NCBI RefSeq assembly: GCF_002104995.1
Contig: NW_024468265.1
Coordinates: forward strand, 186,001-250,000
Direction of reading: 5' to 3'
Length of the DNA stretch: 64,000 nt
From: Linderina pennispora
Taxonomy: Eukaryota > Kickxellomycota > Kickxellomycetes > Kickxellales > Kickxellaceae
Shown: positions 1 through 64,000 of the stretch, one piece after another
How the letters are laid out: the number at the start of each line of letters is the position of its first letter
Numbering within the stretch: the first letter of the stretch is position 1
Notes under the pieces: generated by a model
The model's input: the letters and a program-made list of their open reading frames with translations, nothing else
Told to the model about the DNA's origin: nothing
The model's database searches: none
Made by a program: the position numbers and the translations under genes

Positions 1-906
1 TGCGCGGTGTGGAAGGTGCTAAACTTTTCGCTAATCCATTTTGTGGCGACCGAAAAGAACTCTAGGCAGAACTTTATGCGCACCGTCTACCGCATCGTGC
101 TCAACCACCTACAGCAAGGAGCACTGCTGGAGATCCGCATCGGCGTGGTCTACGCGCTATATCTTCTGTACTACTCTCAGCCGGTCAACTTCCCAAACAT
201 CAAAGTGCGCGTATCGATGGAGCACTGGGCGGTGCTGACGAGCCTGTACCAGTACTGCCGCGGTAGCGAGATCCACGATATCGTGTATATTTTCGACAAA
301 CTGCGCGAGGACGCCGCGTTTGAGCTGGTTGCGTGGATTGACGAGCACGAAGGCATATTGAGACTCGAGAGCGACGAGGGCGTGGGTGGCAGGGTGGCGA
401 CGCGTTTGGCCCAGATCGAGCACGAGGTAATGGGCTCAGCACAGGGCAATATTGGCGACCCTGCGGCAGCCAAGCGGCAGCTGAAGCTAGCAGAGGAGTA
501 CCGCAATGTGAAGCGGCGGATAATCAACTCCCGGCTCGCTGAGCGTGCTGCACAGGACATGTACATCATGGATTTCGGGGTTCAGAGAGAGGACATCCAG
601 GGTATGCCTGTAGGGGTGCCACTGGATATCTCCGGCCAGGATATCGGCTGGTGGGCAGAGACCCAGAAGAGAGTCAAGGGGTACCAGCGGATCAGGGCAG
701 AGCGCGTGGGCGCCCTAGCTGAGGACGACGGCAGCCTGAGGGTGATGGAGGAGTGTCCCGACGACATTTCTGGCCTCGATGGCGCGCCGTCGCGCAGGGC
801 GGTGCTGAGCAAGTCAGACTATGACACTGAGGCGAGGCACTACAAGCCAGACCACCTCCGGGCCATTGAGCGGGCCACCAAAGCCCAGCACAATCCAAAC
901 TTTTGA
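1..906 (+). CDS. snRNA-activating protein complex subunit 1 (SNAPC1/SNAP43-like), 5'-truncated by window edge
   Basis: The reading frame is open through the left edge of the window, so the true start lies upstream; the first in-frame codon that could initiate here is a GTG. The visible N-terminal part has the SNAPC1 signature: a WKxLNFSLIHF segment, then LEIRIGVVYALYLLY, the basic-aromatic IKVRVSMEHW and the helix YIFDKLREDAAFELVAW, in the same order as in human SNAPC1. The C-terminal half is charged and low-complexity, as is usual. In the known family this subunit sits in the complex that binds the proximal sequence element of snRNA promoters and recruits RNA polymerase II or III. The family call rests on the N-terminal domain; the rest is weakly conserved. 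Confidence 0.8.
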   Translation, partial: CAVWKVLNFSLIHFVATEKNSRQNFMRTVYRIVLNHLQQGALLEIRIGVVYALYLLYYSQPVNFPNIKVRVSMEHWAVLTSLYQYCRGSEIHDIVYIFDKLREDAAFELVAWIDEHEGILRLESDEGVGGRVATRLAQIEHEVMGSAQGNIGDPAAAKRQLKLAEEYRNVKRRIINSRLAERAAQDMYIMDFGVQREDIQGMPVGVPLDISGQDIGWWAETQKRVKGYQRIRAERVGALAEDDGSLRVMEECPDDISGLDGAPSRRAVLSKSDYDTEARHYKPDHLRAIERATKAQHNPNF

Positions 907-1167
907 CGTTGGCAGCAAATGGGAGCAGCTGGCGTATTTATGCGTTTGTGGGTGGGACCCAAAAGCCTGCGATTTTTCCCTCGCACTCTTTGCATGACAC
1001 GCAGTTTTTGCCCGATTCAATTTTATTGTCCGAAATCTCGCTGTTTACGTTAAAATTCGGTGTTCTTTTGCGCTCCAACTCTGTCCTGCACGCGTCATTT
1101 GCTAGGCAGCTCGTAGTATTCGCCACCGAACCAGCCAGGGCCACTCAGCAAGGGAGGAAAATAGACC

Positions 1168-1701
1168 ATGGTAGTTGGCCGAGGACCGAAGCCGGGTGCG
1201 GCCCGTCGTGGTAGCGCCATCAGACGCCCAGCGTTCGCCAACACCCGACTCACGCAGTCGCAGGACAGTCCCGACACCACACCAATACGGTCCCCAGCCA
1301 GAAAGACTGTGCCGAGGGCAGCTGCCCACCCGGGTCGCAGCGCGGGCACAGTCCAGAAGCAGCCACAGAAGAGACGGCTGGCGCCAGGCGTAAGGGCAGT
1401 GCGCGAAATACGCAAGTACCAGAAATCTAGTGACCTGCTGCTGGCAAAGCTGCCGTTTGCGCGTGTTGTACGAGAGATCACCGAGACCTTTGTCAATGAC
1501 TATACGTTCAGCGAGCCCCGAGTTGCCATGCGCTGGCAATCGTCGGCGCTGCTGGCCCTGCAGGAAGCCTCAGAGGCATTCCTTGTTCACCTGTTCGAGG
1601 ATGCTAATCTGTGTGCTCTGCATGCCAAGCGCGTCACCATCATGCAGCGTGACATCCAGCTGGCCCGCCGCATCCGTGGTCAGTGGGGTGGGCTCGGATA
1701 G
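1168..1701 (+). CDS. Centromeric histone H3 variant (CENP-A/Cse4-like)
   Basis: A 177-residue protein. The last ~95 residues are an H3 histone fold: [20 protein letters not shown], then the alpha-2 segment [40 protein letters not shown] and RRIRG. The N-terminal tail of about 80 residues has nothing of canonical H3 (no ARTKQTARKS) and is rich in Arg, Pro, Ser and Thr. Loop 1, between ETFVNDY and [10 protein letters not shown], is several residues longer than in canonical H3. A divergent tail plus an extended loop 1 are hallmarks of CENP-A, which marks the centromere and nucleates the kinetochore. The start is the first ATG before the basic tail and the frame is intact. A divergent non-centromeric H3 variant is the alternative. 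Confidence 0.85.
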
Positions 1702-1774
1702 ACTCACAATTACAAACTGAACTTGCTTCTGCTGTACCTCTTCCTACTATCTTTTCCAAACCATGAACAGTGTT

Positions 1775-3981
1775 CTAGCCATTGCTGGCCTGTGTCTCAA
1801 ACTTGTCAATATAATGCCGGTGGATCTGCATCAGCTGCTCGCTACGCGATGCATCACCAACAGATCGCTCAATCTGGGTCAGGATGCCAATGGCCGCAGC
1901 ATTCTGTAGCGGGTCCTTGTTGCGCTGCGCGATGGCCTGGCCTGTCGCACACATCTTCATGGCCTGGTCGTACTGCCCGGTCGGCAGCATCACCGATCCA
2001 AGCATACACAGCGTCCAGCCCTGCAGCGTGGTATCAGCAATGGCCTTGCACACCTTCAAGCACGCAAGAAGATGCGTCTTGGCCTGCACTGGCTTCTCAG
2101 ACTCGAGCCCCTGCATGAACTCTAACACTGCATTCTGCATGACCTCATCCTCTGGGCCTGCTGCCACTGCTGCCTTGACCTGGCCCAGCAGCCCCTTTGC
2201 CTTAGCTAGAGTCTCCTCGCAGGCATCGATCATCGGCCAGGAGCAGGATAATCAGGTTGACACGCGCCACGATCCGGATATCTTCGGGTGCGCTACTGTT
2301 AACCACGCACTGGTACGCATTCACCGCCTCCTTGAACTCACCTCGCCGGTGCTGGAACATAGCCCACCTCAGGGCTACCTCATTGCGATGCCGCCGCCAG
2401 AACCCGCCCAGGGAATAGCCCATGTTCTCCAGCGTCACGGCTTCTGCCATCACCTGCATCACTGCGTCCAGAGTCTGCTTGGCGCTGTGCATCTTCAGAC
2501 CTGTCAGCTCGGCGTCAGCCTGGTGCAGCAGCACTTGCAGCTTCACCTGCACCAGCAGACTACTGATCCCATCCGACTCGCCCTTGGCAATTCCGTCACG
2601 AGCCATTTGAAAGAACCGCAGTGCCTCCTCTCCCGCTGTTCTCGCCACGCACGCCCAGGCCTGAAATCAGCATAATCCATGCATGGGCCTCGTAGTAGCT
2701 CCAGCCGCCGAACTGCATTTCGTTGGGCTGGCCAGGTATTACAAATATCGACCCAGCATCGGCTGCCTTCCCATTGACCAGCTTCTTGACGAACGCCGCC
2801 TGCCAGTTCTTCAGCACTTGGCGTGCAAAGGCCGCTGGTCTGGCGCGCTGCTTCTGCTTTGCCCTGCATAACCAGCATCGCCGCCTTCAGCGCTAAGAAT
2901 CGCGATGTGATTTGGTACACCTTCTGCCACCTTGCGCTCCTGCATTAGTCGGCTCAGGCTCTCAACCACCTCATCCTGCCTTCTGCCATGCCCTGGTCTC
3001 GACCAGCCGTCCCAGCAGCTGCACGCTAGCCATCGCCTCGCTAACCACATCGTTGCATCCTTTGGCCCACCGTATCGAAAACTGCAGCGTGTTCATGGCA
3101 CTGTTCATGTCTCCGTTGTTCAGGTAAAGCTCGGAGAGCTCAAGCATAAAATAATGCACCCAGTTTGCCAGCTGCCGCTTCTGGGCCTCGCCAAAGGCCA
3201 CCTTCATCCGCTGCTCTGCCCACTTGTGCTCGCCTCGCCTCATATACAGCCGGCACTGCATCGCCACAATTGCCATCTTTAGGCTTGCGTAGTGGTCAGC
3301 CGTAGGCAGAACCTACTAATGCGCGCTTCAGGTGGAATTCCTGCTCGGCCTCACTATCGTCTTGAGACCACACCGAGACAATCTGCGCGATCCTCAGCCG
3401 TGTGCGCACCTCGATCTCGGGGCCAAGTAGAACTGTTCCCTGCATGTACTTTGCGCGTGCCTCCGACGACTCGCATAGCGACAAGACACTGTATAGACAC
3501 GCTAGGGAGCTGACGACCTTCGCCTGCCAACTGCCAGCTGCCGATGCCTCGGCCTTGCTGCCTGCCTGCGCCCTGAACAGCCGCTGTGCGCATGCTAGGT
3601 GTGACTCGGCGGTGGCCCACAGAACCAAATGTGCGTCGGCTGCTGTCAATTGCGGCGGTGAAAACTGCGAGGGGTCTTGCGTTGGTGACATGGGCATAAA
3701 ATATGGAAATTGAGGCGAATGAATTGCAAACTTGCAGCGGAGGAGAGAGGCCAACGAACGGCTGCGCAACCAGAGTTGCTGGTTGGACAGGGTAGCTCGC
3801 AAGCGCTGCCGGATAGAACTGCTGTGGCGCCGGCTCAGGAGCTTGTGTCACGGCTTGGACCTGGTTGAGGCTGGTACTGCCCGTCCTGGCTCACTCCTGA
3901 GCCGTAGCTCATGTGCCTGCCTTGCCGTGCTGCGTAGTATTGCTGCGGGTTATATGAATTCGGGTCATGCGGGTGCTGCAT
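1775..3981 (-). CDS. MAU2/SCC4-like cohesin-loading factor, frameshifted
   Basis: TPR-type helical-repeat protein read in eight successive frame changes. I place the start at the ATG at 3981-3979 (MQHPHDPNSYNPQQYYA), which opens a Gln/Pro-rich leader. Then come DAHLVLWATAESHLACAQRL, EVRTRLRIAQIV, RRGEHKWAEQRMKVAFGEAQ, WVHYFMLELSELYL, QPNEMQFGGWSYYEAHAW, EDIRIVARVNLIILLLADD and the C-terminal TLQGWTLCMLGSVML and IERSVGDASRSEQLMQIHRH blocks, all in the order of animal and fungal MAU2. In the family MAU2 partners SCC2/NIPBL to load cohesin. Each frame step I could follow is +1 in reading direction (for example near 3850, 3720, 3290), which suits single inserted bases. Introns at some junctions cannot be excluded, but I saw no convincing splice sites at those I examined. 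Confidence 0.75.
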
Positions 3982-6345
3982 TTGCTAATTTGGCGTGTAC
4001 AAGGTCGCGAATAAGTAGTCGTGTTTACATGAGTTGGGCTGGGAGAGAAGGATGAATGGAACCAGCTGCCCTGTGCGCTAGGTCACGACGCAATGGACAC
4101 AGTAAGAAATGCAGTTGATTCCTTGATCGCTACACACGCCTTTGGCACCTGCATATCGTGAAAGGGCTCGCGCCTAACCACATACCTGGCTACATAAGCT
4201 AATGGTATCTGGAGTCAGATATAGCAATTTATTGAGCATAATGCAAGGGATGCTTTGCAGTGCGATATGACATATAATGGTAGCGTAGTGTGCCGAGCGC
4301 GTTGCAATCTACAGGACAATGTGTAGTCAGACACCTTGCAAATGGATATGTAGGATAGCCTGACGACTACAACTTGGCACCACATTTGTAAATCCCAGAG
4401 CAACTCTTTTGATGCTCGTCAAGAGTCATACCATGGCAACTCACACCGCAAACACCGCACCGAAGTCTTGGGGGCATGGAAGAAATCTACAGTCAATATC
4501 TGTATTGCTTAAAAACAAAATGAAGGTTGGCTACAAGTGACTGAGGGGAATGGGCCATTTAGCTATGCTTTTATACTATCCCACTTGAAACCCTCTACGG
4601 CTAGAGAGTGCCCTTGTCGTGACTCACAAGAGTATTCCTCCGTAGTTGTCATTTCAACTGCGCCAGCAGCATTATTTATTGATCAGCGAATGCACCGTCT
4701 TGTACCGTGCCAAAGGGCGCATTCCTGGTGGTGATGTGAGCTGAGGGCTTGCGAGTAGTGGATGACGACATTGAATTGATTCAAGGAAGATATGGCTTGG
4801 TGTGAAAAAATATTTCCTTCATTATTTTTACGTTTCCGGTTGGCGACGATCCGGCACACCCTACATTGCATGCGTTGAATGGCCTATATGTGGAGACGAG
4901 TGTGATGGGAAGATAGAAGAGGCGCCTGAAGACTAGTATGAAAAGGCAATATACACCGTGTTGAAAAATACATTGCCATCAACAAACTAGGACTACAAGC
5001 GTGATGCCTAGAGGATTTGGGTGAGGTCTGTATAAAAACCACGGACTACAAGAGTGCTGCATTTAGAACTGATGCTATATATGTCGTTCTTCTTTTTTTG
5101 CGCTCCATATCAGTCGTTGTGTTAGCTTAATCTATGGACAGGACACCAGAGCGGCAAGACATTTCGATGGCCACTATGGCAAGCCAACTGTATATATACT
5201 CTGGCACCCATTACCAGCCTGTTCTCTCTTTTTCTCCCTCAGCAAGGCTGCTGGCAGCCTCGGCACCATTTTGAGCATTATCCATTTGCTTGGAGATAAT
5301 ACACATTTTACTGTTTTGTCTGCAAACTGCAGCCCTAGATTGTTGCTCATTCTGACGCGTGTTCCGACCTCCAGGCAGACAGAGCGGAAGCTCAAAGCAT
5401 ATCTGGGTACCTTTGATGTCCTTGTATTATCCTAATAACGGAAACAGCTATTGAGGCGGTTGTGCTGAACAGAACCATGGGTGCATTCATTTCATGTAGA
5501 AATACAACCCAGCTTGTTTGGCTTCTAATCGGGGAGGAGGAACTACCAGCCTGGATTTCGGTAGTAAACAAAAACGGTCAGCGAGGGTATTGTTGGAATT
5601 GGGGATACGCAAGTGAGGGAGCGAGCGAGAAATACATTAGACATCCCTAACGTTTCAGTGGAAATACGGCTTCATTTTTGACCGATCTTAGCAGCTAAAA
5701 GTAAAAAACAATGGAGGCCATGGTGGTGATTCGGGTGGACACCGCTAAAATCAAAAGGGGGATAGCTACTGACAATATTGGACGGCAGATGAGCAAAGCT
5801 TGGATGAGGAATATGGTAGACACGCCTTGGGCGGAATCCACTTGGCGATATCTTTTTTTTTTTGTCGGATAGGGCGAGTTTTCCCGAGAGGACAGCTCTC
5901 CTTTCTTTCTACTCTTCTAGTTTTTGTTGTTGGAATATCTCATTTCTCAGTAGTTGCATGTGCATGTCCCCGGGGGCGACGGACATTGACGGCGAGCAAG
6001 GGTATATGCTAAGACGACGACGCCACAAGGCAATGCAGGGGATTCCGCATATTGAGCGTATCTCATACGATGAAGGGCATGCGCGGGAATGCATATGCAG
6101 CCTGTGCCGGAATTGCTGAATCCCAGAAGCAAGAACGGCGCCTAGTTTGTCACCAGGGGCGGACAGATGAATAAAGCGTTTAAAAGTAGATATACAGAAA
6201 ATTCCACACCCAGCGGGTATCCCACAAAAATCTCCGTCAGACTGTTTGCAGTGACTGCCGTTTTCATTTTTATGCGGGGTTGCACCCAGTTGATAGCAGG
6301 GAGGAAATCATTCGCGTACTTTTTTTCTTGCAGGTATTTTTAAAC
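3982..6345. other. Intergenic stretch, no supported gene
   Basis: About 2.4 kb between the MAU2 start and the small gene at 6346. It is somewhat more AT-rich than the flanking genes. The only open frames are under 110 codons, overlap on several strands and resemble nothing I know. I saw no tRNA-like B box. A TTTTTTTCTTGCAG run ending at about 6332 looks like a 3' splice site, so a 5'-UTR intron of the next gene may lie here. Confidence 0.6.
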
Positions 6346-6570
6346 ATGGGCGTTTACATGAAGGCACTTGTGGTGATGGTTGGTGGACTGCTCGGCGGAT
6401 CAGTCGGATTCTACTACCAGTCCAAGGAGGATGGGCGGCTGCGCGACCTGCGGCGGATGAAGATGGAGGAGATGCGGCGGCTCAACCAGGACGGCCACGT
6501 GGCGGGGGCAAGTGACGGTCTGGGCCCGGGATCGGCAGATCAGATTTCGGAGAGCGCTAGCAAGAAATAA
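6346..6570 (+). CDS. Small single-pass membrane protein, unknown
   Basis: I take the ATG at 6346 (MGVYMKALVVMVGGLLGG), giving 74 residues; an upstream in-frame ATG at 6280 would add residues that run across a probable 3' splice site (pyrimidine tract then CAG just before 6346). One glycine-rich hydrophobic helix (roughly residues 5-23) is followed by a charged amphipathic stretch, LRDLRRMKMEEMRRLNQD, and a Ser/Gly-rich tail. This is the build of small mitochondrial inner-membrane proteins such as STMP1 or respiratory-assembly factors, but I cannot assign a family. It stands alone, followed by SOD on the same strand. Confidence 0.5.
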   Translation: MGVYMKALVVMVGGLLGGSVGFYYQSKEDGRLRDLRRMKMEEMRRLNQDGHVAGASDGLGPGSADQISESASKK

Positions 6571-6845
6571 ATCGCAGCTTTCGACTAAAAATTGGCCGAG
6601 ATTAGTAATGTGAGGCATTTACGTCAACGGCGATGAGCCATTTCCGCTTCGGCTTTCGCAAGGCTTGAAAAAGGGCCAAGCGGAGTTCTGAACTTGTTAT
6701 CGCTCTTGTTTTCTCCTTGTACACTTTTTCCACATACTTTTACCGCAAACAGCTCCAAAAAGGTAAAGAAACCAGACTAAAGTGCGTTGCCTTGCACCAG
6801 GAGGGGAACTAACATGGCAGGTGTACCTCTAGAAACAAAACAACC

Positions 6846-7307
6846 ATGGTCAAGGCTATCGCAGTTCTGAAGGGCGACGAGGGCGTCACGGGCGTTATCA
6901 CGATTACGCAGTCGGACGCGTCCTCTCCGGTGCTGGTCAGCGGCGAGATCAGCGGGCTGGTGGCCGGCAAGCACGGATTCCACGTGCACGAGTTTGGCGA
7001 CAACTCGAACGGCTGCACGTCGGCGGGCCCGCACTTCAACCCGTTCAAGAAGACGCACGGCGCGCCGACGGCTGAGGAGCGCCATGTGGGCGACCTGGGC
7101 AACGTCATCGCGTCCGAGTCCGGCGTGGCCAAGGTCGAGATCTCCGACTCGCAGGTGACGCTGTTTGGCGAGCACAGCGTTATCGGCCGCACCATTGTTG
7201 TGCATGCCGACGAGGACGATCTGGGCAAGGGCGGCCATGAGCTGTCCATCACTACCGGTAACGCCGGCGGTCGCCAGGCCTGCGGCGTCATTGGCATTGC
7301 TGCCTAA
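6846..7307 (+). CDS. SOD1: Cu/Zn superoxide dismutase
   Basis: Intact 153-residue protein, the usual length for the cytosolic enzyme, which dismutates superoxide to oxygen and hydrogen peroxide. All metal ligands are present at the expected positions: copper H46, H48, H63 and H120; zinc H63, H71, H80 and D83. The structural disulfide pair C57/C146 and the electrostatic-guidance R143 are also kept. The signature [14 protein letters not shown] and the C-terminal [15 protein letters not shown] leave no doubt. There is no targeting sequence, so cytosol (and by analogy mitochondrial intermembrane space) is expected. The ATG lies directly after AAACAACC. Confidence 0.98.
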
Positions 7308-7559
7308 GAATTTTTTTCTCCCAACGGGAATTGTGCTGCTGCTCCCCACGGCATCTATAAATTCTCACAACCCCCTTACCCTGAGGTGTTTTTTTATCAG
7401 TTGCGCCTCGCATAATTGTCGCAGGCAGTGGCGGCAGATGCAGAAAGAGCTTTTGAAAGGGCAGCCGAATAGTGCGCTGGGACCTCAGGCATCCTCCCAC
7501 TTTAATAGTTTCCGGTTATTATATACGGCAATACAGGCAGGGCGCATACGCAAACAAGT

Positions 7560-8033
7560 AGATGGGCACAGGACGACGACCTCGCACGCAAGTACCTGCT
7601 GGAGCAACAGGCGCAGACGCAGGCACTGCAGCTGCTGCCGAGCACCGGGGTGGGGATAGGCGTGGACATTGAGATGCTGGAGGACATCAACATCGAGAAC
7701 GAGACGTTCATCGAGCGCAACTACACGGAGCGCGAGATCGCATACTGCCAAAGGCAACCAAATCCGCACGCATCGTTTACCGGGCGGTGGTGCGCCAAGG
7801 AAGCGGTGGTGAAGGCAGTGTCGAATCTGCATCTGCAGCGGGAGAAGGTGTGGGTGCGTGGCAGCGCAGCGCCGCTGATTGATATTGAGATTGTGATTGC
7901 GGAGAGCGGGGCGCCCGAGGTCGTGCTGCATGGCGAGGTGGAGGAGGCCGCGGAGAAGGCTGGTGTCCAATATGTCAAGGTGTCGATCAGCCATATCGAC
8001 ACATATGCGATAGCTACAGCCATTTCGTATTAG
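7560..8033 (+). CDS. Stand-alone phosphopantetheinyl transferase domain resembling the C-terminus of fungal FAS2
   Basis: From about 7674 the frame encodes an ACPS-type domain. It has GIGVDIE (catalytic Asp), ENETFIERNYTEREIAYC, the CAKEAVVKAV block with the catalytic Glu/Lys, LIDIEI and VKVSISHIDTYAIATAIS, ending at a stop. In fungal type I fatty acid synthase this domain closes the alpha subunit and pantetheinylates the ACP. Even the preceding linker (DDDLARKYLLEQQ) looks like the FAS2 linker, yet no ketosynthase or other FAS2 sequence lies upstream, where SOD1 ends at 7307. No ATG precedes the domain in frame before 7674. It may be a broken duplicate, the last exon of an unseen gene, or a true free transferase. 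The catalytic motifs are intact. Confidence 0.6.
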   Translation, partial: RWAQDDDLARKYLLEQQAQTQALQLLPSTGVGIGVDIEMLEDINIENETFIERNYTEREIAYCQRQPNPHASFTGRWCAKEAVVKAVSNLHLQREKVWVRGSAAPLIDIEIVIAESGAPEVVLHGEVEEAAEKAGVQYVKVSISHIDTYAIATAISY

Positions 8034-8108
8034 GATGTCTTTTTTAATGATTACAAACGTGGTACTGAACTAAATTGGAATGGTCTATGGGAAAAGGGTT
8101 GGTGGGGT

Positions 8109-11100
8109 TTAGAGGTCGTCGGGGACATCCTCCGAGTCGCTGGGGATGTTGAGCGACTCCCAGTCCTCTGGAACAGCAGCCTCCTTCCTTCACAGCGCTG
8201 GGACGAGGCACCCTCGAGGCGCTGGCGATGCTGGAGGACCGGCTGTGTGGAGGTTTCGATGCAGGCTGCTGGGAGGGAGCAGGCTGCTGCAGCACAGAGC
8301 GCTCGCCGACAACAGACCCAACCAGGCCCATGAAAGGCAGTTTGTGTTTGAGCAGGCCCTCCCACTTGACAAGGTGCTCGGCACGCATTTCGGTGTCGGT
8401 GCAGTACATCTCGACGACATCCGGGTCCTTCCAGCGCAGCGAAAACGACGCATAGGGCATCAGCCGAGCAATCTCGCCCTGCAGCTCCTCCTGCGTCAGA
8501 CCGTGTTTCAGATCCGAGAGCACCAGGTAGTCGAACTTTTTGCGCAGGCGGTCAGCGGCCGGATTGGAAGATGCAGCCACGCCATCGAATACGTGCGAGG
8601 CCGAGTCATCGAACTCGTCGTCGTTGTCGGCAGCATTGACGCGCTCGCTGCAGACGATCTGCGGCGGAGTGATGTAGCGGATGGCATTGGACAGGACTAT
8701 GCTCGGGATGGTGGCCTGCTGGGTGCGTTCCCAGCACACTGACCGCACGGGCTCGCGGTCCATGGAGCGACTGGAGCACCCGTAGAAGGCGGCCAGGGCG
8801 TGCAGAAAGGCACGGTAGCTGCGCTTCATAGGCGCAAACCGCAGCACAGGGCGACGACTGCCGCCGACAAATTCGCCGACCTGGGCCTCGATCTCGCGGA
8901 CCCAGGTCAGGTTGGAGCGGGCAAACTGCAGCAGATCGTCAGGCATAGGTCGACTTGACCAGACCGGCCAGTGGAGCCTGGGCCTTGTCGGGCAGATCCA
9001 GCGCCAGCGCCAGGCGGCGGTTGCGCATGGCGATTTTGCACACATCGTCGCAGGGGATGCGACGCATGGCGGAGCGGCCGTTGGCGGCAGTCGACCCACA
9101 CAGCTCACGCAGCGACTTACGGCCGCACTCGCACACAACAGTGACAGGGCGTCTCGCACGGCTGCGACTCGTCGCACATGGCGGGGCTGTGGCAGGCCAG
9201 GGCACACGGATGCCCGCAAGTCTTGCGCGGCTTTCCGCACGCCTGGCGGCAAGTCTGCCCGCCGCGCAGACATGGCTCGTCGGGGCGGTGGCAGCTGCGC
9301 TGGCAGCGGTGGCCACCACACGGCAGGAGCTTGTTGCAGATGGTGCCGCATGAGGCCATAGCACTGCGGTGGCATGGGATGTTCTTCATCTCGCGCCCAC
9401 CGCACATGCACAGCGTGGCAACCAGCACGGGGCACGGCGGGACACGGGACGTCGTCGGGATGACATTCGTGAGACATCATGCTGATGTGCCCACACGCCC
9501 GCACGCGAGTGCATGGGTGGTGGCATACCGGCAGCGTCGTCCCGCATGCAATCGGCGGATACAGCCGCGTCCGCCCGCACGCACACGCCAGCTCGTCGAA
9601 AGCTCGCCTCCAGGCAGGGTGGGCATGGCCCGCGATGGCAAGGCTGCGAGCACTGGTGCCGCTTGCAGCGCAGGGTACGCCCACACACTAGCGTGCACTG
9701 GTGCGCATCGGTGGTGCCCGGTGCCAGGGCCTCGGATGGAATCACCGCTCCGTCGATGTCCACGTGATCGCTGCCGCAGCACTTGGCGTTGCACCGGTGC
9801 CGCCCGCACACGCGCATGCGCGAACACACGCGCTGGCATGTTGGCTGCTGGCCGCTGCCGGGCCGCGCCTTGAAGCACTCGACTTGGAAAGCCTTGGACC
9901 CGCAGACGGCACGGCGTCCTTGACCTTTGCGGTGCAGGGTGGGCATGGGCCAGCGTGGCAGATTTCATTGCACGTGTGGGCGCATCCGGGTAGCTTATGG
10001 CCGCAGCGCTCGCCGCAGCTGGGCACCGGATCCATGCACGTCAGCCGCGCCTGCCCCAGATCGCTGGCCAGCGTCGCCCCGCAGTGGCATGTGCTGACAA
10101 CCGTCGGGTCTAGCGGGCAGTCCGCCGTGGGCATGGCCGCTGCTGGGGTCGGGGAGCGCATGGCATGCCCGTCCGCACTTGTGGACTCCGCACGCGAGCA
10201 TTTCCTCGCATACATTGCCGCAGCTGTAGAATCCCGTCTGCGGTCCGTCCATGCCGCTGACAAATGTGGTCTGCACCCGGCCTGCCCCGCACTTGGCAGT
10301 CCGCGTGTGGCTGCCGCAGTAGCACATCTGCTGCTCATCACGCGGGCATGGCGGACACAGCCCCGGGTGGCATGGCTTGTCGCATCTGTGCTTGCCGCAG
10401 CCCAGCATCTCATCGCAGATGTTCCCACACGATTTGACATTCAGCTCAGGGTCGTAGCTGCTGCCGCATTTTGGCTGGTACACCAGCCGCCCGCAATAGC
10501 ACGACTGCTCAGGCGCCATCTCTGTGCATGGCGGGCAGGGCCCCGGGTGGCATGGCAGCGGGCACCGGTGCGGGCATCGCTTGCCGCGGCTCTTGCCACA
10601 TAGCCGCCCACACGAGTGGGGAACACAGCCGCGGACCGGCTCGGGATCGCGGGTGGCCCCGCAGAAACACACGTAGTGTGACGGCGCTGCTGCCCGCGCG
10701 TACTGGCAGCCGGGGCAACGCCAGCGAGTGCTGCCATCGCCCACGTCGCTGCCGGTGCATGACTTGGCCCACTTCTTGACGCATCCCACATGGAAGATTG
10801 CCCAGCAGTGGTCGCACTGCCAGATGGCGTGCCGCGGCCGCACCTTGTCGCAGCAATATCATGCACTCGTATGAGCTGTTCGTCAGCTGCCGCGTCAGCG
10901 AGCTTCCGAGATCCTCGTCCTCCATAACCGCCGGCGCTGCGGTCTTGGCACTCAGTTTGCCGTCGAATTGCCGCCCACCGCCGACATTCCCGCCCTTGCG
11001 CTTCCGGTTGCGCCTGCGCCTTGTTTTTTCTTCTGATGCGCCGTGGTCTATATCACAAAGCCGTCGATAATGCACGATGGTGTTTAGCGTGACTCGCACT

Positions 11101-11710
11101 CTTCCCCAAACTTCTCGCATGGCCGTCCCGCTTCCTTGGTTCCAAACAAAAATGTCTTCCATCACCCCCCCATGCCACCCGCCAAAGCCAGTGTCTTCGA
11201 CTTACCTTGCTGGTGCTCCTCTGCCTGCTGGTTCTCATGCCGTGTCCCTGCACTCTTTTTGCCACGGTGCTGGCGGCCCTTGTTGCTGTCATTTTTCTGC
11301 TGGTCTACTGTATGCTGCTGCTGCTGCTGCTGGCTGTGGTTTCTGCTACTGGCGCCATTTCTAGCTGATGCTCGTGACTGACTACGGGGCTGCTGGTGAT
11401 GTGCATTGCTGCGGCCAAAATGCCGTGGCTTGCTGTTTGCTTGATTGGCGGTATTGACACTGCTGTTGCTGCCGCTGCGTTGCCGGCTATTTCCGCCGTT
11501 GCGTCGCGATGATATCTGACTGCTTGACCGCGTGTGCTGCTGCTGCTGCTGTGGTTGTATTGGCGCGGAGGATGTTACCGGGCTGTTATCTGCTAGTATA
11601 GCTACTGGTGCTGGCACGTTCTCAACTGACATAGCCCGTGGATGCTGGTGTAGGGTTCTTGCTTTGTAATTTGGGTTGCCCAGTGTGGTTGTTGCTGTAG
11701 CTGCCTGCAA
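8109..11710 (-). CDS. NFX1/FAP1-type zinc-finger protein with R3H domain, frameshifted
   Basis: Read leftward: exon 1 (11710-11206) encodes a Gln/Ser/Arg-rich leader. An intron at 11205-11048 has a GTAAGT donor and a TATAG acceptor, and its phase joins exactly into DHGASEEKTRRRRNRKRK. Next come a RING-like finger (YECMI...CDHCWAIFHVGCVKKW...CPGC), a long series of NFX1 fingers (CGKHRC...CHPGLCPPC type), an R3H domain (KRSYRAFLHALAAFYG) and a VPEDWESLNIPSDSEDVPDD tail ending in TAA at 8109. The family includes human NFX1 and yeast Fap1, nuclear or cytosolic RNA- and rapamycin-pathway-linked factors. The frame changes about eight times. Seven steps are +1 and one is +2; at 10857 removing one T restores ICCDK. 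Confidence 0.85.
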
Positions 11711-12029
11711 TCGTCGAATTGAAAAAGAGGGTGCCCTGTGGAGTGTAGGCCAGGGAGGAAGCGTGCTGTTGTCTGGCTTTTTTATATGCTAGCAAGGAGG
11801 TGTGTTGGAAGCGTGTATGCTAATGTTGAACAGTGAAGACGGAAAGAGCTGCTTTTATAGCTGTTTGGGGGGTGGCCGGCAAGCCCAGGATTTCCTGCCA
11901 CAGAACAAGCAAAATTTTTTTCCAGGCGTGTGGCCGCAAGCACTTTTATTTCCCACTGAATGCTGCGCAACACCGCAACCGCAGCTGGTTAGATTTCTAT
12001 TCGCCGGTTTATTGTCGCATTTTATATTA

Positions 12030-12341
12030 CTAGTTCTTGGCCTGGTCAAACTTGGTCTTCTCGTCGGCCGTTGGCTCCGGCGGCATCGGCACGTCGCTAA
12101 AGTCCTCCTGCCTGACCACATTGAGCGAGTAAAAGTAGATGCCTGCGCACAGCCCGCCCAGCCCAAACGCCGTCAGCACGTTCTTTATCATGTATTGCTG
12201 CCGCCCGCGCTGGATCGACTTCTTGAACTGGTACTCGCCGTACACGTTGACCTTTTGTGTCGACATTGCCCGTCGAGCCGCCATGCCCACGCTGCTCGCC
12301 CGCACCCCCTGCCGCATCAGAATGCTTGCTGCACGCTCCAT
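12030..12341 (-). CDS. COA3-like cytochrome c oxidase assembly factor
   Basis: A 103-residue protein. The first ~28 residues are basic and Ala/Arg/Ser-rich, like a mitochondrial presequence. After the QQYMIKN segment there is one membrane helix (VLTAFGLGGLCAGIYFYSL) followed by VVRQEDFSDVPMPPEPT. The combination of a short matrix stretch, one helix and a D(F/L)xDVPxP tail is typical of fungal COA3/Cox25. COA3 binds newly made Cox1 with Cox14 and Mss51 in the mitochondrial inner membrane. The frame is intact and stands alone between the FAP1-type gene and the esterase, divergently oriented to the latter. Confidence 0.8.
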   Translation of the reverse strand: MERAASILMRQGVRASSVGMAARRAMSTQKVNVYGEYQFKKSIQRGRQQYMIKNVLTAFGLGGLCAGIYFYSLNVVRQEDFSDVPMPPEPTADEKTKFDQAKN

Positions 12342-12611
12342 TTCGTCTATCTACTTGAACAAAAGCTTGTGAAATTCTCAAAATTCTGGTGAGGAAGCAA
12401 GCGGCATTGCTGCAGCCGCTGGCTCTCAGTCAGCAATCAGCATGACGCCCAGTGATCACAGCCTGCGATCAGACGATCACCGAGCAGCGCTTGTTTTGTG
12501 TTTGTTCTCCCACCTGTGACGTGCAATTCGCCCAGTCTGCCATCAGTGCCTTCCCGCTCTTCTCAGCTCAGCCCTCCCACCCCTCAGCTTGACTAGCGCT
12601 TATTCTACAGC

Positions 12612-13658
12612 ATGAAGCTATTTACCAGCCGCCTGTGGTCAGCCAGATATTTTATTCTGTTCGCTGTGGCTGTGCTGCTGTGCATAAACTACCTCTACTT
12701 TGCCTCCGAGTACGGCAGACTCAGTGATGATGGCGGAGAGGACCACCGCCACTCGCCAGCAAAGCCCTTCACCGGCGCCATGTACGGCATCCTGCTGGCC
12801 ATTGGCGACTCCATCACGCAGTTTGGAAGCGATCCCAGCAACAGCGGTTTCCTGGCCCAGCTGTCGCGTGACTTTGAGCGCCGTCTTGATGTGCTGAACC
12901 GCGGCTTCTCAGGCTACAACACCAACAACATTCTCGAGCTCTACTCGTCACTGCTGCCCGTCACCAGACATAATACCCAGGGCAGCTGGTGGCGGCGGTC
13001 GCCGAGCCCAGTGCAGGGTAGGGGCCAGGGATTGCCGGTGGCGCACTGGCCGCATCGTGACCAGACATTCCCGACACATTCGCCTGCAGTGCAACTCGTG
13101 ATGCTGTTCTTTGGCTCAAATGATGCTGCATTGCCGCTGTCCGGCCAGCATGTGCCGCTGCAGACATACACCGAAAATCTGCGGACAATGGTGAGCCAGA
13201 TCCAGGACCCGCAGTCCGACACCTACTCACCAGGTACGCGGATACTGCTGATCACTCCGCCGCCCATTGGTGACAAGATGTGGGAGGAGACATGCACACG
13301 GCGCAATCTGCCCGTTGACCGCATTAACGCCGTGACCAGGACCTATGCTGACGCAGTGAAGATGGTCGCGAAGGAGAAGGGCATTCCTGTCGTGGATCTA
13401 TATGGCGCCATTGAGAGCTTGGTGGGTGCGAGCAAGCTGAAGAACCCGTTGTTCAAGGCAGTTGCAGACGGGTCGCTCGACAGAACCCAGCAGCAGCATG
13501 TGTTTGGCATGATCACCGACATCGCCAGCCCGTATGACGGCTACGAGATGTACCTGGCCGACGGACTGCATCTGAACCGAAACGGAAACAAACTCTTGGC
13601 ACGCCTTATTTTGACAACTGTCATATCTGAGTGGCCCGAGATGAGGCCAATGGTGTAA
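12612..13658 (+). CDS. GDSL/SGNH esterase (isoamyl acetate hydrolase IAH1-like), membrane-anchored
   Basis: 348 residues. A type II signal anchor (about residues 12-33, YFILFAVAVLLCINYLYF) places the enzyme in the secretory lumen. The SGNH blocks are in order: block I LLAIGDSITQFG (nucleophile Ser), block II LNRGFSGYNT (Gly), block III FFGSNDAALP (Asn) and block V ADGLHLNRNGN (catalytic Asp and His). RILLITPPPIGDKMWEETC and the helices after it match yeast and plant IAH1 esterases, which hydrolyse acetate esters. Between blocks II and III there is an insertion of about 36 residues, Trp/Arg/Pro-rich, with no counterpart I know. Unlike cytosolic Iah1, this one has an N-terminal anchor. Confidence 0.85.
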   Translation: MKLFTSRLWSARYFILFAVAVLLCINYLYFASEYGRLSDDGGEDHRHSPAKPFTGAMYGILLAIGDSITQFGSDPSNSGFLAQLSRDFERRLDVLNRGFSGYNTNNILELYSSLLPVTRHNTQGSWWRRSPSPVQGRGQGLPVAHWPHRDQTFPTHSPAVQLVMLFFGSNDAALPLSGQHVPLQTYTENLRTMVSQIQDPQSDTYSPGTRILLITPPPIGDKMWEETCTRRNLPVDRINAVTRTYADAVKMVAKEKGIPVVDLYGAIESLVGASKLKNPLFKAVADGSLDRTQQQHVFGMITDIASPYDGYEMYLADGLHLNRNGNKLLARLILTTVISEWPEMRPMV

Positions 13659-13796
13659 CAGTCGTACATGCCTGCTTTCCTTTCTCACTCTGCTCCCTTC
13701 ACCGGTAGTGGACATGTTTGGCTTGCAATCTCTCCTTTTTATCCTTCTTTCTGCACTTTTGCATCATATACATATTTGACTACTTTCACAGAGAGA

Positions 13797-14735
13797 ATGG
13801 TGCTGAATGTGGACGAAATTGCCAAAGGGTTTGGCCTGGCGGTCGAGGCTGCCGAGTTTGCTGCCCGCAACAAGCACATGCAGCGCAAGTTTGTCGATGT
13901 GCTAAAGTACACTCTGCTCGGGATGAGTCTGACCTACATAGCGATGCACGTCCTGGTTTTCTTCCCGCTGCTGCTCTTGCGAGCCGGCAACAGCCTGCTC
14001 TCTGTCCTGCTGCGCTACGACGGCTCCCAGGCATCCGTGTCGCTGCTGAGCACCACGCAGGCCGTCAACCACTTTTTCGACTCTCTGCCGCTGGTGGGTC
14101 TTGACCTTGTCATCCATGCCAAGCCCGAGCTGTTCGCCGGTGTTTTCTATGCAGCCCTCGCTGAGATCGACCCCAAGTACGCCCAGGCCCTGCAGACGTG
14201 GCCGCCACGCAAGCACCGCTGGGCGCGCATAAAGTTCACAGTGCAGCGCACGCTCAAGCGCTACGCAATGACCCAGGCCGCTGTCCTCTTGGGCCGTCTA
14301 CCTGTGGTCGGCTGGCTGGTGGTGCCCATTGGCACTGTGGCCATGATGGCCAAGTTTGTCGGCTACCCGGCCTCGGGCGCCATAGTGCTGGTGTCCGTGC
14401 TGGCGCCTGGGTCGAGGCACACAACGCTGTTTATGTTCAAGTCCATCATGGCTGTGCGCGATTTCAGCCGCGACCTGCTGAAGCCATACTTCACTGCGCT
14501 GGGTGCCAAGCCAAAGCTCCAGATGCGGTTCTACAAGACGTACGAATCGATGCTGGTGGGCTTTATCATGGCCTTCTACTTCTTTGTGCAGCTGAGCTGG
14601 ATCGGCCCGGCCTTCTTTGTCCTGGCACAGGCTGCAATCGCAGTGTTTATTGCCAGGGCCGTGCCCATGCCTCCGCCGTACACCGAGGGCGCAAAGTGGG
14701 ATGTCCCCGACAAGCAGCGGGCCAAGGCCGAGTAG
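13797..14735 (+). CDS. Multi-span membrane protein, EI24/Rrt8-like
   Basis: I choose the ATG at 13797 (MVLNVDEIAKGFGLAVEAAE), giving 312 residues; the frame upstream of it is hydrophobic non-coding-looking sequence. There are at least four strongly hydrophobic segments (about residues 38-62, 164-205 and 250-287). The C-terminal part, with a phosphate-poor basic loop RDFSRDLLKPYFTALGAK followed by paired helices, recalls fungal Rrt8/Lds (spore-wall, lipid-droplet) and EI24-type proteins. The similarity is in layout rather than in a diagnostic motif, so the family name is tentative. It is tandem to the esterase gene (139 bp gap). Confidence 0.5.
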   Translation: MVLNVDEIAKGFGLAVEAAEFAARNKHMQRKFVDVLKYTLLGMSLTYIAMHVLVFFPLLLLRAGNSLLSVLLRYDGSQASVSLLSTTQAVNHFFDSLPLVGLDLVIHAKPELFAGVFYAALAEIDPKYAQALQTWPPRKHRWARIKFTVQRTLKRYAMTQAAVLLGRLPVVGWLVVPIGTVAMMAKFVGYPASGAIVLVSVLAPGSRHTTLFMFKSIMAVRDFSRDLLKPYFTALGAKPKLQMRFYKTYESMLVGFIMAFYFFVQLSWIGPAFFVLAQAAIAVFIARAVPMPPPYTEGAKWDVPDKQRAKAE

Positions 14736-14923
14736 ACCCAAGTGCTGTTCAGCACAATAGCTCGCCCGGTATGTCCGGAGCTGTGACGCAATATGATCCC
14801 CACAGACCTCAGACGCAGCCAAAAAAAAAAACTGATGTAGCTTGGGCTCGGCGTCTCGAATTGTGCTTTTCTCCTGGTATCTTTTTTTCAGGCGGTTTTC
14901 TCAATTTGCAATTAATACCGATA

Positions 14924-16194
14924 ATGTCGACCGCTGGTGCAGCAGACAGTAAGTGCAGTCGTCCCATGCAGTCGCTTGACGACGTAATTGGAAGCAGCTC
15001 TAATTTATACGCTACCTCCCCAGTAGACATTCCCAAACCGACGGTAGAGCAGACGACCAGCCGTTCAGACACGGTTACAATGGACTACGACTGGCAGCAT
15101 CCGATATTCATCCAGACTACAGGCATCCGCACCACCAACATCCGCATCGACAAGGCGCCCACCGGCCAGTATGGCGACAAAATCCATGTCGAAGCCCTCG
15201 TCAGCTCCATGTCAACCACCCTGCACGGCCGCCTGCATCTGACCAGCAAGCTCAGCGCGCAGAACGAGTATTCTCTACGGCTGGACGTCGACCGGAGCCT
15301 GTGGGACCTGGGGCTGACTAGCGCCGAGATTCAGATCTGGCTGCCTCCACCGCCGCCTTCCGAGGACGAGAGCTGCCACGAGGAGCGTGTGCATCCGGGA
15401 ATTCGAGTTGACATCCCTGCCTGGTGCCATTGGCGTGACTATGGTCGGGTATATGCGGTTTGCAGAGCTGGATCTGAAGACGCTGCATGGCCCAGCGCAT
15501 CTGAGTGATGTTGTGGCCGACGAGATCCGCCTGGAGGCGCATCATGGGAACATCACCGTGCATGACTGCAATGCGAAAAAGTCGCTGAGACTGGTTGGCG
15601 ATGCTGCGTGGATGGATATCGACGACGTCATTGCTGATGTGCTTGAGGCACGCAGCACTGACGCCATTCTCAGCCTAAAGGACATTCAGGCAAGCACGCT
15701 TGGAGTCTCAACCACCAACGCACGCATTGGCCTTGGTAATATCAAGGCAGGCACATTGACTGCCGAGACGACGGGTGGCGAGGTGCACTCTGAGCATGTC
15801 CAGGCCAATGCATGCAACGTGCGTACCACCAATGGTTGCATTGAAGGCCGCTGGATCCCGCGCCAAAAGCTGTACCTGTCGACCACAGAGGCGCCTATTT
15901 CCGCCCAGGTCTCGTTCCCCTCAGATGTGGCCAACATTGAAATGGTGTTCAACTCGACCAAGGCCCCGATCAGGGTTCGACGTGCCCGAATCATTCAATG
16001 GCGGGTTCTCTCTGCAGACAGACAACTACTACAAGGCTTTTGTCACCACGCGACCAAGCAACGTCGTCCAGCCCACTCTGCATGTGTCGGAGCCAGACAA
16101 GAAGGCAGGCTTGTTTGGCGATGGCTCTAAGCGGCACTCACTCAAGGCAGAGACCACCGATGCCCCGATTAATATCAGCTTCAGCGGGCTGTAA
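14924..16194 (+). CDS. Repeat-family protein 1 (beta-solenoid, DUF4097-like), frameshifted
   Basis: Starts at MSTAGAADSK, with no signal peptide. It shares with four other proteins in this window the entry block DYDWQHPIFIQTTGIRT, a VHPGIRVDIP turn and then a run of about 20-residue repeats of the type 'STTNARIGLGNIKAGTLTAET', which predicts a parallel beta-helix like bacterial DUF4097 proteins. It lacks the N-terminal PPAY motif of three of its relatives. Two +1 shifts interrupt it: near 15410 (a CCC run) and near 15970; removing one base at each site rejoins it, ending NISFSGL. An upstream TTTTTTTCAG may be a 5'-UTR splice site. Function unknown. Confidence 0.65.
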
Positions 16195-18687
16195 TTTTAC
16201 AAATAATACTAGGGACATTCAGAGTATGCCTGAGGGCCTGCGCCTTGCTGGCCATTGGCCAGTACCAAGTTTAGATATGTGACGTATATGTGGCAGCGCA
16301 ATATTGCTGTACTATTTACTAAACAAACTGCATATATGAAAGGTTTTAAATTCGGTCCAGCAGGATTATGGCGACAATGATATGCAGTGTGTTAACCTGG
16401 GGAATGAGTGGTTATCGAATATATGGAAAAATAACTTCTCAAAGTGGCTGAGGGGAAGAAGGAAGGCTGGTCGTCTGTCTGGGCCTTTGTACGTATGCGT
16501 TTCGGCTTTGTCCATGGTGGCACAGGGGGGACTCCGGACCCCGAATGTCAACACATTATATTAACAGATAAGAGGTACTTTGTAGCATCAGACTACAAAC
16601 AGAAAGATCCGCATACATGCGAGTTGATGAAATGTCTGTTTTTAAAGGGAGATTTGTTGTGGAAGCTGTTAGTCGGCACCATCACAGCTACCGATATACA
16701 TATCAAGATTATGATCAGGAAGCCCCGGAGGCCTACCCTCGGTTTCAGAGTTTCGTAGGGCACGCAATAGTGTAACTACTAAAAATATTCTCGGCCATTT
16801 CGACGTACTAGTCTATCGACCCATGAATACATACCTTCGAGAGGTAACAGCGGGCTCATGCGCTGCATATAATCCAGATAACATCCATGATATTCCCCTG
16901 ATGGATATTAGCCAAGGGAGCCCGGATCAAGTGGTACTTGACGAACCTGGTGCGGTCGGCCGTATGCAGCATGTCATTGCGGGTCTTGGCTAGAAGTGGC
17001 ACGTAGCAGGTGACGAAAAATTAGGCAACAAGCCTTCGCTCAGGCGCTGGGTCTCGGAATCCAAAAGCACAACATTGGAGATTGGCGAGTGAGCAGACGG
17101 TCCGAGCTATGTACGTCGTTGGCAAGCTGGACATCGCACACGAGCGACTAGGCTCAGGTTCCTTTGCAGATGTGCACCTGATAGATGGCCATGATGGAGA
17201 ATAGGAAGGAGCAGAAGCGCATGGAGAATGAGAGGGGCTACACTGGCACCTGGCCACACAAAAGGCCTTGTTGTTGAACATACTCGGATCAACATTGGCC
17301 TCGTCATTGCATATGGCCTTGTAGGCTACCATACTCTGAGCATAGAGGAGCTTGGCCCGTGACGGCATAAACCAGATATCGCTGTAATTTTCCAGCCCCT
17401 GGCCCTATGATAGGTGATGTCCTGCACCATGTACGTAGCCGTGACGCGCAGGCAGTTGGCGAACTGCTTGAGCGGAAACTTTTGCTTGTTTTTCCATGGT
17501 GCAGCTGCACACCTGATAGATATGGCGGCAGTCACTTTTCAACAGCTGCTGTTGTATTACGTAGGCGATCATCTCGCTGCAGACAATGGTACACTATACT
17601 GTTAGAGAACCAGAGTTTACCGGCACCTAGTCGATTGATGGAGCGTCTTCTATGCGGATAGTGGTACCCATGTAACGTAGTGGGAGAGAACCAGTTTATC
17701 ATCAGCGGCATTTGAATAAACAGTTTAAAAAGAGACAAGGGACTGGAAAGTTAAGCAAGCAGATTGAGCGATTGATCAAGAGCGAGGTTAAGGGACCAGC
17801 GCGGTCGGATGTTTCTGTCACATATATGAGAGGTGTCTAAATATAGCCCATCGGGAATATGTGGCGGCGATAATATGCAATGGTCTGGGCTGAGAGTGTG
17901 ATGCTTGCTTCACTCGTTCTAAACCCCTGCAACACCCATCTGCCAGGCTTAGAAGCTCCTCGGACAACTGGCCACACCGGCCTGGATATGGCTCGAATGC
18001 GTCCTCTCCCTGACCTTGAGACAAAGCCCCCTCTCAGCGCCTTCAGTACTGGCAGGCAACTGGCTCTGTTGCTGCGTGGCGTTCCCTGCGGACATATCTC
18101 GGAACGGTTGGTGGCGCATGGCCCGTCCACTGAGCGAGCTGGTGGAATTGTTTACACATTGCGACTACGCAAACAATTGCAGGCAGACCGTCCACCTTTG
18201 GCCTCTACAAACACCCCAACAGCAGATAATGGTGCCTCCGGGATATATAAGTAGCTGGGCTTTGTCCTGAGAGCTGTGTGGATGTGTCCACAGCAGCTGC
18301 CAAAAGGCACAAGGCAATTGTTTGCTGTCAGAGATGCTCGTCGCCTGCTAGTGAGGGACCTATTATCGTCCAGGCATTTGTCTGGTCCTCAGCGGCTCAT
18401 TGATGTGTGTTTTGTACGCACGGAGTATAAAGGGATGGCAGATGCAATTCGAAGGTAGTGATGCAGTTGCTTTAGGAATCACCTTTCTTGTTTACTTTTA
18501 CGTCCCCTCTCCCCTCTATTCGCCTCGGTACTTGCTTGAGATATATCTGCTCTCGCTTGTCCTTTCTGCACCTCTCTTATCCTCGCTTGCTTTCAGTTTC
18601 GACGCATTTTCATATCACCTTGTTCCTTCACACCACTCCCCTTCACGCTCCACGTCGCCCTCCTCCCTTTTCATCGGTGCAGCCTCC
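16195..18687. other. Gene-poor stretch with possible decayed gene on minus strand
   Basis: About 2.5 kb without a sound ORF. On the minus strand between roughly 17560 and 16860, several protein-like fragments follow one another in shifting frames (KQFANCLRVTATYMVQDIT, MPSRAKLLYAQSMVAYKA, then LLAKTRNDMLHTADRTRFVK ending at a stop near 16858). They read like one diverged protein, but I do not recognise it, and there are several breaks. The right part, from about 18480, is very pyrimidine-rich and is probably the leader or promoter of the tyrosinase at 18924. Confidence 0.4.
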
Positions 18688-18694
18688 TATATAG
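18688..18694 (+). promoter_or_regulatory. TATA-like box upstream of tyrosinase 1
   Basis: TATATAG about 230 bp before the ATG. A second candidate, GTATAAAG, lies near 18424. The sequence between them is CT-rich, as in the leaders of the other tyrosinase genes. Confidence 0.4.
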
Positions 18695-18923
18695 TCCGCC
18701 CTATCATTCCAATTACTCTACTGTTTCTCTAGAAGCTCTGTTCGGTGTAGTCCTTTTTGGCAGTAGCTCAAGGATAACAAACACTTCGTCACGATAATAT
18801 CTTCTCTACTTCCCGGAAGCACTCGTTTTCTATATTACGTCACCGATAGCGGTTTCCACGTGCATCATCCCGACAGTAACTAAGAAGCCCCTCTTTACCA
18901 GCATTTGATTCCGTAGACCAGAC

Positions 18924-20313
18924 ATGAAGATAACCAGCGGAGTAACCCTCATCGCACTTGCCACCCTTGCTGCCGGCCAGAGCCTGCAGCGCTGCAGTGG
19001 CTCGCACACGCGGCCAAACGCAGCCCGTATGTCGTCAGCACAGTGGCAGTCGATCGCAACTGTCCTGCGCCAGATGAACGAGGACGGATGGATTGCTAGA
19101 TTCGGCCAGGCACACGATCAGCTGTTCTCGCAGGTGCATGGAAACACCGTGTTCTTCCCGTTCCATCGCCGCTTTGTGCTTGAGTTTGAAAATGTCGCAC
19201 GCACGTATGATCCCAGCTTCGTAGTTCCATACTTTGACGCGACAGAGAGCTACCGCGACCCTGCCAGCCACCCACTGCTGACGGCTGGCGCGCTTGGAAC
19301 CAACGGTCAGTCAACTGACCGCTGCTTGGTCAACGGTGTGCAGGCCAATACGCAATTGTCATACCCCAGCAGCCACTGTCTGCGGCGCAACTACAACAAC
19401 GGCAACTCGATTAACCCGTGGTATGCTCCTGAGATCATCACATCCTACATCCAGACATCGCAGACCCTGGCGGATTTCCGCGAGAACATCGAGTACAGCA
19501 TCCACGGTGCAGTCCACCTGGGACTGGCTGGCGAAATGGACACTGGATACGCCGCGCACGACTTCACCTTTCATGCTGCATCATGCCAATATCGACCGCC
19601 TGTGGTGGGAGTGGCAGAGCCAGCACAATAGCTACATGACTTATGATGGCTCTGGCCCTTCGGGTCCTGCGCAGCTGTCTGATGCCATCCCGTCTGCGTC
19701 AAGCATAGCATTCAACGGTGACAGGGTCAGTTCCATGATGGTTCTCGGATATGGTGAAGTTTGCTACAACTACGACACCAGTCCTGCGCCTCCATCAAGC
19801 TATCCTGGCGGTGCTGCAAGTGCTCCTCAGCAGAATGGTCCTGCTGCAGCAGCTCAGCAGCCAATTGATAACCAAGGTCAAAGTGGTGGCCCGTCAAATA
19901 ATGCTGCTCAGCAGCCAGCCGCTAACCAAGGTTCTCGTGGTCGTCCATCGAACACCGCAGCTCCTCAACAGCAGCAGCAACAGCAGCAGCCTGCAGCCCG
20001 CCCGTTCCTGCCTTCAGGATCATCGAACCTGGCGAGCCGTGTCTTGGAGTCAACTGGCTTGTCCAATGCTCTCGGTGGTGACGTGAGCCGCTTCTTCCCC
20101 AGCTTCGGCAGTGGGCTCTTCCGCGTGCACCGTCGTGGCTACAAGGAGAAGCCGGCGACTAGCTGCGGCGATCCTATCCCGTTCCCGCCGCGCCTGACGC
20201 CTGAGTGGATTGCTATGCACAAATTCGATCCTGACCGTGTCGAAGAGTTCCACAAGAACGCGTGCCAGATCGTTGAGGTCCTCAACAACTCGACATACAC
20301 GTCGCCCTACTAG
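18924..20313 (+). CDS. Secreted tyrosinase 1 (frameshifted once)
   Basis: Signal peptide MKITSGVTLIALATLAAG. The CuA site has three His in AHDQLFSQVHGN and FFPFHRRF; the CuB site has SIHGAVHLGL and HHANIDRLWWEWQ. Near 19571 ACCTTTCATGCTG carries one T too many; dropping it gives FTFMLHHANIDR. After the catalytic domain comes a Gln/Ala/Ser-rich linker with an imperfect repeat (NNAAQQPAANQG, then a run of nine Gln) and the conserved tail LTPEWIAMHKFDPDRVEEFH...YTSPY that all five tyrosinases share. Tyrosinases oxidise phenols to o-quinones, the first step of melanin formation. This is the only family member here on the plus strand. Confidence 0.85.
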
Positions 20314-20907
20314 ATTTCCATCTCATTTCATCTATCACCAAGCTGCTACAAAATGGCTCTTTTCTATGCTGTGCATTCCAGCATCTTTATTTCACCAAAA
20401 ATACCACGATTAAAACAGACTCAGCTCATGGACATTTGAACAGCTCGCAGCAAATACAAGTAGGGTGTAGCAGGCTGTGGCTGTAGGTTGGCATTTGAGA
20501 GTTTGAGGGTCAGCATCATGTACATGCTCTATATCTGCAAGTAGTCAATAGCAATATAGAGTAGCATTTCTATTCATACGGCAGTGTCAATATGTGGGCT
20601 GTATCTATCCACTGGGTGGCGATTCATATAGGCTGCCGCTAATGTGTGACTACTTGTTTTATGACCTTGTGTTTTTGGTCGACCAATTCCTATGCTCTAA
20701 CTTCATACTGCGGTAGACACCGGCGATTCAGCCAAGAGCAGTGTTCCTAAGAGCTGCCAGTGGTGATCTCACTGAGGGCTACCAATCACGTGCTTACCAA
20801 TGGCCGTTGGACGCCAAGACCAATTGTAATGCAAATCAGCCCCTCTTGTAGGTTTTCCCTTCACACAGAATAGCTGAAAGCAATTCTTGGCACTGGCCAT
20901 TCCCTGC

Positions 20908-20914
20908 TATATAG
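20908..20914 (+). promoter_or_regulatory. TATA box of repeat-family gene 2
   Basis: TATATAG 103 bp upstream of the ATG at 21017, with no other ORF in between. Confidence 0.45.
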
Positions 20915-21016
20915 CGCCAGTGGAGGGCAGCAGGGCGGCACTCTACAGCACCTGGATAGTTCTCATTTATACTCCACCTCACACGCTTACAACTTAATAT
21001 CTTTACCAGCCTAGCC

Positions 21017-22331
21017 ATGACGCAAAAGGACGAAGCCTACGCCTCCGATTCGAAGAAGGCCGACTACAGTGACGCTGCCACGCCGTCTAGCTCGTCGCAC
21101 CCTACTAGTACCGCTGACCAGACTGCCGCACCGCCTGCCTACTCCGAGCATGACCCACAGAACCCGAGCGAGGCACCGCCACCATTCGTTGCGACCAAGC
21201 AGACCGATCTGGTCGTCGACAAGAAGGGCCCGCAGGAGCTTATGGCAACCAAGGGCTTTGACTTTGAGCACCCGATTTACATCCATACATCGGGTGTAAC
21301 CCGGACCGACATCACTATCGAGCCCGACACAAACCAGGACAATGAGGACACTATTGTAATCACAGGCTGAGGTAACCGCTGGCGTGACAGGTATTGAGGA
21401 CAAGACCGAGTTCACGGTTCACCTGAACGAGCACAATGAATACGACTTTCATGTCAACGTTGGGTGGTCCTTCTGGAACATGTTCTCGGTATACTGCCGT
21501 ATTGTGGTCCGGGCACCGTCCACTGCAGTGCGCTCCCACCCAGGCATCCGCGCTGAGGCTGGGAACGGCCGTATTGACATGGTATCCTTGCCCAACATTG
21601 GCTTCAGCAAGATTGATCTGAAAACTACCAACAGCAGCGCTTCTGTCTCGGCTATCAGCGGCAAGGACATCCATGTCAAGACGTCGAATGGTGCGCTCAA
21701 GGTTGCTGGTGTCAACGCGAGCAGCTGTCTTGTGGCTACCACATCGAATGGCGAGCTGGGTCTGGAGAATGTAACCGCGCCGGTGGTCCAGGCACACACA
21801 TCCAATGGGTCGCTGAGCCTTGTCAACGTCACCACTGGCAATCTGCTGGCCGAGACCAAGAATGCCAAGATCACGGGCACCGATGTGAAGGCGCCTGTGG
21901 CCCAGCTCAAGACATCCAATGCCTCGATTGATATCGGCGAGGTCAGTGCCGACGAGCTGCGCATTGTCACAAGCAATGCCAAGGTTGACGGCACGTGGAG
22001 CATCAAGCGCAAGCTCGATATTGCTACATCCAACGCATCCATCTCTGGTACCATCAAGCTCGCCGACCCGGCCACGCCTGCACGTATGTCGCTCTCGACC
22101 AGCTGTGGCTCAATCAATGCCCGTCTGCCCACTGATGCGTTCAGCGGCACCATTGACATGCGTACGTCGTGTGGTGAGGTGAGCTTCAGTGCTGCTGGCT
22201 TCTTTGCTGATCCGCCGCCGATGAAGTACATTGTCAACGAGAAGCAGTACAAGCGGGCCATGGTTGGCAACGGCCAGCATGAGCTTGTGGCCAAAACCAG
22301 CAACTCCAATGTCAACGTAAAGTTTTACTAG
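21017..22331 (+). CDS. Repeat-family protein 2 (PPAY + beta-solenoid), one frameshift
   Basis: The N-terminal ~60 residues are disordered, acidic and proline-rich with a PPAY motif (residues 39-42, APPAYSEHDP), the ligand type of WW domains in Rsp5/Nedd4 ubiquitin ligases. Then come GFDFEHPIYIHTSGVTRTD, EYDFHVNVGWSFWNM, the VRSHPGIRAEAGNGRIDM turn and about ten solenoid repeats (KTSNASIDIGEVSADELRI type), ending at YKRAMVGNGQHEL. No signal peptide, so probably cytosolic. At 21365 ACAGGCTGAG has one extra G; removing it restores ITAEVTAGVTG, as in its paralogue at 33326. It lies next to tyrosinase 1 on the same strand. Function unknown. Confidence 0.7.
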
Positions 22332-22709
22332 GCCAAACCCAGTGGCAAATGGTATCTAATGTCTGGCACCGTGCCAGCTTCAGACCTTCGTGCTGCTAGT
22401 GCTTGATGTGTAGGTGCATGATGTAAATCGCCTTGATACCCTGTTTGGCTGCTTGCACATATCATGCAGACGCCAGCTCAGATCCGATCCTGCAGAAACC
22501 GCCGCTGCAGATCACAACTGCGAGATGTCGCCTTCGAGAAAAGAAAAGGCAGGGCTGCCAGCAGGCCAGAAAAACCAACGTGCGTTTCCACCTCCTTTGT
22601 GTTGGGCACGAGATGACATGAGATGGCATATGTGATCAAGCTTGTTGATAAAAGGTACAATTAGGAGAGAAAAGTAGAGTTTGGTGTGCGCCTCAGGCTG
22701 GCGTTCAAA
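22332..22709. other. Convergent intergenic spacer
   Basis: 378 bp between the 3' ends of repeat-family gene 2 (+) and tyrosinase 2 (-). No ORF of note, and no RNA gene seen. Confidence 0.6.
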
Positions 22710-23936
22710 TTAGTACGGTGACTTGTATCCAGCCTTCTTCATGTCGTTGACAAACTGGCGCGCGTCATTCTCAACACGCTGGACGTCAGCCTGCTTGAAC
22801 TTGTGCATGGCAATCCACTCGGGGGTGAGGGTGGCAGGATACGGGATCTCCTTCTTGTTGCCGGCCCAGAGGGTGGCAACAGGGACAATGTAGTGGTTGG
22901 CAACCTCCTCGGCGGTCTTGGGGAACCACTTCTCGAGGAGAGCCTTGTCGCTGTTGAGCGTTGAGGCGACATTGGAGATCAGGTTGGTGATGCCGCTGGC
23001 GACGCTGTTGACGAGGTCAGTGGAGCCACTGCGACGAGACATGGCGCTGGCGGGGCCTGGGGCGTTAGTGTACTGGAAGCACATCTTGCCGTAGCCGAGC
23101 TGCATCACGGTGTTGATGGGCTCGTTGTAGGCAACGACGTTGGAGCTCAGGCTAATGGCCGAGTTGTCAAAGTTGGGACCGTCCATGCGCCACATGTTGT
23201 TAAGCGCGCCGTTGGAGCTGGCAACGTTCTGCCACTGCCACCAGATGCGGTCGAGGTTGGCGTGGTGCAGCCAGAAGATGACGTCGTTGGGGCTGTAGGT
23301 CTGGTACATGTCACCACCAATGTTGATGTGCACGACACCGTGGAGCGAGTACTCGAGGTCGGGGCGGAACTGGGCCATGGTCGTGTCACGCTGGATGAAC
23401 GACTGGATGTACTCGGGCGAGTACCACGACGTCGGGTTGCCGTTGTTGCCGAACTGGCGACGCAGGCAGTGCGCGCTCGGGTAGGTCATCTGCCAGTTTG
23501 CCTGGACACCGTTGGTGACGCAGTTGTTGGACTGGCCGTTACCGCCGACCCACGCCGAGGTCAGCACCTGCGAGCTTGCCGGCACGCGGTAGTCGCGCAT
23601 CTCGTCCCAGTAAGGCTGGGCGAACGCGCGGTTGTAGCGCTGGCCAACGCTCTCCCAGTCCTGCACAAAGCGGCGGTGGAAGGGGAAGAACTGCGAGTTG
23701 CCGTGGATCTGGCCGAACCAGGTGTTGTGCAGGTACGCGAACCACTGGAACCAGCCGTCGCGCTGCATGCCGGCGTACACGCCCTTAACAAGATCCCACT
23801 CCGAGCTGCTAAGGCTGAGGATCTCCTTGCGCGTGACAATCGAGGAGCACCGGGGCTGCGTCTGCTGCGCGTTGGCCGGTGACAGGGTGGACAGGGCAAT
23901 GGCTGAGGCCGTGATGGCGGCCGAGAAGAACTTCAT
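22710..23936 (-). CDS. Secreted tyrosinase 2
   Basis: Intact, 408 residues. Signal peptide of ~23 residues (MKFFSAAITASAIALSTLSP). CuA ligands H70, H78 and H87 (AYLHN, IHGN, FPFHRRF); CuB ligands H199, H203 and the HH pair at 224-225 (SLHGVVHINI, WLHHANLDRIWWQWQ). The region after CuB has CFQYTNAPGPASAM, a short linker, the motif LLEKWFPKTA and the tail LTPEWIAMHKF...DMKKAGYKSPY. It is shorter than tyrosinases 4 and 5 because the linker is short. In the family the product is an o-diphenol or monophenol oxidase, secreted or cell-wall-bound. Confidence 0.93.
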   Translation of the reverse strand: MKFFSAAITASAIALSTLSPANAQQTQPRCSSIVTRKEILSLSSSEWDLVKGVYAGMQRDGWFQWFAYLHNTWFGQIHGNSQFFPFHRRFVQDWESVGQRYNRAFAQPYWDEMRDYRVPASSQVLTSAWVGGNGQSNNCVTNGVQANWQMTYPSAHCLRRQFGNNGNPTSWYSPEYIQSFIQRDTTMAQFRPDLEYSLHGVVHINIGGDMYQTYSPNDVIFWLHHANLDRIWWQWQNVASSNGALNNMWRMDGPNFDNSAISLSSNVVAYNEPINTVMQLGYGKMCFQYTNAPGPASAMSRRSGSTDLVNSVASGITNLISNVASTLNSDKALLEKWFPKTAEEVANHYIVPVATLWAGNKKEIPYPATLTPEWIAMHKFKQADVQRVENDARQFVNDMKKAGYKSPY

Positions 23937-24081
23937 CTTGTGCTGAATGTGCTACTGCCGACCGATATGTACCAGGGGATATGGAAGGACTAAATAGAAG
24001 GCGGAATAACAGGCGGGGGAGGAAGGAAAAGCAAAGCGTGCCTGAGGATTTGGGCAGAGGGCATGCCGCGGGATGTGCTTC

Positions 24082-24088
24082 ATTTATA
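24082..24088 (-). promoter_or_regulatory. TATA box of tyrosinase 2
   Basis: TATAAAT on the minus strand, about 146 bp before the ATG at 23936. Confidence 0.5.
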
Positions 24089-24202
24089 GGCGCAGCGGCG
24101 GGCTCGCTGTCTGCCGACCTGGGAGGGTGGCTGCCCGCCCCAGCAGCACATCGCCCAAGCACATCCTTTTCGCACTGCTCCGGAGAATAACCCCAGGCCG
24201 CT

Positions 24203-25588
24203 ATGCCAGTCCGGGTGATTCAAGTGCCGGGGGAGAGGAGAGTGCAATTGGCCGTAGGCGTTGCAGCAGCAAAAAAAAAAAAACTCGGTCCAGAGTTGGA
24301 GGGCTATTTTCCGCTCGCAGGGTCTTATTTTAGATGCGAATCACTGTATTCCTTGCCCAAAACTGCGAGCACAATTGGCCAGTGGCTAATGAAGCAAATT
24401 CAGCGCAGGCTATTGCTGCTGCTTGGTGTCGGCTTCTGCCAAAATGGCTCAGTAAAAAATGACCGGCGTTTCCGTTCAGCGCTACTTCTGCCAAGCGACA
24501 TTGCCTCTATTGTGGTGAGCGATCGCACAGCTGGGCAATTGACAGAATACAAGGGATGCGCTTACGGGCTGTTCCTGAGCCTTTGTCCTCCTCAGCAATG
24601 GGATAAACGGATGTTCATTCTGGCGTTGACGGACCTTGCTTTTAAAAATAACCCTCTATTTCTGTGTGTCCGCTTGTGCGCGTCAGCCGCTGGTCATGAG
24701 AGAGCGGACAAGTGCGACTTCTTTTTTGCTGGTGCCCTTCTGGACAGGGGAGCGATGCTCGCCCTTGCACATCGCCAGCGGAAGTCCCATCCTGCCGCTC
24801 TGCCAAATAGCTGCATATCTGTGGCGATTCACCAAGCACGCTCTATAATTGCCCATGCACCAGCCTCCCCCCACCGCGCTATGCAGGTGTCTTGCCTGGA
24901 AGCGCGCGCCTTTGGGCAGCAAGGATTGGCTGGCCAGCACTGTGAAGAAGCAGCGCAGCCGATTCCAATCGGACATGCAGTGTCTCTTCTTGCACGGCGA
25001 CGGCATCACCGCAACTACGTAATTGTGCTGGCAAAAGGGGGGGTCTGCGGAATGTGTCCTCAGTCAACTGCTGCTGGTTTTGCCTTGCGCTCTCCGCTGG
25101 TGATTGCAAGCAATCACAAACGATCCATGGACAATCACAATCCAGCGATTCTGTTGAATAGCTGGCAATTACCGCACACACTGGGACCGTTCCGCGACGA
25201 TTGTTCTGTAGGTTCCAGGAACCGAGCAGTCTTGGCGTCGCCATCAGTGGTACTCGGTCCGAGATACACAATGGCTCGCTGGCTGTACAGATTGCCAGGT
25301 CTGTTTTGCATTGCTCGCTGGCGCAGCACTCGGCCAGCAATGTGTACTGCTTTGCGGCTTTTTGCTCAAGCACTCCTCCCCAAGCAAAATCTGCTCAACC
25401 AGCCTATAAATAGGAGTCGCGCATTGTTTGCTCATAAAAATATCACCGGACATTTATTTCGCGGCATCAGGCCATTGCTGCGCACGGGAGGCATCAACAA
25501 CAACAAAAACGACAATATCAGCGACAGCAAAATGGGTGGACAATGCTATCCTCGAATGATACATATAGCGCGACTGTGGGCTGTTTAG
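24203..25588 (+). CDS. Long open frame of doubtful coding status
   Basis: 461 uninterrupted codons in the spacer between tyrosinase 2 (promoter side) and the 3' end of tyrosinase 3. The translation has no domain, repeat or signal I recognise. Its composition (many Ala, Leu, Arg, Cys, a stretch of Lys from an A12 run, and an Asn run NNNKNDN) looks like translated non-coding DNA, and a TATAAATA element lies inside it at about 25402. Against that, a 1.4-kb open frame is unlikely by chance at this base composition. It may be an orphan gene or simply a stop-poor promoter region. Confidence 0.2.
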   Translation: MPVRVIQVPGERRVQLAVGVAAAKKKKLGPELEGYFPLAGSYFRCESLYSLPKTASTIGQWLMKQIQRRLLLLLGVGFCQNGSVKNDRRFRSALLLPSDIASIVVSDRTAGQLTEYKGCAYGLFLSLCPPQQWDKRMFILALTDLAFKNNPLFLCVRLCASAAGHERADKCDFFFAGALLDRGAMLALAHRQRKSHPAALPNSCISVAIHQARSIIAHAPASPHRAMQVSCLEARAFGQQGLAGQHCEEAAQPIPIGHAVSLLARRRHHRNYVIVLAKGGVCGMCPQSTAAGFALRSPLVIASNHKRSMDNHNPAILLNSWQLPHTLGPFRDDCSVGSRNRAVLASPSVVLGPRYTMARWLYRLPGLFCIARWRSTRPAMCTALRLFAQALLPKQNLLNQPINRSRALFAHKNITGHLFRGIRPLLRTGGINNNKNDNISDSKMGGQCYPRMIHIARLWAV

Positions 25589-25683
25589 TGATGGCATGTG
25601 CTCGGGCATATATTGCATATTCACAAGAAATCAATCAAAACTGCTCAGCAGTTTCCCGCTCATTATAGCCTATGCCCCCGCCC

Positions 25684-26904
25684 TCAGAATGGCGAGAGGT
25701 AGTTTACCGAGTTCATGTCGCTCACAAACTCCTGCGCCTCCTGCATCACCTTGTTGACGCTGCTACGGTCAAATCTGTGCATGTTGATCCAAGAGTCAGT
25801 GAGCTTTGTGGGCGGCACCAGCATTTGGCCACCAGAGCTGATGTTCGGCGACATGGTGGTTCGCGTGGTATTGCGCTGCTTCATCATTTCCTTGGCCTTG
25901 GCCAGCCTAGGGAACCACTTCCGCAGAATATGATCAGGCAGTCCAGCCAGGTTCGCCTCGGTGGTGCTGCTGGTCGAGTTGGCTGGCGGCACTGACACAA
26001 GCGACAGGCGGTTTTCGTTGCGACCCGACACTGAGAAGCTCATAGCGCGGGCGCCGCCGACACCTGCATACTGGAAGCACATGCGGTTGACGCCGAGTTG
26101 CATGGTAGAAGCAACCTCGTCGTTGTAGTGCGGGATGGGGCTCCCCAGGCCAACCCAGTTGCCGCGTGAATCGCGGCCGTCCATTGTCATCTGGTGGCCC
26201 CAGTTCTGCCACTGCTGCCACAGACGGTCCAAGTTTGCATGGTGCAGCATGAAGATGAAGTCGTTGGGGCTCCAGTACGTGCTCATGTCGCCGCCAATGC
26301 CCAGGTGCACGCTGCCGTGGATGGTGAACTCGATGTGCTGGCGGAAGCTGCTCATCGAGCCGTCGCGCTGCATCACCGAGTAGATGTACTCGGGCGAGTA
26401 CCAAGGCTGGATGCCGCCGCCGCGGTCAAAAGCGCGCGATAGGCAGTGGTTGTTGGGGAACGATAGCGTCCATCCTTGGTGCACGCCATTAGGCACACAC
26501 CCGCCGAACCCGTTGCCGCCCATGAGCTGCGGATAGAACACGGGCGATCCGGCGGGGTTGCGGTAGTCTCTAAGGACGTCCCAGTATGGAACAGCAAAAC
26601 CGCCGTCATAGCGCTGGCCGATCTCTTCAAAGTCGCGAAGGAACCGGCGGTGCCAAGGGAAGAACATGTCGTTGCCGTGAATGTTGCCGAATTCGGCGTT
26701 GTGGATGTAGCTGAGGTACTGGAACCAGCCCTCGTTATTCATGCGCCGGAGCACGTTAGCGATGCGGTCCCATTCACCAGGTGACAAACTCAGAATGTCC
26801 CGACGAACGGCGATGCTGGAGCAGCCTTGGGCTGCGCTCAGCGCAATCAGCAGCTGGCTGAGCAAAACGTGGATGAGGAGCGAAAGTATTTGCATTCCTG
26901 CCAA
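25684..26904 (-). CDS. Secreted tyrosinase 3
   Basis: Intact, 406 residues. Hydrophobic leader QILSLLIHVLLSQLLIALSA; the ATG at 26904 or the fourth codon, also Met, could start it. CuA: SYIHNAEFGNIHGN and FFPWHRRF, with the WHR of classical tyrosinases where its neighbours have FHR. CuB: TIHGSVHLGIGGDM and FMLHHANLDRLWQQWQ. It then has CFQYAGVGGARAM, HILRKWFPRLA and the tail LTDSWINMHRFDRSSV...NSVNYLSPF. The linker is short and polar. It is tandem with tyrosinases 2, 4 and 5 on the same strand, consistent with local duplication followed by divergence. Confidence 0.92.
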   Translation of the reverse strand: MAGMQILSLLIHVLLSQLLIALSAAQGCSSIAVRRDILSLSPGEWDRIANVLRRMNNEGWFQYLSYIHNAEFGNIHGNDMFFPWHRRFLRDFEEIGQRYDGGFAVPYWDVLRDYRNPAGSPVFYPQLMGGNGFGGCVPNGVHQGWTLSFPNNHCLSRAFDRGGGIQPWYSPEYIYSVMQRDGSMSSFRQHIEFTIHGSVHLGIGGDMSTYWSPNDFIFMLHHANLDRLWQQWQNWGHQMTMDGRDSRGNWVGLGSPIPHYNDEVASTMQLGVNRMCFQYAGVGGARAMSFSVSGRNENRLSLVSVPPANSTSSTTEANLAGLPDHILRKWFPRLAKAKEMMKQRNTTRTTMSPNISSGGQMLVPPTKLTDSWINMHRFDRSSVNKVMQEAQEFVSDMNSVNYLSPF

Positions 26905-28051
26905 TATAGATGCACTGTCGACAAAAATGTGGTGATCTTTAAGCGGTGTGGTTCAAGTAGGTGGCGTGAATGCTGATGATGGTGTTTGGTATCAGAACGG
27001 CAGAGGCTAGTGGCAGGCACTTTATATGAGCCGTGGTACTCCCGCTGTCACCCTCTGACCTACAGATCCACAGTTTCGACATTCCCCCACACCTCTTCAT
27101 ATCACATATATTGCCATATTCACAGTCTGCTTGGTCTAGATCGCGCTGTTAATATCCCGCTCAGGTCTAGCATGACCGTCGGTGAGCGGCCAACACGCTA
27201 TAATATTCAGCCCCTGAATCTAAATTAATGAGCGGCTGTCGAGGACATTGGCGCATCAGCCATCTTCATTGGCCGCACGTGGCGATGGACACGGCCATGT
27301 CCGGTATGTAGATGATAAATACCCTGGATTCTATTGTTCGCCTCCCGTGCACCCCGCAATTCCAGCTTTTCACCGATGCGGAGTTCTGGCCCGATGGATT
27401 TGTACCGGTTCTGGAGGTAAAGGCAAAAACGGACATGGAATGTTGCAGGCAAACTTTCTTTGTAAATCAAAACACTTTCACGGGCGGTTTGCCGATACAT
27501 GGCCGTGCATAAAGATCTTCGGCTTTCGCCAAGACCAGGAGCAGCATTGACGTTGTTTACGCAGAGCCTCTCCACAGAAGCGTGGGATCAGCGGGTACCC
27601 CAAGAAGGTTGTTCGCCTACCAACACAGCTCGTTTCCTAGTCGTGCGCTGGCTCGCATTAGCGCCAATTCGTCCGGTGTGTAAGCCCAGGAGAAATATAT
27701 TGAGATGTTAAAAATGAAATGATGGTAAACGAGACTTTTGTCAGATGAGAAAACAGAAATTCGAAACTAGTATGACACGTAGGATTCAGGATAGAACGGG
27801 GGAGAGGGGAGGGGTCATTATCTGGCCCACTGCGTACATGCAGGCAGACGGAGCCGTCAAGATGGGCACGGATTACAAAGCGTGCATCTAAATATAGGCC
27901 TGGCAAGCGATGTTTGCGAAGAGGGGGACATCGTAGATCGTTATCTTTCGTCGGCCTGTAGCGGATCTAGGGGGACGTGGGTAGCAGTGGGGCCAAAGCG
28001 AGGCAGCAGAGACAGCAAGCACTGCAGCGTGCAGCCAGCTGGCAGCTATCT
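26905..28051. other. Intergenic spacer with tyrosinase 3 promoter
   Basis: 1.15 kb. A TATA-like ATATAAA on the minus strand at 27021-27027 lies about 120 bp from the tyrosinase 3 ATG. The rest carries no supported gene. Confidence 0.5.
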
Positions 28052-29664
28052 TTAGACCTTGGCGAAAGGCGACTGGTAGCCAACGTTGTTCATGTCGCGC
28101 ACAAACTCCTTAGCATCAGCGTAGAACTTGTGCACATCCTCAGCAGGGAACTTGTGCATGGCGCACCAGGCAGGGGTCAGGGGGTACGGGTTGGGCATCG
28201 GGTAGGCGGGGCCCTTGCCGTTGTCCAGGCCGTACAGGGCGTTGCCCTCGGTGTCCTCGTAGGCAACATAGTCCTCCGAGTAGAGAGCAGACTCCTCAGC
28301 CGAGTTGTACACATCCGAAGCCTCAGCCGACGGGAGGGCAACATAGGAGCCGGACTCGCTGGCCTCGGCCGACTCAGACCCGGAGGCCTCGGCGCTCGGC
28401 AGGGGAACGGCGCTGTACTCAGGGCCGGTGGTGGTGCCGTTGTTGGACGGGTTGGCAGCGTAGGTCGGGAACCACTTGTTCAGGACAGGGGCAGGCAGCT
28501 TCTGGGCGACGTAGGTCTCAACAAACTTGTCGGCGTTGACAGTCATGTTCTGGAAGTTCTCAAAGACGCCGTTGACCAGAGGAGGAACGTAGGCCTTGAC
28601 CGGGGTGGTGACCGGGCGCGGGATGCACTTCTTGGGGGCAGTGGCCGAGTACACGGCGTTGCGCTTGTCGAGCGAACGGCGCCTGTTCGAGACAGAGCCG
28701 ACGTTGTCGTACGAGAAGCACATCTTGTTGTAGCCGAGCTGCATGACGGTCCAGATGGGCTCGTTGTAGGCGATGACGTTGCTCGAGAGGGTGAGCGGCT
28801 TGTTGGCGGTATCGACGCCGTCCATGGTCCAGATGCGGTTGGATCCCTGCCACACGCTCCAGAGGCGGTCAATGTTGGCGTGGTGCAGCCAGAAGATGAA
28901 GTCGTTCGGGCTGTGCATCTGCACCATGTCACCGCCGACAGCCAGATGGATGGCGCCGTGGAGCGAGTACTCGATACCAGCGCGGATCTGAGCCATGGTG
29001 CTGGAGCGCGACAGGACCGACTGGATATACTCGGGCGAGTACCAGGCGTTGATGCGGTTGCCGTTGTTGAACTGGCGCGCGAAGCAGTGGTTGCTCGGGT
29101 AGGACATCTGCCAGTTGGCCTGCATGCCGTTGGTGACACAGTGGTTCGAGCCCTGGCCGTTGCCGCCAAAGTAGTTGCTGGTGAAAATGTCCGACGCCGC
29201 CGGGTTGGCGTAGTCGCGGAGCTCGTCCCAGTAGGGCAGCACAAACGCGGGGTTGATCCGGCGACCAACAGACTCAAAGTCGTGCACGAATCTAGCGAGG
29301 CAGACAAATTGAAATCAAATTAGGTGCGGGGAACGGTTCATACATGCATGTCACATCCTTTTCTGTTTGTGTACATTGTGCCTCGATGCGTGGATGTGCG
29401 CACAATCACTTACCTGCGGTGGAAGGGGAGGAAGTGCTCGCAGTTGTGGATCGTTCCAAAGTTGTTCGAGTGCAGGTAGGCGAACCAGCCCATCCAGCCC
29501 GCGTTCTGCATGGCAGTGATGGTCGACTTCACAGTGTTGAGCTCTGAGGGAGACAGGTTGCGGACCTCCTTGCGGACCCACTGCGACGAGCAGCGGACGG
29601 ACTGGCCGTCAACAGACAGGCCGACCAGGGCAGCAACAGCAACGAAGGCGGTGGTAATCTTCAT
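28052..29664 (-). CDS. Secreted tyrosinase 4 (two exons)
   Basis: Exon 1 is 29664-29414, exon 2 is 29291-28052, giving 496 residues. The 122-bp intron (29413-29292) has a GTAAGT donor and a CTAG acceptor and splits the CuA motif exactly: FLPFHRR joins FVHDFESVGRR. Signal peptide MKITTAFVAVAALVGLSVDG. CuA: AYLHSNNFGTIHN, where HN replaces the usual HG; CuB: SLHGAIHLAVGGDM and WLHHANIDRLW. After VLNKWFPTYA there is an acidic Ser/Ala/Glu linker of about 90 residues with repeated SAEAS units, then LTPAWCAMHKF...NVGYQSPFAKV. It is the only tyrosinase here with a clear intron. Confidence 0.93.
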
Positions 29665-29945
29665 AATGTAAAGCGCAAGAGTGATATTGGCTAGCAATAC
29701 CGGCAAATGAAATGAATGAAAGAGAGGAGCACCAAGCACGGAGGAGGCAGGGAGAGAGGGGTTTAGGAGTCGAGAAAGGGAGAGAGAGGAGCTTTTGGTG
29801 CTGTCGTTAGGGTGGTGTGGTTCTTGTCCTTCTAAAAAGGTAGACTGGACAAAAAGCACAGAGCGAAAGGGGGTTGGAAAGAAAAGAAAAAATAGATTTG
29901 TAGAGACAGGAAAATACGCACCCTCCTGGCTCGCAAAGGGCAGCG

Positions 29946-29952
29946 TTATATA
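29946..29952 (-). promoter_or_regulatory. TATA box of tyrosinase 4
   Basis: TATATAA on the minus strand about 280 bp before the ATG. The intervening leader is strongly CT-rich on the coding strand (runs of CTCTCTCC). Confidence 0.5.
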
Positions 29953-31223
29953 GCCGCCCCTTCTTTGCCCTGCGAATGCGGGTGCTCCCTTGCTCGCAAA
30001 TAAAAACGACGGACGTGCAGCCTGATTTCCTGCTCCAAAAATAAACGTCCTGGGCTGCATACGTCCGGCCTGCAGCCCGTAGCGGTCTGGGGGTCAGGGC
30101 TGTGCAGGCCAGCCAGCGCCGAGGGCACGCCAAATTGCTCAGCATCGATTTTGCATTCCTACACCCATTGTGATGGATATGATGTCCAATCGTCGGCGCG
30201 CGGATTCGGGCGTGTTTGTTTTCGCACATTATATATAGAGCGTGTTGAGTGAGAGGTCGAGATCGACGCCTTGCAATGATTTGCCATAGTTCAAAATGCA
30301 GCTGCCTGTGCTTGCTCGCCGAGCTATCTGGCAGCCAGCATATGCACGAGCAGGCAGTGGGAGAAGGGCGATCGCCGGCACATCCATGGCCCGAAAAAGC
30401 TCTCAAATCCTTCCCCTTTTTTCTGCTCTCAGAGCCACTTGGAGGCTGAGGCATTTTCCAATGGAACGTTGCACGGTGTCTAACTTTGTGCGATGCCGAC
30501 CAGATGCTCACAGTCGCCATGACGCCAGTCACCGCTGGCGCGCCCAGGTGGCGATGCAGCGTCTGTGGTTTGCCATGTCGGCCGCAGCTGGCCAGTATCA
30601 AGGCGGGGGTAACTGGCTTCGCAATCGGCCCTTCCATCTTTGGGAGCACGTCGCACACACCTCTCAGAGCGGTGCGATCGTCCTGGGAGGGATCTGTGTC
30701 TGGGGACATTCATGTTCGCCACCAGTTCTCGGCTGCCGCCTGTGCTGCTTTGTGGTGCTGGTGCGCATATCTCCAATTGATGCTAATGGCTGCCACGCAA
30801 TGCAAAATGGGTGATAATATACCATTGCAACAATCCGATAATAACAGTGCACTTATTTTTAAATGGAACCACACGCGCACGGTGGCACAACAATCGGCCG
30901 CCGGCCTCACACCTATTTTTGGGCCGGAAACCTTGTGCATATGCAGCGGCATTCATACATGCCCGGGAAAAGACATTCTTTCAATTCCAAATCCACTTCA
31001 ACTCCGAACCAGACAATGCGCTCTGTAAACGCGAGGACTGTCACACGGACCACGCGGTCTGATTATTGCAGGGATGCATGGAACTCAGCAGGAGGATGGA
31101 GGCTCACACTGGCGCCAGCAAAAGGATGCTCATATTCACAGACAATACGGGTTTCTACATCGAAATACAGGCGCCATAGACTATCACAGAAATGTATTGT
31201 TTCATCGGCAAACATGGCACCAT
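29953..31223. other. Intergenic spacer, no supported gene
   Basis: 1.27 kb between the tyrosinase 4 promoter and the 3' end of tyrosinase 5. Open frames of up to 300 codons overlap on both strands, without recognisable content. I regard them as chance. Confidence 0.5.
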
Positions 31224-32711
31224 CTACTTGAGCGGAACGTACTGAGCGTCCTGAAGGTCCTGCACAAACTGGCGGGCCTTCTCATTGTAGCGCCTCACCT
31301 CAGCCGCATCAAACTTGTGCATCTTTGCCCACTTGCTGCCCAGGGTCGGCGGGACAGGAATGGCGGCAACAGCCTTGTTGGCAATGTTGTGGCCTTTCTG
31401 GGGGCGCTTGAGACCTGTAACCTTGTTGTTTGCAATGTCCTTGCCCAGGCCAGCCATCTTTGGGAACCACTTGTCCAACACATTGGGCGGCAAGGTGGTG
31501 ACGACGTTCTGAGCAGACTTGTGGAGGCTCTTGCTGAGACCCTTGGTGATGCCCTTGAAGGCATCCTTGAAGAACTGGTCAACTTCCTCGAGGCTGTCCT
31601 TGATATCTTCGTTAAGCTGCTGCACGCCCGCTGCGACATCGGATGCGACGCCAAGGAAAAAGTCGTCAATTTCAGGCTTGTTGGTCTTGGCCGGGTGGAC
31701 AATGCGCTTAGTCTTCTTGCTGCCATCACTATCCTCTCCGTTATTCTTCTTGCCGTTGCTGCTGTTGCTCTTGTCCTTGGCCACAGCCGACTGAGCGACA
31801 GCAGAAGCTTGAGACGGCAAGTTACGGTCCCCAGGAAGGTTGGTGTCGTAGTAATAGCAGGCGCTTCCATGACCCAGCTGCATCACCGAGCTGACGGGCT
31901 CGTTGTACGCGAGAATCTGCGAGTCAATAGTCATGTTTGCACCCTTGTTGTCGACACCGTCCATGACCCAGGTGTTGCCGTTGTCCTGCCACTGGTCCCA
32001 CAGGCGGTCCATATTGGCATGGTGAACCATGAAGGCAAAGTCGTTCGGGCTCCACTGCTCAATCATGTCGCCACCGAGGCCCAGGTGCACAGCGCCGTGC
32101 AGACTCATCTCCATGTCAGGGCGGAACTGTGCCATGGTGGTGTCGCGCTGGATGATGGACAGAATGTACTCGGGCGCATACCACGAGTTGATAATGCCAT
32201 CCCCCTTGTCGAATTTGCGCACCAGGCAGTGCGTGTTCGGGTAGCCCACATTGATATTGGCCAAGAAGCCATCCGAAACACAGCCGTTGGCGCCCTGGCC
32301 ATTGCCGCCAATGTACTTGTTGGTCAGGACCTCTGAGGTCTGCGGTGCACGGTAGTCGCTGACGGTATCCCAGTACGGCAGATAGAAGCTGGAGCTGTAG
32401 CGCTGGGCAATCTGCTCGTAGTCGATGGTGAAGCGGCGGTGGAACGGGAAGAACTGCGAGTTGCCATGGATGGTGTTGAAGTTCTGGGTGTGCACGTACG
32501 CAAACCACCTGCCCCAGCCGTCGCGGTTCATTGCGAGCACAACGCTCGAGACAACGCTCCACTCGGCGTCAGTGAGGCTACGAATCTCCTTGCGCACGCC
32601 AGCAGTGGTGCAGGCAGCTGGCTTTGGGGAGTTATCTGGCTTTGGTGAGCCCTGTGCAGCGGCCAACAGACTCGAGGCAAGAGCCACCACAGCAAAGAAA
32701 GCGAGCTTCAT
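31224..32711 (-). CDS. Secreted tyrosinase 5
   Basis: Intact, 495 residues from the ATG at 32711 (MKLAFFAVVALASSLLAAAQ, signal peptide); the open frame extends further upstream only through a CT-rich leader. CuA: AYVHTQNFNTIHGN and FFPFHRRF; CuB: SLHGAVHLGLGGDM and FMVHHANMDRLWDQWQ. Distinctive is a linker of about 110 residues, Lys/Ser/Asn-rich at first (KDKSNSSNGKKNNGEDSDG) and then amphipathic helical (DSLEEVDQFFKDAFKGITKG), before VLDKWFPKMAGLGKD. The tail WAKMHKFDAAEVRRYN...DAQYVPLK lacks the final SPY/SPF of its relatives. Confidence 0.93.
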   Translation of the reverse strand: MKLAFFAVVALASSLLAAAQGSPKPDNSPKPAACTTAGVRKEIRSLTDAEWSVVSSVVLAMNRDGWGRWFAYVHTQNFNTIHGNSQFFPFHRRFTIDYEQIAQRYSSSFYLPYWDTVSDYRAPQTSEVLTNKYIGGNGQGANGCVSDGFLANINVGYPNTHCLVRKFDKGDGIINSWYAPEYILSIIQRDTTMAQFRPDMEMSLHGAVHLGLGGDMIEQWSPNDFAFMVHHANMDRLWDQWQDNGNTWVMDGVDNKGANMTIDSQILAYNEPVSSVMQLGHGSACYYYDTNLPGDRNLPSQASAVAQSAVAKDKSNSSNGKKNNGEDSDGSKKTKRIVHPAKTNKPEIDDFFLGVASDVAAGVQQLNEDIKDSLEEVDQFFKDAFKGITKGLSKSLHKSAQNVVTTLPPNVLDKWFPKMAGLGKDIANNKVTGLKRPQKGHNIANKAVAAIPVPPTLGSKWAKMHKFDAAEVRRYNEKARQFVQDLQDAQYVPLK

Positions 32712-33325
32712 TTTTATGGAATAAAAGATAATAGTCAGAGTCGTAAATGGAATGAAATATTGGAAAGTTTGGCCAAATATCCTGGTATTTAGACAACCGC
32801 GAGGTGGTATCAACTGAATAACAGGGCGGGCAAAGGGAAGGGGAAGGGGAGGGGAGGGAAATGGAAGGGGGTAAAAATAGGAGTCGGAAGAATAGAGACA
32901 GGGATATTCAAGGTTGTTTAAAAAGGACGAAGAGAGCAAAGTCTCGAGGCCCATCACCTCTAGCTTCTCGGTAGGCAGACTGGCACACCTTCCTTTGCCG
33001 AACGCGAGAGACGTCAACATTGGAAATCGCTACCAATACGTCAATAACGTGAGCAGGGTAGATCGCTTTTGAATTGCAGTGGAGACTTTCTCAACAGCAA
33101 CAAACATTAGTAGAGCCGAGGACTAGGAAGCGAAGCAAGCTGCGGGGATTAGCAAGCTGACGGCCCTGCGCAACTGGTGCAGACTGGCTTTTGTTTCGGC
33201 ACTCAGGATGCTGGACTGCCAGAGAAATGCAAAGATGCGGTCAGCGCATGTCAGTGCTGACATGACGTCTTCTTGATGGATGCTTCCATTATTAGGGCGA
33301 TTAGCTGTTATTGGTGGGTAAATAC
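32712..33325. other. Intergenic spacer with purine-rich tract
   Basis: Contains the tyrosinase 5 leader: a GGGAAGGGGAAGGGG-type purine tract around 32835-32875 (pyrimidine-rich on the coding strand). No gene seen. Confidence 0.5.
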
Positions 33326-34657
33326 TCAGACCAATTTCACATCGATCTTCGAGTTGGATGTCTTGGCAGAGAAGCCATGCGGCCCATTTCCGACCATGAC
33401 GCGCTTGTAGCTCTTGTCCGACACAATATGCTGCAGCTCTGGCGGCTGTGCGTATTGGCTGGCCAGCTGCACATTGGCCTTGTCGTTACTTGTCCGGGCA
33501 TCGATTATGCCGCGGAAGCTCTCAGCAGGCAAAAATGCCTCAATCTTGCTGTTCGACGTCGAGAAGCGAATCTGGGCCGGCGCCCTCGCATCAGCCAGCT
33601 GGATAGTGCCGGAGATCCGGCTGTTGGTTGTGTACACATCCAGGGCGCTCTTAACCACCCACATGCCCTCCACCCTGGCATTGGTCGTGCTGATATGAAG
33701 TGAGTCTGCGCGAATTCCGTCCGTGGTGATAGACGAGTTTGTCGTCTTCATGTCGACGCTCCCGGCGCGCACATTGCGGCTCTTTATCGAGCTGTTCTTG
33801 GTCTCTACCTTGAGGCTGTCAGCGGTGACGTCGCTCAGACTGACCCCCTGGTTGGAAGTGGCAACAGTGATTGCAGGCGCAACAGCCTGGTCCAGCTCGA
33901 TCTTGGCGTTGGTTGTGCGCAAATTCAGAACCTCGCTCGATTTGACATTGCTAAGCCGGAGGGAGCCGTTGGTAGTGGCGAGCTGGATGTCGCGACCCGA
34001 TATGTTGGTTACTGATGCGCTGCTGTTGGTTGTCTTCAGGTTGAGCCGCGTAAAGCCAATGTTGCTGAGTGCGGCTATATCAAAGCGGCCGTTGGTGATG
34101 TCGGCACGGATACCTGGGTGGGCACGCACAATAGTCGACGGCGCACGCACAAAGATGCGACACATGACCGGGAGCATGTTCCAAAAGGTCCATCCGACGT
34201 TGACATGGAAGTCGTACTCGTTGTACTCATTGAGATGCACCTGGAACTCTGCTCTCTCCTCTAGCTTTCCCTGCAGCGCACTCACCTCAGCCGACACAAA
34301 CATTGTGCCCTGGTTGTCGGGGTTTGGGTCGGGCTCGATCAAAAGGTCGGTCTTTACCACGCCCGTGGTGTGTATAAACAGTGGGCGCTCAAAATCGAAG
34401 CCCTTGGTTGCAACCATCTCGTATGAGCTCTTTTGGTCCACCTTCAGGTCGGTCTGGCTGCCAGGCACAAATGGCGGCGGCTGCTGTGCGCCAGCAGGTG
34501 CATTGGGGTCGACTTCTGAGTAGGCTGGCGGCAGTTCACTCGCCTGAGGCATCTGGCTCAGCGGCGGGGCCGATGGACCAGCAGCGGCCACGGCAGAGGT
34601 CTCCATAGGCACCGCGCTCTTGTTGTCGTGTCCGAACGAGGGCTTTTTCTCAAACAT
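33326..34657 (-). CDS. Repeat-family protein 3 (PPAY + beta-solenoid)
   Basis: Intact, 443 residues from MFEKKPSFGHD. The N-terminal 80 residues are disordered and Pro/Ala-rich, with PPAY at residues 43-46 (ELPPAYSEVDP). Then comes the family block KGFDFERPLFIHTTGVVKTD, EYDFHVNVGWTFWNM, VRAHPGIRADITNGRFDI and about ten repeats such as RTTNAKIELDQAVAPAITVA, closing with KSYKRVMVGNGPHGFSAKTS. It is the clean reference copy for repairing gene 2, to which it is closest. No signal peptide or membrane segment is visible. The regular about 20-residue period with polar TTN/TSN corners suggests a right-handed parallel beta-helix; I infer the fold, not the function. Confidence 0.75.
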   Translation of the reverse strand: MFEKKPSFGHDNKSAVPMETSAVAAAGPSAPPLSQMPQASELPPAYSEVDPNAPAGAQQPPPFVPGSQTDLKVDQKSSYEMVATKGFDFERPLFIHTTGVVKTDLLIEPDPNPDNQGTMFVSAEVSALQGKLEERAEFQVHLNEYNEYDFHVNVGWTFWNMLPVMCRIFVRAPSTIVRAHPGIRADITNGRFDIAALSNIGFTRLNLKTTNSSASVTNISGRDIQLATTNGSLRLSNVKSSEVLNLRTTNAKIELDQAVAPAITVATSNQGVSLSDVTADSLKVETKNSSIKSRNVRAGSVDMKTTNSSITTDGIRADSLHISTTNARVEGMWVVKSALDVYTTNSRISGTIQLADARAPAQIRFSTSNSKIEAFLPAESFRGIIDARTSNDKANVQLASQYAQPPELQHIVSDKSYKRVMVGNGPHGFSAKTSNSKIDVKLV

Positions 34658-34939
34658 TGCGCAAGTTGAAGAGTTGAAATTCAGAGTATTGGGATAGTAG
34701 ACAGAGCGAGGTGGTAAATTATGCAGTGTGGTGGGGGTCAGTAGAGGAGAGGTGATGTGGGCGGCTGCCCGATTTATTGTCCTGTGGTGGATGCCAAGCA
34801 TCCGCCTGTCCATGACACGAGCGGCAGTGGAGGGTTGCTGCACAGAGCGCAGATAAATCAAGCAAATGCCAAGCACGTACATTCTGGGCAGATCCGCCAA
34901 GTGTTCTGGCATATTAGGTGTGTAATGAGGTCAAGGTGC

Positions 34940-36475
34940 TCAAGCAAGCTTTATATCAATCTTGGAGTTTGTGGTGGTTGCGGCAAAGTCGTGCACGCCG
35001 CTGCCAACCATTACCCGCTTGTAGGGCTTGTCGTCGACCAGCTTGTGGAGCTCAGGCACGACCCGGAGCTTCTTCTTCTTCACCTCAACCGACACTGACG
35101 AGTCGACGGTCCGCGCATCGACGATGCCGCGGAAGCTGTTGCCAGGCAGTGTGACGTTGATGCGGGCATCGGTGGTGCTAAATCTCATCTTGACCGGCAG
35201 GTGGGGCTCGGTCAGCTCGACGGATCCCTCGATGCGTCTCTTGGTTGTGCTGATATCGAGCATGTCCCTGACTGTCCACTTGCCCTCAATCCGCGAGTCG
35301 CTGGTGGCGATGCGCAGCGAATTGGCCTTGATACCGTTGACATCAATGGTGGCCCCGTTGGTCTTGAAGAAGGCAGTGCCGGCGTTGACGTTCTGCGTCT
35401 TGATGTTACTGCTGGATGTCTCGGCGGTGATGCTGCCGGCAGTGATGTTGGTCATCGACACAGCGCCCTTGGTTGTAATGGCAAATATGGTGCCGGCAGC
35501 CAGGTTCTCAAAAGCCAGCGTGTCGGCCACCGTGTGGGCCTTTAGGACATCGGTGATTTTGGAGTTGCTCACATCGATTTTGGCACTGCCTGTAACCAGC
35601 AGCGCCGACCGGCAGGTGATGTTTGACAGGGAGATTTCACAGAGATTCGAGTAGAGCCGAAGGTACTCAAAATCGATATTGCTGACTGCAGTCATCTCAA
35701 TGCGTCCGCACGGCGTCTCAGCGCGGATCCCTGGGTGAGGACGCACCACGGTCGGCGGCATGTACACGGTGATCTGGCACTGCGGCGGTTTGCTCCAAAA
35801 CGTCCCGCTGGTGCTGACCCAAAAGTCGAACTCGCCGTTCTTATTTACTTGCACAGCAACATTGACTCTGTCCTGGATCCCCGACGACTTTCCTACCAGG
35901 TGGGCAACCACACGGACGCTGTCCTGGTTCGCCAGCTCTGTGTCTGCGATAATGGTCAGGTTGGCTCTCGACTCCAAGGTCGAGTGGATAAAGATGGGCC
36001 GCGAACAGTCAAACACGTGGGTGGCCAGCAGCTCCTTGGGGCTCCTGAGCTCGATTTCAGTACCGTCCAGCACCGTCGACCACGCATCGGTGATGTGAGT
36101 TGAGGATGGTGCCAATGTCGGCCCTGGTGTGTTGCTCGGGGAGATAGACACTGGCATTGAGCGGGTGGATGTGGAGCGTTGCGGCAGAGGCGGCACCAGC
36201 GGGGACATGGTAGCTACACGGTGGGGCGGCGCAGGTGGTGCCATGTAGAACAGGGGGGCTGTGTTGCGCTGAGGAAGCATCGGCGGCCCGGCCGCAGCAG
36301 CGTGGGACTGGGGGTCATGTTCTGTGTACGCTGGCGGGAGCTCTCTGCTTGGTCCCGCCATATCCCTGTAGTCGTGGCCCATCGCTCCGTCTGTGCCTAG
36401 TGTGGGTTCGTCGTAGGGGTGCGCGCTTTGCTTGCTGTCTACGCCGAAAAACGAGTCCTTGGGTGATGGCATCAT
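34940..36475 (-). CDS. Repeat-family protein 4 (PPAY + beta-solenoid)
   Basis: Intact, 511 residues from MMPSPKDSFFGVD. The N-terminal ~150 residues are long, disordered and Pro/Ser-rich, with PPAY at residues 47-50 (ELPPAYTEHDP). Then VFDCSRPIFIHSTLESR, a middle domain with GEFDFWVSTSGTFWSKPP, VRPHPGIRAETPCGRIEM and repeats of the type ATSDSRIEGKWTVRDMLDI, ending KPYKRVMVGSGVHDFAATTT. A KKKK segment (VEVKKKKLRVVPEL) sits in the last repeats. It is separated by 282 bp from gene 3 in the same orientation, so the two look like a tandem duplication. Confidence 0.72.
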   Translation of the reverse strand: MMPSPKDSFFGVDSKQSAHPYDEPTLGTDGAMGHDYRDMAGPSRELPPAYTEHDPQSHAAAAGPPMLPQRNTAPLFYMAPPAPPHRVATMSPLVPPLPQRSTSTRSMPVSISPSNTPGPTLAPSSTHITDAWSTVLDGTEIELRSPKELLATHVFDCSRPIFIHSTLESRANLTIIADTELANQDSVRVVAHLVGKSSGIQDRVNVAVQVNKNGEFDFWVSTSGTFWSKPPQCQITVYMPPTVVRPHPGIRAETPCGRIEMTAVSNIDFEYLRLYSNLCEISLSNITCRSALLVTGSAKIDVSNSKITDVLKAHTVADTLAFENLAAGTIFAITTKGAVSMTNITAGSITAETSSSNIKTQNVNAGTAFFKTNGATIDVNGIKANSLRIATSDSRIEGKWTVRDMLDISTTKRRIEGSVELTEPHLPVKMRFSTTDARINVTLPGNSFRGIVDARTVDSSVSVEVKKKKLRVVPELHKLVDDKPYKRVMVGSGVHDFAATTTNSKIDIKLA

Positions 36476-36857
36476 GGCATGCGTATAAATGAAGAAGCAG
36501 TGGAGGTAAGGGGAGGCGGAAGGGATGCTCAAAGCAAGGCGCCTGCTGACAGGCGTCGTGCAGAAACGGAGTGGGGTTAAATATGTTGTGATTCGCATCG
36601 AGTTTGACCGGGCCAAGAGGTGACTTCCACGTCGCCAAGATAAGCGCAAATGTCCGCCCCGCATCAGGCTTATGCGCTGCCAAGGGAAGCAGCATGTCGC
36701 TGGACAAGGGGCCGATTATCGCTGTGGCAAATACAGTCAAGGGACACGCAGGGCTTGGCGAAAATTGGGGAAAGCGATTTATTCAGCAATGGTACAGTCT
36801 AAAAATACATGCAGGATCGGAGGGAGAGCCCAAAGACGCAATGCACCCTTTGGTCAG

Positions 36858-38132
36858 CTAGAACGTGGTGATCACAACAGGCGAGTTGGTGCTCTCGACC
36901 TCGAGCACATTGGCAGCAATGCCGATGACGCCTTGGCGCCAGTACTGCTGGCACTCGTAGAATGTCGCACCGGCAAGCCCAAAGTTGACGATGCTGTTGG
37001 CAGAGCGGATGTCAAAGTAGCCGGTATAGTCGTCGCTGACCGCCAGCCGCACCGGCCACCTGCTGGTCCTTATCCGGATCCGCGCGTCGTCGCCAGCCAC
37101 TGTCAATCGGCCTTGCACGATCGCCGCTTCTGCCTCGATGGTCAGCGCCTTGGACACAGTCCAGCTGCCGCGCACAGGCGCATGCGACGACTTCACTGCA
37201 ATGGTCGCTGCCGTCACGTCCTCCAGGGTCACCGGTCCATCAGTGGTCTGCACCGAGACTTTGTCAGCTGCGGTGGCCCGGACCACCAGTGTCGAGCTCT
37301 TGGCTGAAACCGACATGGTCGTGGTCTTCGCATTGCTGATCTCCAGTCTGCCCTCGGGCGCGTTAATGCGGATTCCCTGGCCAGCGGTGCACTCGGCTAT
37401 GGTGTGCTCGCCCTTGATTGCTATGAACTCTGCGCAGTCCTGGACGCTAATGCGCTCGATATCTAGCCGGCCATCGGCCACTGCCAAGCGCAGGCTGTGC
37501 AGGGACATGTCTCGTAGGCGGGCTACGCACGCCACCGCTGCGAGGTCGAGCCGCGCCAACTGCGTACAAGTGATTCCCGAGGCCGACAGGTGCGAGTTGG
37601 CAGGCAGTCTCAAGCGAATTGCCGGCACCGTGGCCGAGCTGGGAACCACGATTCTGCACTCAGCCTTGACCAGACAAGCAGCCGGGGCGTTGCCAAGACC
37701 AAATTCCAGAATGCGCTCATCCGGTTTGGTAATCAGCTTGGATGCCGCACTGACCGCACATGCAGGCTCCTGGGCTGCCTCAAACCGGCTGTCAATGAAC
37801 AGGTAGCCGCCATACCTGTTCTCCTCGTCCACAACCAGCAATACACGGGTCTGCGCGAAGCCCTCGAATGTCAGCTGCGTGCTGTGCGTGGGGTCCAGGA
37901 CCTGGGTGGCACGGGTCAATGGCCCGTTGGCAGTTACGTGGAGCTCGGTGGGCTCGACCACTGAGCGCACGCTGCTACTGCCCGAGACAGGGCGCCGGAT
38001 TTGCAGTGAGTTTGTGTCGCTGGGGACGGTGAGGTCGTCGCCAAGGAACGTCGGCTGGAACGGCGTGTACGGCGGCAGCTCCTCGTCTACCGGCAGCGCA
38101 TGCACCACCACCTGGGTGTCTTCGAAATTCAT
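36858..38132 (-). CDS. Repeat-family protein 5 (divergent beta-solenoid)
   Basis: 424 residues from MNFEDTQVVV; six more codons are open upstream to another ATG at 38150. It is the most diverged of the family. A short leader with LPPYTPF replaces PPAY, the PGIRAE turn is only loosely kept (AIRLRLPANSHLSASG), but the repeat run remains (SNAKTTTMSVSAKSSTLVV, KVSVQTTDGPVTLEDVTA, VKSSHAPVRGSWTVSKAL). It ends with GVIGIAANVLEVESTNSPVV. Membership in the family rests on the repeat pattern, the matching position of the GxW repeat and the tandem location next to genes 3 and 4. Confidence 0.65.
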   Translation of the reverse strand: MNFEDTQVVVHALPVDEELPPYTPFQPTFLGDDLTVPSDTNSLQIRRPVSGSSSVRSVVEPTELHVTANGPLTRATQVLDPTHSTQLTFEGFAQTRVLLVVDEENRYGGYLFIDSRFEAAQEPACAVSAASKLITKPDERILEFGLGNAPAACLVKAECRIVVPSSATVPAIRLRLPANSHLSASGITCTQLARLDLAAVACVARLRDMSLHSLRLAVADGRLDIERISVQDCAEFIAIKGEHTIAECTAGQGIRINAPEGRLEISNAKTTTMSVSAKSSTLVVRATAADKVSVQTTDGPVTLEDVTAATIAVKSSHAPVRGSWTVSKALTIEAEAAIVQGRLTVAGDDARIRIRTSRWPVRLAVSDDYTGYFDIRSANSIVNFGLAGATFYECQQYWRQGVIGIAANVLEVESTNSPVVITTF

Positions 38133-38455
38133 GGTGGGAAATGCAGACAACAGTAATAATGAGCCAAGGAAAAGTTCTGAGAGAGGGAGAGAATGTCAGG
38201 GGGACGAGAGAGGAGTCTGGCCGGGGCCCAGCCAAACATCAAATTTATTCTTGTGCCAAGATGGCACCAGAGTGGAGTGAATAGAGCTGCATTCCTTCTA
38301 GAACTCCAGCGGTAGTGCGGCTAGGTTAGGCAGCGGCCGAGGCCGATACGGGAACAGGTGTGGGCAATAATGAGGAATGTATTGAACAGGGGATAAGGAG
38401 CAGAAAAAGAGAGCCCGGCAACGGCTCCAGCCGCCACGCACAGACCAGAGCAGGA

Positions 38456-39052
38456 TCACGGCTTTGCGCCATCGGGCTTGTAGCGCACATTATCAGGTCC
38501 ACACCCGCAGTCGTAGTTGTCGTGGACGGTGGCGCAGTCGAACTGCGGCTTCTTCAGCACCTTGTTGACTGTGTTGTGCATTCGACACAGGTACTGCTCG
38601 AGCTCGTCGCGCGACGACGCCACCGGCGGGTGCTTCTTCAGGTGCTGCTGGAAGTGGTGGGCGCAGTCGCCGCACGGATACAGGCGCGACATCAGGAACA
38701 GAAAGTTCTTCATTGCGCTGACCTCGTCCTTGGTCGGCTCGGTCGGGTACCGGGACGCCATCACATGCAAAAGATACCACGTCCGCCGCCCCAGCTGCGC
38801 CCGCAACGTCTCGTTGCCCAGCTTGCCCATCACCACGTGGCTGTCGCCGGCCCACAGGCTGTCGAAGCCGTCGTTGGAGCCGCCAAACAGGTTCGGGAAG
38901 AACCCGCCGCTGTCTGCTGACGCATCGCGCTCATTGGCCAAGTTTGTTATGTCGCGGTTCTGGAATTCGTTGCGGTAGGTATACGCAGTTAGCGATATGA
39001 GGGCCACGCACGCCAGCGCCAGCGTCAGTAGCAGGGATTTTATTTTGAACAT
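38456..39052 (-). CDS. ERV2: FAD-linked sulfhydryl oxidase, ERV2-like
   Basis: 198 residues. An N-terminal signal anchor (about residues 5-24, SLLLTLALACVALISLTAY) points to the ER lumen. The ERV/ALR fold follows: LGRRTWYLLHVMASRYP, the active-site CxxC in RLYPCGDCAHHFQQHL, then the FAD-binding CRMHNTVNKVLKKPQFDC with its structural disulfide and flanking His/Asn. The tail CATVHDNYDCGCGP supplies a further CxC, matching the shuttle cysteines of Erv2, which lie C-terminal to the core. Erv2-type enzymes make disulfides for secretory proteins, using oxygen as acceptor. Erv1, the mitochondrial paralogue, is the alternative, but the N-terminal anchor argues for Erv2. Confidence 0.88.
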   Translation of the reverse strand: MFKIKSLLLTLALACVALISLTAYTYRNEFQNRDITNLANERDASADSGGFFPNLFGGSNDGFDSLWAGDSHVVMGKLGNETLRAQLGRRTWYLLHVMASRYPTEPTKDEVSAMKNFLFLMSRLYPCGDCAHHFQQHLKKHPPVASSRDELEQYLCRMHNTVNKVLKKPQFDCATVHDNYDCGCGPDNVRYKPDGAKP

Positions 39053-39402
39053 TTGAACGGAATGCAGGCAGCAAGGAGAGAGGCAGAAAGAACAAGGAGG
39101 TGCAGTGGTTGCTGGAAAGCGGCCAAGTGTGGGGAGACTAACAAAAACGAGAGGCTGGAATCAGCTGACTCAGAAGGCAGTGAAACTGCCGAAAGCGTTG
39201 GCAGTTCTGGATACAACCGCCAGCAAACGAAATTACCGGGGTTCTCCAGAGCAGCCGACAGGCAAAACACATCTTGCAGAAACACGTGCCATTGCAGACA
39301 GCGACACTCGGCGATCTGAGCTGGGACAGCCTGCGGTGGATCGGCCTGGTTGGCCGGCGTCTCACAGGCCAAGAGGTTTATTGAATCACAGCCAACCTAT
39401 CT
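39053..39402. other. Intergenic spacer
   Basis: 350 bp between the ERV2-like start and the 3' end of aminopeptidase P. It holds only short overlapping frames. I see no gene. Confidence 0.55.
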
Positions 39403-41657
39403 TCAGAGGGGCGACGTCTCGCGCTTGAGCCACTCGTAGCCCAGGCTGCCCTCCTCGAGCAGCGGGCTGACCTTCTGCCAGACCTTGTCGTGGTAGGCAT
39501 CAAGCCACTTGATCTCGTCGGGAGTGAGCAGACCGGCCTGGATCAGCTTCTTCTGGATGGGCACCATGGTGACCGGCTCGAACGTCAGGAAGCCTTGGCC
39601 GTTGGAGTAGTCGAATTTTGTCTCGGTGCGCACAACCAGGCAGGTGTTTTCAATGCGGATACCAAAGCTGCCGTCCTCGTAGTAGCCGGGCTCGTTGGTG
39701 ATGGTCATGCCGTGCTGGAAGCCAGCGCTCAGGTACGCATCGCGCATGCCGACGCCCTGCGGGCCCTCGTGGACGTTGAGGAACGATCCGACGCCGTGGC
39801 CAGTGCCGTGGCGGAAGTCCAGACCCAGCTCCCACAGCGGCAGGCGCGCCAGCGGGTCCAGCGCATAGCCGTTGGTACCCGACGGGAACACAGCGCGGTC
39901 CAGCGCAATGTGGCCCTTAAGCACACGCGTGAAGCACTCGCGCTCCCAGGCAGTGGGGGTACCAAAGTGCATGGTACGCGTGACGTCGGTGGTACCATCC
40001 AGGTACTGGCCTCCCGAGTCGCACAGGTACATCTTGTTGATGTCCAGCAGCGCCTCGGAGCCGCGCTTGGGCGAGTAGTGGATGATGGCGCCGTTGGCGC
40101 CCACCGACGAGATGGTGTCAAAGCTCAGACCAACGCAGTCCTTCTGGGCCCGCCGCAGCGACTCAAGCTTGTCGGCCACGTCGACCTCCGACAGCCGCAG
40201 GTGGCCGCCGTTGAACACAAGCTCGTGTTCCAGCCAACCAAAGTAGTTGGCCATGGCGGCTCCATCGCGCACGTGGCTCTGACGCATACCCTCCAGCTCC
40301 ACCGGGTTCTTCAGGGCCTTGAGCAGGGTCACCGGCGACTTGTCGACCTTGACACTGTCCTCACCCAGCGCCTGCACCAGCGCCCAGCTGGCCGTCTCGC
40401 CTGCCAGCAGCTTGCGCTTGTCGGCCGCCAGCGACGCTGCCATGGCTGACAGCTCACCAAAGATCGCCTGGTACGGCTTGATCATGACACCCTGCAGGTG
40501 CTGCCGCACGCTGTCGTCCAGCTTGCAGTCGTCGATGAACAGCGTGACGTCTGTCTTGGTCACCAGCGCGTAAGCAAAGAACACCGGGTTGTAAGCGATG
40601 TCGTTGCCGCGCAGGTTGAACAGCCATGCGATCTCGTCCAGTGCTGCCACAACCAGCCCGTCGACGCCCAGCTTGTCCAACTCGGCCCGCACGCGCTGCA
40701 CCTTGTCGGCACGAGCCTCACCCGAGTACTGGATGTCATGCACAAATGCCTTGTTGGTGGACCGGGCAGGGCGGTCGTTGCCCCACACAATGTCCACCAG
40801 GTTGTCGGGGATTGCCACCAGTTCTCCCGAACCGTTCTTGTTCAGCGCTGCCTTCAGCTCATTGCCCGTGGCTGCCGACAGCAGCGTCGGGTCGATACCC
40901 ACGCGCGTGCCCGCCGGCAGGTGGCTGGTCAGGTACTCTTCCCATGTCGGCACTCCCGGCAGCCCGCGCTTCATCAGCGTCCAGTTGTCGTCCATCTGCT
41001 GCCGCGCCTGCAAAAAGTACCGCCCGTCAGTGAACATCGCTGCCTTGTCCATCGTCACAACAGCGCATCCCGCCGACCCGTCGAATCCCGAAATGAACCC
41101 GCGCCGCTCATCACACGTCCCCACGTACTCGCTCTACCATAAGATGAATGCGTGGGAACAAAATCAATGCAAGCTGTTATAAAGTGGTACCCGGTCAGTC
41201 CGGTTTTGTCCTGGGAAAACCGTTGCGCCGTGCAAATCCCACTAATGATGCCCAGTCCCCGGCACCCACTTCCGCAAAGGTAATGCTATTTCCCATGCCC
41301 ACTCGCTGATGCGTGGGAACGCTTTCCCTTCAAACCAGGGACCAAGCCTGATCATGGGTGTTTCTGAATGCTTACCTGGTGCGCGTCTCCACTGGGCACA
41401 ACATACGCCGTGACGTTGTACTTGGGATCCGCCATCAGCTCCCGCAGGTGCTTGAGTCGCTCGCCGGTCTTCACTGTCTCAACCATGGTCGCGTCGATAA
41501 CTGAGCTGTACTGCTGCTTCTTGGTAAACGATTGCGCAAGCGTTGTTGTGCTGCTTGCCGGTGATGCTCCGAGTGTATAGAGCGAGGGTGTCGAGTGCTG
41601 TCTTGAGGTGCAACTAAATAGTGTTTTGCGCGCAAAGTTTGCTAGTCTACTAAGCAT
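39403..41657 (-). CDS. Xaa-Pro aminopeptidase P (two exons)
   Basis: Exon 1 is 41657-41376, exon 2 is 41133-39403. The 242-bp intron has a GTAAGC donor and a TAG acceptor in phase 0 and joins VPSGDAHQ to SEYVGTCDERRGFISGF, a signature of the family. The product has 670 residues with two creatinase-like domains and an M24 catalytic domain. Metal ligands are visible: two Asp in SGGQYLDGTTDVTRTMHFG, His in GTGHGVGSFLNVHEGP, and Glu in ITNEPGYYEDGSF and LTFEPVT. It removes N-terminal residues ahead of proline. The N-terminus MLSRLANFARKTLFS looks mitochondrial. A downstream Met (MVETVKTGERLKHLRELM) would give a cytosolic form. Confidence 0.94.
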
Positions 41658-41757
41658 AAAAGACTTTGGTGGCAAAGGAGTTGCTGTGGGAGAGAAGGAG
41701 GAAATATTAAACTTGTGTGAATACCAGAGCGCAAGAAAGCAGTTCCCCAAGCTGCTC

Positions 41758-41764
41758 TTTTATA
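41758..41764 (-). promoter_or_regulatory. TATA box of aminopeptidase P
   Basis: TATAAAA on the minus strand about 100 bp before the ATG at 41657; the AT-rich island begins about 120 bp further on. Confidence 0.55.
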
Positions 41765-41879
41765 CCTTGGCCACGCCATGCAAGCCTCCGCCGCTACGCT
41801 GTGCCGCATGCTCCCTAGCGATTATCGCTGATCAGGGTCAGGGGTGCCGCATGATTTACCTCTTTGAATGGTGATCGGG

Positions 41880-42620
41880 CGGATTATAATCCATCTTAAT
41901 TCTTTGATATATACAGCATCAAAAGTGAAATCAAATCCTAGGTCAGACTACACTGGGCGGCAAAATTGAGTCACAAAATTTATTTTCAACTTTTACTTAC
42001 TATATCTTCGTCATCAGATAGCGTAGATACTTCCATTCGATATATGTTCGATGGGGCTTGACATAGTGTAAACATATATAGCCAAATGTTCTCTAACTAT
42101 TGTACCCCGCATGATATCGAAACAATAGTAAAAAAGTAGAAAAATTGGAGAGATAAAAATTTAACTCTGACTTCACAGTGCTATTTCTATACCTTATCAT
42201 TTTTTGAATAATGTGAAATCTCTGCCCACACCTCTGCTGCACTCCTTCTTCTATATTAATATCTCATTCACAATGTTGCTCAACTACACATAGTACTATC
42301 ATATAGTTAATATAAGATGAAAAATTAAGAAGGAAATGATCAATGCTTCAGCACTGCACTCACTCTTATAGATGTTGAGTGCATAGTTGATACTCACATG
42401 ACTAGAATTCAATGTTGAAGATATATGAGTTTGATAGCTAGTTCACAGAAGGAATAATCAACTATAAATCATATGTAACTACACTTCTGCTCTCCTTTGA
42501 AACAATTTAATTCTATGATATGATTTTTTATAATATTAATAAATTAATTGGTAGAGAGGGTACTACTGTGGCTATCTACTCTATACTATGAGATATCAAT
42601 ATATAACCTCTGTGCTTAAT
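41880..42620. other. AT-rich DNA without genes
   Basis: No ORF above 60 codons. It contains TTCGATATATGTTCGAT at about 42036, a near match to TTCGATCTATGTTCGAT at about 51439 near the other end of the island. The pair may mark the edges of an older insertion, but the similarity is short. Confidence 0.35.
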
Positions 42621-42967
42621 GGAGGCCATTCACAAATAAAAAGTTTAAAGAAACTTAATATCTTATATTTGATTAACCAATTAATAAATATTAAATCAAT
42701 TACTTGTAGTTGATAAATATTTTAAAAATCAGAATGTTTACTAATGGCCAAAAGGAGTATAGCAACTAGATTAACTAATAAACAATAATGCAAGAAAGGG
42801 TATTTCTCTAAAACCCCTATCAGCATCCTGAAAAATTTCAGTTGATTTCTTGTGACCCAGCCTCTAACTCAGTAGAAGCATATTAATTGTGTATCAACTG
42901 AAATTTTTCAGGATGCTGAAGGGGTTTCGGTGAAGCACCATATTTGGCATCTTTGTTTATTTATTAA
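42621..42967 (-). repeat. Foldback module a (reverse orientation, incomplete)
   Basis: Begins GGAGGCCATTCAC, the reverse of the module right end. It contains a long hairpin at 42811-42927: about 35-bp arms with one small mismatch and a 46-nt loop. The far side breaks off at the start of module b, so the other terminus is missing. Confidence 0.7.
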
Positions 42968-42968
42968 T

Positions 42969-43364
42969 GGAGGCCATTCATAAATATAAAAGTTTAAAGA
43001 AACTAAATATCTATTATCAGAATAACCAATTAACAAATAATAAATCAATTACTAGCAGTAGATAAATATTTTAAAATACAGAATGTTTAGCAATGGCCAA
43101 AAAGATTCTAGCAACTAAATTAACAAATAAACAAAGATGCCAAATATGGTGCTTCTACGAAACCCCCTTCAGCATCCTGAAAAATTTCAGTTGATTTCTC
43201 GGACGCAGCCTGTATCTCAGTAGAAGCATATTAATTGTGTATCAACTGAAATTTTTCAGGATGCTGAAGGGGGTTTCGTAGAAGCACCATATTTGGCATC
43301 TGAACAAGAAAACAATAAAAATATAAATAATTATTAAATAGCTAACCATTTCTGACTGATCTCC
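42969..43364 (-). repeat. Foldback module b (reverse orientation)
   Basis: Runs from GGAGGCCATTCA to GACTGATCTCC. Its hairpin arms, 43135-43195 and 43241-43301, are 61 bp and perfectly complementary around a 45-nt loop. It matches module e when reversed, including the loop and the GAACAAGAAAAC flank. Confidence 0.8.
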
Positions 43365-43517
43365 AATCTAGTTGCTAGAATCTTTTTGGCCACTAGTAAA
43401 CATTCTGTATTTTAAAATATTTATCTACTGTTAGTAATTGATTTCTTATTTATTAATTGGTTTTTCTGATAATAGATATTTAGTTTCTTTAAACTTTTAT
43501 ATTTGTGAATGGCCTCC
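43365..43517 (+). repeat. Partial foldback module (right half only)
   Basis: AATCTAGTTGCTAGAATC to GTGAATGGCCTCC, equal to the right third of modules c-e without a hairpin of its own. Its last nine bases, ATGGCCTCC, open the truncated ORF1 copy. Confidence 0.65.
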
Positions 43518-43892
43518 TTAGGAGTACATCTTAACTCCCTTTTGGGACTTGAGTTGAAGAATAGAGATAATATGCCTGATATATCTGATGCAAGATATAC
43601 TAGTAATGGCATTGAACAGCAAGGATTTGTTCAGCAATCTGATATCTTTATGGATTCATATGTTGTTGAGATACCTGAATCATATGCTCTTATAGATCAG
43701 ATTAATAATATTACTCCATTTGATAGATTGCATAGAGTTTTTGGTGATGGATACAGATTTAAGTATATGAAGTGCATGGTATGTGTGAGAAATGGTAAAG
43801 TCTCTGTTTATAAAGTATCTGCTCCAAATGTTGCAATAGCTGATCCTGCACTAACTGATATCTTTGGAGGTCATTCACAATCACTAAACTAA
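43509..43892 (+). pseudogene. Truncated first copy of ORF1
   Basis: The first ~119 codons align without gaps to the start of the 547-aa ORF1 at 44253, with about 15 amino-acid differences by my count. They end at IADPALTDIF, where a module left end (GGAGGTCATTCAC, 43866) interrupts. The frame runs eight codons into the module and stops. Many synonymous and non-synonymous differences show this is a separate, older copy and not a recent tandem duplication. Confidence 0.8.
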
Positions 43893-44261
43893 GTAAAAAA
43901 TAATTAGAAATTGTAAAACTTTTTGTTCTTTTGTTTTTTTTGAACTTCTCCGAAACCCCCTTCGGCATCCTGAAAAATTTCAGTTGATACACAATTAATA
44001 TGCTTCTACTGAGATACAGGCTGGGTCACAAGAAATCAACTGAAATTTTTCAGGATGCCGAAGGGGGTTTCGGAGAAGCGTCTGTTCTTATATTTTTATT
44101 TATTAGTTAATCTAGTTGCTAAAATCTTTTTGGCCATCACTAAACATTCTGATTTTTAAAATATTTTTCAACTACTAGTAATTGATTTGTTATTTAATAC
44201 TTGGTTATTCTGATACAAGATATTAAGTTTCTTTAAACTTTCTTATTTGTGAATGGCCTCC
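43866..44261 (+). repeat. Foldback module c
   Basis: About 396 bp from GGAGGTCATTCACAATC to GTGAATGGCCTCC, so with short imperfect terminal inverted repeats. Hairpin arms 43945-43988 and 44035-44078 are 44 bp, perfect, with a 46-nt loop. The right end provides the ATGGCCTCC that starts ORF1. Confidence 0.85.
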
Positions 44262-45896
44262 TTAAGAGTACATCTTAACTCCCTTTTGGGACTTGAGTTA
44301 AAGAATAGAGATAATATGCCTGATATATCTGATGCAAGATATACTAGTAATGGCATTGAACAGCAAGGATTTGTTCAGCAATCTGATATCTTTATGGATT
44401 CATGTGTTGTTGAGATTCCTGACTCATATACTCTAATGGATCAACTTCACAATATTACTCCTTTTGATAGATTGCATAGAGTATTTGGTGATGGTTATAG
44501 TTTTAAATACATAAGATGCAGCACAAGTGTGACAAATGGTAATGTCTCTGTGTATAAAGTATCTGCTCCAAATGTTGCAATAGCTGATCCTGCACTAACT
44601 GATATCTTTCTTAGGATGCATCAAGAACATGTATTTCTTCAAAACTATGATATTACTATGGATTGTCTAAATATTTCTTCTAGAGCTATTGTTAAGGAAT
44701 TTCTTCTTGATAATGGAATCAGTAGCAAAGATATTCTTGATGATGAAAATAAAGTTGGAGCAAACTGTATTAGCTGGTTTACTGAAGAAGATGAGATAAG
44801 AATAAGGAACAAGTTGTATAATAAATTTGTTCAACTCTTAGAAAGTGGTGAAGTTCGCAATCAACTTACTTCTAAGCTATCAGAGCTAGTGATGCCAACT
44901 TCTCAACAGTTTGGTGAAACACTTGTTGCTTGTAGGAATGAAGGATTAATGAGACTTGAGCTTACTGTTCACTCTCCTGAGTTGAAGGAAGTAGAATGGA
45001 ACACAAACTTAATTGTCAATACTCTTGAGTTTCTTCATAACTGCAGGACATTTGCAACATCTTATGAAAAGCAATGGATGGCACTAGTTGATCAGATTCA
45101 TAACAAACATACATTGTGTATTTACTTCCATAAAGAACATTCTCTTGGTTACTGCCATTGGTTCAATAAAACAACTAAGAAGAAACAAGGAATAGCTAAA
45201 AAGTTGAAAAAGAATGAGGATATGATGACTGTTGTTTCTAATCTTACATTCAATGGACACCCAACTGTTCTTCTTACATATGCTACTAGTAGTGGTCCTC
45301 TTGAATCTGAAGTTGTTCTGAGAAGAGATATCACAAACATCACTATTGTTCCTAGTCAGAGAAACTCCTTCTGGCCGGTTGCTTCAAGAGAAAGACAACA
45401 ACATACATTTGCTGAAATGGGACTTATTAACTATCGTGGAATACATATTGATTGGTTAACAGCTCAGCAAGCAAGAGAGAAAGTTAGGCTTTCAACTCTC
45501 TCAATTGTTAGTGATAATACTGATGGTTTAGGAATAGATGACCTTCTTGCAGATATTAGCAATATTGAACTTGATGATCTAGAACCTACATATTTAAGAG
45601 AAAATACTGATCTCAAGCCAGCTAGATATAAAGTTGCTTACAACATACTTCATGTTGGTGATGAGTTCTTAGTTAGTTATTACTTCCTATATACTTTTAG
45701 AGGATTACCTTTCTACTATCTAGATATTTCTATGATTCACAATGAAATAGTTAGTAGCACTCATATACTTATCAAAGTACTGGCAAGTAGTCCATTTGGT
45801 GAATGTATTGCTTCTGTTATTGGCCAACCAAATCAAGAAGTGGTGCTTAAAGTAACTAGAATTCATAATCGTATTATCCATACTGAGAGGATCTAG
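44253..45896 (+). CDS. Element ORF1, 547-aa protein of unknown function
   Basis: A full-length frame whose first three codons (Met-Ala-Ser) are the last nine bases of module c. I do not recognise the family. No signal peptide, membrane helix or zinc motif is visible. Blocks that look structured are HVFLQNYDITMDCLNISS, then KVGANCISWFTEEDEIRIRN, the GLMRLELTVHSPELKEVEW strand, NKHTLCIYFHKEHSLGYCHW and a lysine-rich helix NKTTKKKQGIAKKLKKN. The spacing of a 'YDIT(M)D' strand and a later 'RLEL' strand faintly recalls rolling-circle Rep proteins, but no HUH motif is present, so I do not claim it. Duplication of its 5' part and its place beside a transposase make it an element gene. Confidence 0.7.
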   Translation: MASLRVHLNSLLGLELKNRDNMPDISDARYTSNGIEQQGFVQQSDIFMDSCVVEIPDSYTLMDQLHNITPFDRLHRVFGDGYSFKYIRCSTSVTNGNVSVYKVSAPNVAIADPALTDIFLRMHQEHVFLQNYDITMDCLNISSRAIVKEFLLDNGISSKDILDDENKVGANCISWFTEEDEIRIRNKLYNKFVQLLESGEVRNQLTSKLSELVMPTSQQFGETLVACRNEGLMRLELTVHSPELKEVEWNTNLIVNTLEFLHNCRTFATSYEKQWMALVDQIHNKHTLCIYFHKEHSLGYCHWFNKTTKKKQGIAKKLKKNEDMMTVVSNLTFNGHPTVLLTYATSSGPLESEVVLRRDITNITIVPSQRNSFWPVASRERQQHTFAEMGLINYRGIHIDWLTAQQAREKVRLSTLSIVSDNTDGLGIDDLLADISNIELDDLEPTYLRENTDLKPARYKVAYNILHVGDEFLVSYYFLYTFRGLPFYYLDISMIHNEIVSSTHILIKVLASSPFGECIASVIGQPNQEVVLKVTRIHNRIIHTERI

Positions 45897-45898
45897 TT

Positions 45899-46153
45899 TT
45901 AAAATGGGCAGTTGGCAACCATTACTTCCATATCTGCACAACTGTAGTTGCATACATCAAACACATGCTTAATACTAACACCCCTATCTTCTGAAACATT
46001 CTTAATCCATGCTCTGATGTACACTGTTAATTTTCTGCTCATATTGAAATTTCTGCTAAGTAGTTGGACTAGCTTTTCTCTCTCTTCCTCATCTAGCTCA
46101 GAAAGTTGAGTGTTGAAGAACTTATAGAATGGGCCCATTATAATAAATGACAA
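45899..46153 (-). CDS. Element small gene A, 84 aa, unknown
   Basis: Opposite strand, in the gap between ORF1 (2 bp away) and the transposase (28 bp away). It is predicted all-helical and starts MSFIIMGPFYKFFNTQLSEL. It is a paralogue of small gene B at 47637: shared EER (E/D)xL, FNMS, a W-I pair, I-K/E-H and VC..S..D(M/I) positions over about 70 residues without gaps larger than a few residues. Conservation across two copies on opposite strands is good evidence that both are real genes. Fold and role unknown; a small DNA-binding or regulatory helper is one guess. Confidence 0.6.
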   Translation of the reverse strand: MSFIIMGPFYKFFNTQLSELDEEEREKLVQLLSRNFNMSRKLTVYIRAWIKNVSEDRGVSIKHVFDVCNYSCADMEVMVANCPF

Positions 46154-46181
46154 CTTTTAAATTTATTAGTACATCGCACAG

Positions 46182-47411
46182 ATGAATCATCAATTACAAG
46201 AACTCAGAGAAAAGGAATATCATAAGCTCTACACAAATAAGTGGAAATTTCTGAATGATGACTGGGTAGTTCTTAAGCATACAAAATATCACAGAAGTGA
46301 AGTTCGTGAAGTAAGAGAAATCAAACTTATAAAAGATACACTTCTTAAACATCTAGGGATGATTCCTGTTTTCTTCTTTCTGAATGTTTTGTTTGGCTGC
46401 ACTCATTATCCATGTCCTTACAGAAGTATAGAAAAAGGATTGCTTATCTTATACCAACTTGTAGAAGGATTGTCAATCAATGAAATGGAAAGATTCCTTC
46501 CAAGAAGTAGCTATCAAGTTATTCACAATATGTTCTACATTTCAGAAATGCAAGATTTGAATAAGAAGCTGATATTCTATCTGCAAACAATGTTTTCTAC
46601 TCCAGAGCTACGACTACTTGCAGCAAAGATGCAGAATCCTCATGGGTTTAAACATGTAACACTAATGTTAGATGGCCATGACTCAAGAGCACTACATAAT
46701 GGAGCATACAAACCAGGACTTTATTCCTTCAAGTTGAAGAAATCAGGATATCGTACACAAGTTTGCATTGATATAAATGGAATGGTTCTACTTGTTTCAC
46801 CAACAGAAGACTGTAGAGATAATCCAGATTCAAGAATGATTAAAAACATGGGATTATTAAAGAGGATATCCCCTATAGATTGTATTGTGCTTGATGGTGG
46901 CTATCCACAGAGTGTTCTTCAAGAGATGACAGAAGAAGAAGAGCAGGAGGACTTTGGAATGCATAACTTTTGTTTGCCAATTAGAAAGCAGAGAGGGGTA
47001 AACTTACTAGAAGCAGAAGTAGAGTACAATTCCCATCTTGGATCATTCCGTTCAATGGTAGAAAACACATTTGGAGAACTAGGAACAACATTCAAAAGGT
47101 TGTCAAATAAGGAGATTGTTCGAGTAAAGAATAAGAATGTTTACAATGTGCAAATGAAACTGTGCTGTGTATTATATAATATGAAGAAAATACTAGCAAA
47201 CAGTGATGTGCAAGTAGAACATCATCATACTCTCTGGGTTATGACAAACTTTGACTATCCTGAATCACACAATGAAAGATCAACACAAATGGAACCAACA
47301 TATACTTTACCTCAAAAGGTTGAGTTTGAAGCATCAATGGTTGAACTACAAAATAGATTTCTACAATCTAAAATTGATGACAACTATGACTGCTTTGTAG
47401 ATATGGGGTAA
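46182..47411 (+). CDS. DDE_Tnp_4-like transposase, 409 aa
   Basis: N-terminal helical region with a CTHYPCPYRSIEKGLLILYQ block typical of the HTH part of this class, then the RNase-H-like catalytic core. Candidate acidic residues are D164 (LMLDGHDSRAL), D238 (DCIVLDGGYPQ) and E294 (FRSMVENTFGELGTTFKRLS); the last has the 'R.mVEN.FG.lk..F..L' hallmark of DDE_Tnp_4/Harbinger-type enzymes. The frame is intact, so the enzyme may be active. A second, broken copy of the C-terminal half lies at 49161. Whether it belongs to PIF/Harbinger, ISL2EU or a new clade needs a tree; no Myb-like or THAP partner is visible. Confidence 0.85.
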   Translation: MNHQLQELREKEYHKLYTNKWKFLNDDWVVLKHTKYHRSEVREVREIKLIKDTLLKHLGMIPVFFFLNVLFGCTHYPCPYRSIEKGLLILYQLVEGLSINEMERFLPRSSYQVIHNMFYISEMQDLNKKLIFYLQTMFSTPELRLLAAKMQNPHGFKHVTLMLDGHDSRALHNGAYKPGLYSFKLKKSGYRTQVCIDINGMVLLVSPTEDCRDNPDSRMIKNMGLLKRISPIDCIVLDGGYPQSVLQEMTEEEEQEDFGMHNFCLPIRKQRGVNLLEAEVEYNSHLGSFRSMVENTFGELGTTFKRLSNKEIVRVKNKNVYNVQMKLCCVLYNMKKILANSDVQVEHHHTLWVMTNFDYPESHNERSTQMEPTYTLPQKVEFEASMVELQNRFLQSKIDDNYDCFVDMG

Positions 47412-47475
47412 CAACAGATATGATGCTAGCTACTTGATTTTAAAATAGCTAGTTCTTATCAATATTGTTCAATAT

Positions 47476-47636
47476 GGAGGGTATTCACAACTGCTAAATT
47501 TGTAAAAGATAGTTAGAACTTTTAAAACTTTATTATCTAATGCACATTCTACTCCTTCTCTTGTAATTCTTATAATTGATTGTTCATGGGTGGTAAGATA
47601 AGATAGACAACTCTGGTTCATTATCAATTTTAGAAA
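47476..47636 (+). repeat. Diverged module left end
   Basis: GGAGGGTATTCACAACTGCTAAA with the same downstream order (AGTTAGAA..TTTTAAAACTTT) as modules c and d, but without a hairpin. It lies between the transposase and small gene B and marks the edge of another element copy. Confidence 0.5.
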
Positions 47637-47858
47637 ATGCCATCATTCCATAATTTCCTTAAGAAACATATAGCTGATCTGAGTACTGAAGAAAGAGATA
47701 TGCTAACTTTAGTGCTTATCCATGACTTTAACATGAGTGCTGGCTTAGCATTCCAAGTGCATAATTGGATCCAACTTAGTGGAACTTTTTATGAGATAAA
47801 GGTTGAACATATATATGAAGTGTGTCAAAATTCCATAGATATATGGAGTGGATGGTAG
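47637..47858 (+). CDS. Element small gene B, 73 aa, paralogue of gene A
   Basis: MPSFHNFLKKHIADL, then STEERDMLTLVLIHDFNMS, a helix ending in HNWIQ and VEHIYEVCQNSIDIW. It aligns end to end with the 84-aa gene at 45899-46153 on the other strand. Very close to the 3' side of the transposase, after a short non-coding gap. Because it is short, coding status rests on the paralogy rather than on length. Confidence 0.6.
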   Translation: MPSFHNFLKKHIADLSTEERDMLTLVLIHDFNMSAGLAFQVHNWIQLSGTFYEIKVEHIYEVCQNSIDIWSGW

Positions 47859-48742
47859 CATATAATATGTTTTAAAATGGTAGTTATATAACTATGACCA
47901 TTCTGTAGCCCTCACTTACAACTCTTAGATATATTTGTTGGTGTATTATTCCTTTCTATAGAGTAATTGCTTTTCTAAAAGAACTATCATCTGGTATCTA
48001 AATATGAGTTGGCTGTATATCTCTCCTATTAATATGAATATCTAAATAGTAGTAGGAATGTCCTCTGAATATACAGAGTGCATAATATATAACTACAAAA
48101 CCATTACTAAAATAGAGAACAATATGAGCAACTCTTTACTAAAGGCTTAAGATCTAGATTCTCATATAAATATTGCCCTTATTTCATCTAGTATGGCATC
48201 TTCAATCACTGTTGTTAGTGCATTGATCTTTTGTTCACCTATAGAAACTACACCTCAGACATTTCTTATAGACAAATCATATTATTTGCTTATTTGAGTA
48301 TTTTCTGTCTATCTAACTAATATGCATCTCTTAATAGTAAACTAATCACATCTTATCAAAAGTGTGATATTGCTTAGATATAGGATATATAGACCAGAAG
48401 TAATTTCTCAGATTTAGAACAATAGATATATTATCATCAACTCTTCTAAGAACATTTACTGTATTAAGCATATTCTTATGTGACTTGTATATTTGATGTT
48501 TTAAATAGCACAGTTTGATGCTTTCTAAAATTGATGACATATATGATTGCTTGGTGCATATCTATTAATTACAGATGGGATTCTAACAACTTGATGAATT
48601 TATTATGATTTTTTAAAATGGCATAATTTGATTCTTTTTAAAATTGATGATATATATGATTGCTTGGTATTAGAAAAATAGTTATAAATAGGATGATAAC
48701 GACTTGATGACTAGAACATGATGTTTTAAAATGGCAGCATTT
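47859..48742. repeat. AT-rich spacer ending in ~110-bp tandem repeats
   Basis: No gene from 47859 to about 48480. From about 48484, sequence of the type TTCTAAAATTGATGACATATATGATTGCTT...TTTTAAAATGGCA repeats with a period of about 110 bp (starts near 48523 and 48632). The unit begins with the last codons of the transposase gene (compare 47365-47455), so the array grew from the gene's 3' end. Confidence 0.7.
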
Positions 48743-49160
48743 GGAGGTTATTCACAATCACTAGGAGGTCATTCACAATCACTAAACTAAGTAAAAAATA
48801 ATTAGAAATTGTAAAACTTTTTGTTCTTTTGTTTTTTTTGAACTTCTCCGAAACCCCCTTCGGCATCCTGAAAAATTTCAGTTGATACACAATTAATATG
48901 CTTCTACTGAGATACAGGCTGGGTCACAAGAAATCAACTGAAATTTTTCAGGATGCCGAAGGGGGTTTCGGAGAAGCGTCTGTTCTTATATTTTTGTTTA
49001 TTAGTTAATCTAGTTGCTAAAATCTTTTTGGCCATCACTAAACATTCTGATTTTTAAAATATTTTTCAACTGCTAGTAATTGATTTGTTATTTAATACTT
49101 GGTTATTCTGATACAAGATATTAAGTTTCTTTAAACTTTCTTATTTAGTGAATGGCCTCC
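48743..49160 (+). repeat. Foldback module d with doubled left end
   Basis: Two left ends in a row (GGAGGTTATTCACAATCACTA at 48743, GGAGGTCATTCACAATC at 48764), then a hairpin identical to that of module c (arms 48843-48886 and 48933-48976). It ends GTGAATGGCCTCC at 49160, fused directly to transposase sequence. Confidence 0.8.
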
Positions 49161-49720
49161 CAACTGAAGACTGTAGAGATCACCCAGACTCAAGAATGAT
49201 TAAGAACATGGGGTTGCTGAAGAATATATCACCTATTGATTGTATTGTGCTTGATGGTGGTTATCCACAAAGTATTTTGGAAGAGATGACTGAGGAAGAA
49301 GAGCAGGGATACTTTTGGACTGCACAACTTTTGTTTACCAGTAAGAAAGCAGAGAGGAACAAGCTTATCAGAAACAGAAGCTGAATATAATTCCCATCTT
49401 GGATCATTCCGTTCAATGGTAGAAAATACATTTGGGAGAACTAGGCCAATACATTCAAAAGGCTGTCAAACAGGGAGATTGTTAGAGTAAAGAATAGGAA
49501 TGTTTACAATGTGCAAATGAAGTTATGCTGCTTAACTCTATAATATGAAGAAGATACTAGCAAACAGTGATGTACAAATTGATCATCATCACTCACTCTG
49601 GGTTATGAGCAACTTTGATTACCCTGATACACATGATAAGTCAACACAAGTGGAACCAATACATACTTTGCCCCAAAAAGCAGAGTTAGAAGCATCTATT
49701 GTTGAAATTCAAAATTGATT
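49161..49720 (+). pseudogene. Second transposase copy, C-terminal half, frameshifted
   Basis: Starts at the codons for PTEDCRDHPDSRM, exactly after the module end, and follows the transposase through IVLDGGYPQS, GSFRSMVENTFG and VYNVQMKLCC to its 3' end. At least four +1 breaks occur (after EEEEQGYF, in TTTGGGAGA, in AGGCCAAT and near TGCTTAACT), each removable by dropping one base. The first catalytic Asp region is absent, so it cannot be an active enzyme whatever the cause of the breaks. Confidence 0.8.
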
Positions 49721-50060
49721 CCTTCAATCTAAAATTGATGATACATATGATTGCTTGGTGCATATCGATTAATTACAGATGGAGTATTAATGACTTGATG
49801 ACTTGAATTTGATGTTTTAAAATAGCACAGCTTGATTCTTTCTAAAATTGATGACACATATGATTGCTTGGTGCATATCTATTAATTACAGATGGGATTC
49901 TAATAACTTGATGAATTTATTATGATTTTTTAAAATGGTATAGTTTGATACTTTCTAAAATTGATGAGTTATATGATTGCTTGGTATTAGATAAATAGTT
50001 ATAAATAGGATGATAACGACTTGATGACTTGAACATGATGTTTTAAAATGGCAGCTTTTG
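49721..50060 (+). repeat. Three ~111-117-bp tandem repeats derived from the transposase 3' end
   Basis: Copies begin near 49722, 49839 and 49950. They are the same unit as at 48484-48742 and follow the second transposase fragment in the same way. The array ends in TTTTAAAATGGCAGC, as does the first one. Confidence 0.75.
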
Positions 50061-50079
50061 AATAAATCTAATTCTATAA

Positions 50080-50478
50080 GGAGATCAGTCAGAAATGGTT
50101 AGCTATTTAATAATTATTAATATTTTTGTTGTTTTCTTGTTCTGATGCCAAATATGGTGCTTCTACCGAAACCCCCTTCGGCATCCTGAAAAATTTCAGT
50201 TGATACACAATTAATATGCTTCTACTGAGATAGAGGCTGCGTCCCGAGAAATCAACTGAAATTTTTCAGGATGCCGAAGGGGTTTCATAGAAGCACCATA
50301 TTTGGCATCTTTGTTTGTTTGTTAATCTAGTTGCTAGAATCTTTTTGGCCATTGCTAAAACATTCTGTTTTTTTAAAATATTTATCTACTGTTAGTAATT
50401 GATTTCTTATTTGTTAATTGGTTATTCTGTTAACAGATATTTAGTTTCTTTAAACTTTTATATTTATGAATGGCCTCC
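50080..50478 (+). repeat. Foldback module e
   Basis: GGAGATCAGTCAGAAATGG to TATGAATGGCCTCC. Hairpin arms 50144-50204 and 50251-50309 are nearly perfect around a 46-nt loop. It is the forward counterpart of module b. Confidence 0.8.
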
Positions 50479-50742
50479 ATTGGCTATAGATATCAGTCAG
50501 GGGTAATGCCAGCCTGGCTTAGATACCTGGTAGAGCAAGTTGAGATACCATTCACTAAGTTGCAGTTTGAAAAATCAAGGTACTTTTTTTTTTTTCAAAA
50601 TGTGAAAATAGCTATACCTATGATAGGGGGTCCACTATTTGGGCTGCTTTATATTCTGCAAGTACGAAATATGGCTAGTTGGCTGGCTGCCAAAAGGTGG
50701 GCTAGAGTCACTGTTATAACAAAAATAAATGGAGCTGACTAA
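50470..50742 (+). CDS. Short ORF fused to module e, unknown
   Basis: 90 codons opening with the module's ATGGCCTCC (Met-Ala-Ser), then GYRYQSGVMPAWLRYLVEQ and a hydrophobic stretch (IAIPMIGGPLFGLLYIL) after a T11 run that encodes four Phe. I do not recognise it and there is no second copy to support it. It may be chance. Confidence 0.25.
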   Translation: MASIGYRYQSGVMPAWLRYLVEQVEIPFTKLQFEKSRYFFFFQNVKIAIPMIGGPLFGLLYILQVRNMASWLAAKRWARVTVITKINGAD

Positions 50743-51800
50743 GCAAAAAATTGTCAACCATGCTACCATATTCCTAGCACTGGTAAAATTAAATGCAATA
50801 TAGTGGTGGGTTACTTAGGTATTGATATAGAAAACCCAGGCATCAGCCAGTGGCACTTGATCATGACCAGTATTAAAATGCATTTCATCTGCATTCCAAA
50901 TTTCATTATTCATCTAGCACCAAACTGATTATCTATTACACAACTCTATCTCATATAAACAAGGTGATGCTAACATGCATCATCTGTAGCCAACATGTGT
51001 TTCCAGGCGAAATTATGCAAGAGAATACTGAGGCAAAGCATCTGTAGGTACTTTACTATGATGCATTGTAAAACTAGCATCCTTATAAAATATACCAAAG
51101 GGATCAAGCCTATACAACACCTAGTAAATAAAGCCAGGGTGTTTAAACCATATGTGTTGTGCATAGAGCATAGGCATAGAAGTAGATATACCAGGTGTGC
51201 CACTAGTTACCTTATGTAAATAAGAGTAGTGTTTTGACAACAGAATAACTATATACTCATTATGATGGTTGTCTGAATAGTGCCTGGTGAAACTGTTGGT
51301 TGTTGGGGAGTTGTGTGGTGTAAGTATGCAGTATATAGAGGTGTGTACTTCAAGTGAAAGTCACAGTGAGAAAAGAGAAGAGAGAAAAGAGAAATGATTA
51401 CATACCCTAACAATTGGCACATACACTCACTACGAAACGAATGTCTTCGATCTATGTTCGATTGAGACATCATACCAAGGGAGATATCATGTCTCCCTCA
51501 AAGGTCCGGGTCTGTGCACCTGCTGCCATGCACCCGGCCGCTGCGCAACGGATTCGTGGCCATGCAAATGAAGGGGTATCGCTGAGGCAATATCATCGCA
51601 AGCATGTCTCTCTACATGCGATGTCTGCGGATTAGTATTGCAGATATAGGTTCGTGAGAACATCGATCGCCATGATTCGCGGTGGTGATCAACAGGTCTG
51701 CAAATCATCCCAACGGGTTTTGACGAGCTGCGGTAGCTGAACTATCCCTCCACTTTGGGCAATGGACAGCATGCTCTGTCTTGGCACAGGGCGGTTCGGC
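50743..51800. other. Right flank of the island, no supported gene
   Basis: AT content falls stepwise. Only short frames on both strands. A stretch from 51236 (TGACAACAG) to 51413 (CCCTAACA) has TG...CA ends like a small LTR, but I found no matching target-site duplication. From about 51480 the composition is that of normal genic DNA. Confidence 0.4.
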
Positions 51801-51808
51801 TATAAAAA
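51801..51808 (+). promoter_or_regulatory. TATA box of carboxypeptidase 1
   Basis: TATAAAAA 79 bp before the ATG at 51880, with a GC-rich stretch just upstream. Confidence 0.6.
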
Positions 51809-51879
51809 CCCTTTTCTTTTGCTGCCAGCCATTTTTAAATCCAGTTGTTCTTTTAACTCCAGGTTATTTTGATTCAGGA

Positions 51880-53367
51880 ATGAAGTTTATCGTTTGTGCT
51901 TTATCCGTCCTTGCCTTTGCAGGCAGTGCTGTCAACGCTGCTCCTTCAGATCAGTTTGTGTTTAGCCCCCACCATCGACCAGGGTTCGCAGATGGGTCTC
52001 TCCAAAATGCCAAAAGCAGTGGACAATGGACTCAAATAACAACCATGGACGCATTCCCCGACTACCGCTTGCGCATCAAGAGCCCGCAGCTATGTGATAC
52101 CAGTGTCACACAGTACAGTGGGTATATGGACACCGATGAGGACAAGCACTTTTACTTCTGGTTCTTCGAAGCGCGAAATGTCCCCAGCGATGAGGCACCT
52201 CTAATTCTGTGGACCAACGGTGGACCTGGCTGCAGTTCCTTCACTGGTCTTCTGATGGAGCACGGTCCGTGCCGTGTGAGCAAAGGTGGAAACAGCACCG
52301 AGTATAATCCTTATGGATGGAACGACCGCGCGAATATCATCTTCATTGACCAGCCGCTGAACACAGGATTCTCGTATGGAAAGAAGGTTGACAACTCGTA
52401 TGATGCCGGAAAGGACGTCAACGTGTTCCTGCGCATGTTCTACAAGAGTTTCCCGCAGTATGCCAATAGCGAGCTGCATGTGTTTGGCGAGTCTTACGGC
52501 GGTCATTACGTGCCAGCTATTGGCAAAGCTATCCACGAGGCTAATCTGGAACTGGTCAAGAAGCGTGAAATGAGCCTGCTTAGCAAAGCAGAGGCTGAGG
52601 TCGATGTCCTTCCGCTTGTTTCAATTGGTATTGGTAACGGCTTGGTTGATGTGTTGACTCAGCATGCGTACTACGCCAAAATGGCTTGCAACTCTACATA
52701 CCCACCCGTTCTTCCTCAAGAGACTTGCGACAAGATGGATGCTGCTGTTCCTACCTGCGACTTTTTGGTCAAGGCATGCTACAAGTGGCAAACCCGCCTC
52801 GCGTGTATCCCAGCCGAGTACTACTGCCTCAGTCGCATCATGGGTCCTTACAGCGATGGCACGCACAACAACCCTTACGATGTTCGCAAGAAGTGCGTGG
52901 GCGACAATTTGTGCTATGAAATTGAGGACGATATCGACAGGTATCTGAACATTCCGGCTGTTCAGCAGGAGCTTGGTGTTGACGTGCCAAAGTTTGTCGG
53001 CTGCAACCAAAAGGTCAGCGAGGGGTTCCTTCTCAACGGCGATTGGATGAAGCCATTGGTGCGTGAAATCCCCCCGCTCCTTGAAGCTGGAATTCGTGTC
53101 CTCAACTACGCTGGTGATGCAGACTGGATCTGTAACTGGTACGGCAACAAGGCATGGTCGCTCAAGCTCGACTGGTCCGGCAAGGACGGTTTCAACGGGG
53201 CCGACGATACTGAGTGGAATGTCGACAGCGAGCAGGCTGGTGAGGCCCGCACCTTCGAGAACTTCACATTCCTGCGTGTGTTCGGCGCTGGACACATGGT
53301 TCCCTACGACCAGCCCAAGAACTCGCTGGACATGATCAACCGCTGGCTCGACGGAAAGCCGTTCTAG
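51880..53367 (+). CDS. Serine carboxypeptidase S10 (carboxypeptidase Y-like) 1
   Basis: Intact, 495 residues. Signal peptide MKFIVCALSVLAFAGSAVNA and a short propeptide ending near the DAFPDYRLRIKSPQLCD segment. The catalytic triad is present: Ser in [11 protein letters not shown], Asp in NYAGDADWICN and His in [11 protein letters not shown]. The oxyanion and substrate-binding block [19 protein letters not shown] is also kept, and several Asn-X-Ser/Thr sites suggest glycosylation. The family removes C-terminal residues in the vacuole or outside the cell. The open frame continues 33 codons upstream, but the ATG at 51880 gives the signal peptide and suits the TATA box. Confidence 0.95.
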   Translation: MKFIVCALSVLAFAGSAVNAAPSDQFVFSPHHRPGFADGSLQNAKSSGQWTQITTMDAFPDYRLRIKSPQLCDTSVTQYSGYMDTDEDKHFYFWFFEARNVPSDEAPLILWTNGGPGCSSFTGLLMEHGPCRVSKGGNSTEYNPYGWNDRANIIFIDQPLNTGFSYGKKVDNSYDAGKDVNVFLRMFYKSFPQYANSELHVFGESYGGHYVPAIGKAIHEANLELVKKREMSLLSKAEAEVDVLPLVSIGIGNGLVDVLTQHAYYAKMACNSTYPPVLPQETCDKMDAAVPTCDFLVKACYKWQTRLACIPAEYYCLSRIMGPYSDGTHNNPYDVRKKCVGDNLCYEIEDDIDRYLNIPAVQQELGVDVPKFVGCNQKVSEGFLLNGDWMKPLVREIPPLLEAGIRVLNYAGDADWICNWYGNKAWSLKLDWSGKDGFNGADDTEWNVDSEQAGEARTFENFTFLRVFGAGHMVPYDQPKNSLDMINRWLDGKPF

Positions 53368-53538
53368 TCGATCCGGGTTATCTTTTTCCCCGCACCCTTT
53401 TCATAAGGTCTATGCGAATCAACTATGCACAGCAGCTATCATGCTGTCCTGCGAGTTTAGGTGGCAACTGTGAGAAAAATGTGAGGGACTGCTTTGCCTA
53501 CTCTTTTCTTATTGTTCTCATAAGAATCCATTTTTGAC

Positions 53539-55054
53539 ATGCTATTTACTAGGGTCACGCTTGGCACTTGGCACTGTGCTTCTCCTGGCTACTGCAGTCA
53601 CTGCCACGCCAGCTCACCAGCATGTTTTCAACCAGCACCATCACGGCGCCGCAGCATCTAAGGTATCTGGCCGTGTGGCTAACCCAGCGATGGTAGACAT
53701 GAGCCAGTGGACAACAGTGTCCACAATGGATGCGATCCCCAACTATCGACTGCGCGTGAAGAACCCGGGTCTGTGTGATACCAGCGTCGAACCAGTACAG
53801 CGGGTATCTCGATACCGCGGAGGACAAGCACTTTTTCTTCTGGTTCTTTGAAGCACGCAAGGTCAAGCACGAAGATGCGCCGCTCATTCTGTGGCTCAAC
53901 GGCGGCCCTGGGCTGCAGTTCGTTCACCGGTCTGCTGATGGAGCTTGGCCCGTGCCGTGTCAGTGAGGGTGGCAACGGCACAGACCACAATCCGTTTAGT
54001 TGGAATGATCGTGCGCACATCATCTTCCTTGACCAGCCCACCAATGTTGGCTTCTCATACTGGTTCAGACGTGTTCAGCTCTGTTGCGGCAGGAAGGGAC
54101 GTCAATGCGTTGCTCCAACTGTTTTACAAGAGCTTCCCGCAGTATGCTAACAGCGAGCTCCATGTTTTCGGGGAGTCATACGGCGGCCACTATGTCCCGG
54201 CTGTGGGCAAGGCAATCCATGAGGCGAACAGGGAATTGGAGAGCAAGCGGTCGCTGAGCCTTCTTTCTGTGAGTGAAGAGGAACAGCGCATTTTGCCACT
54301 CGCTTCTATTGGTATTGGAAACGGAATTGTCAATCCGCTTGTCCAGTTCAAGTATTTCTCGACAATGGCGTGCAACTCGACCTATCCAGCCACGACTTCC
54401 CCAAGAGACCTGTGATAAGATGGATGCCGCCTATCCGACATGCGCCCGCCTTTTGCGCGAGTGCTACAGGATGGAATGATGTATCCAGGTGCGAGGACTG
54501 CGACTAACTATTGCTATCCCTACTATCAAGGGGCCATACATGGATACCGGGAGAAATCCCTATGACGTGCGGCGCTACTGCGTCGGCAACGGGCTATGCT
54601 ACGAAATCGAGGACGACATTGACACCTATCTGAACAATGCTGGCGTGCAGAAGGCACTTGGTGCTGAAGTCAAGAAGTTTGAGTCGTGCTCGGAGAAGGT
54701 TGGAACTGGGTTTTCGCATGACGGTGATCATTCGAAGCCCTTCCACCAGTATATTCCCGCCCCTTCTTGCTGACAACATCCGTGTGCTTATCTACGCTGG
54801 GGATGCTGACTTTACATGCAATTGGTATGGCAACAAGGCGTGGTCGATGGAGCTCGAGTGGCCAGAAAAGGAAGCATTCAATGGTGCCAGTGATGAGCTA
54901 TGGTTGGTGGACTGGTGTGGGTGCTGGCGAGGTGCGCACCCATGAAAATTTCACTTTCCTGCGCGTGTTTGGTGCCGGACACATGGTTCCGTATGACAAG
55001 CCCAAGGAGTCTCTAGACATGATCAACCGCTGGCTCGACAGAAAGCCATATTGA
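53539..55054 (+). CDS. Serine carboxypeptidase S10 2, heavily frameshifted
   Basis: Paralogue of the gene 172 bp upstream, alignable along its whole length: [15 protein letters not shown] signal, [49 protein letters not shown] (Ser), [14 protein letters not shown] (Asp), [17 protein letters not shown] (His). The reading frame must change about ten times, every time by +1. At 53790 (GTCGAACC), 53913 (CTGGGCTGC), 54061 (ATACTGG) and 54396 (CACGACTTCC) removal of one base restores the paralogue's sequence. No stop or missense change hits a catalytic residue. This favours sequencing insertions; a recent pseudogene cannot be excluded. Confidence 0.75.
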
Positions 55055-55468
55055 GCACTGAATGCCCATATTTATTACCATTTTACTCCAAGCAAGGAAT
55101 ACGTGGTAGCAGGCCGCTATATGCTTGAATATGGTATGCTGGCTTCAGCAGAGTCTGGATAATAGGCTTTATGGAATAAAGCAGATGTGAAATGACTTGA
55201 AGTGAGAAAAGAGATATCTGGCCTCAATGTGGGCCGAAATGCATGTGTTTGGGCCTGTCCATTGTCATCCTGAACGAACGTCTCGTGACGTTCTGGAAAC
55301 ATTAGTCGAACAGCAGTGACTGCTGTTGGGAACCTTTCTGTATTAAAGACCAGCAGTCACTGCTGTGATGACTAAGGTGGCACAGGGACACATCGGCGCT
55401 TGGTGCCAACAGGTATAAAGTGCAGCTGTAGATGACTATCGGTTTTATTGGATTTAGCATTTACTGAA
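55055..55468. other. Intergenic spacer with paired 15-bp near-palindromes
   Basis: Between the 3' ends of carboxypeptidase 2 (+) and the multicopper oxidase (-). CAGCAGTGACTGCTG at 55311-55325 and its reverse complement at 55351-55365 form a 16-bp-arm hairpin with a 25-nt loop; each arm is itself almost palindromic. Possible shared 3'-end structure. Confidence 0.5.
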
Positions 55469-57327
55469 TTAGTGATCATTATCGTCGTCATCATCGCTAT
55501 CAGCTTCGGAGTCTATATCATCAGCCGTCGTTTCCCTGGCTTTATCCAGTGTTGTGCTGTCAGTCCTGGTTGGTGATTTGCCTTCAGAAGTGCTTGTAGT
55601 ACTACCCGCTGCCTCGCTGTGGGATGCGTCCAAAGTTGCCGGCGGCGGTCCATCCTCATCACCCATTTGCAAAATATACGACAGCATCTGCCATCCAGCT
55701 GGTGGATCAATGCTTTCTACTTTGTCAGGCAGCGGATTCGGTCCTCCGGGCTGACCTTCCAGATCCATGCCGTCGCGGCCAATGGCATTGCCTGAAGCCT
55801 TGATTCCTTGTGCAATGCAGTTCTCCTTGAGCCCCTCCGGCAAATGCGTGTTATTCTGCAGCAAACCCGGTGCTGTGACAAAGGTAAGCTCAAGGCCACG
55901 AATTGCATGGTACTCAATATGGCAGTGAAATAGCCATGCTCCAGGATTGTTGGCGCGGAAGCGCAGAACAGCATAGTGGCCGCCACGCAGGATAAACGTG
56001 TCACGCTTGACTGGGGCATCGCGAGCCAGCTTGGTGCGGTGTAAGCCTGACCGTAGTGCCCCAATTTCGACTATCTGGAACACATGCCCGTGCAGATGGA
56101 ATGGGTGCGTATAGTAGTCGTGGTTGTTCAATGTAATCTCCACCACATCACCCATATTCAGCACGTACGTGTTGGACTGGCGGCCGTATACTTCGCGCTT
56201 GTTAGCATTGTCGCCAGTGGACAGTGCTGTAAGCAAAGTAGGCACCTCGGGCAAAATGAATGTGACATTGTTGAACGAGTGGCGGAATGACTGATCGTCA
56301 AATACGCCCGAGTAGGCATCGAGCGTTACTTGCACCGTGGGGTCCATTAATGCCTCCTCATCCAAAGGCTCGAGGTCCAAATCACTGGTAATTTTCCATC
56401 CGCCGTTGACTTCACGCTTGAGCGACGCTTTTGGTGCGTATTCTAGAACCCCGGTAAAGTTGAGAGGGTTGTATTTGGGCATGGTGAACAGGTCCGTGAA
56501 CATGTCGGCGTGGAACAAGTAGTTGTTGTCGGCTGTTTCCTTGGACCGCACAAGCACCGATACTCGTTGCCCCGCTGCCAGCATTACTCCCTTGGTTGGC
56601 TTCTCCTTGACCGGCACGCCATCGACCTCGATGATCCGCAGCTCATGGTCGTCGATACTAAAGTGAAATTCAAACGAGGCGCCAATGTTCAACAGCCGTA
56701 GCCTGTACGTCTTGTTCTTGACAAACTTGATCACCTTTGGCATTCAAACACTCGCCGCCAATGATGCCGTACGGGATCATCGGCTTATAGCGCACATTGG
56801 GATCAGGACTTGAAAACTGCTTGATGATAGTGTTTGCCTGGCTCACGGAACCAATCGGACATGGGAAGGATAACATCTTCGTCGTACTTGTAGTAGTCAT
56901 TTGGATCGCGCACGATTAAAGCAGTGCGTAAACCATCTGAAGTTTGCGCCTTGTAATGGCTGTGGATCCAGTACGTTCCGGCCTGTACCATCGGTATGCG
57001 ATATGTGAATGTGCCATTAGGAGGAATAGAGCACTCGGTTACCATTGCAGCGCCATCGTAGTAGTTGGTGCCATTTTGGAACAGCCCATGCGAATGCAGA
57101 GATGTGGGCTCGTCGAGCGAGTTGTGTGCGTGGATTATTAGTGTATCGCCCAAGGTCACCTCTACTGCGGGGAGTGGCCATTTGCCATTGACACCAATAG
57201 CCTTCCGACTAAACAGCCTACCAAAGCTAAAATCGATATAGCCGATATTCCAGTCCAGTACCACATCGGTTGCCTGGCACACAAGGAGCACCGGTGCGAG
57301 CAGTGGCAGAAGCACTTTCCAGCGCAT
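55469..57327 (-). CDS. Multicopper oxidase (Fet3/laccase type), two frameshifts
   Basis: Signal peptide MRWKVLLPLLAPVLLVCQ. Three cupredoxin domains with all four copper-ligand clusters: HSHG in SLHSHGLFQNG, HSH in YWIHSHYKAQTSDG, HPFHLHGHVFQIVE, and HCHIEYH in WLFHCHIEYHAIRGL. The order and spacing are those of Fet3-type ferroxidases, including VPTLLTALSTGDNANKREVYG. Unlike Fet3 there is no C-terminal membrane helix; the protein ends in a Ser/Thr-rich then strongly acidic tail (DSEADSDDDDDNDH). Two +1 breaks (near 56843 in TTCCGTG, near 56746 in TGAATG) are each repaired by dropping one base. Iron or phenol oxidation is likely; substrate unknown. Confidence 0.85.
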
Positions 57328-57930
57328 GATCGCGAGCTATTATAAAAAGGATGTAAAATGATGTTGAAGAGTGTGGGGAAAGAGGAATGCACCGGGGGGG
57401 TGCAGACAAAGGACATCCACGGTGATGTTGTCTACCTTTCCGAGTTTGTCCCGGTCCTTGCTCCGCCCTCAACTCCATCGGGCATACATGCAGGTGCCTG
57501 ATTTCAATAAATGCACGTCGTATATTAAACTGGCAAAGACATTATTGTGCATAGTGGTGGTAGTGGTGCGACATTACGTTCCTCCTGGGCAAAAGCACTA
57601 TTCAAGCCTTACAGCGCGCTGGTCGACAGAAGGGGACGGCGGTTGTATAATGCATGGCCACCTGGGTGCAAAAGTCGTCGCCCAAAATGAAAAGCATGGC
57701 TTGGACAGGAGAGTGCCGTGATCATACGCCGTTGATTCTGGTAATCGCCAGCAGGTTTTTTTTTTTTCTGATCGCTTCTTTTTCAGAGGCAGTTAATGTT
57801 CTGCTCTTCGACTCTGTGCCAAATTTGCTTCCCTTATTCTCCTTCTTTCCTTTTCGCTGTACTCTTCATTCAGCACCTACAAACACTCTCACAAAACCCT
57901 AGTTCTGATCCACTATACAAAAGTGCGAGT
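57328..57930. other. Divergent promoter region
   Basis: About 600 bp between the starts of the multicopper oxidase (-) and the Rrp9-like gene (+). Pyrimidine runs (T13 near 57760, CTTCTTTCC before the Rrp9 ATG) and no gene. Confidence 0.5.
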
Positions 57931-59625
57931 ATGGCAGGAGACCGGTTTCTTGCGAAAGGCGTGACGAGGACAAAGCGGCAGCGCAACGGGCGGCCAGTCA
58001 GCAAAGGAGCTACATCGACCGGGGCAAAGGCGCGTTCACGAAAGGCCACAAAGGGCTCCGACGAGTCGGGAAGCGACTCTGATGCCATCGGAGACATTGA
58101 GAGCCTGGAGCACCGGTATGGGCCGAACGAAGATGAGCTCTCCTCAGAAGACGAGGATGAGTTCTTAGAGACTGCAGCGGACAAGCGGCTGCGGCTGGCC
58201 AAGGAGTACATTGGCAAGGTGCGCACTGCCACCGAGCAGCACTCGGGGGAAATTGATGCGGCGCAGATTGATCGCGATCTGATTGCCGAGCGGTTGATGA
58301 CCGACGCCAAGGAGCGCACGGGCAAGTGGAGCCGGCGGATTGCCGACCAGTTCCTGTATACGGTGGACAAAGAGTGCCTGACGGAGCTAAAGCAAGGCCT
58401 CCGGGGGGTAGTTACGTGCGCGGCAGTTACGCCAGACGGCAAGTTTGTGTTCAGCGGATCAAAGGACGGGTCGGTGATCAAGTGGGACGCACACAACGGC
58501 AAGCGTATCTGGACGGTCAAGGCGCAGCGCAAGCAGAAGGGTGGGCAGGCTGTGGCAGCAGAAGCGGGCAAAAAGAAGGCTGTGGGCCATTCCGACCATA
58601 TTCTGTCGATTGCCATCAGCAGCGACGGGCAGTTTGTGGCCACGGGCGGGCGCGACCGCAAGATTAACGTATGGGCGGTGCGCGACTGCCGGCACTTGAC
58701 AACGTTCCATCAGCACAAGGACTGGGTGACGGGTCTGGTGTTCCGCCGTGGAACGAACCACCTGTACTCGTGCTCGGCCGACCGTATGGTGAAAATGTGG
58801 AACATTGACGAGCTGGCGTACATGGACACACTGTTTGGCCACCAGGATTCGATCATCTCGATCTCTGCGCTGCAGCGCGAGCAGGCAGTCACTGTCGGCG
58901 GACGCGACAAAACCGTGCGTCTCTGGCGCATCGCCGATGAGGCACAGCTTGTGTTCCGTGCCGGTTCGACTACAGACCAGCACCGCCTCACCAAGTCGCT
59001 GGCTGATTCTGCCAAAAGCGACGCGACCAGCGCCCTGGATCTGAACCAGGCAACACGTGGCGACATTGCGCGCCACGAGGATCTGCTGCGCGAGCTAGCT
59101 GGACAGGAAGCCGAGTTGCACGAGGGCAGTGTTGACTGCGTGGCCATGGTCGACGAGGAGACATATGTGACGGGCGGGGACTCGGGCGCTCTCTCTCTGT
59201 GGAGCGTGCAAAAGAAGAAGCCGATCTTTGTCCAGCATGCTGCCCACGGCATGCAGGCTAACGCCGATGGCTCGCAGTCGACGCGTCCGCGCTGGATCAC
59301 GGCTCTGGCCACAGTGCCATACACCGACCTGATCTTGTCGGCTTCCAGTGACGGATACATGCGCCTGTGGCGTATGCGCGATGGCAAGCTGCCGGGCTTT
59401 GATCTGGTCAATGTGATCGAGGTCGGTGGCATTGTCAACAGCATCGACGTCAAGGAGATGAATGGCACCAACGGCGGCGACAGGGATGTGCTGGCAGCGA
59501 AGCGCGATCTGGTGGTTGTGGCTTCGGTAGGTCTGGAGCCAAGACTCGGCCGGTGGGCCAAGGGCACTGCGCGGAATGCAGTCAAAGTCTTCCGTCTGTT
59601 GGCAGCCAAGCCGCAGCACAAGTGA
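57931..59625 (+). CDS. RRP9: U3 snoRNP WD40 protein Rrp9 (U3-55K)
   Basis: 564 residues from MAGDRFLAKG. A basic then acidic N-terminus (about residues 1-80), then the family-specific helix RLRLAKEYIGKVRTATEQ and VDKECLTELKQGLRGVVTC. About seven WD40 blades follow (GKFVFSGSKDGSVIKWD, GQFVATGGRDRKINVWAV, NHLYSCSADRMVKMWNI, QAVTVGGRDKTVRLWRI and others), and the closing LEPRLGRWAKGTARNAVKVF is a signature of Rrp9. The protein binds the U3 box B/C motif and is needed for early 18S rRNA processing in the nucleolus. The open frame extends upstream of this ATG, but that stretch is hydrophobic leader sequence. Confidence 0.92.
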   Translation: MAGDRFLAKGVTRTKRQRNGRPVSKGATSTGAKARSRKATKGSDESGSDSDAIGDIESLEHRYGPNEDELSSEDEDEFLETAADKRLRLAKEYIGKVRTATEQHSGEIDAAQIDRDLIAERLMTDAKERTGKWSRRIADQFLYTVDKECLTELKQGLRGVVTCAAVTPDGKFVFSGSKDGSVIKWDAHNGKRIWTVKAQRKQKGGQAVAAEAGKKKAVGHSDHILSIAISSDGQFVATGGRDRKINVWAVRDCRHLTTFHQHKDWVTGLVFRRGTNHLYSCSADRMVKMWNIDELAYMDTLFGHQDSIISISALQREQAVTVGGRDKTVRLWRIADEAQLVFRAGSTTDQHRLTKSLADSAKSDATSALDLNQATRGDIARHEDLLRELAGQEAELHEGSVDCVAMVDEETYVTGGDSGALSLWSVQKKKPIFVQHAAHGMQANADGSQSTRPRWITALATVPYTDLILSASSDGYMRLWRMRDGKLPGFDLVNVIEVGGIVNSIDVKEMNGTNGGDRDVLAAKRDLVVVASVGLEPRLGRWAKGTARNAVKVFRLLAAKPQHK

Positions 59626-59717
59626 GTTCTGGGTCATTTCCAAGCCGAGTACAGTTCCTGAGCCGTTTTGAATACAAAAAAGATTTATAGCTGTCAAAAA
59701 AGAATGCGCTACGGGTG

Positions 59718-62700
59718 TCAGCTCTGCGACGCCGCAGCAGCTCCAGACCCAGCGGCACGGGTAGCCGAGGCGCTGGGTGTGCTAGCCGCAGCAAAGTCAG
59801 CAGCCGACGCCTGCGAGCCCAGCATCGAGAAATGCATGGGTGAAAGCGGGGAAAGCTGCAGCAAAGTTGGGTGATGTGCACCACCAATCTCGGTGCCAAC
59901 CCCGCGCCCCGGCGGATTGAACAGATTCAATGGCGGCTGTTGCTGCTGGCTCATCGGCTGCATCCATGGGTATATCCCGGAATTGCCTCCGGCCATAGCC
60001 TGCATGTACGCCTGCTGGTGCTGGCTGATGGAGGCAGCAATGGAGCCTGCTAACAACTGCTGCTGCTGGGGTGGCTGCTGCTGCTGCTGCTGCTGCTGCG
60101 AGAAAAAGTTGGAAGAGAAGCTGCGCGTCTGCTGCTTAGCTGGCTGTGATGTTTGTGACAATGCCATGCTGGCCACCGATACGGCTGTAGCATCGCCATC
60201 GTCCTCCTGGGTGCTGAGCTGACGGTCGCGCAGCTCCATGTGCTGGCGCAACTGTTGACGCAGCTGCTCATTATAGTGGGTTTGCTCCTGCAGCTTCTGC
60301 GCGTACTCTTGCCACTTCTCCAGCACGTTGTGGTCATCAGTACCATTATTTAATGGCTGCTGCTGATGCTGCGGGGAAAGGACAGAGGATGTGGTGCCAA
60401 TCGCCGACTGACTAGCAGATGGCCGAAGTGCCGGGCTCCACATGCTGCTTGCGACCACCGTCTGCTGCTGGTGCTGCTGCGATGGAGCAACTGGTGAGCC
60501 CAGTAGGCTCTGGTGAGCAGACGAATTTGCGTAGGGTGAGGTCAACGAACTGCTGTGGCCCGCACCAGGCAAACCGTGCATGGAGGCTGACGGTATCATC
60601 GGTGGCATCATGGGCATGTCGAGCGCAGTCGGTGATCGGTACTGCGGGTGTGCTCTAGCAGCCTGCAATAGCCCGCCAATGCCAGCCATGGCCAGCTGCT
60701 CGTCGGCGCCAGCAATTCGGGACCCGCTGAAGGCCTCCGTTGTGCTGCTGCTGGCGCTGCTTGCAGTGGCAGGCACCCGCTGTGACCCGATCGCGTTTGG
60801 AACACGCGGCTGTTGGCTGTGCTGCTGGCCCTGCTGCTGGCCCACAGCAGGCCGAATGACTTCGTCTCGCTCTGCATCCACCAGTGGCACATACGGCGTC
60901 GAATTAACGGGTCGTTCAACGGGAGACCGCGTTAGCGTCCGAGCTAGCGGCGTCGTTTTTGCAGCAGTTTGCGAGCTGGCAGCCTGCTGGTACTGCTTCT
61001 GGTGCTTCTGATACTCCTTCCGCCGCTGCTGTATCCGCTGCTCCTGCTTCTGCTCTGGCGACAGTAGTCGACTAGGAGGCCGTGCTGGGAGTACAGGCCG
61101 CTTCTCCTCAATGACCTTTCTGTCCAGTGCTGTCTGAGGACGGCCGCGGAAGAACACGATCTCTTCCTCATCCTCCTCCATTGCGTTGTCAGCATCGTCG
61201 TCCGCAGAAGTGCTGTTGCCGACACCCTCCTCTTCTGTATCGACATCCATGTCATTCGAAACTACGCCTGATGGCATTTGGCTGCGGCTGTCGACAGTTC
61301 TTGCGGTCTGGACCATATCTGGAAGACACTCAGCAGCCAGTGCCAAGATGCAGTCCAGCTGCCACCAGCGCGAAAGCAGCGCCTTCTCCTCGGTTTTCTC
61401 GCTCAACAGCGCTGCATTTCCAATGTTGCTGATGTCCATCTCGGCGTATGAGGAGGGCACGCGGCCCCACACAGTTCCGTCTGGCATGGCCCACCCGGCT
61501 AGCATCCGGTCTTCTATCCGCTGACCACTGCAAGCGACGTGTTCGCCCCATAGCCGCACAGCCAGCGGCGCCATGGACCGGCACACAGAGCGCCACTGCA
61601 GGGGCTCAGGCGACTGCGACCGCCTATTGACTGTGTGGTGAACACTGGTCATAGTTCTCTTGAGCCACGATACTGTTTCTACAAACCGAGCGCGCTCGCA
61701 TGCAGCAAACACTTCGGTGCGCAAACGCTGGATATGCGGGGAGTCCTGGTCCTTGGTCCGCTTGATGCGCACGGCCAACGAAACAAACATGACCAGTGAC
61801 ACAATCAGCGGACCGATGACCCGGCGTGAGGGCTTTGTCAGCACCTCCTGCTCGCTTTTCAGCGTACGCCATGTCCGGCGGCTGTCGGCAATCGACCGCG
61901 AAATCGCATGGCAGAATGATTCAGCCACACGGACAGCTAGATTGGCAGACTGGCGTACAATATTGAGCGGTGGCAGGTGCGACCCGTCGGCGATGTTTCC
62001 AAAGCACGTCAGGCGTTGCAGCTCCAGCAGATGCACGATCTGAACCATCATCACCTGCTCACCGTCCAAACTGCCCGTCCCGGTTGCTTTGGCAGCCCTG
62101 ACAAACTTCTCGACAGCATTGTCTACACGGGCTGCAATCGATCCGACATGCTCCTTTGTCGGCATAGCCTCGCGCATGACGCTGGTTCCCATGTCGCTAG
62201 GGCTCTTTGTCGACGGCTGGTACTGCGCCAGATGGTACCTGAGCATGGTGAAGTTCGGGTATATCTGGCTATCCGCAAACCAGTGGGCGTTGGGCGGGCG
62301 GTCAGGAATTGGCGGCACGTTGGCCGATAATAGCCGCTGTGCATTGTCCAGCATGCCACGCATGTTGGATTCGGAGGCAATAAACCGGCTGTGCGCTGTC
62401 GTTGCCCTGTAGTAGCCAAATATAGTCGACAAATAGTCCTTGTCGTGTCCGTAGATCACTGCCAGCTGGTTATGTGGCTGGCCACGGTGCGGTGCCAGCT
62501 TGATAGCGCCCTGATAAAATTTTTTCGCAGCCCACCACATGTCCCGCTGCTGTTGCTGCTCGGCTTCGCTGTTAGCCGCTGTGCGCGCTGCCATCACCGC
62601 CGTTTGCTTGCGACTAGTATACATGACGCGGTACCGCGACAGGTCACCAAGGTACACCAGGCACTGCGCAATGATGGCTACGGCAGACTTGCGCGGCAGC

Positions 62701-63383
62701 GACAGGGCGCCCCGGGCCTCTGCGTGCAGAGCATCTACAAACTCGTACCCGTAGGCATGGGTAGCCAGGGCTCGGTAGTCGATGGCAAACTGGGAGGTGT
62801 TTATCAGCTCGCCAGTAACCACCAGCTCGTGTTGCTCGGCCAGCTCAACCACCAGCATGAGCAAGAACCCTGCCATCTCCTGCAGGAATGTGCGCAGCCT
62901 TCCACGAATCTCCGACGCCTGTTTCCTCACTACTGCCAACGTCTCTTCCGACTCGCGCATGAGCTGCGGGCGCGGGCGCCTGTTCTGGGACGCTGCCTTC
63001 TTCTTCTCCTCGGCGCACAGCCTCTCGCGCTCGGGCGTCCATGACAGCCTGCCATCAAGCCCTTTGAGCTCGACCCGATAGTGGTCAATCACGCGATAGA
63101 TCAGCACGAACCACAGCTTGCCGATAAGATCCTTGCGGTTCGACGAGTACGGATTACGCACAATTAGTCGGCGGAACAGGTCGCGGCACTGCCCGCGCTG
63201 GCTCTCGAGCGACGGGCTAAAAAAGTCCTTTCCACCGTCGCGCTTTCCCGTGGTCTCTATCTGCTCCGTCAGCTGCTTGATTGCCTGGAACAGCTGGGCC
63301 GTGCTCTCGGGATTCGACGTCTCCCAGTTCATCGCATTATCCACACCGGCCATTCTTGATCTCCTTTTGGTAGTCCTAGCCAT
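59718..63383 (-). CDS. EST1/SMG7-like protein (telomerase/NMD factor)
   Basis: 1221 residues, one uninterrupted exon. N-terminal 14-3-3-like domain: QRGQCRDLFRRLIVRNPYSS, GKLWFVLIYRVIDHYR, then the EST1 helical hairpin blocks KSAVAIIAQCLVYLGDLSRY and AIKLAPHRGQPHNQLAVIYG, which are diagnostic. SLVMFVSLAVRIKRTKDQ and the following helices fit the EST1 DNA/RNA-binding region. The C-terminal ~450 residues are low-complexity with acidic, Gln-rich (runs of up to eight Gln) and Ser/Pro-rich stretches and no PIN domain, so it resembles SMG7/Ebs1/Est1 rather than SMG6. Start: the first ATG (MARTTKRRSR); the Met at residue 11 is an alternative. Confidence 0.88.
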   Translation of the reverse strand: MARTTKRRSRMAGVDNAMNWETSNPESTAQLFQAIKQLTEQIETTGKRDGGKDFFSPSLESQRGQCRDLFRRLIVRNPYSSNRKDLIGKLWFVLIYRVIDHYRVELKGLDGRLSWTPERERLCAEEKKKAASQNRRPRPQLMRESEETLAVVRKQASEIRGRLRTFLQEMAGFLLMLVVELAEQHELVVTGELINTSQFAIDYRALATHAYGYEFVDALHAEARGALSLPRKSAVAIIAQCLVYLGDLSRYRVMYTSRKQTAVMAARTAANSEAEQQQQRDMWWAAKKFYQGAIKLAPHRGQPHNQLAVIYGHDKDYLSTIFGYYRATTAHSRFIASESNMRGMLDNAQRLLSANVPPIPDRPPNAHWFADSQIYPNFTMLRYHLAQYQPSTKSPSDMGTSVMREAMPTKEHVGSIAARVDNAVEKFVRAAKATGTGSLDGEQVMMVQIVHLLELQRLTCFGNIADGSHLPPLNIVRQSANLAVRVAESFCHAISRSIADSRRTWRTLKSEQEVLTKPSRRVIGPLIVSLVMFVSLAVRIKRTKDQDSPHIQRLRTEVFAACERARFVETVSWLKRTMTSVHHTVNRRSQSPEPLQWRSVCRSMAPLAVRLWGEHVACSGQRIEDRMLAGWAMPDGTVWGRVPSSYAEMDISNIGNAALLSEKTEEKALLSRWWQLDCILALAAECLPDMVQTARTVDSRSQMPSGVVSNDMDVDTEEEGVGNSTSADDDADNAMEEDEEEIVFFRGRPQTALDRKVIEEKRPVLPARPPSRLLSPEQKQEQRIQQRRKEYQKHQKQYQQAASSQTAAKTTPLARTLTRSPVERPVNSTPYVPLVDAERDEVIRPAVGQQQGQQHSQQPRVPNAIGSQRVPATASSASSSTTEAFSGSRIAGADEQLAMAGIGGLLQAARAHPQYRSPTALDMPMMPPMIPSASMHGLPGAGHSSSLTSPYANSSAHQSLLGSPVAPSQQHQQQTVVASSMWSPALRPSASQSAIGTTSSVLSPQHQQQPLNNGTDDHNVLEKWQEYAQKLQEQTHYNEQLRQQLRQHMELRDRQLSTQEDDGDATAVSVASMALSQTSQPAKQQTRSFSSNFFSQQQQQQQQPPQQQQLLAGSIAASISQHQQAYMQAMAGGNSGIYPWMQPMSQQQQPPLNLFNPPGRGVGTEIGGAHHPTLLQLSPLSPMHFSMLGSQASAADFAAASTPSASATRAAGSGAAAASQS

Positions 63384-64000
63384 AGAGGAGTTAGAAACTG
63401 TATATCAAATTAATTGCGGCCGCAAATGCTTGTCTGGGATGTGGCCGCATTTGTGGCGCCGACTGCCAATGCGGTAGGGGAACAGGCCTGCGGTGGTGAG
63501 CCCCATGAGAAGCCAGCTGCACCATGCTACAGCCCGAAATCTTACCTTGTCTCAAATGCGCGGTTGGTGTTGTATCTGAGAGCGCTTCTGTTTTCTGCTG
63601 TCGCCTGCTGCTGCTGGTGCTGCTGCTCAGCTCACAAAAAACAAAGGAAATAGCAATAGAGAAAAAATCCCTGCGTCAGAGACTATCAACGGGGTAAGTG
63701 TCAGGAGTGGAAACAAAGTCTGGCGTATTCAGACACTCATGAAAAGAGGGTGCTCAGGCGGCAGGAAAGCGTGTGAGCGTAAACTGAGCTGCGGCACTCA
63801 CTAGCAAAAGAAGGGGCGTGCAGTTGTTTGCTACCAAGGCCAGTTCCAGAGAGAGAGGCGGGATAAGGCTCAACTACGAAAGAAACCGCGCAGAGCCCGA
63901 AACAGAAAAGCAGAGAGAGGGAGCCCTTGTCAAGTATCTCGGCGTTCTGCAGAATAACGGACCAGGAGAGCAAATGAGAGGAAATTTGAAAAAGAAGAGG
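63384..64000. other. Upstream region of the EST1/SMG7-like gene
   Basis: About 600 bp to the window edge. Contains CTG-type triplet runs around 63600 and purine-rich DNA, and no supported gene. Confidence 0.5.

Follow-up and report, generated by a model that had tools for sequence, protein, structure and literature searches.

Introduction

PIF/Harbinger transposons encode a DDE_Tnp_4 transposase and a second, adjoining protein and duplicate a 3-bp target of sequence TWA, and ISL2EU, a group with a related transposase, makes 2-bp target site duplications (TSDs). The KolobokP elements of animals, which belong to the Kolobok superfamily and occur in seven phyla, are built as LTDR-INT-LTDR: direct repeats of ~450 or 660 bp, each with short terminal inverted repeats (TIRs) of its own, enclose a DDE transposase together with an accessory His-Me finger nuclease (Kojima and Bao 2022, PMC9587614). 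In the sections of that account drawn on here, solo LTDRs and (LTDR-INT)n-LTDR arrays are recorded with TSDs (3-4 or 4-5 bp at solos), the elements are likened to the translocatable units of IS26, and the paired direct repeats are termed unlike any other DNA transposon (PMC9587614). Here we describe an element of the fungus Linderina pennispora whose closest known design is that of KolobokP, with an apparently different transposase.

Results

An AT-rich island of nested repeats

The window, a 64,000-nucleotide stretch of an L. pennispora contig, holds an island whose GC content is 0.29-0.35 in all 1-kb bins between 42001 and 51000, against 0.51-0.64 in two bins to its left and 0.44, then 0.51, to its right. 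The abrupt change of composition put forward in a preliminary description is thus borne out, and a repeat comparison within the island bears out its statement that parts of the element are repeated there. The island is not one element: no fewer than five repeats lie within or next to one another (Table 1). The intact one has the gene order ORF1, antisense small A, transposase, between two long direct repeats (LDRs) of ~396 bp. Paired direct repeats, a palindrome, the inversion of its loop and a 3-bp TSD are features that the preliminary description did not contain.

Table 1. Features of the island, in window coordinates.
Feature	Position	Strand	Remarks
Fold-back derivative, ~500 bp	42621-43517	.	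right-type end on both sides; 42621-42968 + 43365-43517, solo LDR inserted between
Solo LDR, subfamily 2 (97%)	42969-43364	-	3-bp TSD AAT, 42966-42968 / 43365-43367
Older ORF1, N-terminal piece	43509-43865	+	cut by the intact element
Intact subfamily-1 element	43866-49160		LDR + ORF1 + small A + transposase + LDR
LDR-L (left LDR) of the intact element	43866-44261	+	own TIRs GGAGGTCATTCA ... TGAATGGCCTCC
Palindrome left arm in LDR-L	43945-43988	.	44 bp, perfect; loop 43989-44034
Palindrome right arm in LDR-L	44035-44078	.	
ORF1, 547 aa, orphan	44253-45896	+	ATG inside the TIR of LDR-L
Small A, 79 aa	45899-46138	-	antisense, in the ORF1/transposase interval; conserved in three subfamilies
DDE_Tnp_4 transposase, 409 aa	46182-47411	+	conserved D164, D238, E294
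Subfamily-1 stretch	47419-48481	.	unmatched in the subfamily-2 reference element
Small B, 73 aa, small A paralogue	47637-47858	+	nearest to subfamily-3 small A
Left terminal repeat, additional copy (21 bp)	48743-48763	+	directly before LDR-R
LDR-R (right LDR)	48764-49160	+	99% identity to LDR-L, same orientation
Older subfamily-2 transposase, 3' part, and tail	49161-50079	+	98.3% to the subfamily-2 reference; transposase piece contains stops
Right LDR of the older subfamily-2 element	50080-50478	+	

The transposase and the small genes

Only DDE_Tnp_4 (PF13359, E=1.1e-13) and DDE_Tnp_1 exceeded the Pfam cut-offs with the transposase, in agreement with its earlier description as DDE_Tnp_4-like; judged from Pfam alone, this speaks against a Kolobok enzyme. 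D164 and D238 are present in all 118 aligned proteins (those of at least 350 aa among the 123 available transposases) and E294 in 117, with one gap, and we infer that these residues form the catalytic triad. PDB sequences gave one weak match (E=0.011). In a tree of 66 of the 120 listed homologues and three Linderina sequences, the transposase groups with Coemansia RSA 2531 and two further sequences.

Neither small A nor small B matched Pfam at E<=1. The two small genes reported as paralogues are both present and paralogous; small A, however, is antisense, and small B shares 39 of 63 aligned residues with the subfamily-3 small A but only 19 of 63 with the small A beside it. Nor is small B supported as a member of the proposed defining gene set, since it lies in a subfamily-1 stretch without a match in the subfamily-2 reference. 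Pfam scans of all four proteins found neither the reverse transcriptase nor the integrase of an LTR retrotransposon.

ORF1 travels with the transposase

Within the L. pennispora genome ORF1 and the transposase travel together: a same-strand transposase lies within 450 bp of 58 of 79 ORF1 matches, and of 40 of the 46 that are near full length, when 97 of the 105 transposase matches are used and the eight lowest-scoring excluded. ORF1, small A and the transposase each have dN/dS below 0.4 and are under purifying selection.

The lack of a recognisable family, stated earlier for the 547-aa protein, holds for ORF1 members of three subfamilies, which match no Pfam family at E<=10. To the same threshold, the best matches in PHROGs (E=0.26 and 0.32) and NCBIfam (E=0.012 and 0.031) each concerned one of the three members and were judged to be chance, and PDB sequences gave a single match at E=4.9. 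Single-sequence and profile searches of 5.8 billion proteins retrieved only three L. pennispora clusters; relatives were not found in viral contigs, prokaryote genomes or phages, and plasmids yielded two matches (E=0.3, coverage 15%). AlphaFold2 models had a mean pLDDT of 43 for the ORF1 of the window and 39 for the subfamily-3 protein P0003, and Foldseek with the former returned nothing at E<=0.001. ORF1 is thus a protein without a detected relative outside L. pennispora, whose fold resisted prediction. The absence of a Myb-like or YqaJ-like partner was likewise sustained: Pfam revealed no Myb/SANT-like protein among the ORF1 members of three subfamilies (E<=10), small A and small B (E<=1), no YqaJ nuclease in the same scans, and no His-Me finger nuclease in ORF1 or small A. 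A remote fold relation to a Myb/SANT-like partner may nevertheless exist.

Copies, target duplications and empty sites

The element was rightly taken to be mobile. Three subfamilies, the third with 51% identity in ORF1, account for at least 79 ORF1 and at least 105 transposase matches in one assembly of the 26-Mb genome; copy numbers are lower bounds because scoring in the DNA searches covered 40 of 158-184 first-look candidates. In each element two MITE-like LDRs of ~396-462 bp, each with its own TIRs, flank the genes in direct orientation at both ends, and in all three subfamilies the ORF1 start codon lies inside the terminal repeat of the left LDR.

We examined 35 element copies for TSDs, 13 of which were unscorable (chimeric, truncated, nested, missing or array-shared ends). 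A 3-bp TSD abuts the outer ends of the whole element in 16 of the other 22 (chance ~0.02 each), and six, the window copy included, have none. The duplicated sequences vary, with one TTA and no TAA among the 16. Twelve solo LDRs with a 3-bp TSD were present among 95 LDRs. Matching empty sites were found for six of the 16 full elements with a TSD and for all 12 solo LDRs, which had been chosen by their TSD (together 18 of 28). In this tally a full element (C144) and a solo LDR (C146) at one ORF1 site count as separate insertions. The pair resembled a case of interconversion but is not taken as evidence of one: the two share a 62-bp left flank, yet their right flanks and LDRs differ, and the site may have been hit twice. 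Head-to-tail arrays with one common LDR occur at three loci (C133, C1+ and C157).

The two LDRs of an element are identical or nearly so, and in subfamilies 2 and 3 their likeness far exceeds that of random pairings (0 of 5000 permutations). Between different elements, L-L, R-R and L-R distances are about equal. Among 25 elements whose two LDRs are both nearly complete, the own partner is the strictly closest LDR in only six; in 11 it is identical but so is an LDR from elsewhere, and in eight a closer LDR lies in another element (C157-169661, C212+201352, C1-2114010, C133-9187, C144+9211, C212-217658, C201-717266 and the window's C79). One separate lineage, C13-765171, has a single difference within its pair and at least 30 to all others.

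A conserved palindrome and inversion of its loop

The palindrome of LDR-L folds into a hairpin of -56.4 kcal/mol (z -15.4). Its arms are perfectly matched in 25 of 28 LDRs of subfamily 3, 16 of 21 of subfamily 2 and 7 of 8 of subfamily 1, and subfamilies 1 and 3 have its core in common (score 49; 100 shuffles gave a mean of 23 and a maximum of 35). Because the arms are perfect in most LDRs and the core is conserved between these subfamilies, a function of the palindrome is suggested. Four elements that have a TSD carry the loop in inverted orientation in one LDR, with breakpoints within the perfect arms, and each of the three subfamilies contains both orientations.

Discussion

A KolobokP-like design is thus found with an apparently different transposase and in another kingdom. 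The Linderina element shares with KolobokP the paired long direct repeats with TIRs, solo repeats, arrays with one common repeat, and a DDE transposase next to an accessory protein; it differs in its fungal host, its DDE_Tnp_4 transposase, its orphan ORF1 and antisense small A, and its 3-bp TSD. To these it adds the palindrome, the inverting loop and a start codon in the repeat, none of which we noticed in the parts of the KolobokP description drawn on here (PMC9587614). With PIF/Harbinger it has in common a DDE_Tnp_4 transposase with a conserved triad, a second protein alongside and the TSD length, whereas its TSD is not TWA, a Myb-like partner was not found and its ends are long direct repeats. 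From ISL2EU it is set apart by its 3-bp TSD and by the lack of a YqaJ nuclease in the Pfam scans. Bacterial composite transposons and IS26 translocatable units resemble it in their mobile direct repeats and arrays with one common repeat, but in the Linderina element the repeats enclose the transposase gene rather than contain it. Within the one open-access literature collection in which we judged novelty, these comparisons point to paired-direct-repeat ends as a convergent architecture; how two such ends stay alike therefore becomes testable on the recent copies that a fungal genome of 26 Mb contains, which also offers an orphan 547-aa ORF1 under selection for study.

We propose that the element is probably a composite-like DNA transposon, in which two mobile, MITE-like LDRs enclose genes that propagate via a single-LDR stage. 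The proposal builds on features read from the sequence, namely the architecture, TSDs, empty sites, shared-LDR arrays, LDR likeness, loop inversion and purifying selection on three genes. The transposase would cut at one left-type and one right-type end; use of the outer ends would move the whole element, and use of both ends of one LDR would move a solo. Propagation via a single-LDR stage would keep the pair alike. That stage is most likely a circle (LDR+INT) formed by LDR-LDR recombination, which could re-enter the genome at an LDR, or insert replicatively by single-LDR transposition and so leave a copy of the LDR on either side. ORF1 might bind DNA or process strands at the palindrome, a guess whose sole tie is that both are conserved. 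We regard as rather doubtful the full version of this scheme, a second, independent 'LTR' transposition at the DNA level, in which a fungal DDE_Tnp_4 transposon passes through a one-LDR circle with cointegrate-type regeneration of the LDR, and a new-fold ORF1 processes the palindrome and flips its loop.

The single-LDR stage has to be weighed against three points: gene conversion between the two LDRs of a resident element would likewise keep them alike, six of 22 scorable elements have no TSD, and only six of 25 have their own partner as the strictly closest LDR, with a closer one elsewhere for eight. It is possible, if somewhat unlikely, that LDR-INT-LDR moves only by cut-and-paste at its outer ends and that its LDRs are homogenised later by gene conversion and unequal crossover, with no need of a circle. 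Unequal crossover is expected to yield solo LDRs and arrays with one common LDR, the fold-back units with two right ends suggest recombination inside the palindrome, and ectopic recombination or conversion could give the eight closer foreign LDRs. However, all 12 solo LDRs tested have their own TSD and empty site, which means either that LDRs can move by themselves too or that full elements once stood at these sites, and the pair likeness extends to the separate lineage C13-765171. That an ordinary Harbinger-like element came by chance to lie between two inserted MITEs would explain why LDRs occur alone with TSDs, but we consider such an opportunistic composite extremely improbable: TSDs stand at the outer ends, and arrangement, orientation and the ATG in the repeat are the same in three subfamilies, even the third with its diverged ORF1.

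Other alternatives concern the palindrome, ORF1 and the composition of the island. For the loop inversion we see an even chance that it reflects simple recombination between inverted arms, or an assembly error, without a role in transposition. Inverted-repeat recombination flips the intervening segment, the breakpoints inside perfect arms fit this, and bacterial IS are reported to undergo natural TIR-TIR inversions (PMC3004938); against it stand the perfect arms and conserved core, which suggest a function, and the presence of both loop orientations in all three subfamilies. Palindromic repeats, arrays and alike LDRs would also suit a circle or hairpin replicated by ORF1 as a rolling-circle-type initiator, and its motifs YNK..E and RxEL, we presume, recall such proteins. 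We hold this to be very unlikely, as ORF1 is without a Pfam match to E<=10 and its fold was not recovered; a Rep_trans identity found no support in its single test, in which that model found nothing in the genome at E<=10 and did find its control in Bacillus subtilis. Acquisition of the island from an AT-rich donor, as suggested in the preliminary description, is similarly improbable. GC3 is indeed 0.23-0.40 in the genes of the element and 0.63-0.85 in two host genes that flank it, but CpG depletion is common to all five island stretches measured, unrelated repeats included (observed/expected 0.06-0.42, against 0.85-0.94 in two flanks), and 5mC of L. pennispora is reported to be located in repeats (PMC11258239). 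With this CpG depletion in parts of the island, and with a transposase that groups with a Coemansia sequence, no such donor is needed; the three diverged subfamilies, moreover, suggest long residence.

The island and its intact element

Linderina pennispora belongs to the Kickxellomycotina and has a genome of 26.17 Mb in 222 contigs. In the window, an M24 peptidase gene and an S10 carboxypeptidase gene flank an AT-rich island, which is a nest of several repeats rather than a single element (see table). The intact element, of subfamily 1, carries two long direct repeats (LDRs), each bounded by short inverted repeats, GGAGGTCATTCA at the start and TGAATGGCCTCC at the end. The LDR contains a perfect 44-bp palindrome with a 46-base loop, whose folding as single-stranded DNA gives −56.4 kcal/mol, the mean over 200 shuffles being −14.9. 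ORF1 starts within the left LDR, where its ATG falls in the right terminal repeat, and small B, a paralogue of small A, is located in a stretch without a subfamily-2 match.

Features of the AT-rich island (window coordinates; TSD, target duplication)
Feature	Position	Strand	Description
Separate repeat	41949-42620		~675 bp
Fold-back derivative	42621-43517		~500 bp, right-type end at both sides
Solo LDR, subfamily 2	42969-43364	minus	TSD AAT
Intact element	43866-49160		LDR of ~396 bp at each end, both in the same orientation, 99% identical
Interior between LDRs			ORF1, 547 aa; small A, 79 aa, antisense; transposase, 409 aa; small B-bearing stretch
Piece of older ORF1	within the nest
Older subfamily-2 element	within the nest		3' part and right LDR
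Duplicated locus	50481-51420
90-aa ORF	50470-50742		ATG also inside an LDR terminal repeat

Genome searches gave at least 79 matches for ORF1 and at least 105 for the transposase. They form three subfamilies, whose full-length ORF1 is about 97–100, 88–90 and 50–52% identical to the window copy. A same-strand transposase lies within 450 bp in 58 of the 79 ORF1 matches, mostly 288 or 305 bp away, and in 40 of the 46 near-full-length ones. Some copies match the window copy exactly in ORF1 (C35; C-numbers denote contigs or the copies on them, +/− the strand) or in the transposase (C212), so the family was recently active. Between subfamilies, dN/dS is 0.18–0.33 for ORF1, 0.10–0.14 for the transposase and 0.09–0.38 for small A. 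Several copies lie at contig ends (C35:1-20k, C13:762-770k, C2:1-5k, C24:721-725k, C133 and C190:1-4k), reflecting either a subtelomeric location or a role in causing assembly breaks.

Full elements and single LDRs as insertion units

We examined 35 copies for TSDs. Both outer ends were scorable in 22, and 16 of these full elements have a matching 3-bp TSD (10/11 in subfamily 3, 4/8 in subfamily 2 and 2/3 in subfamily 1); with a chance match of ~0.02 per copy under an assumed base composition, P is ~1e-22. Among 95 LDRs examined, 12 are solo LDRs with a 3-bp duplication of their own. The flanks were then joined and searched against the available genome sequence. An uninterrupted site with a single copy of the triplet was found for 6 of the 16 TSD-bearing full elements and for all 12 TSD-bearing solo LDRs, and this search found no empty site for any of the six full elements without a TSD. 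Since both types have TSDs and empty sites, full elements and single LDRs each occur as inserted units; arrays are also observed. The intact element of the window has no TSD (flanking triplets TTT/CAA). One of its flanks is 86% and the other 98% identical to the subfamily-2 reference, each to a different part, so the two derive from different older elements.

LDRs were compared in 25 elements with the loops first set to one orientation. The median number of changes within the pair of one element is 0 in subfamily 2 (n = 9), 0 in subfamily 3 (n = 13) and 3 in subfamily 1 (n = 3), and between elements it is 13, 30 and 9, respectively. None of 5000 random re-pairings was as close as the true pairs in subfamily 2, nor any of 5000 in subfamily 3. 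Left-left, right-right and left-right distances across different elements are roughly equal, so the LDRs of the two sides do not form distinct lineages. Exceptions apart, LDR pairs thus resemble LTR pairs in behaviour. The element's own partner is strictly the closest LDR in 6 of the 25 and ties at zero differences with the LDR of another element in 11; in the other eight (C157-169661, C212+201352, C1-2114010, C133-9187, C144+9211, C212-217658, C201-717266 and the window copy, C79) another element has a closer LDR. Such closer or tied LDRs point either to exchange between elements as well, or to copies of the same lineage too similar to distinguish.

The palindrome arms are perfect in 25/28 LDRs of subfamily 3, 16/21 of subfamily 2 and 7/8 of subfamily 1. 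The best local DNA match between subfamily 1 and 3 LDRs is the palindrome arm (score 49, where 100 shuffles reached at most 35), so the palindrome is under constraint. In two subfamily-3 elements (L061 and L063) the loop is inverted between perfect arms, the rest of the LDR pair being the same or two gaps different. Of the 16 full elements with a TSD, 4 have left and right loops in opposite orientation (C112, C1-, C135 and C144+, each from subfamily 3); the loops also differ in C24 and in five copies of subfamily 2 whose outer triplets do not match or could not be scored. This inversion may be functional or may result only from recombination between inverted repeats; bacterial IS are reported to undergo comparable inversions (PMC3004938).

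Protein relatives, proposed mechanism and classification

ORF1 has no family match in Pfam and only weak, scattered hits in PHROGs and NCBIfam. Single-sequence and profile searches found no relatives outside L. pennispora among 5.8 billion proteins, nor any in IMG/VR, prokaryote genomes, plasmids or phages; these searches depend on common short words or close similarity, so remote relatives may escape them. Two fold prediction attempts gave no usable model. Our guess is that ORF1 acts at the LDR palindrome.

The transposase search returned 162 proteins at E ≤ 0.01. Among the 120 best of these, the named source organisms belong to the early-diverging fungi, and a chromodomain occurs in many of the sequences. 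It is present in many relatives from Mortierellomycota, Mucoromycota and elsewhere (for example P0006, P0007 and P0014), and none was seen in the Linderina transposase or the partial (270 aa) Coemansia one. A quick phylogeny of 69 proteins places the sequence from Coemansia sp. RSA 2531, along with two further ones, in one group with the Linderina copies (SH-aLRT 100). With P0004, the closest full-length relative among the matches listed, as query we obtained 103 matches in the L. pennispora genome, and the intact ones compared fall at loci already found with the Linderina transposase.

The transposase would most likely act as its DDE relatives do, joining one left-type and one right-type end to a target cut with a stagger of 3 bp; as each element offers four ends, either the whole element or a single LDR could be mobile. 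The likeness of LDR pairs suggests a step with one LDR, in which a circle would form via LDR-LDR recombination and re-enter at LDRs. Alternatively, that LDR may be inserted replicatively. Such steps are discussed alongside IS26 units in a paper on KolobokP (PMC9587614), an animal transposon group with paired direct terminal repeats. Judged by architecture, the Linderina element operates as KolobokP does. DDE_Tnp_4 is the family that its transposase matches, and the element agrees only in part with the definition of PIF/Harbinger. We assign it to composite-like DNA transposons with long direct terminal repeats, of which we found no earlier report besides KolobokP in the open-access literature searched.

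Composition and other repeats of the nest

CpG observed/expected is 0.06–0.42 in five island stretches versus 0.85–0.94 in two flanks, and GpC is normal. The 5mC of Phycomyces is located in repeats, like that of L. pennispora (PMC11258239). Some of the AT-richness can be put down to methylation and decay; a GC3 as low as 0.23 would hardly result from loss of CpG on its own.

The ~675-bp repeat has 27 near-full-length matches elsewhere in the genome (81–86%). In at least three places two copies stand in inverted orientation 0.2–0.4 kb apart (C190:978213/979087, C148:31777/32851 and C168:582908/583814), and such pairs may be long terminal repeats that belong to a different element. Matches of ~500 bp resembling the fold-back unit lie at C140:68274, C112:888766 and C1:3295422. 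The duplicated locus is shared with C147:74675-75612 (98%) and C129:7021-7958 (89%), and both counterparts directly follow a subfamily-2 LDR match. Any LDR insertion could supply a start codon for downstream DNA.
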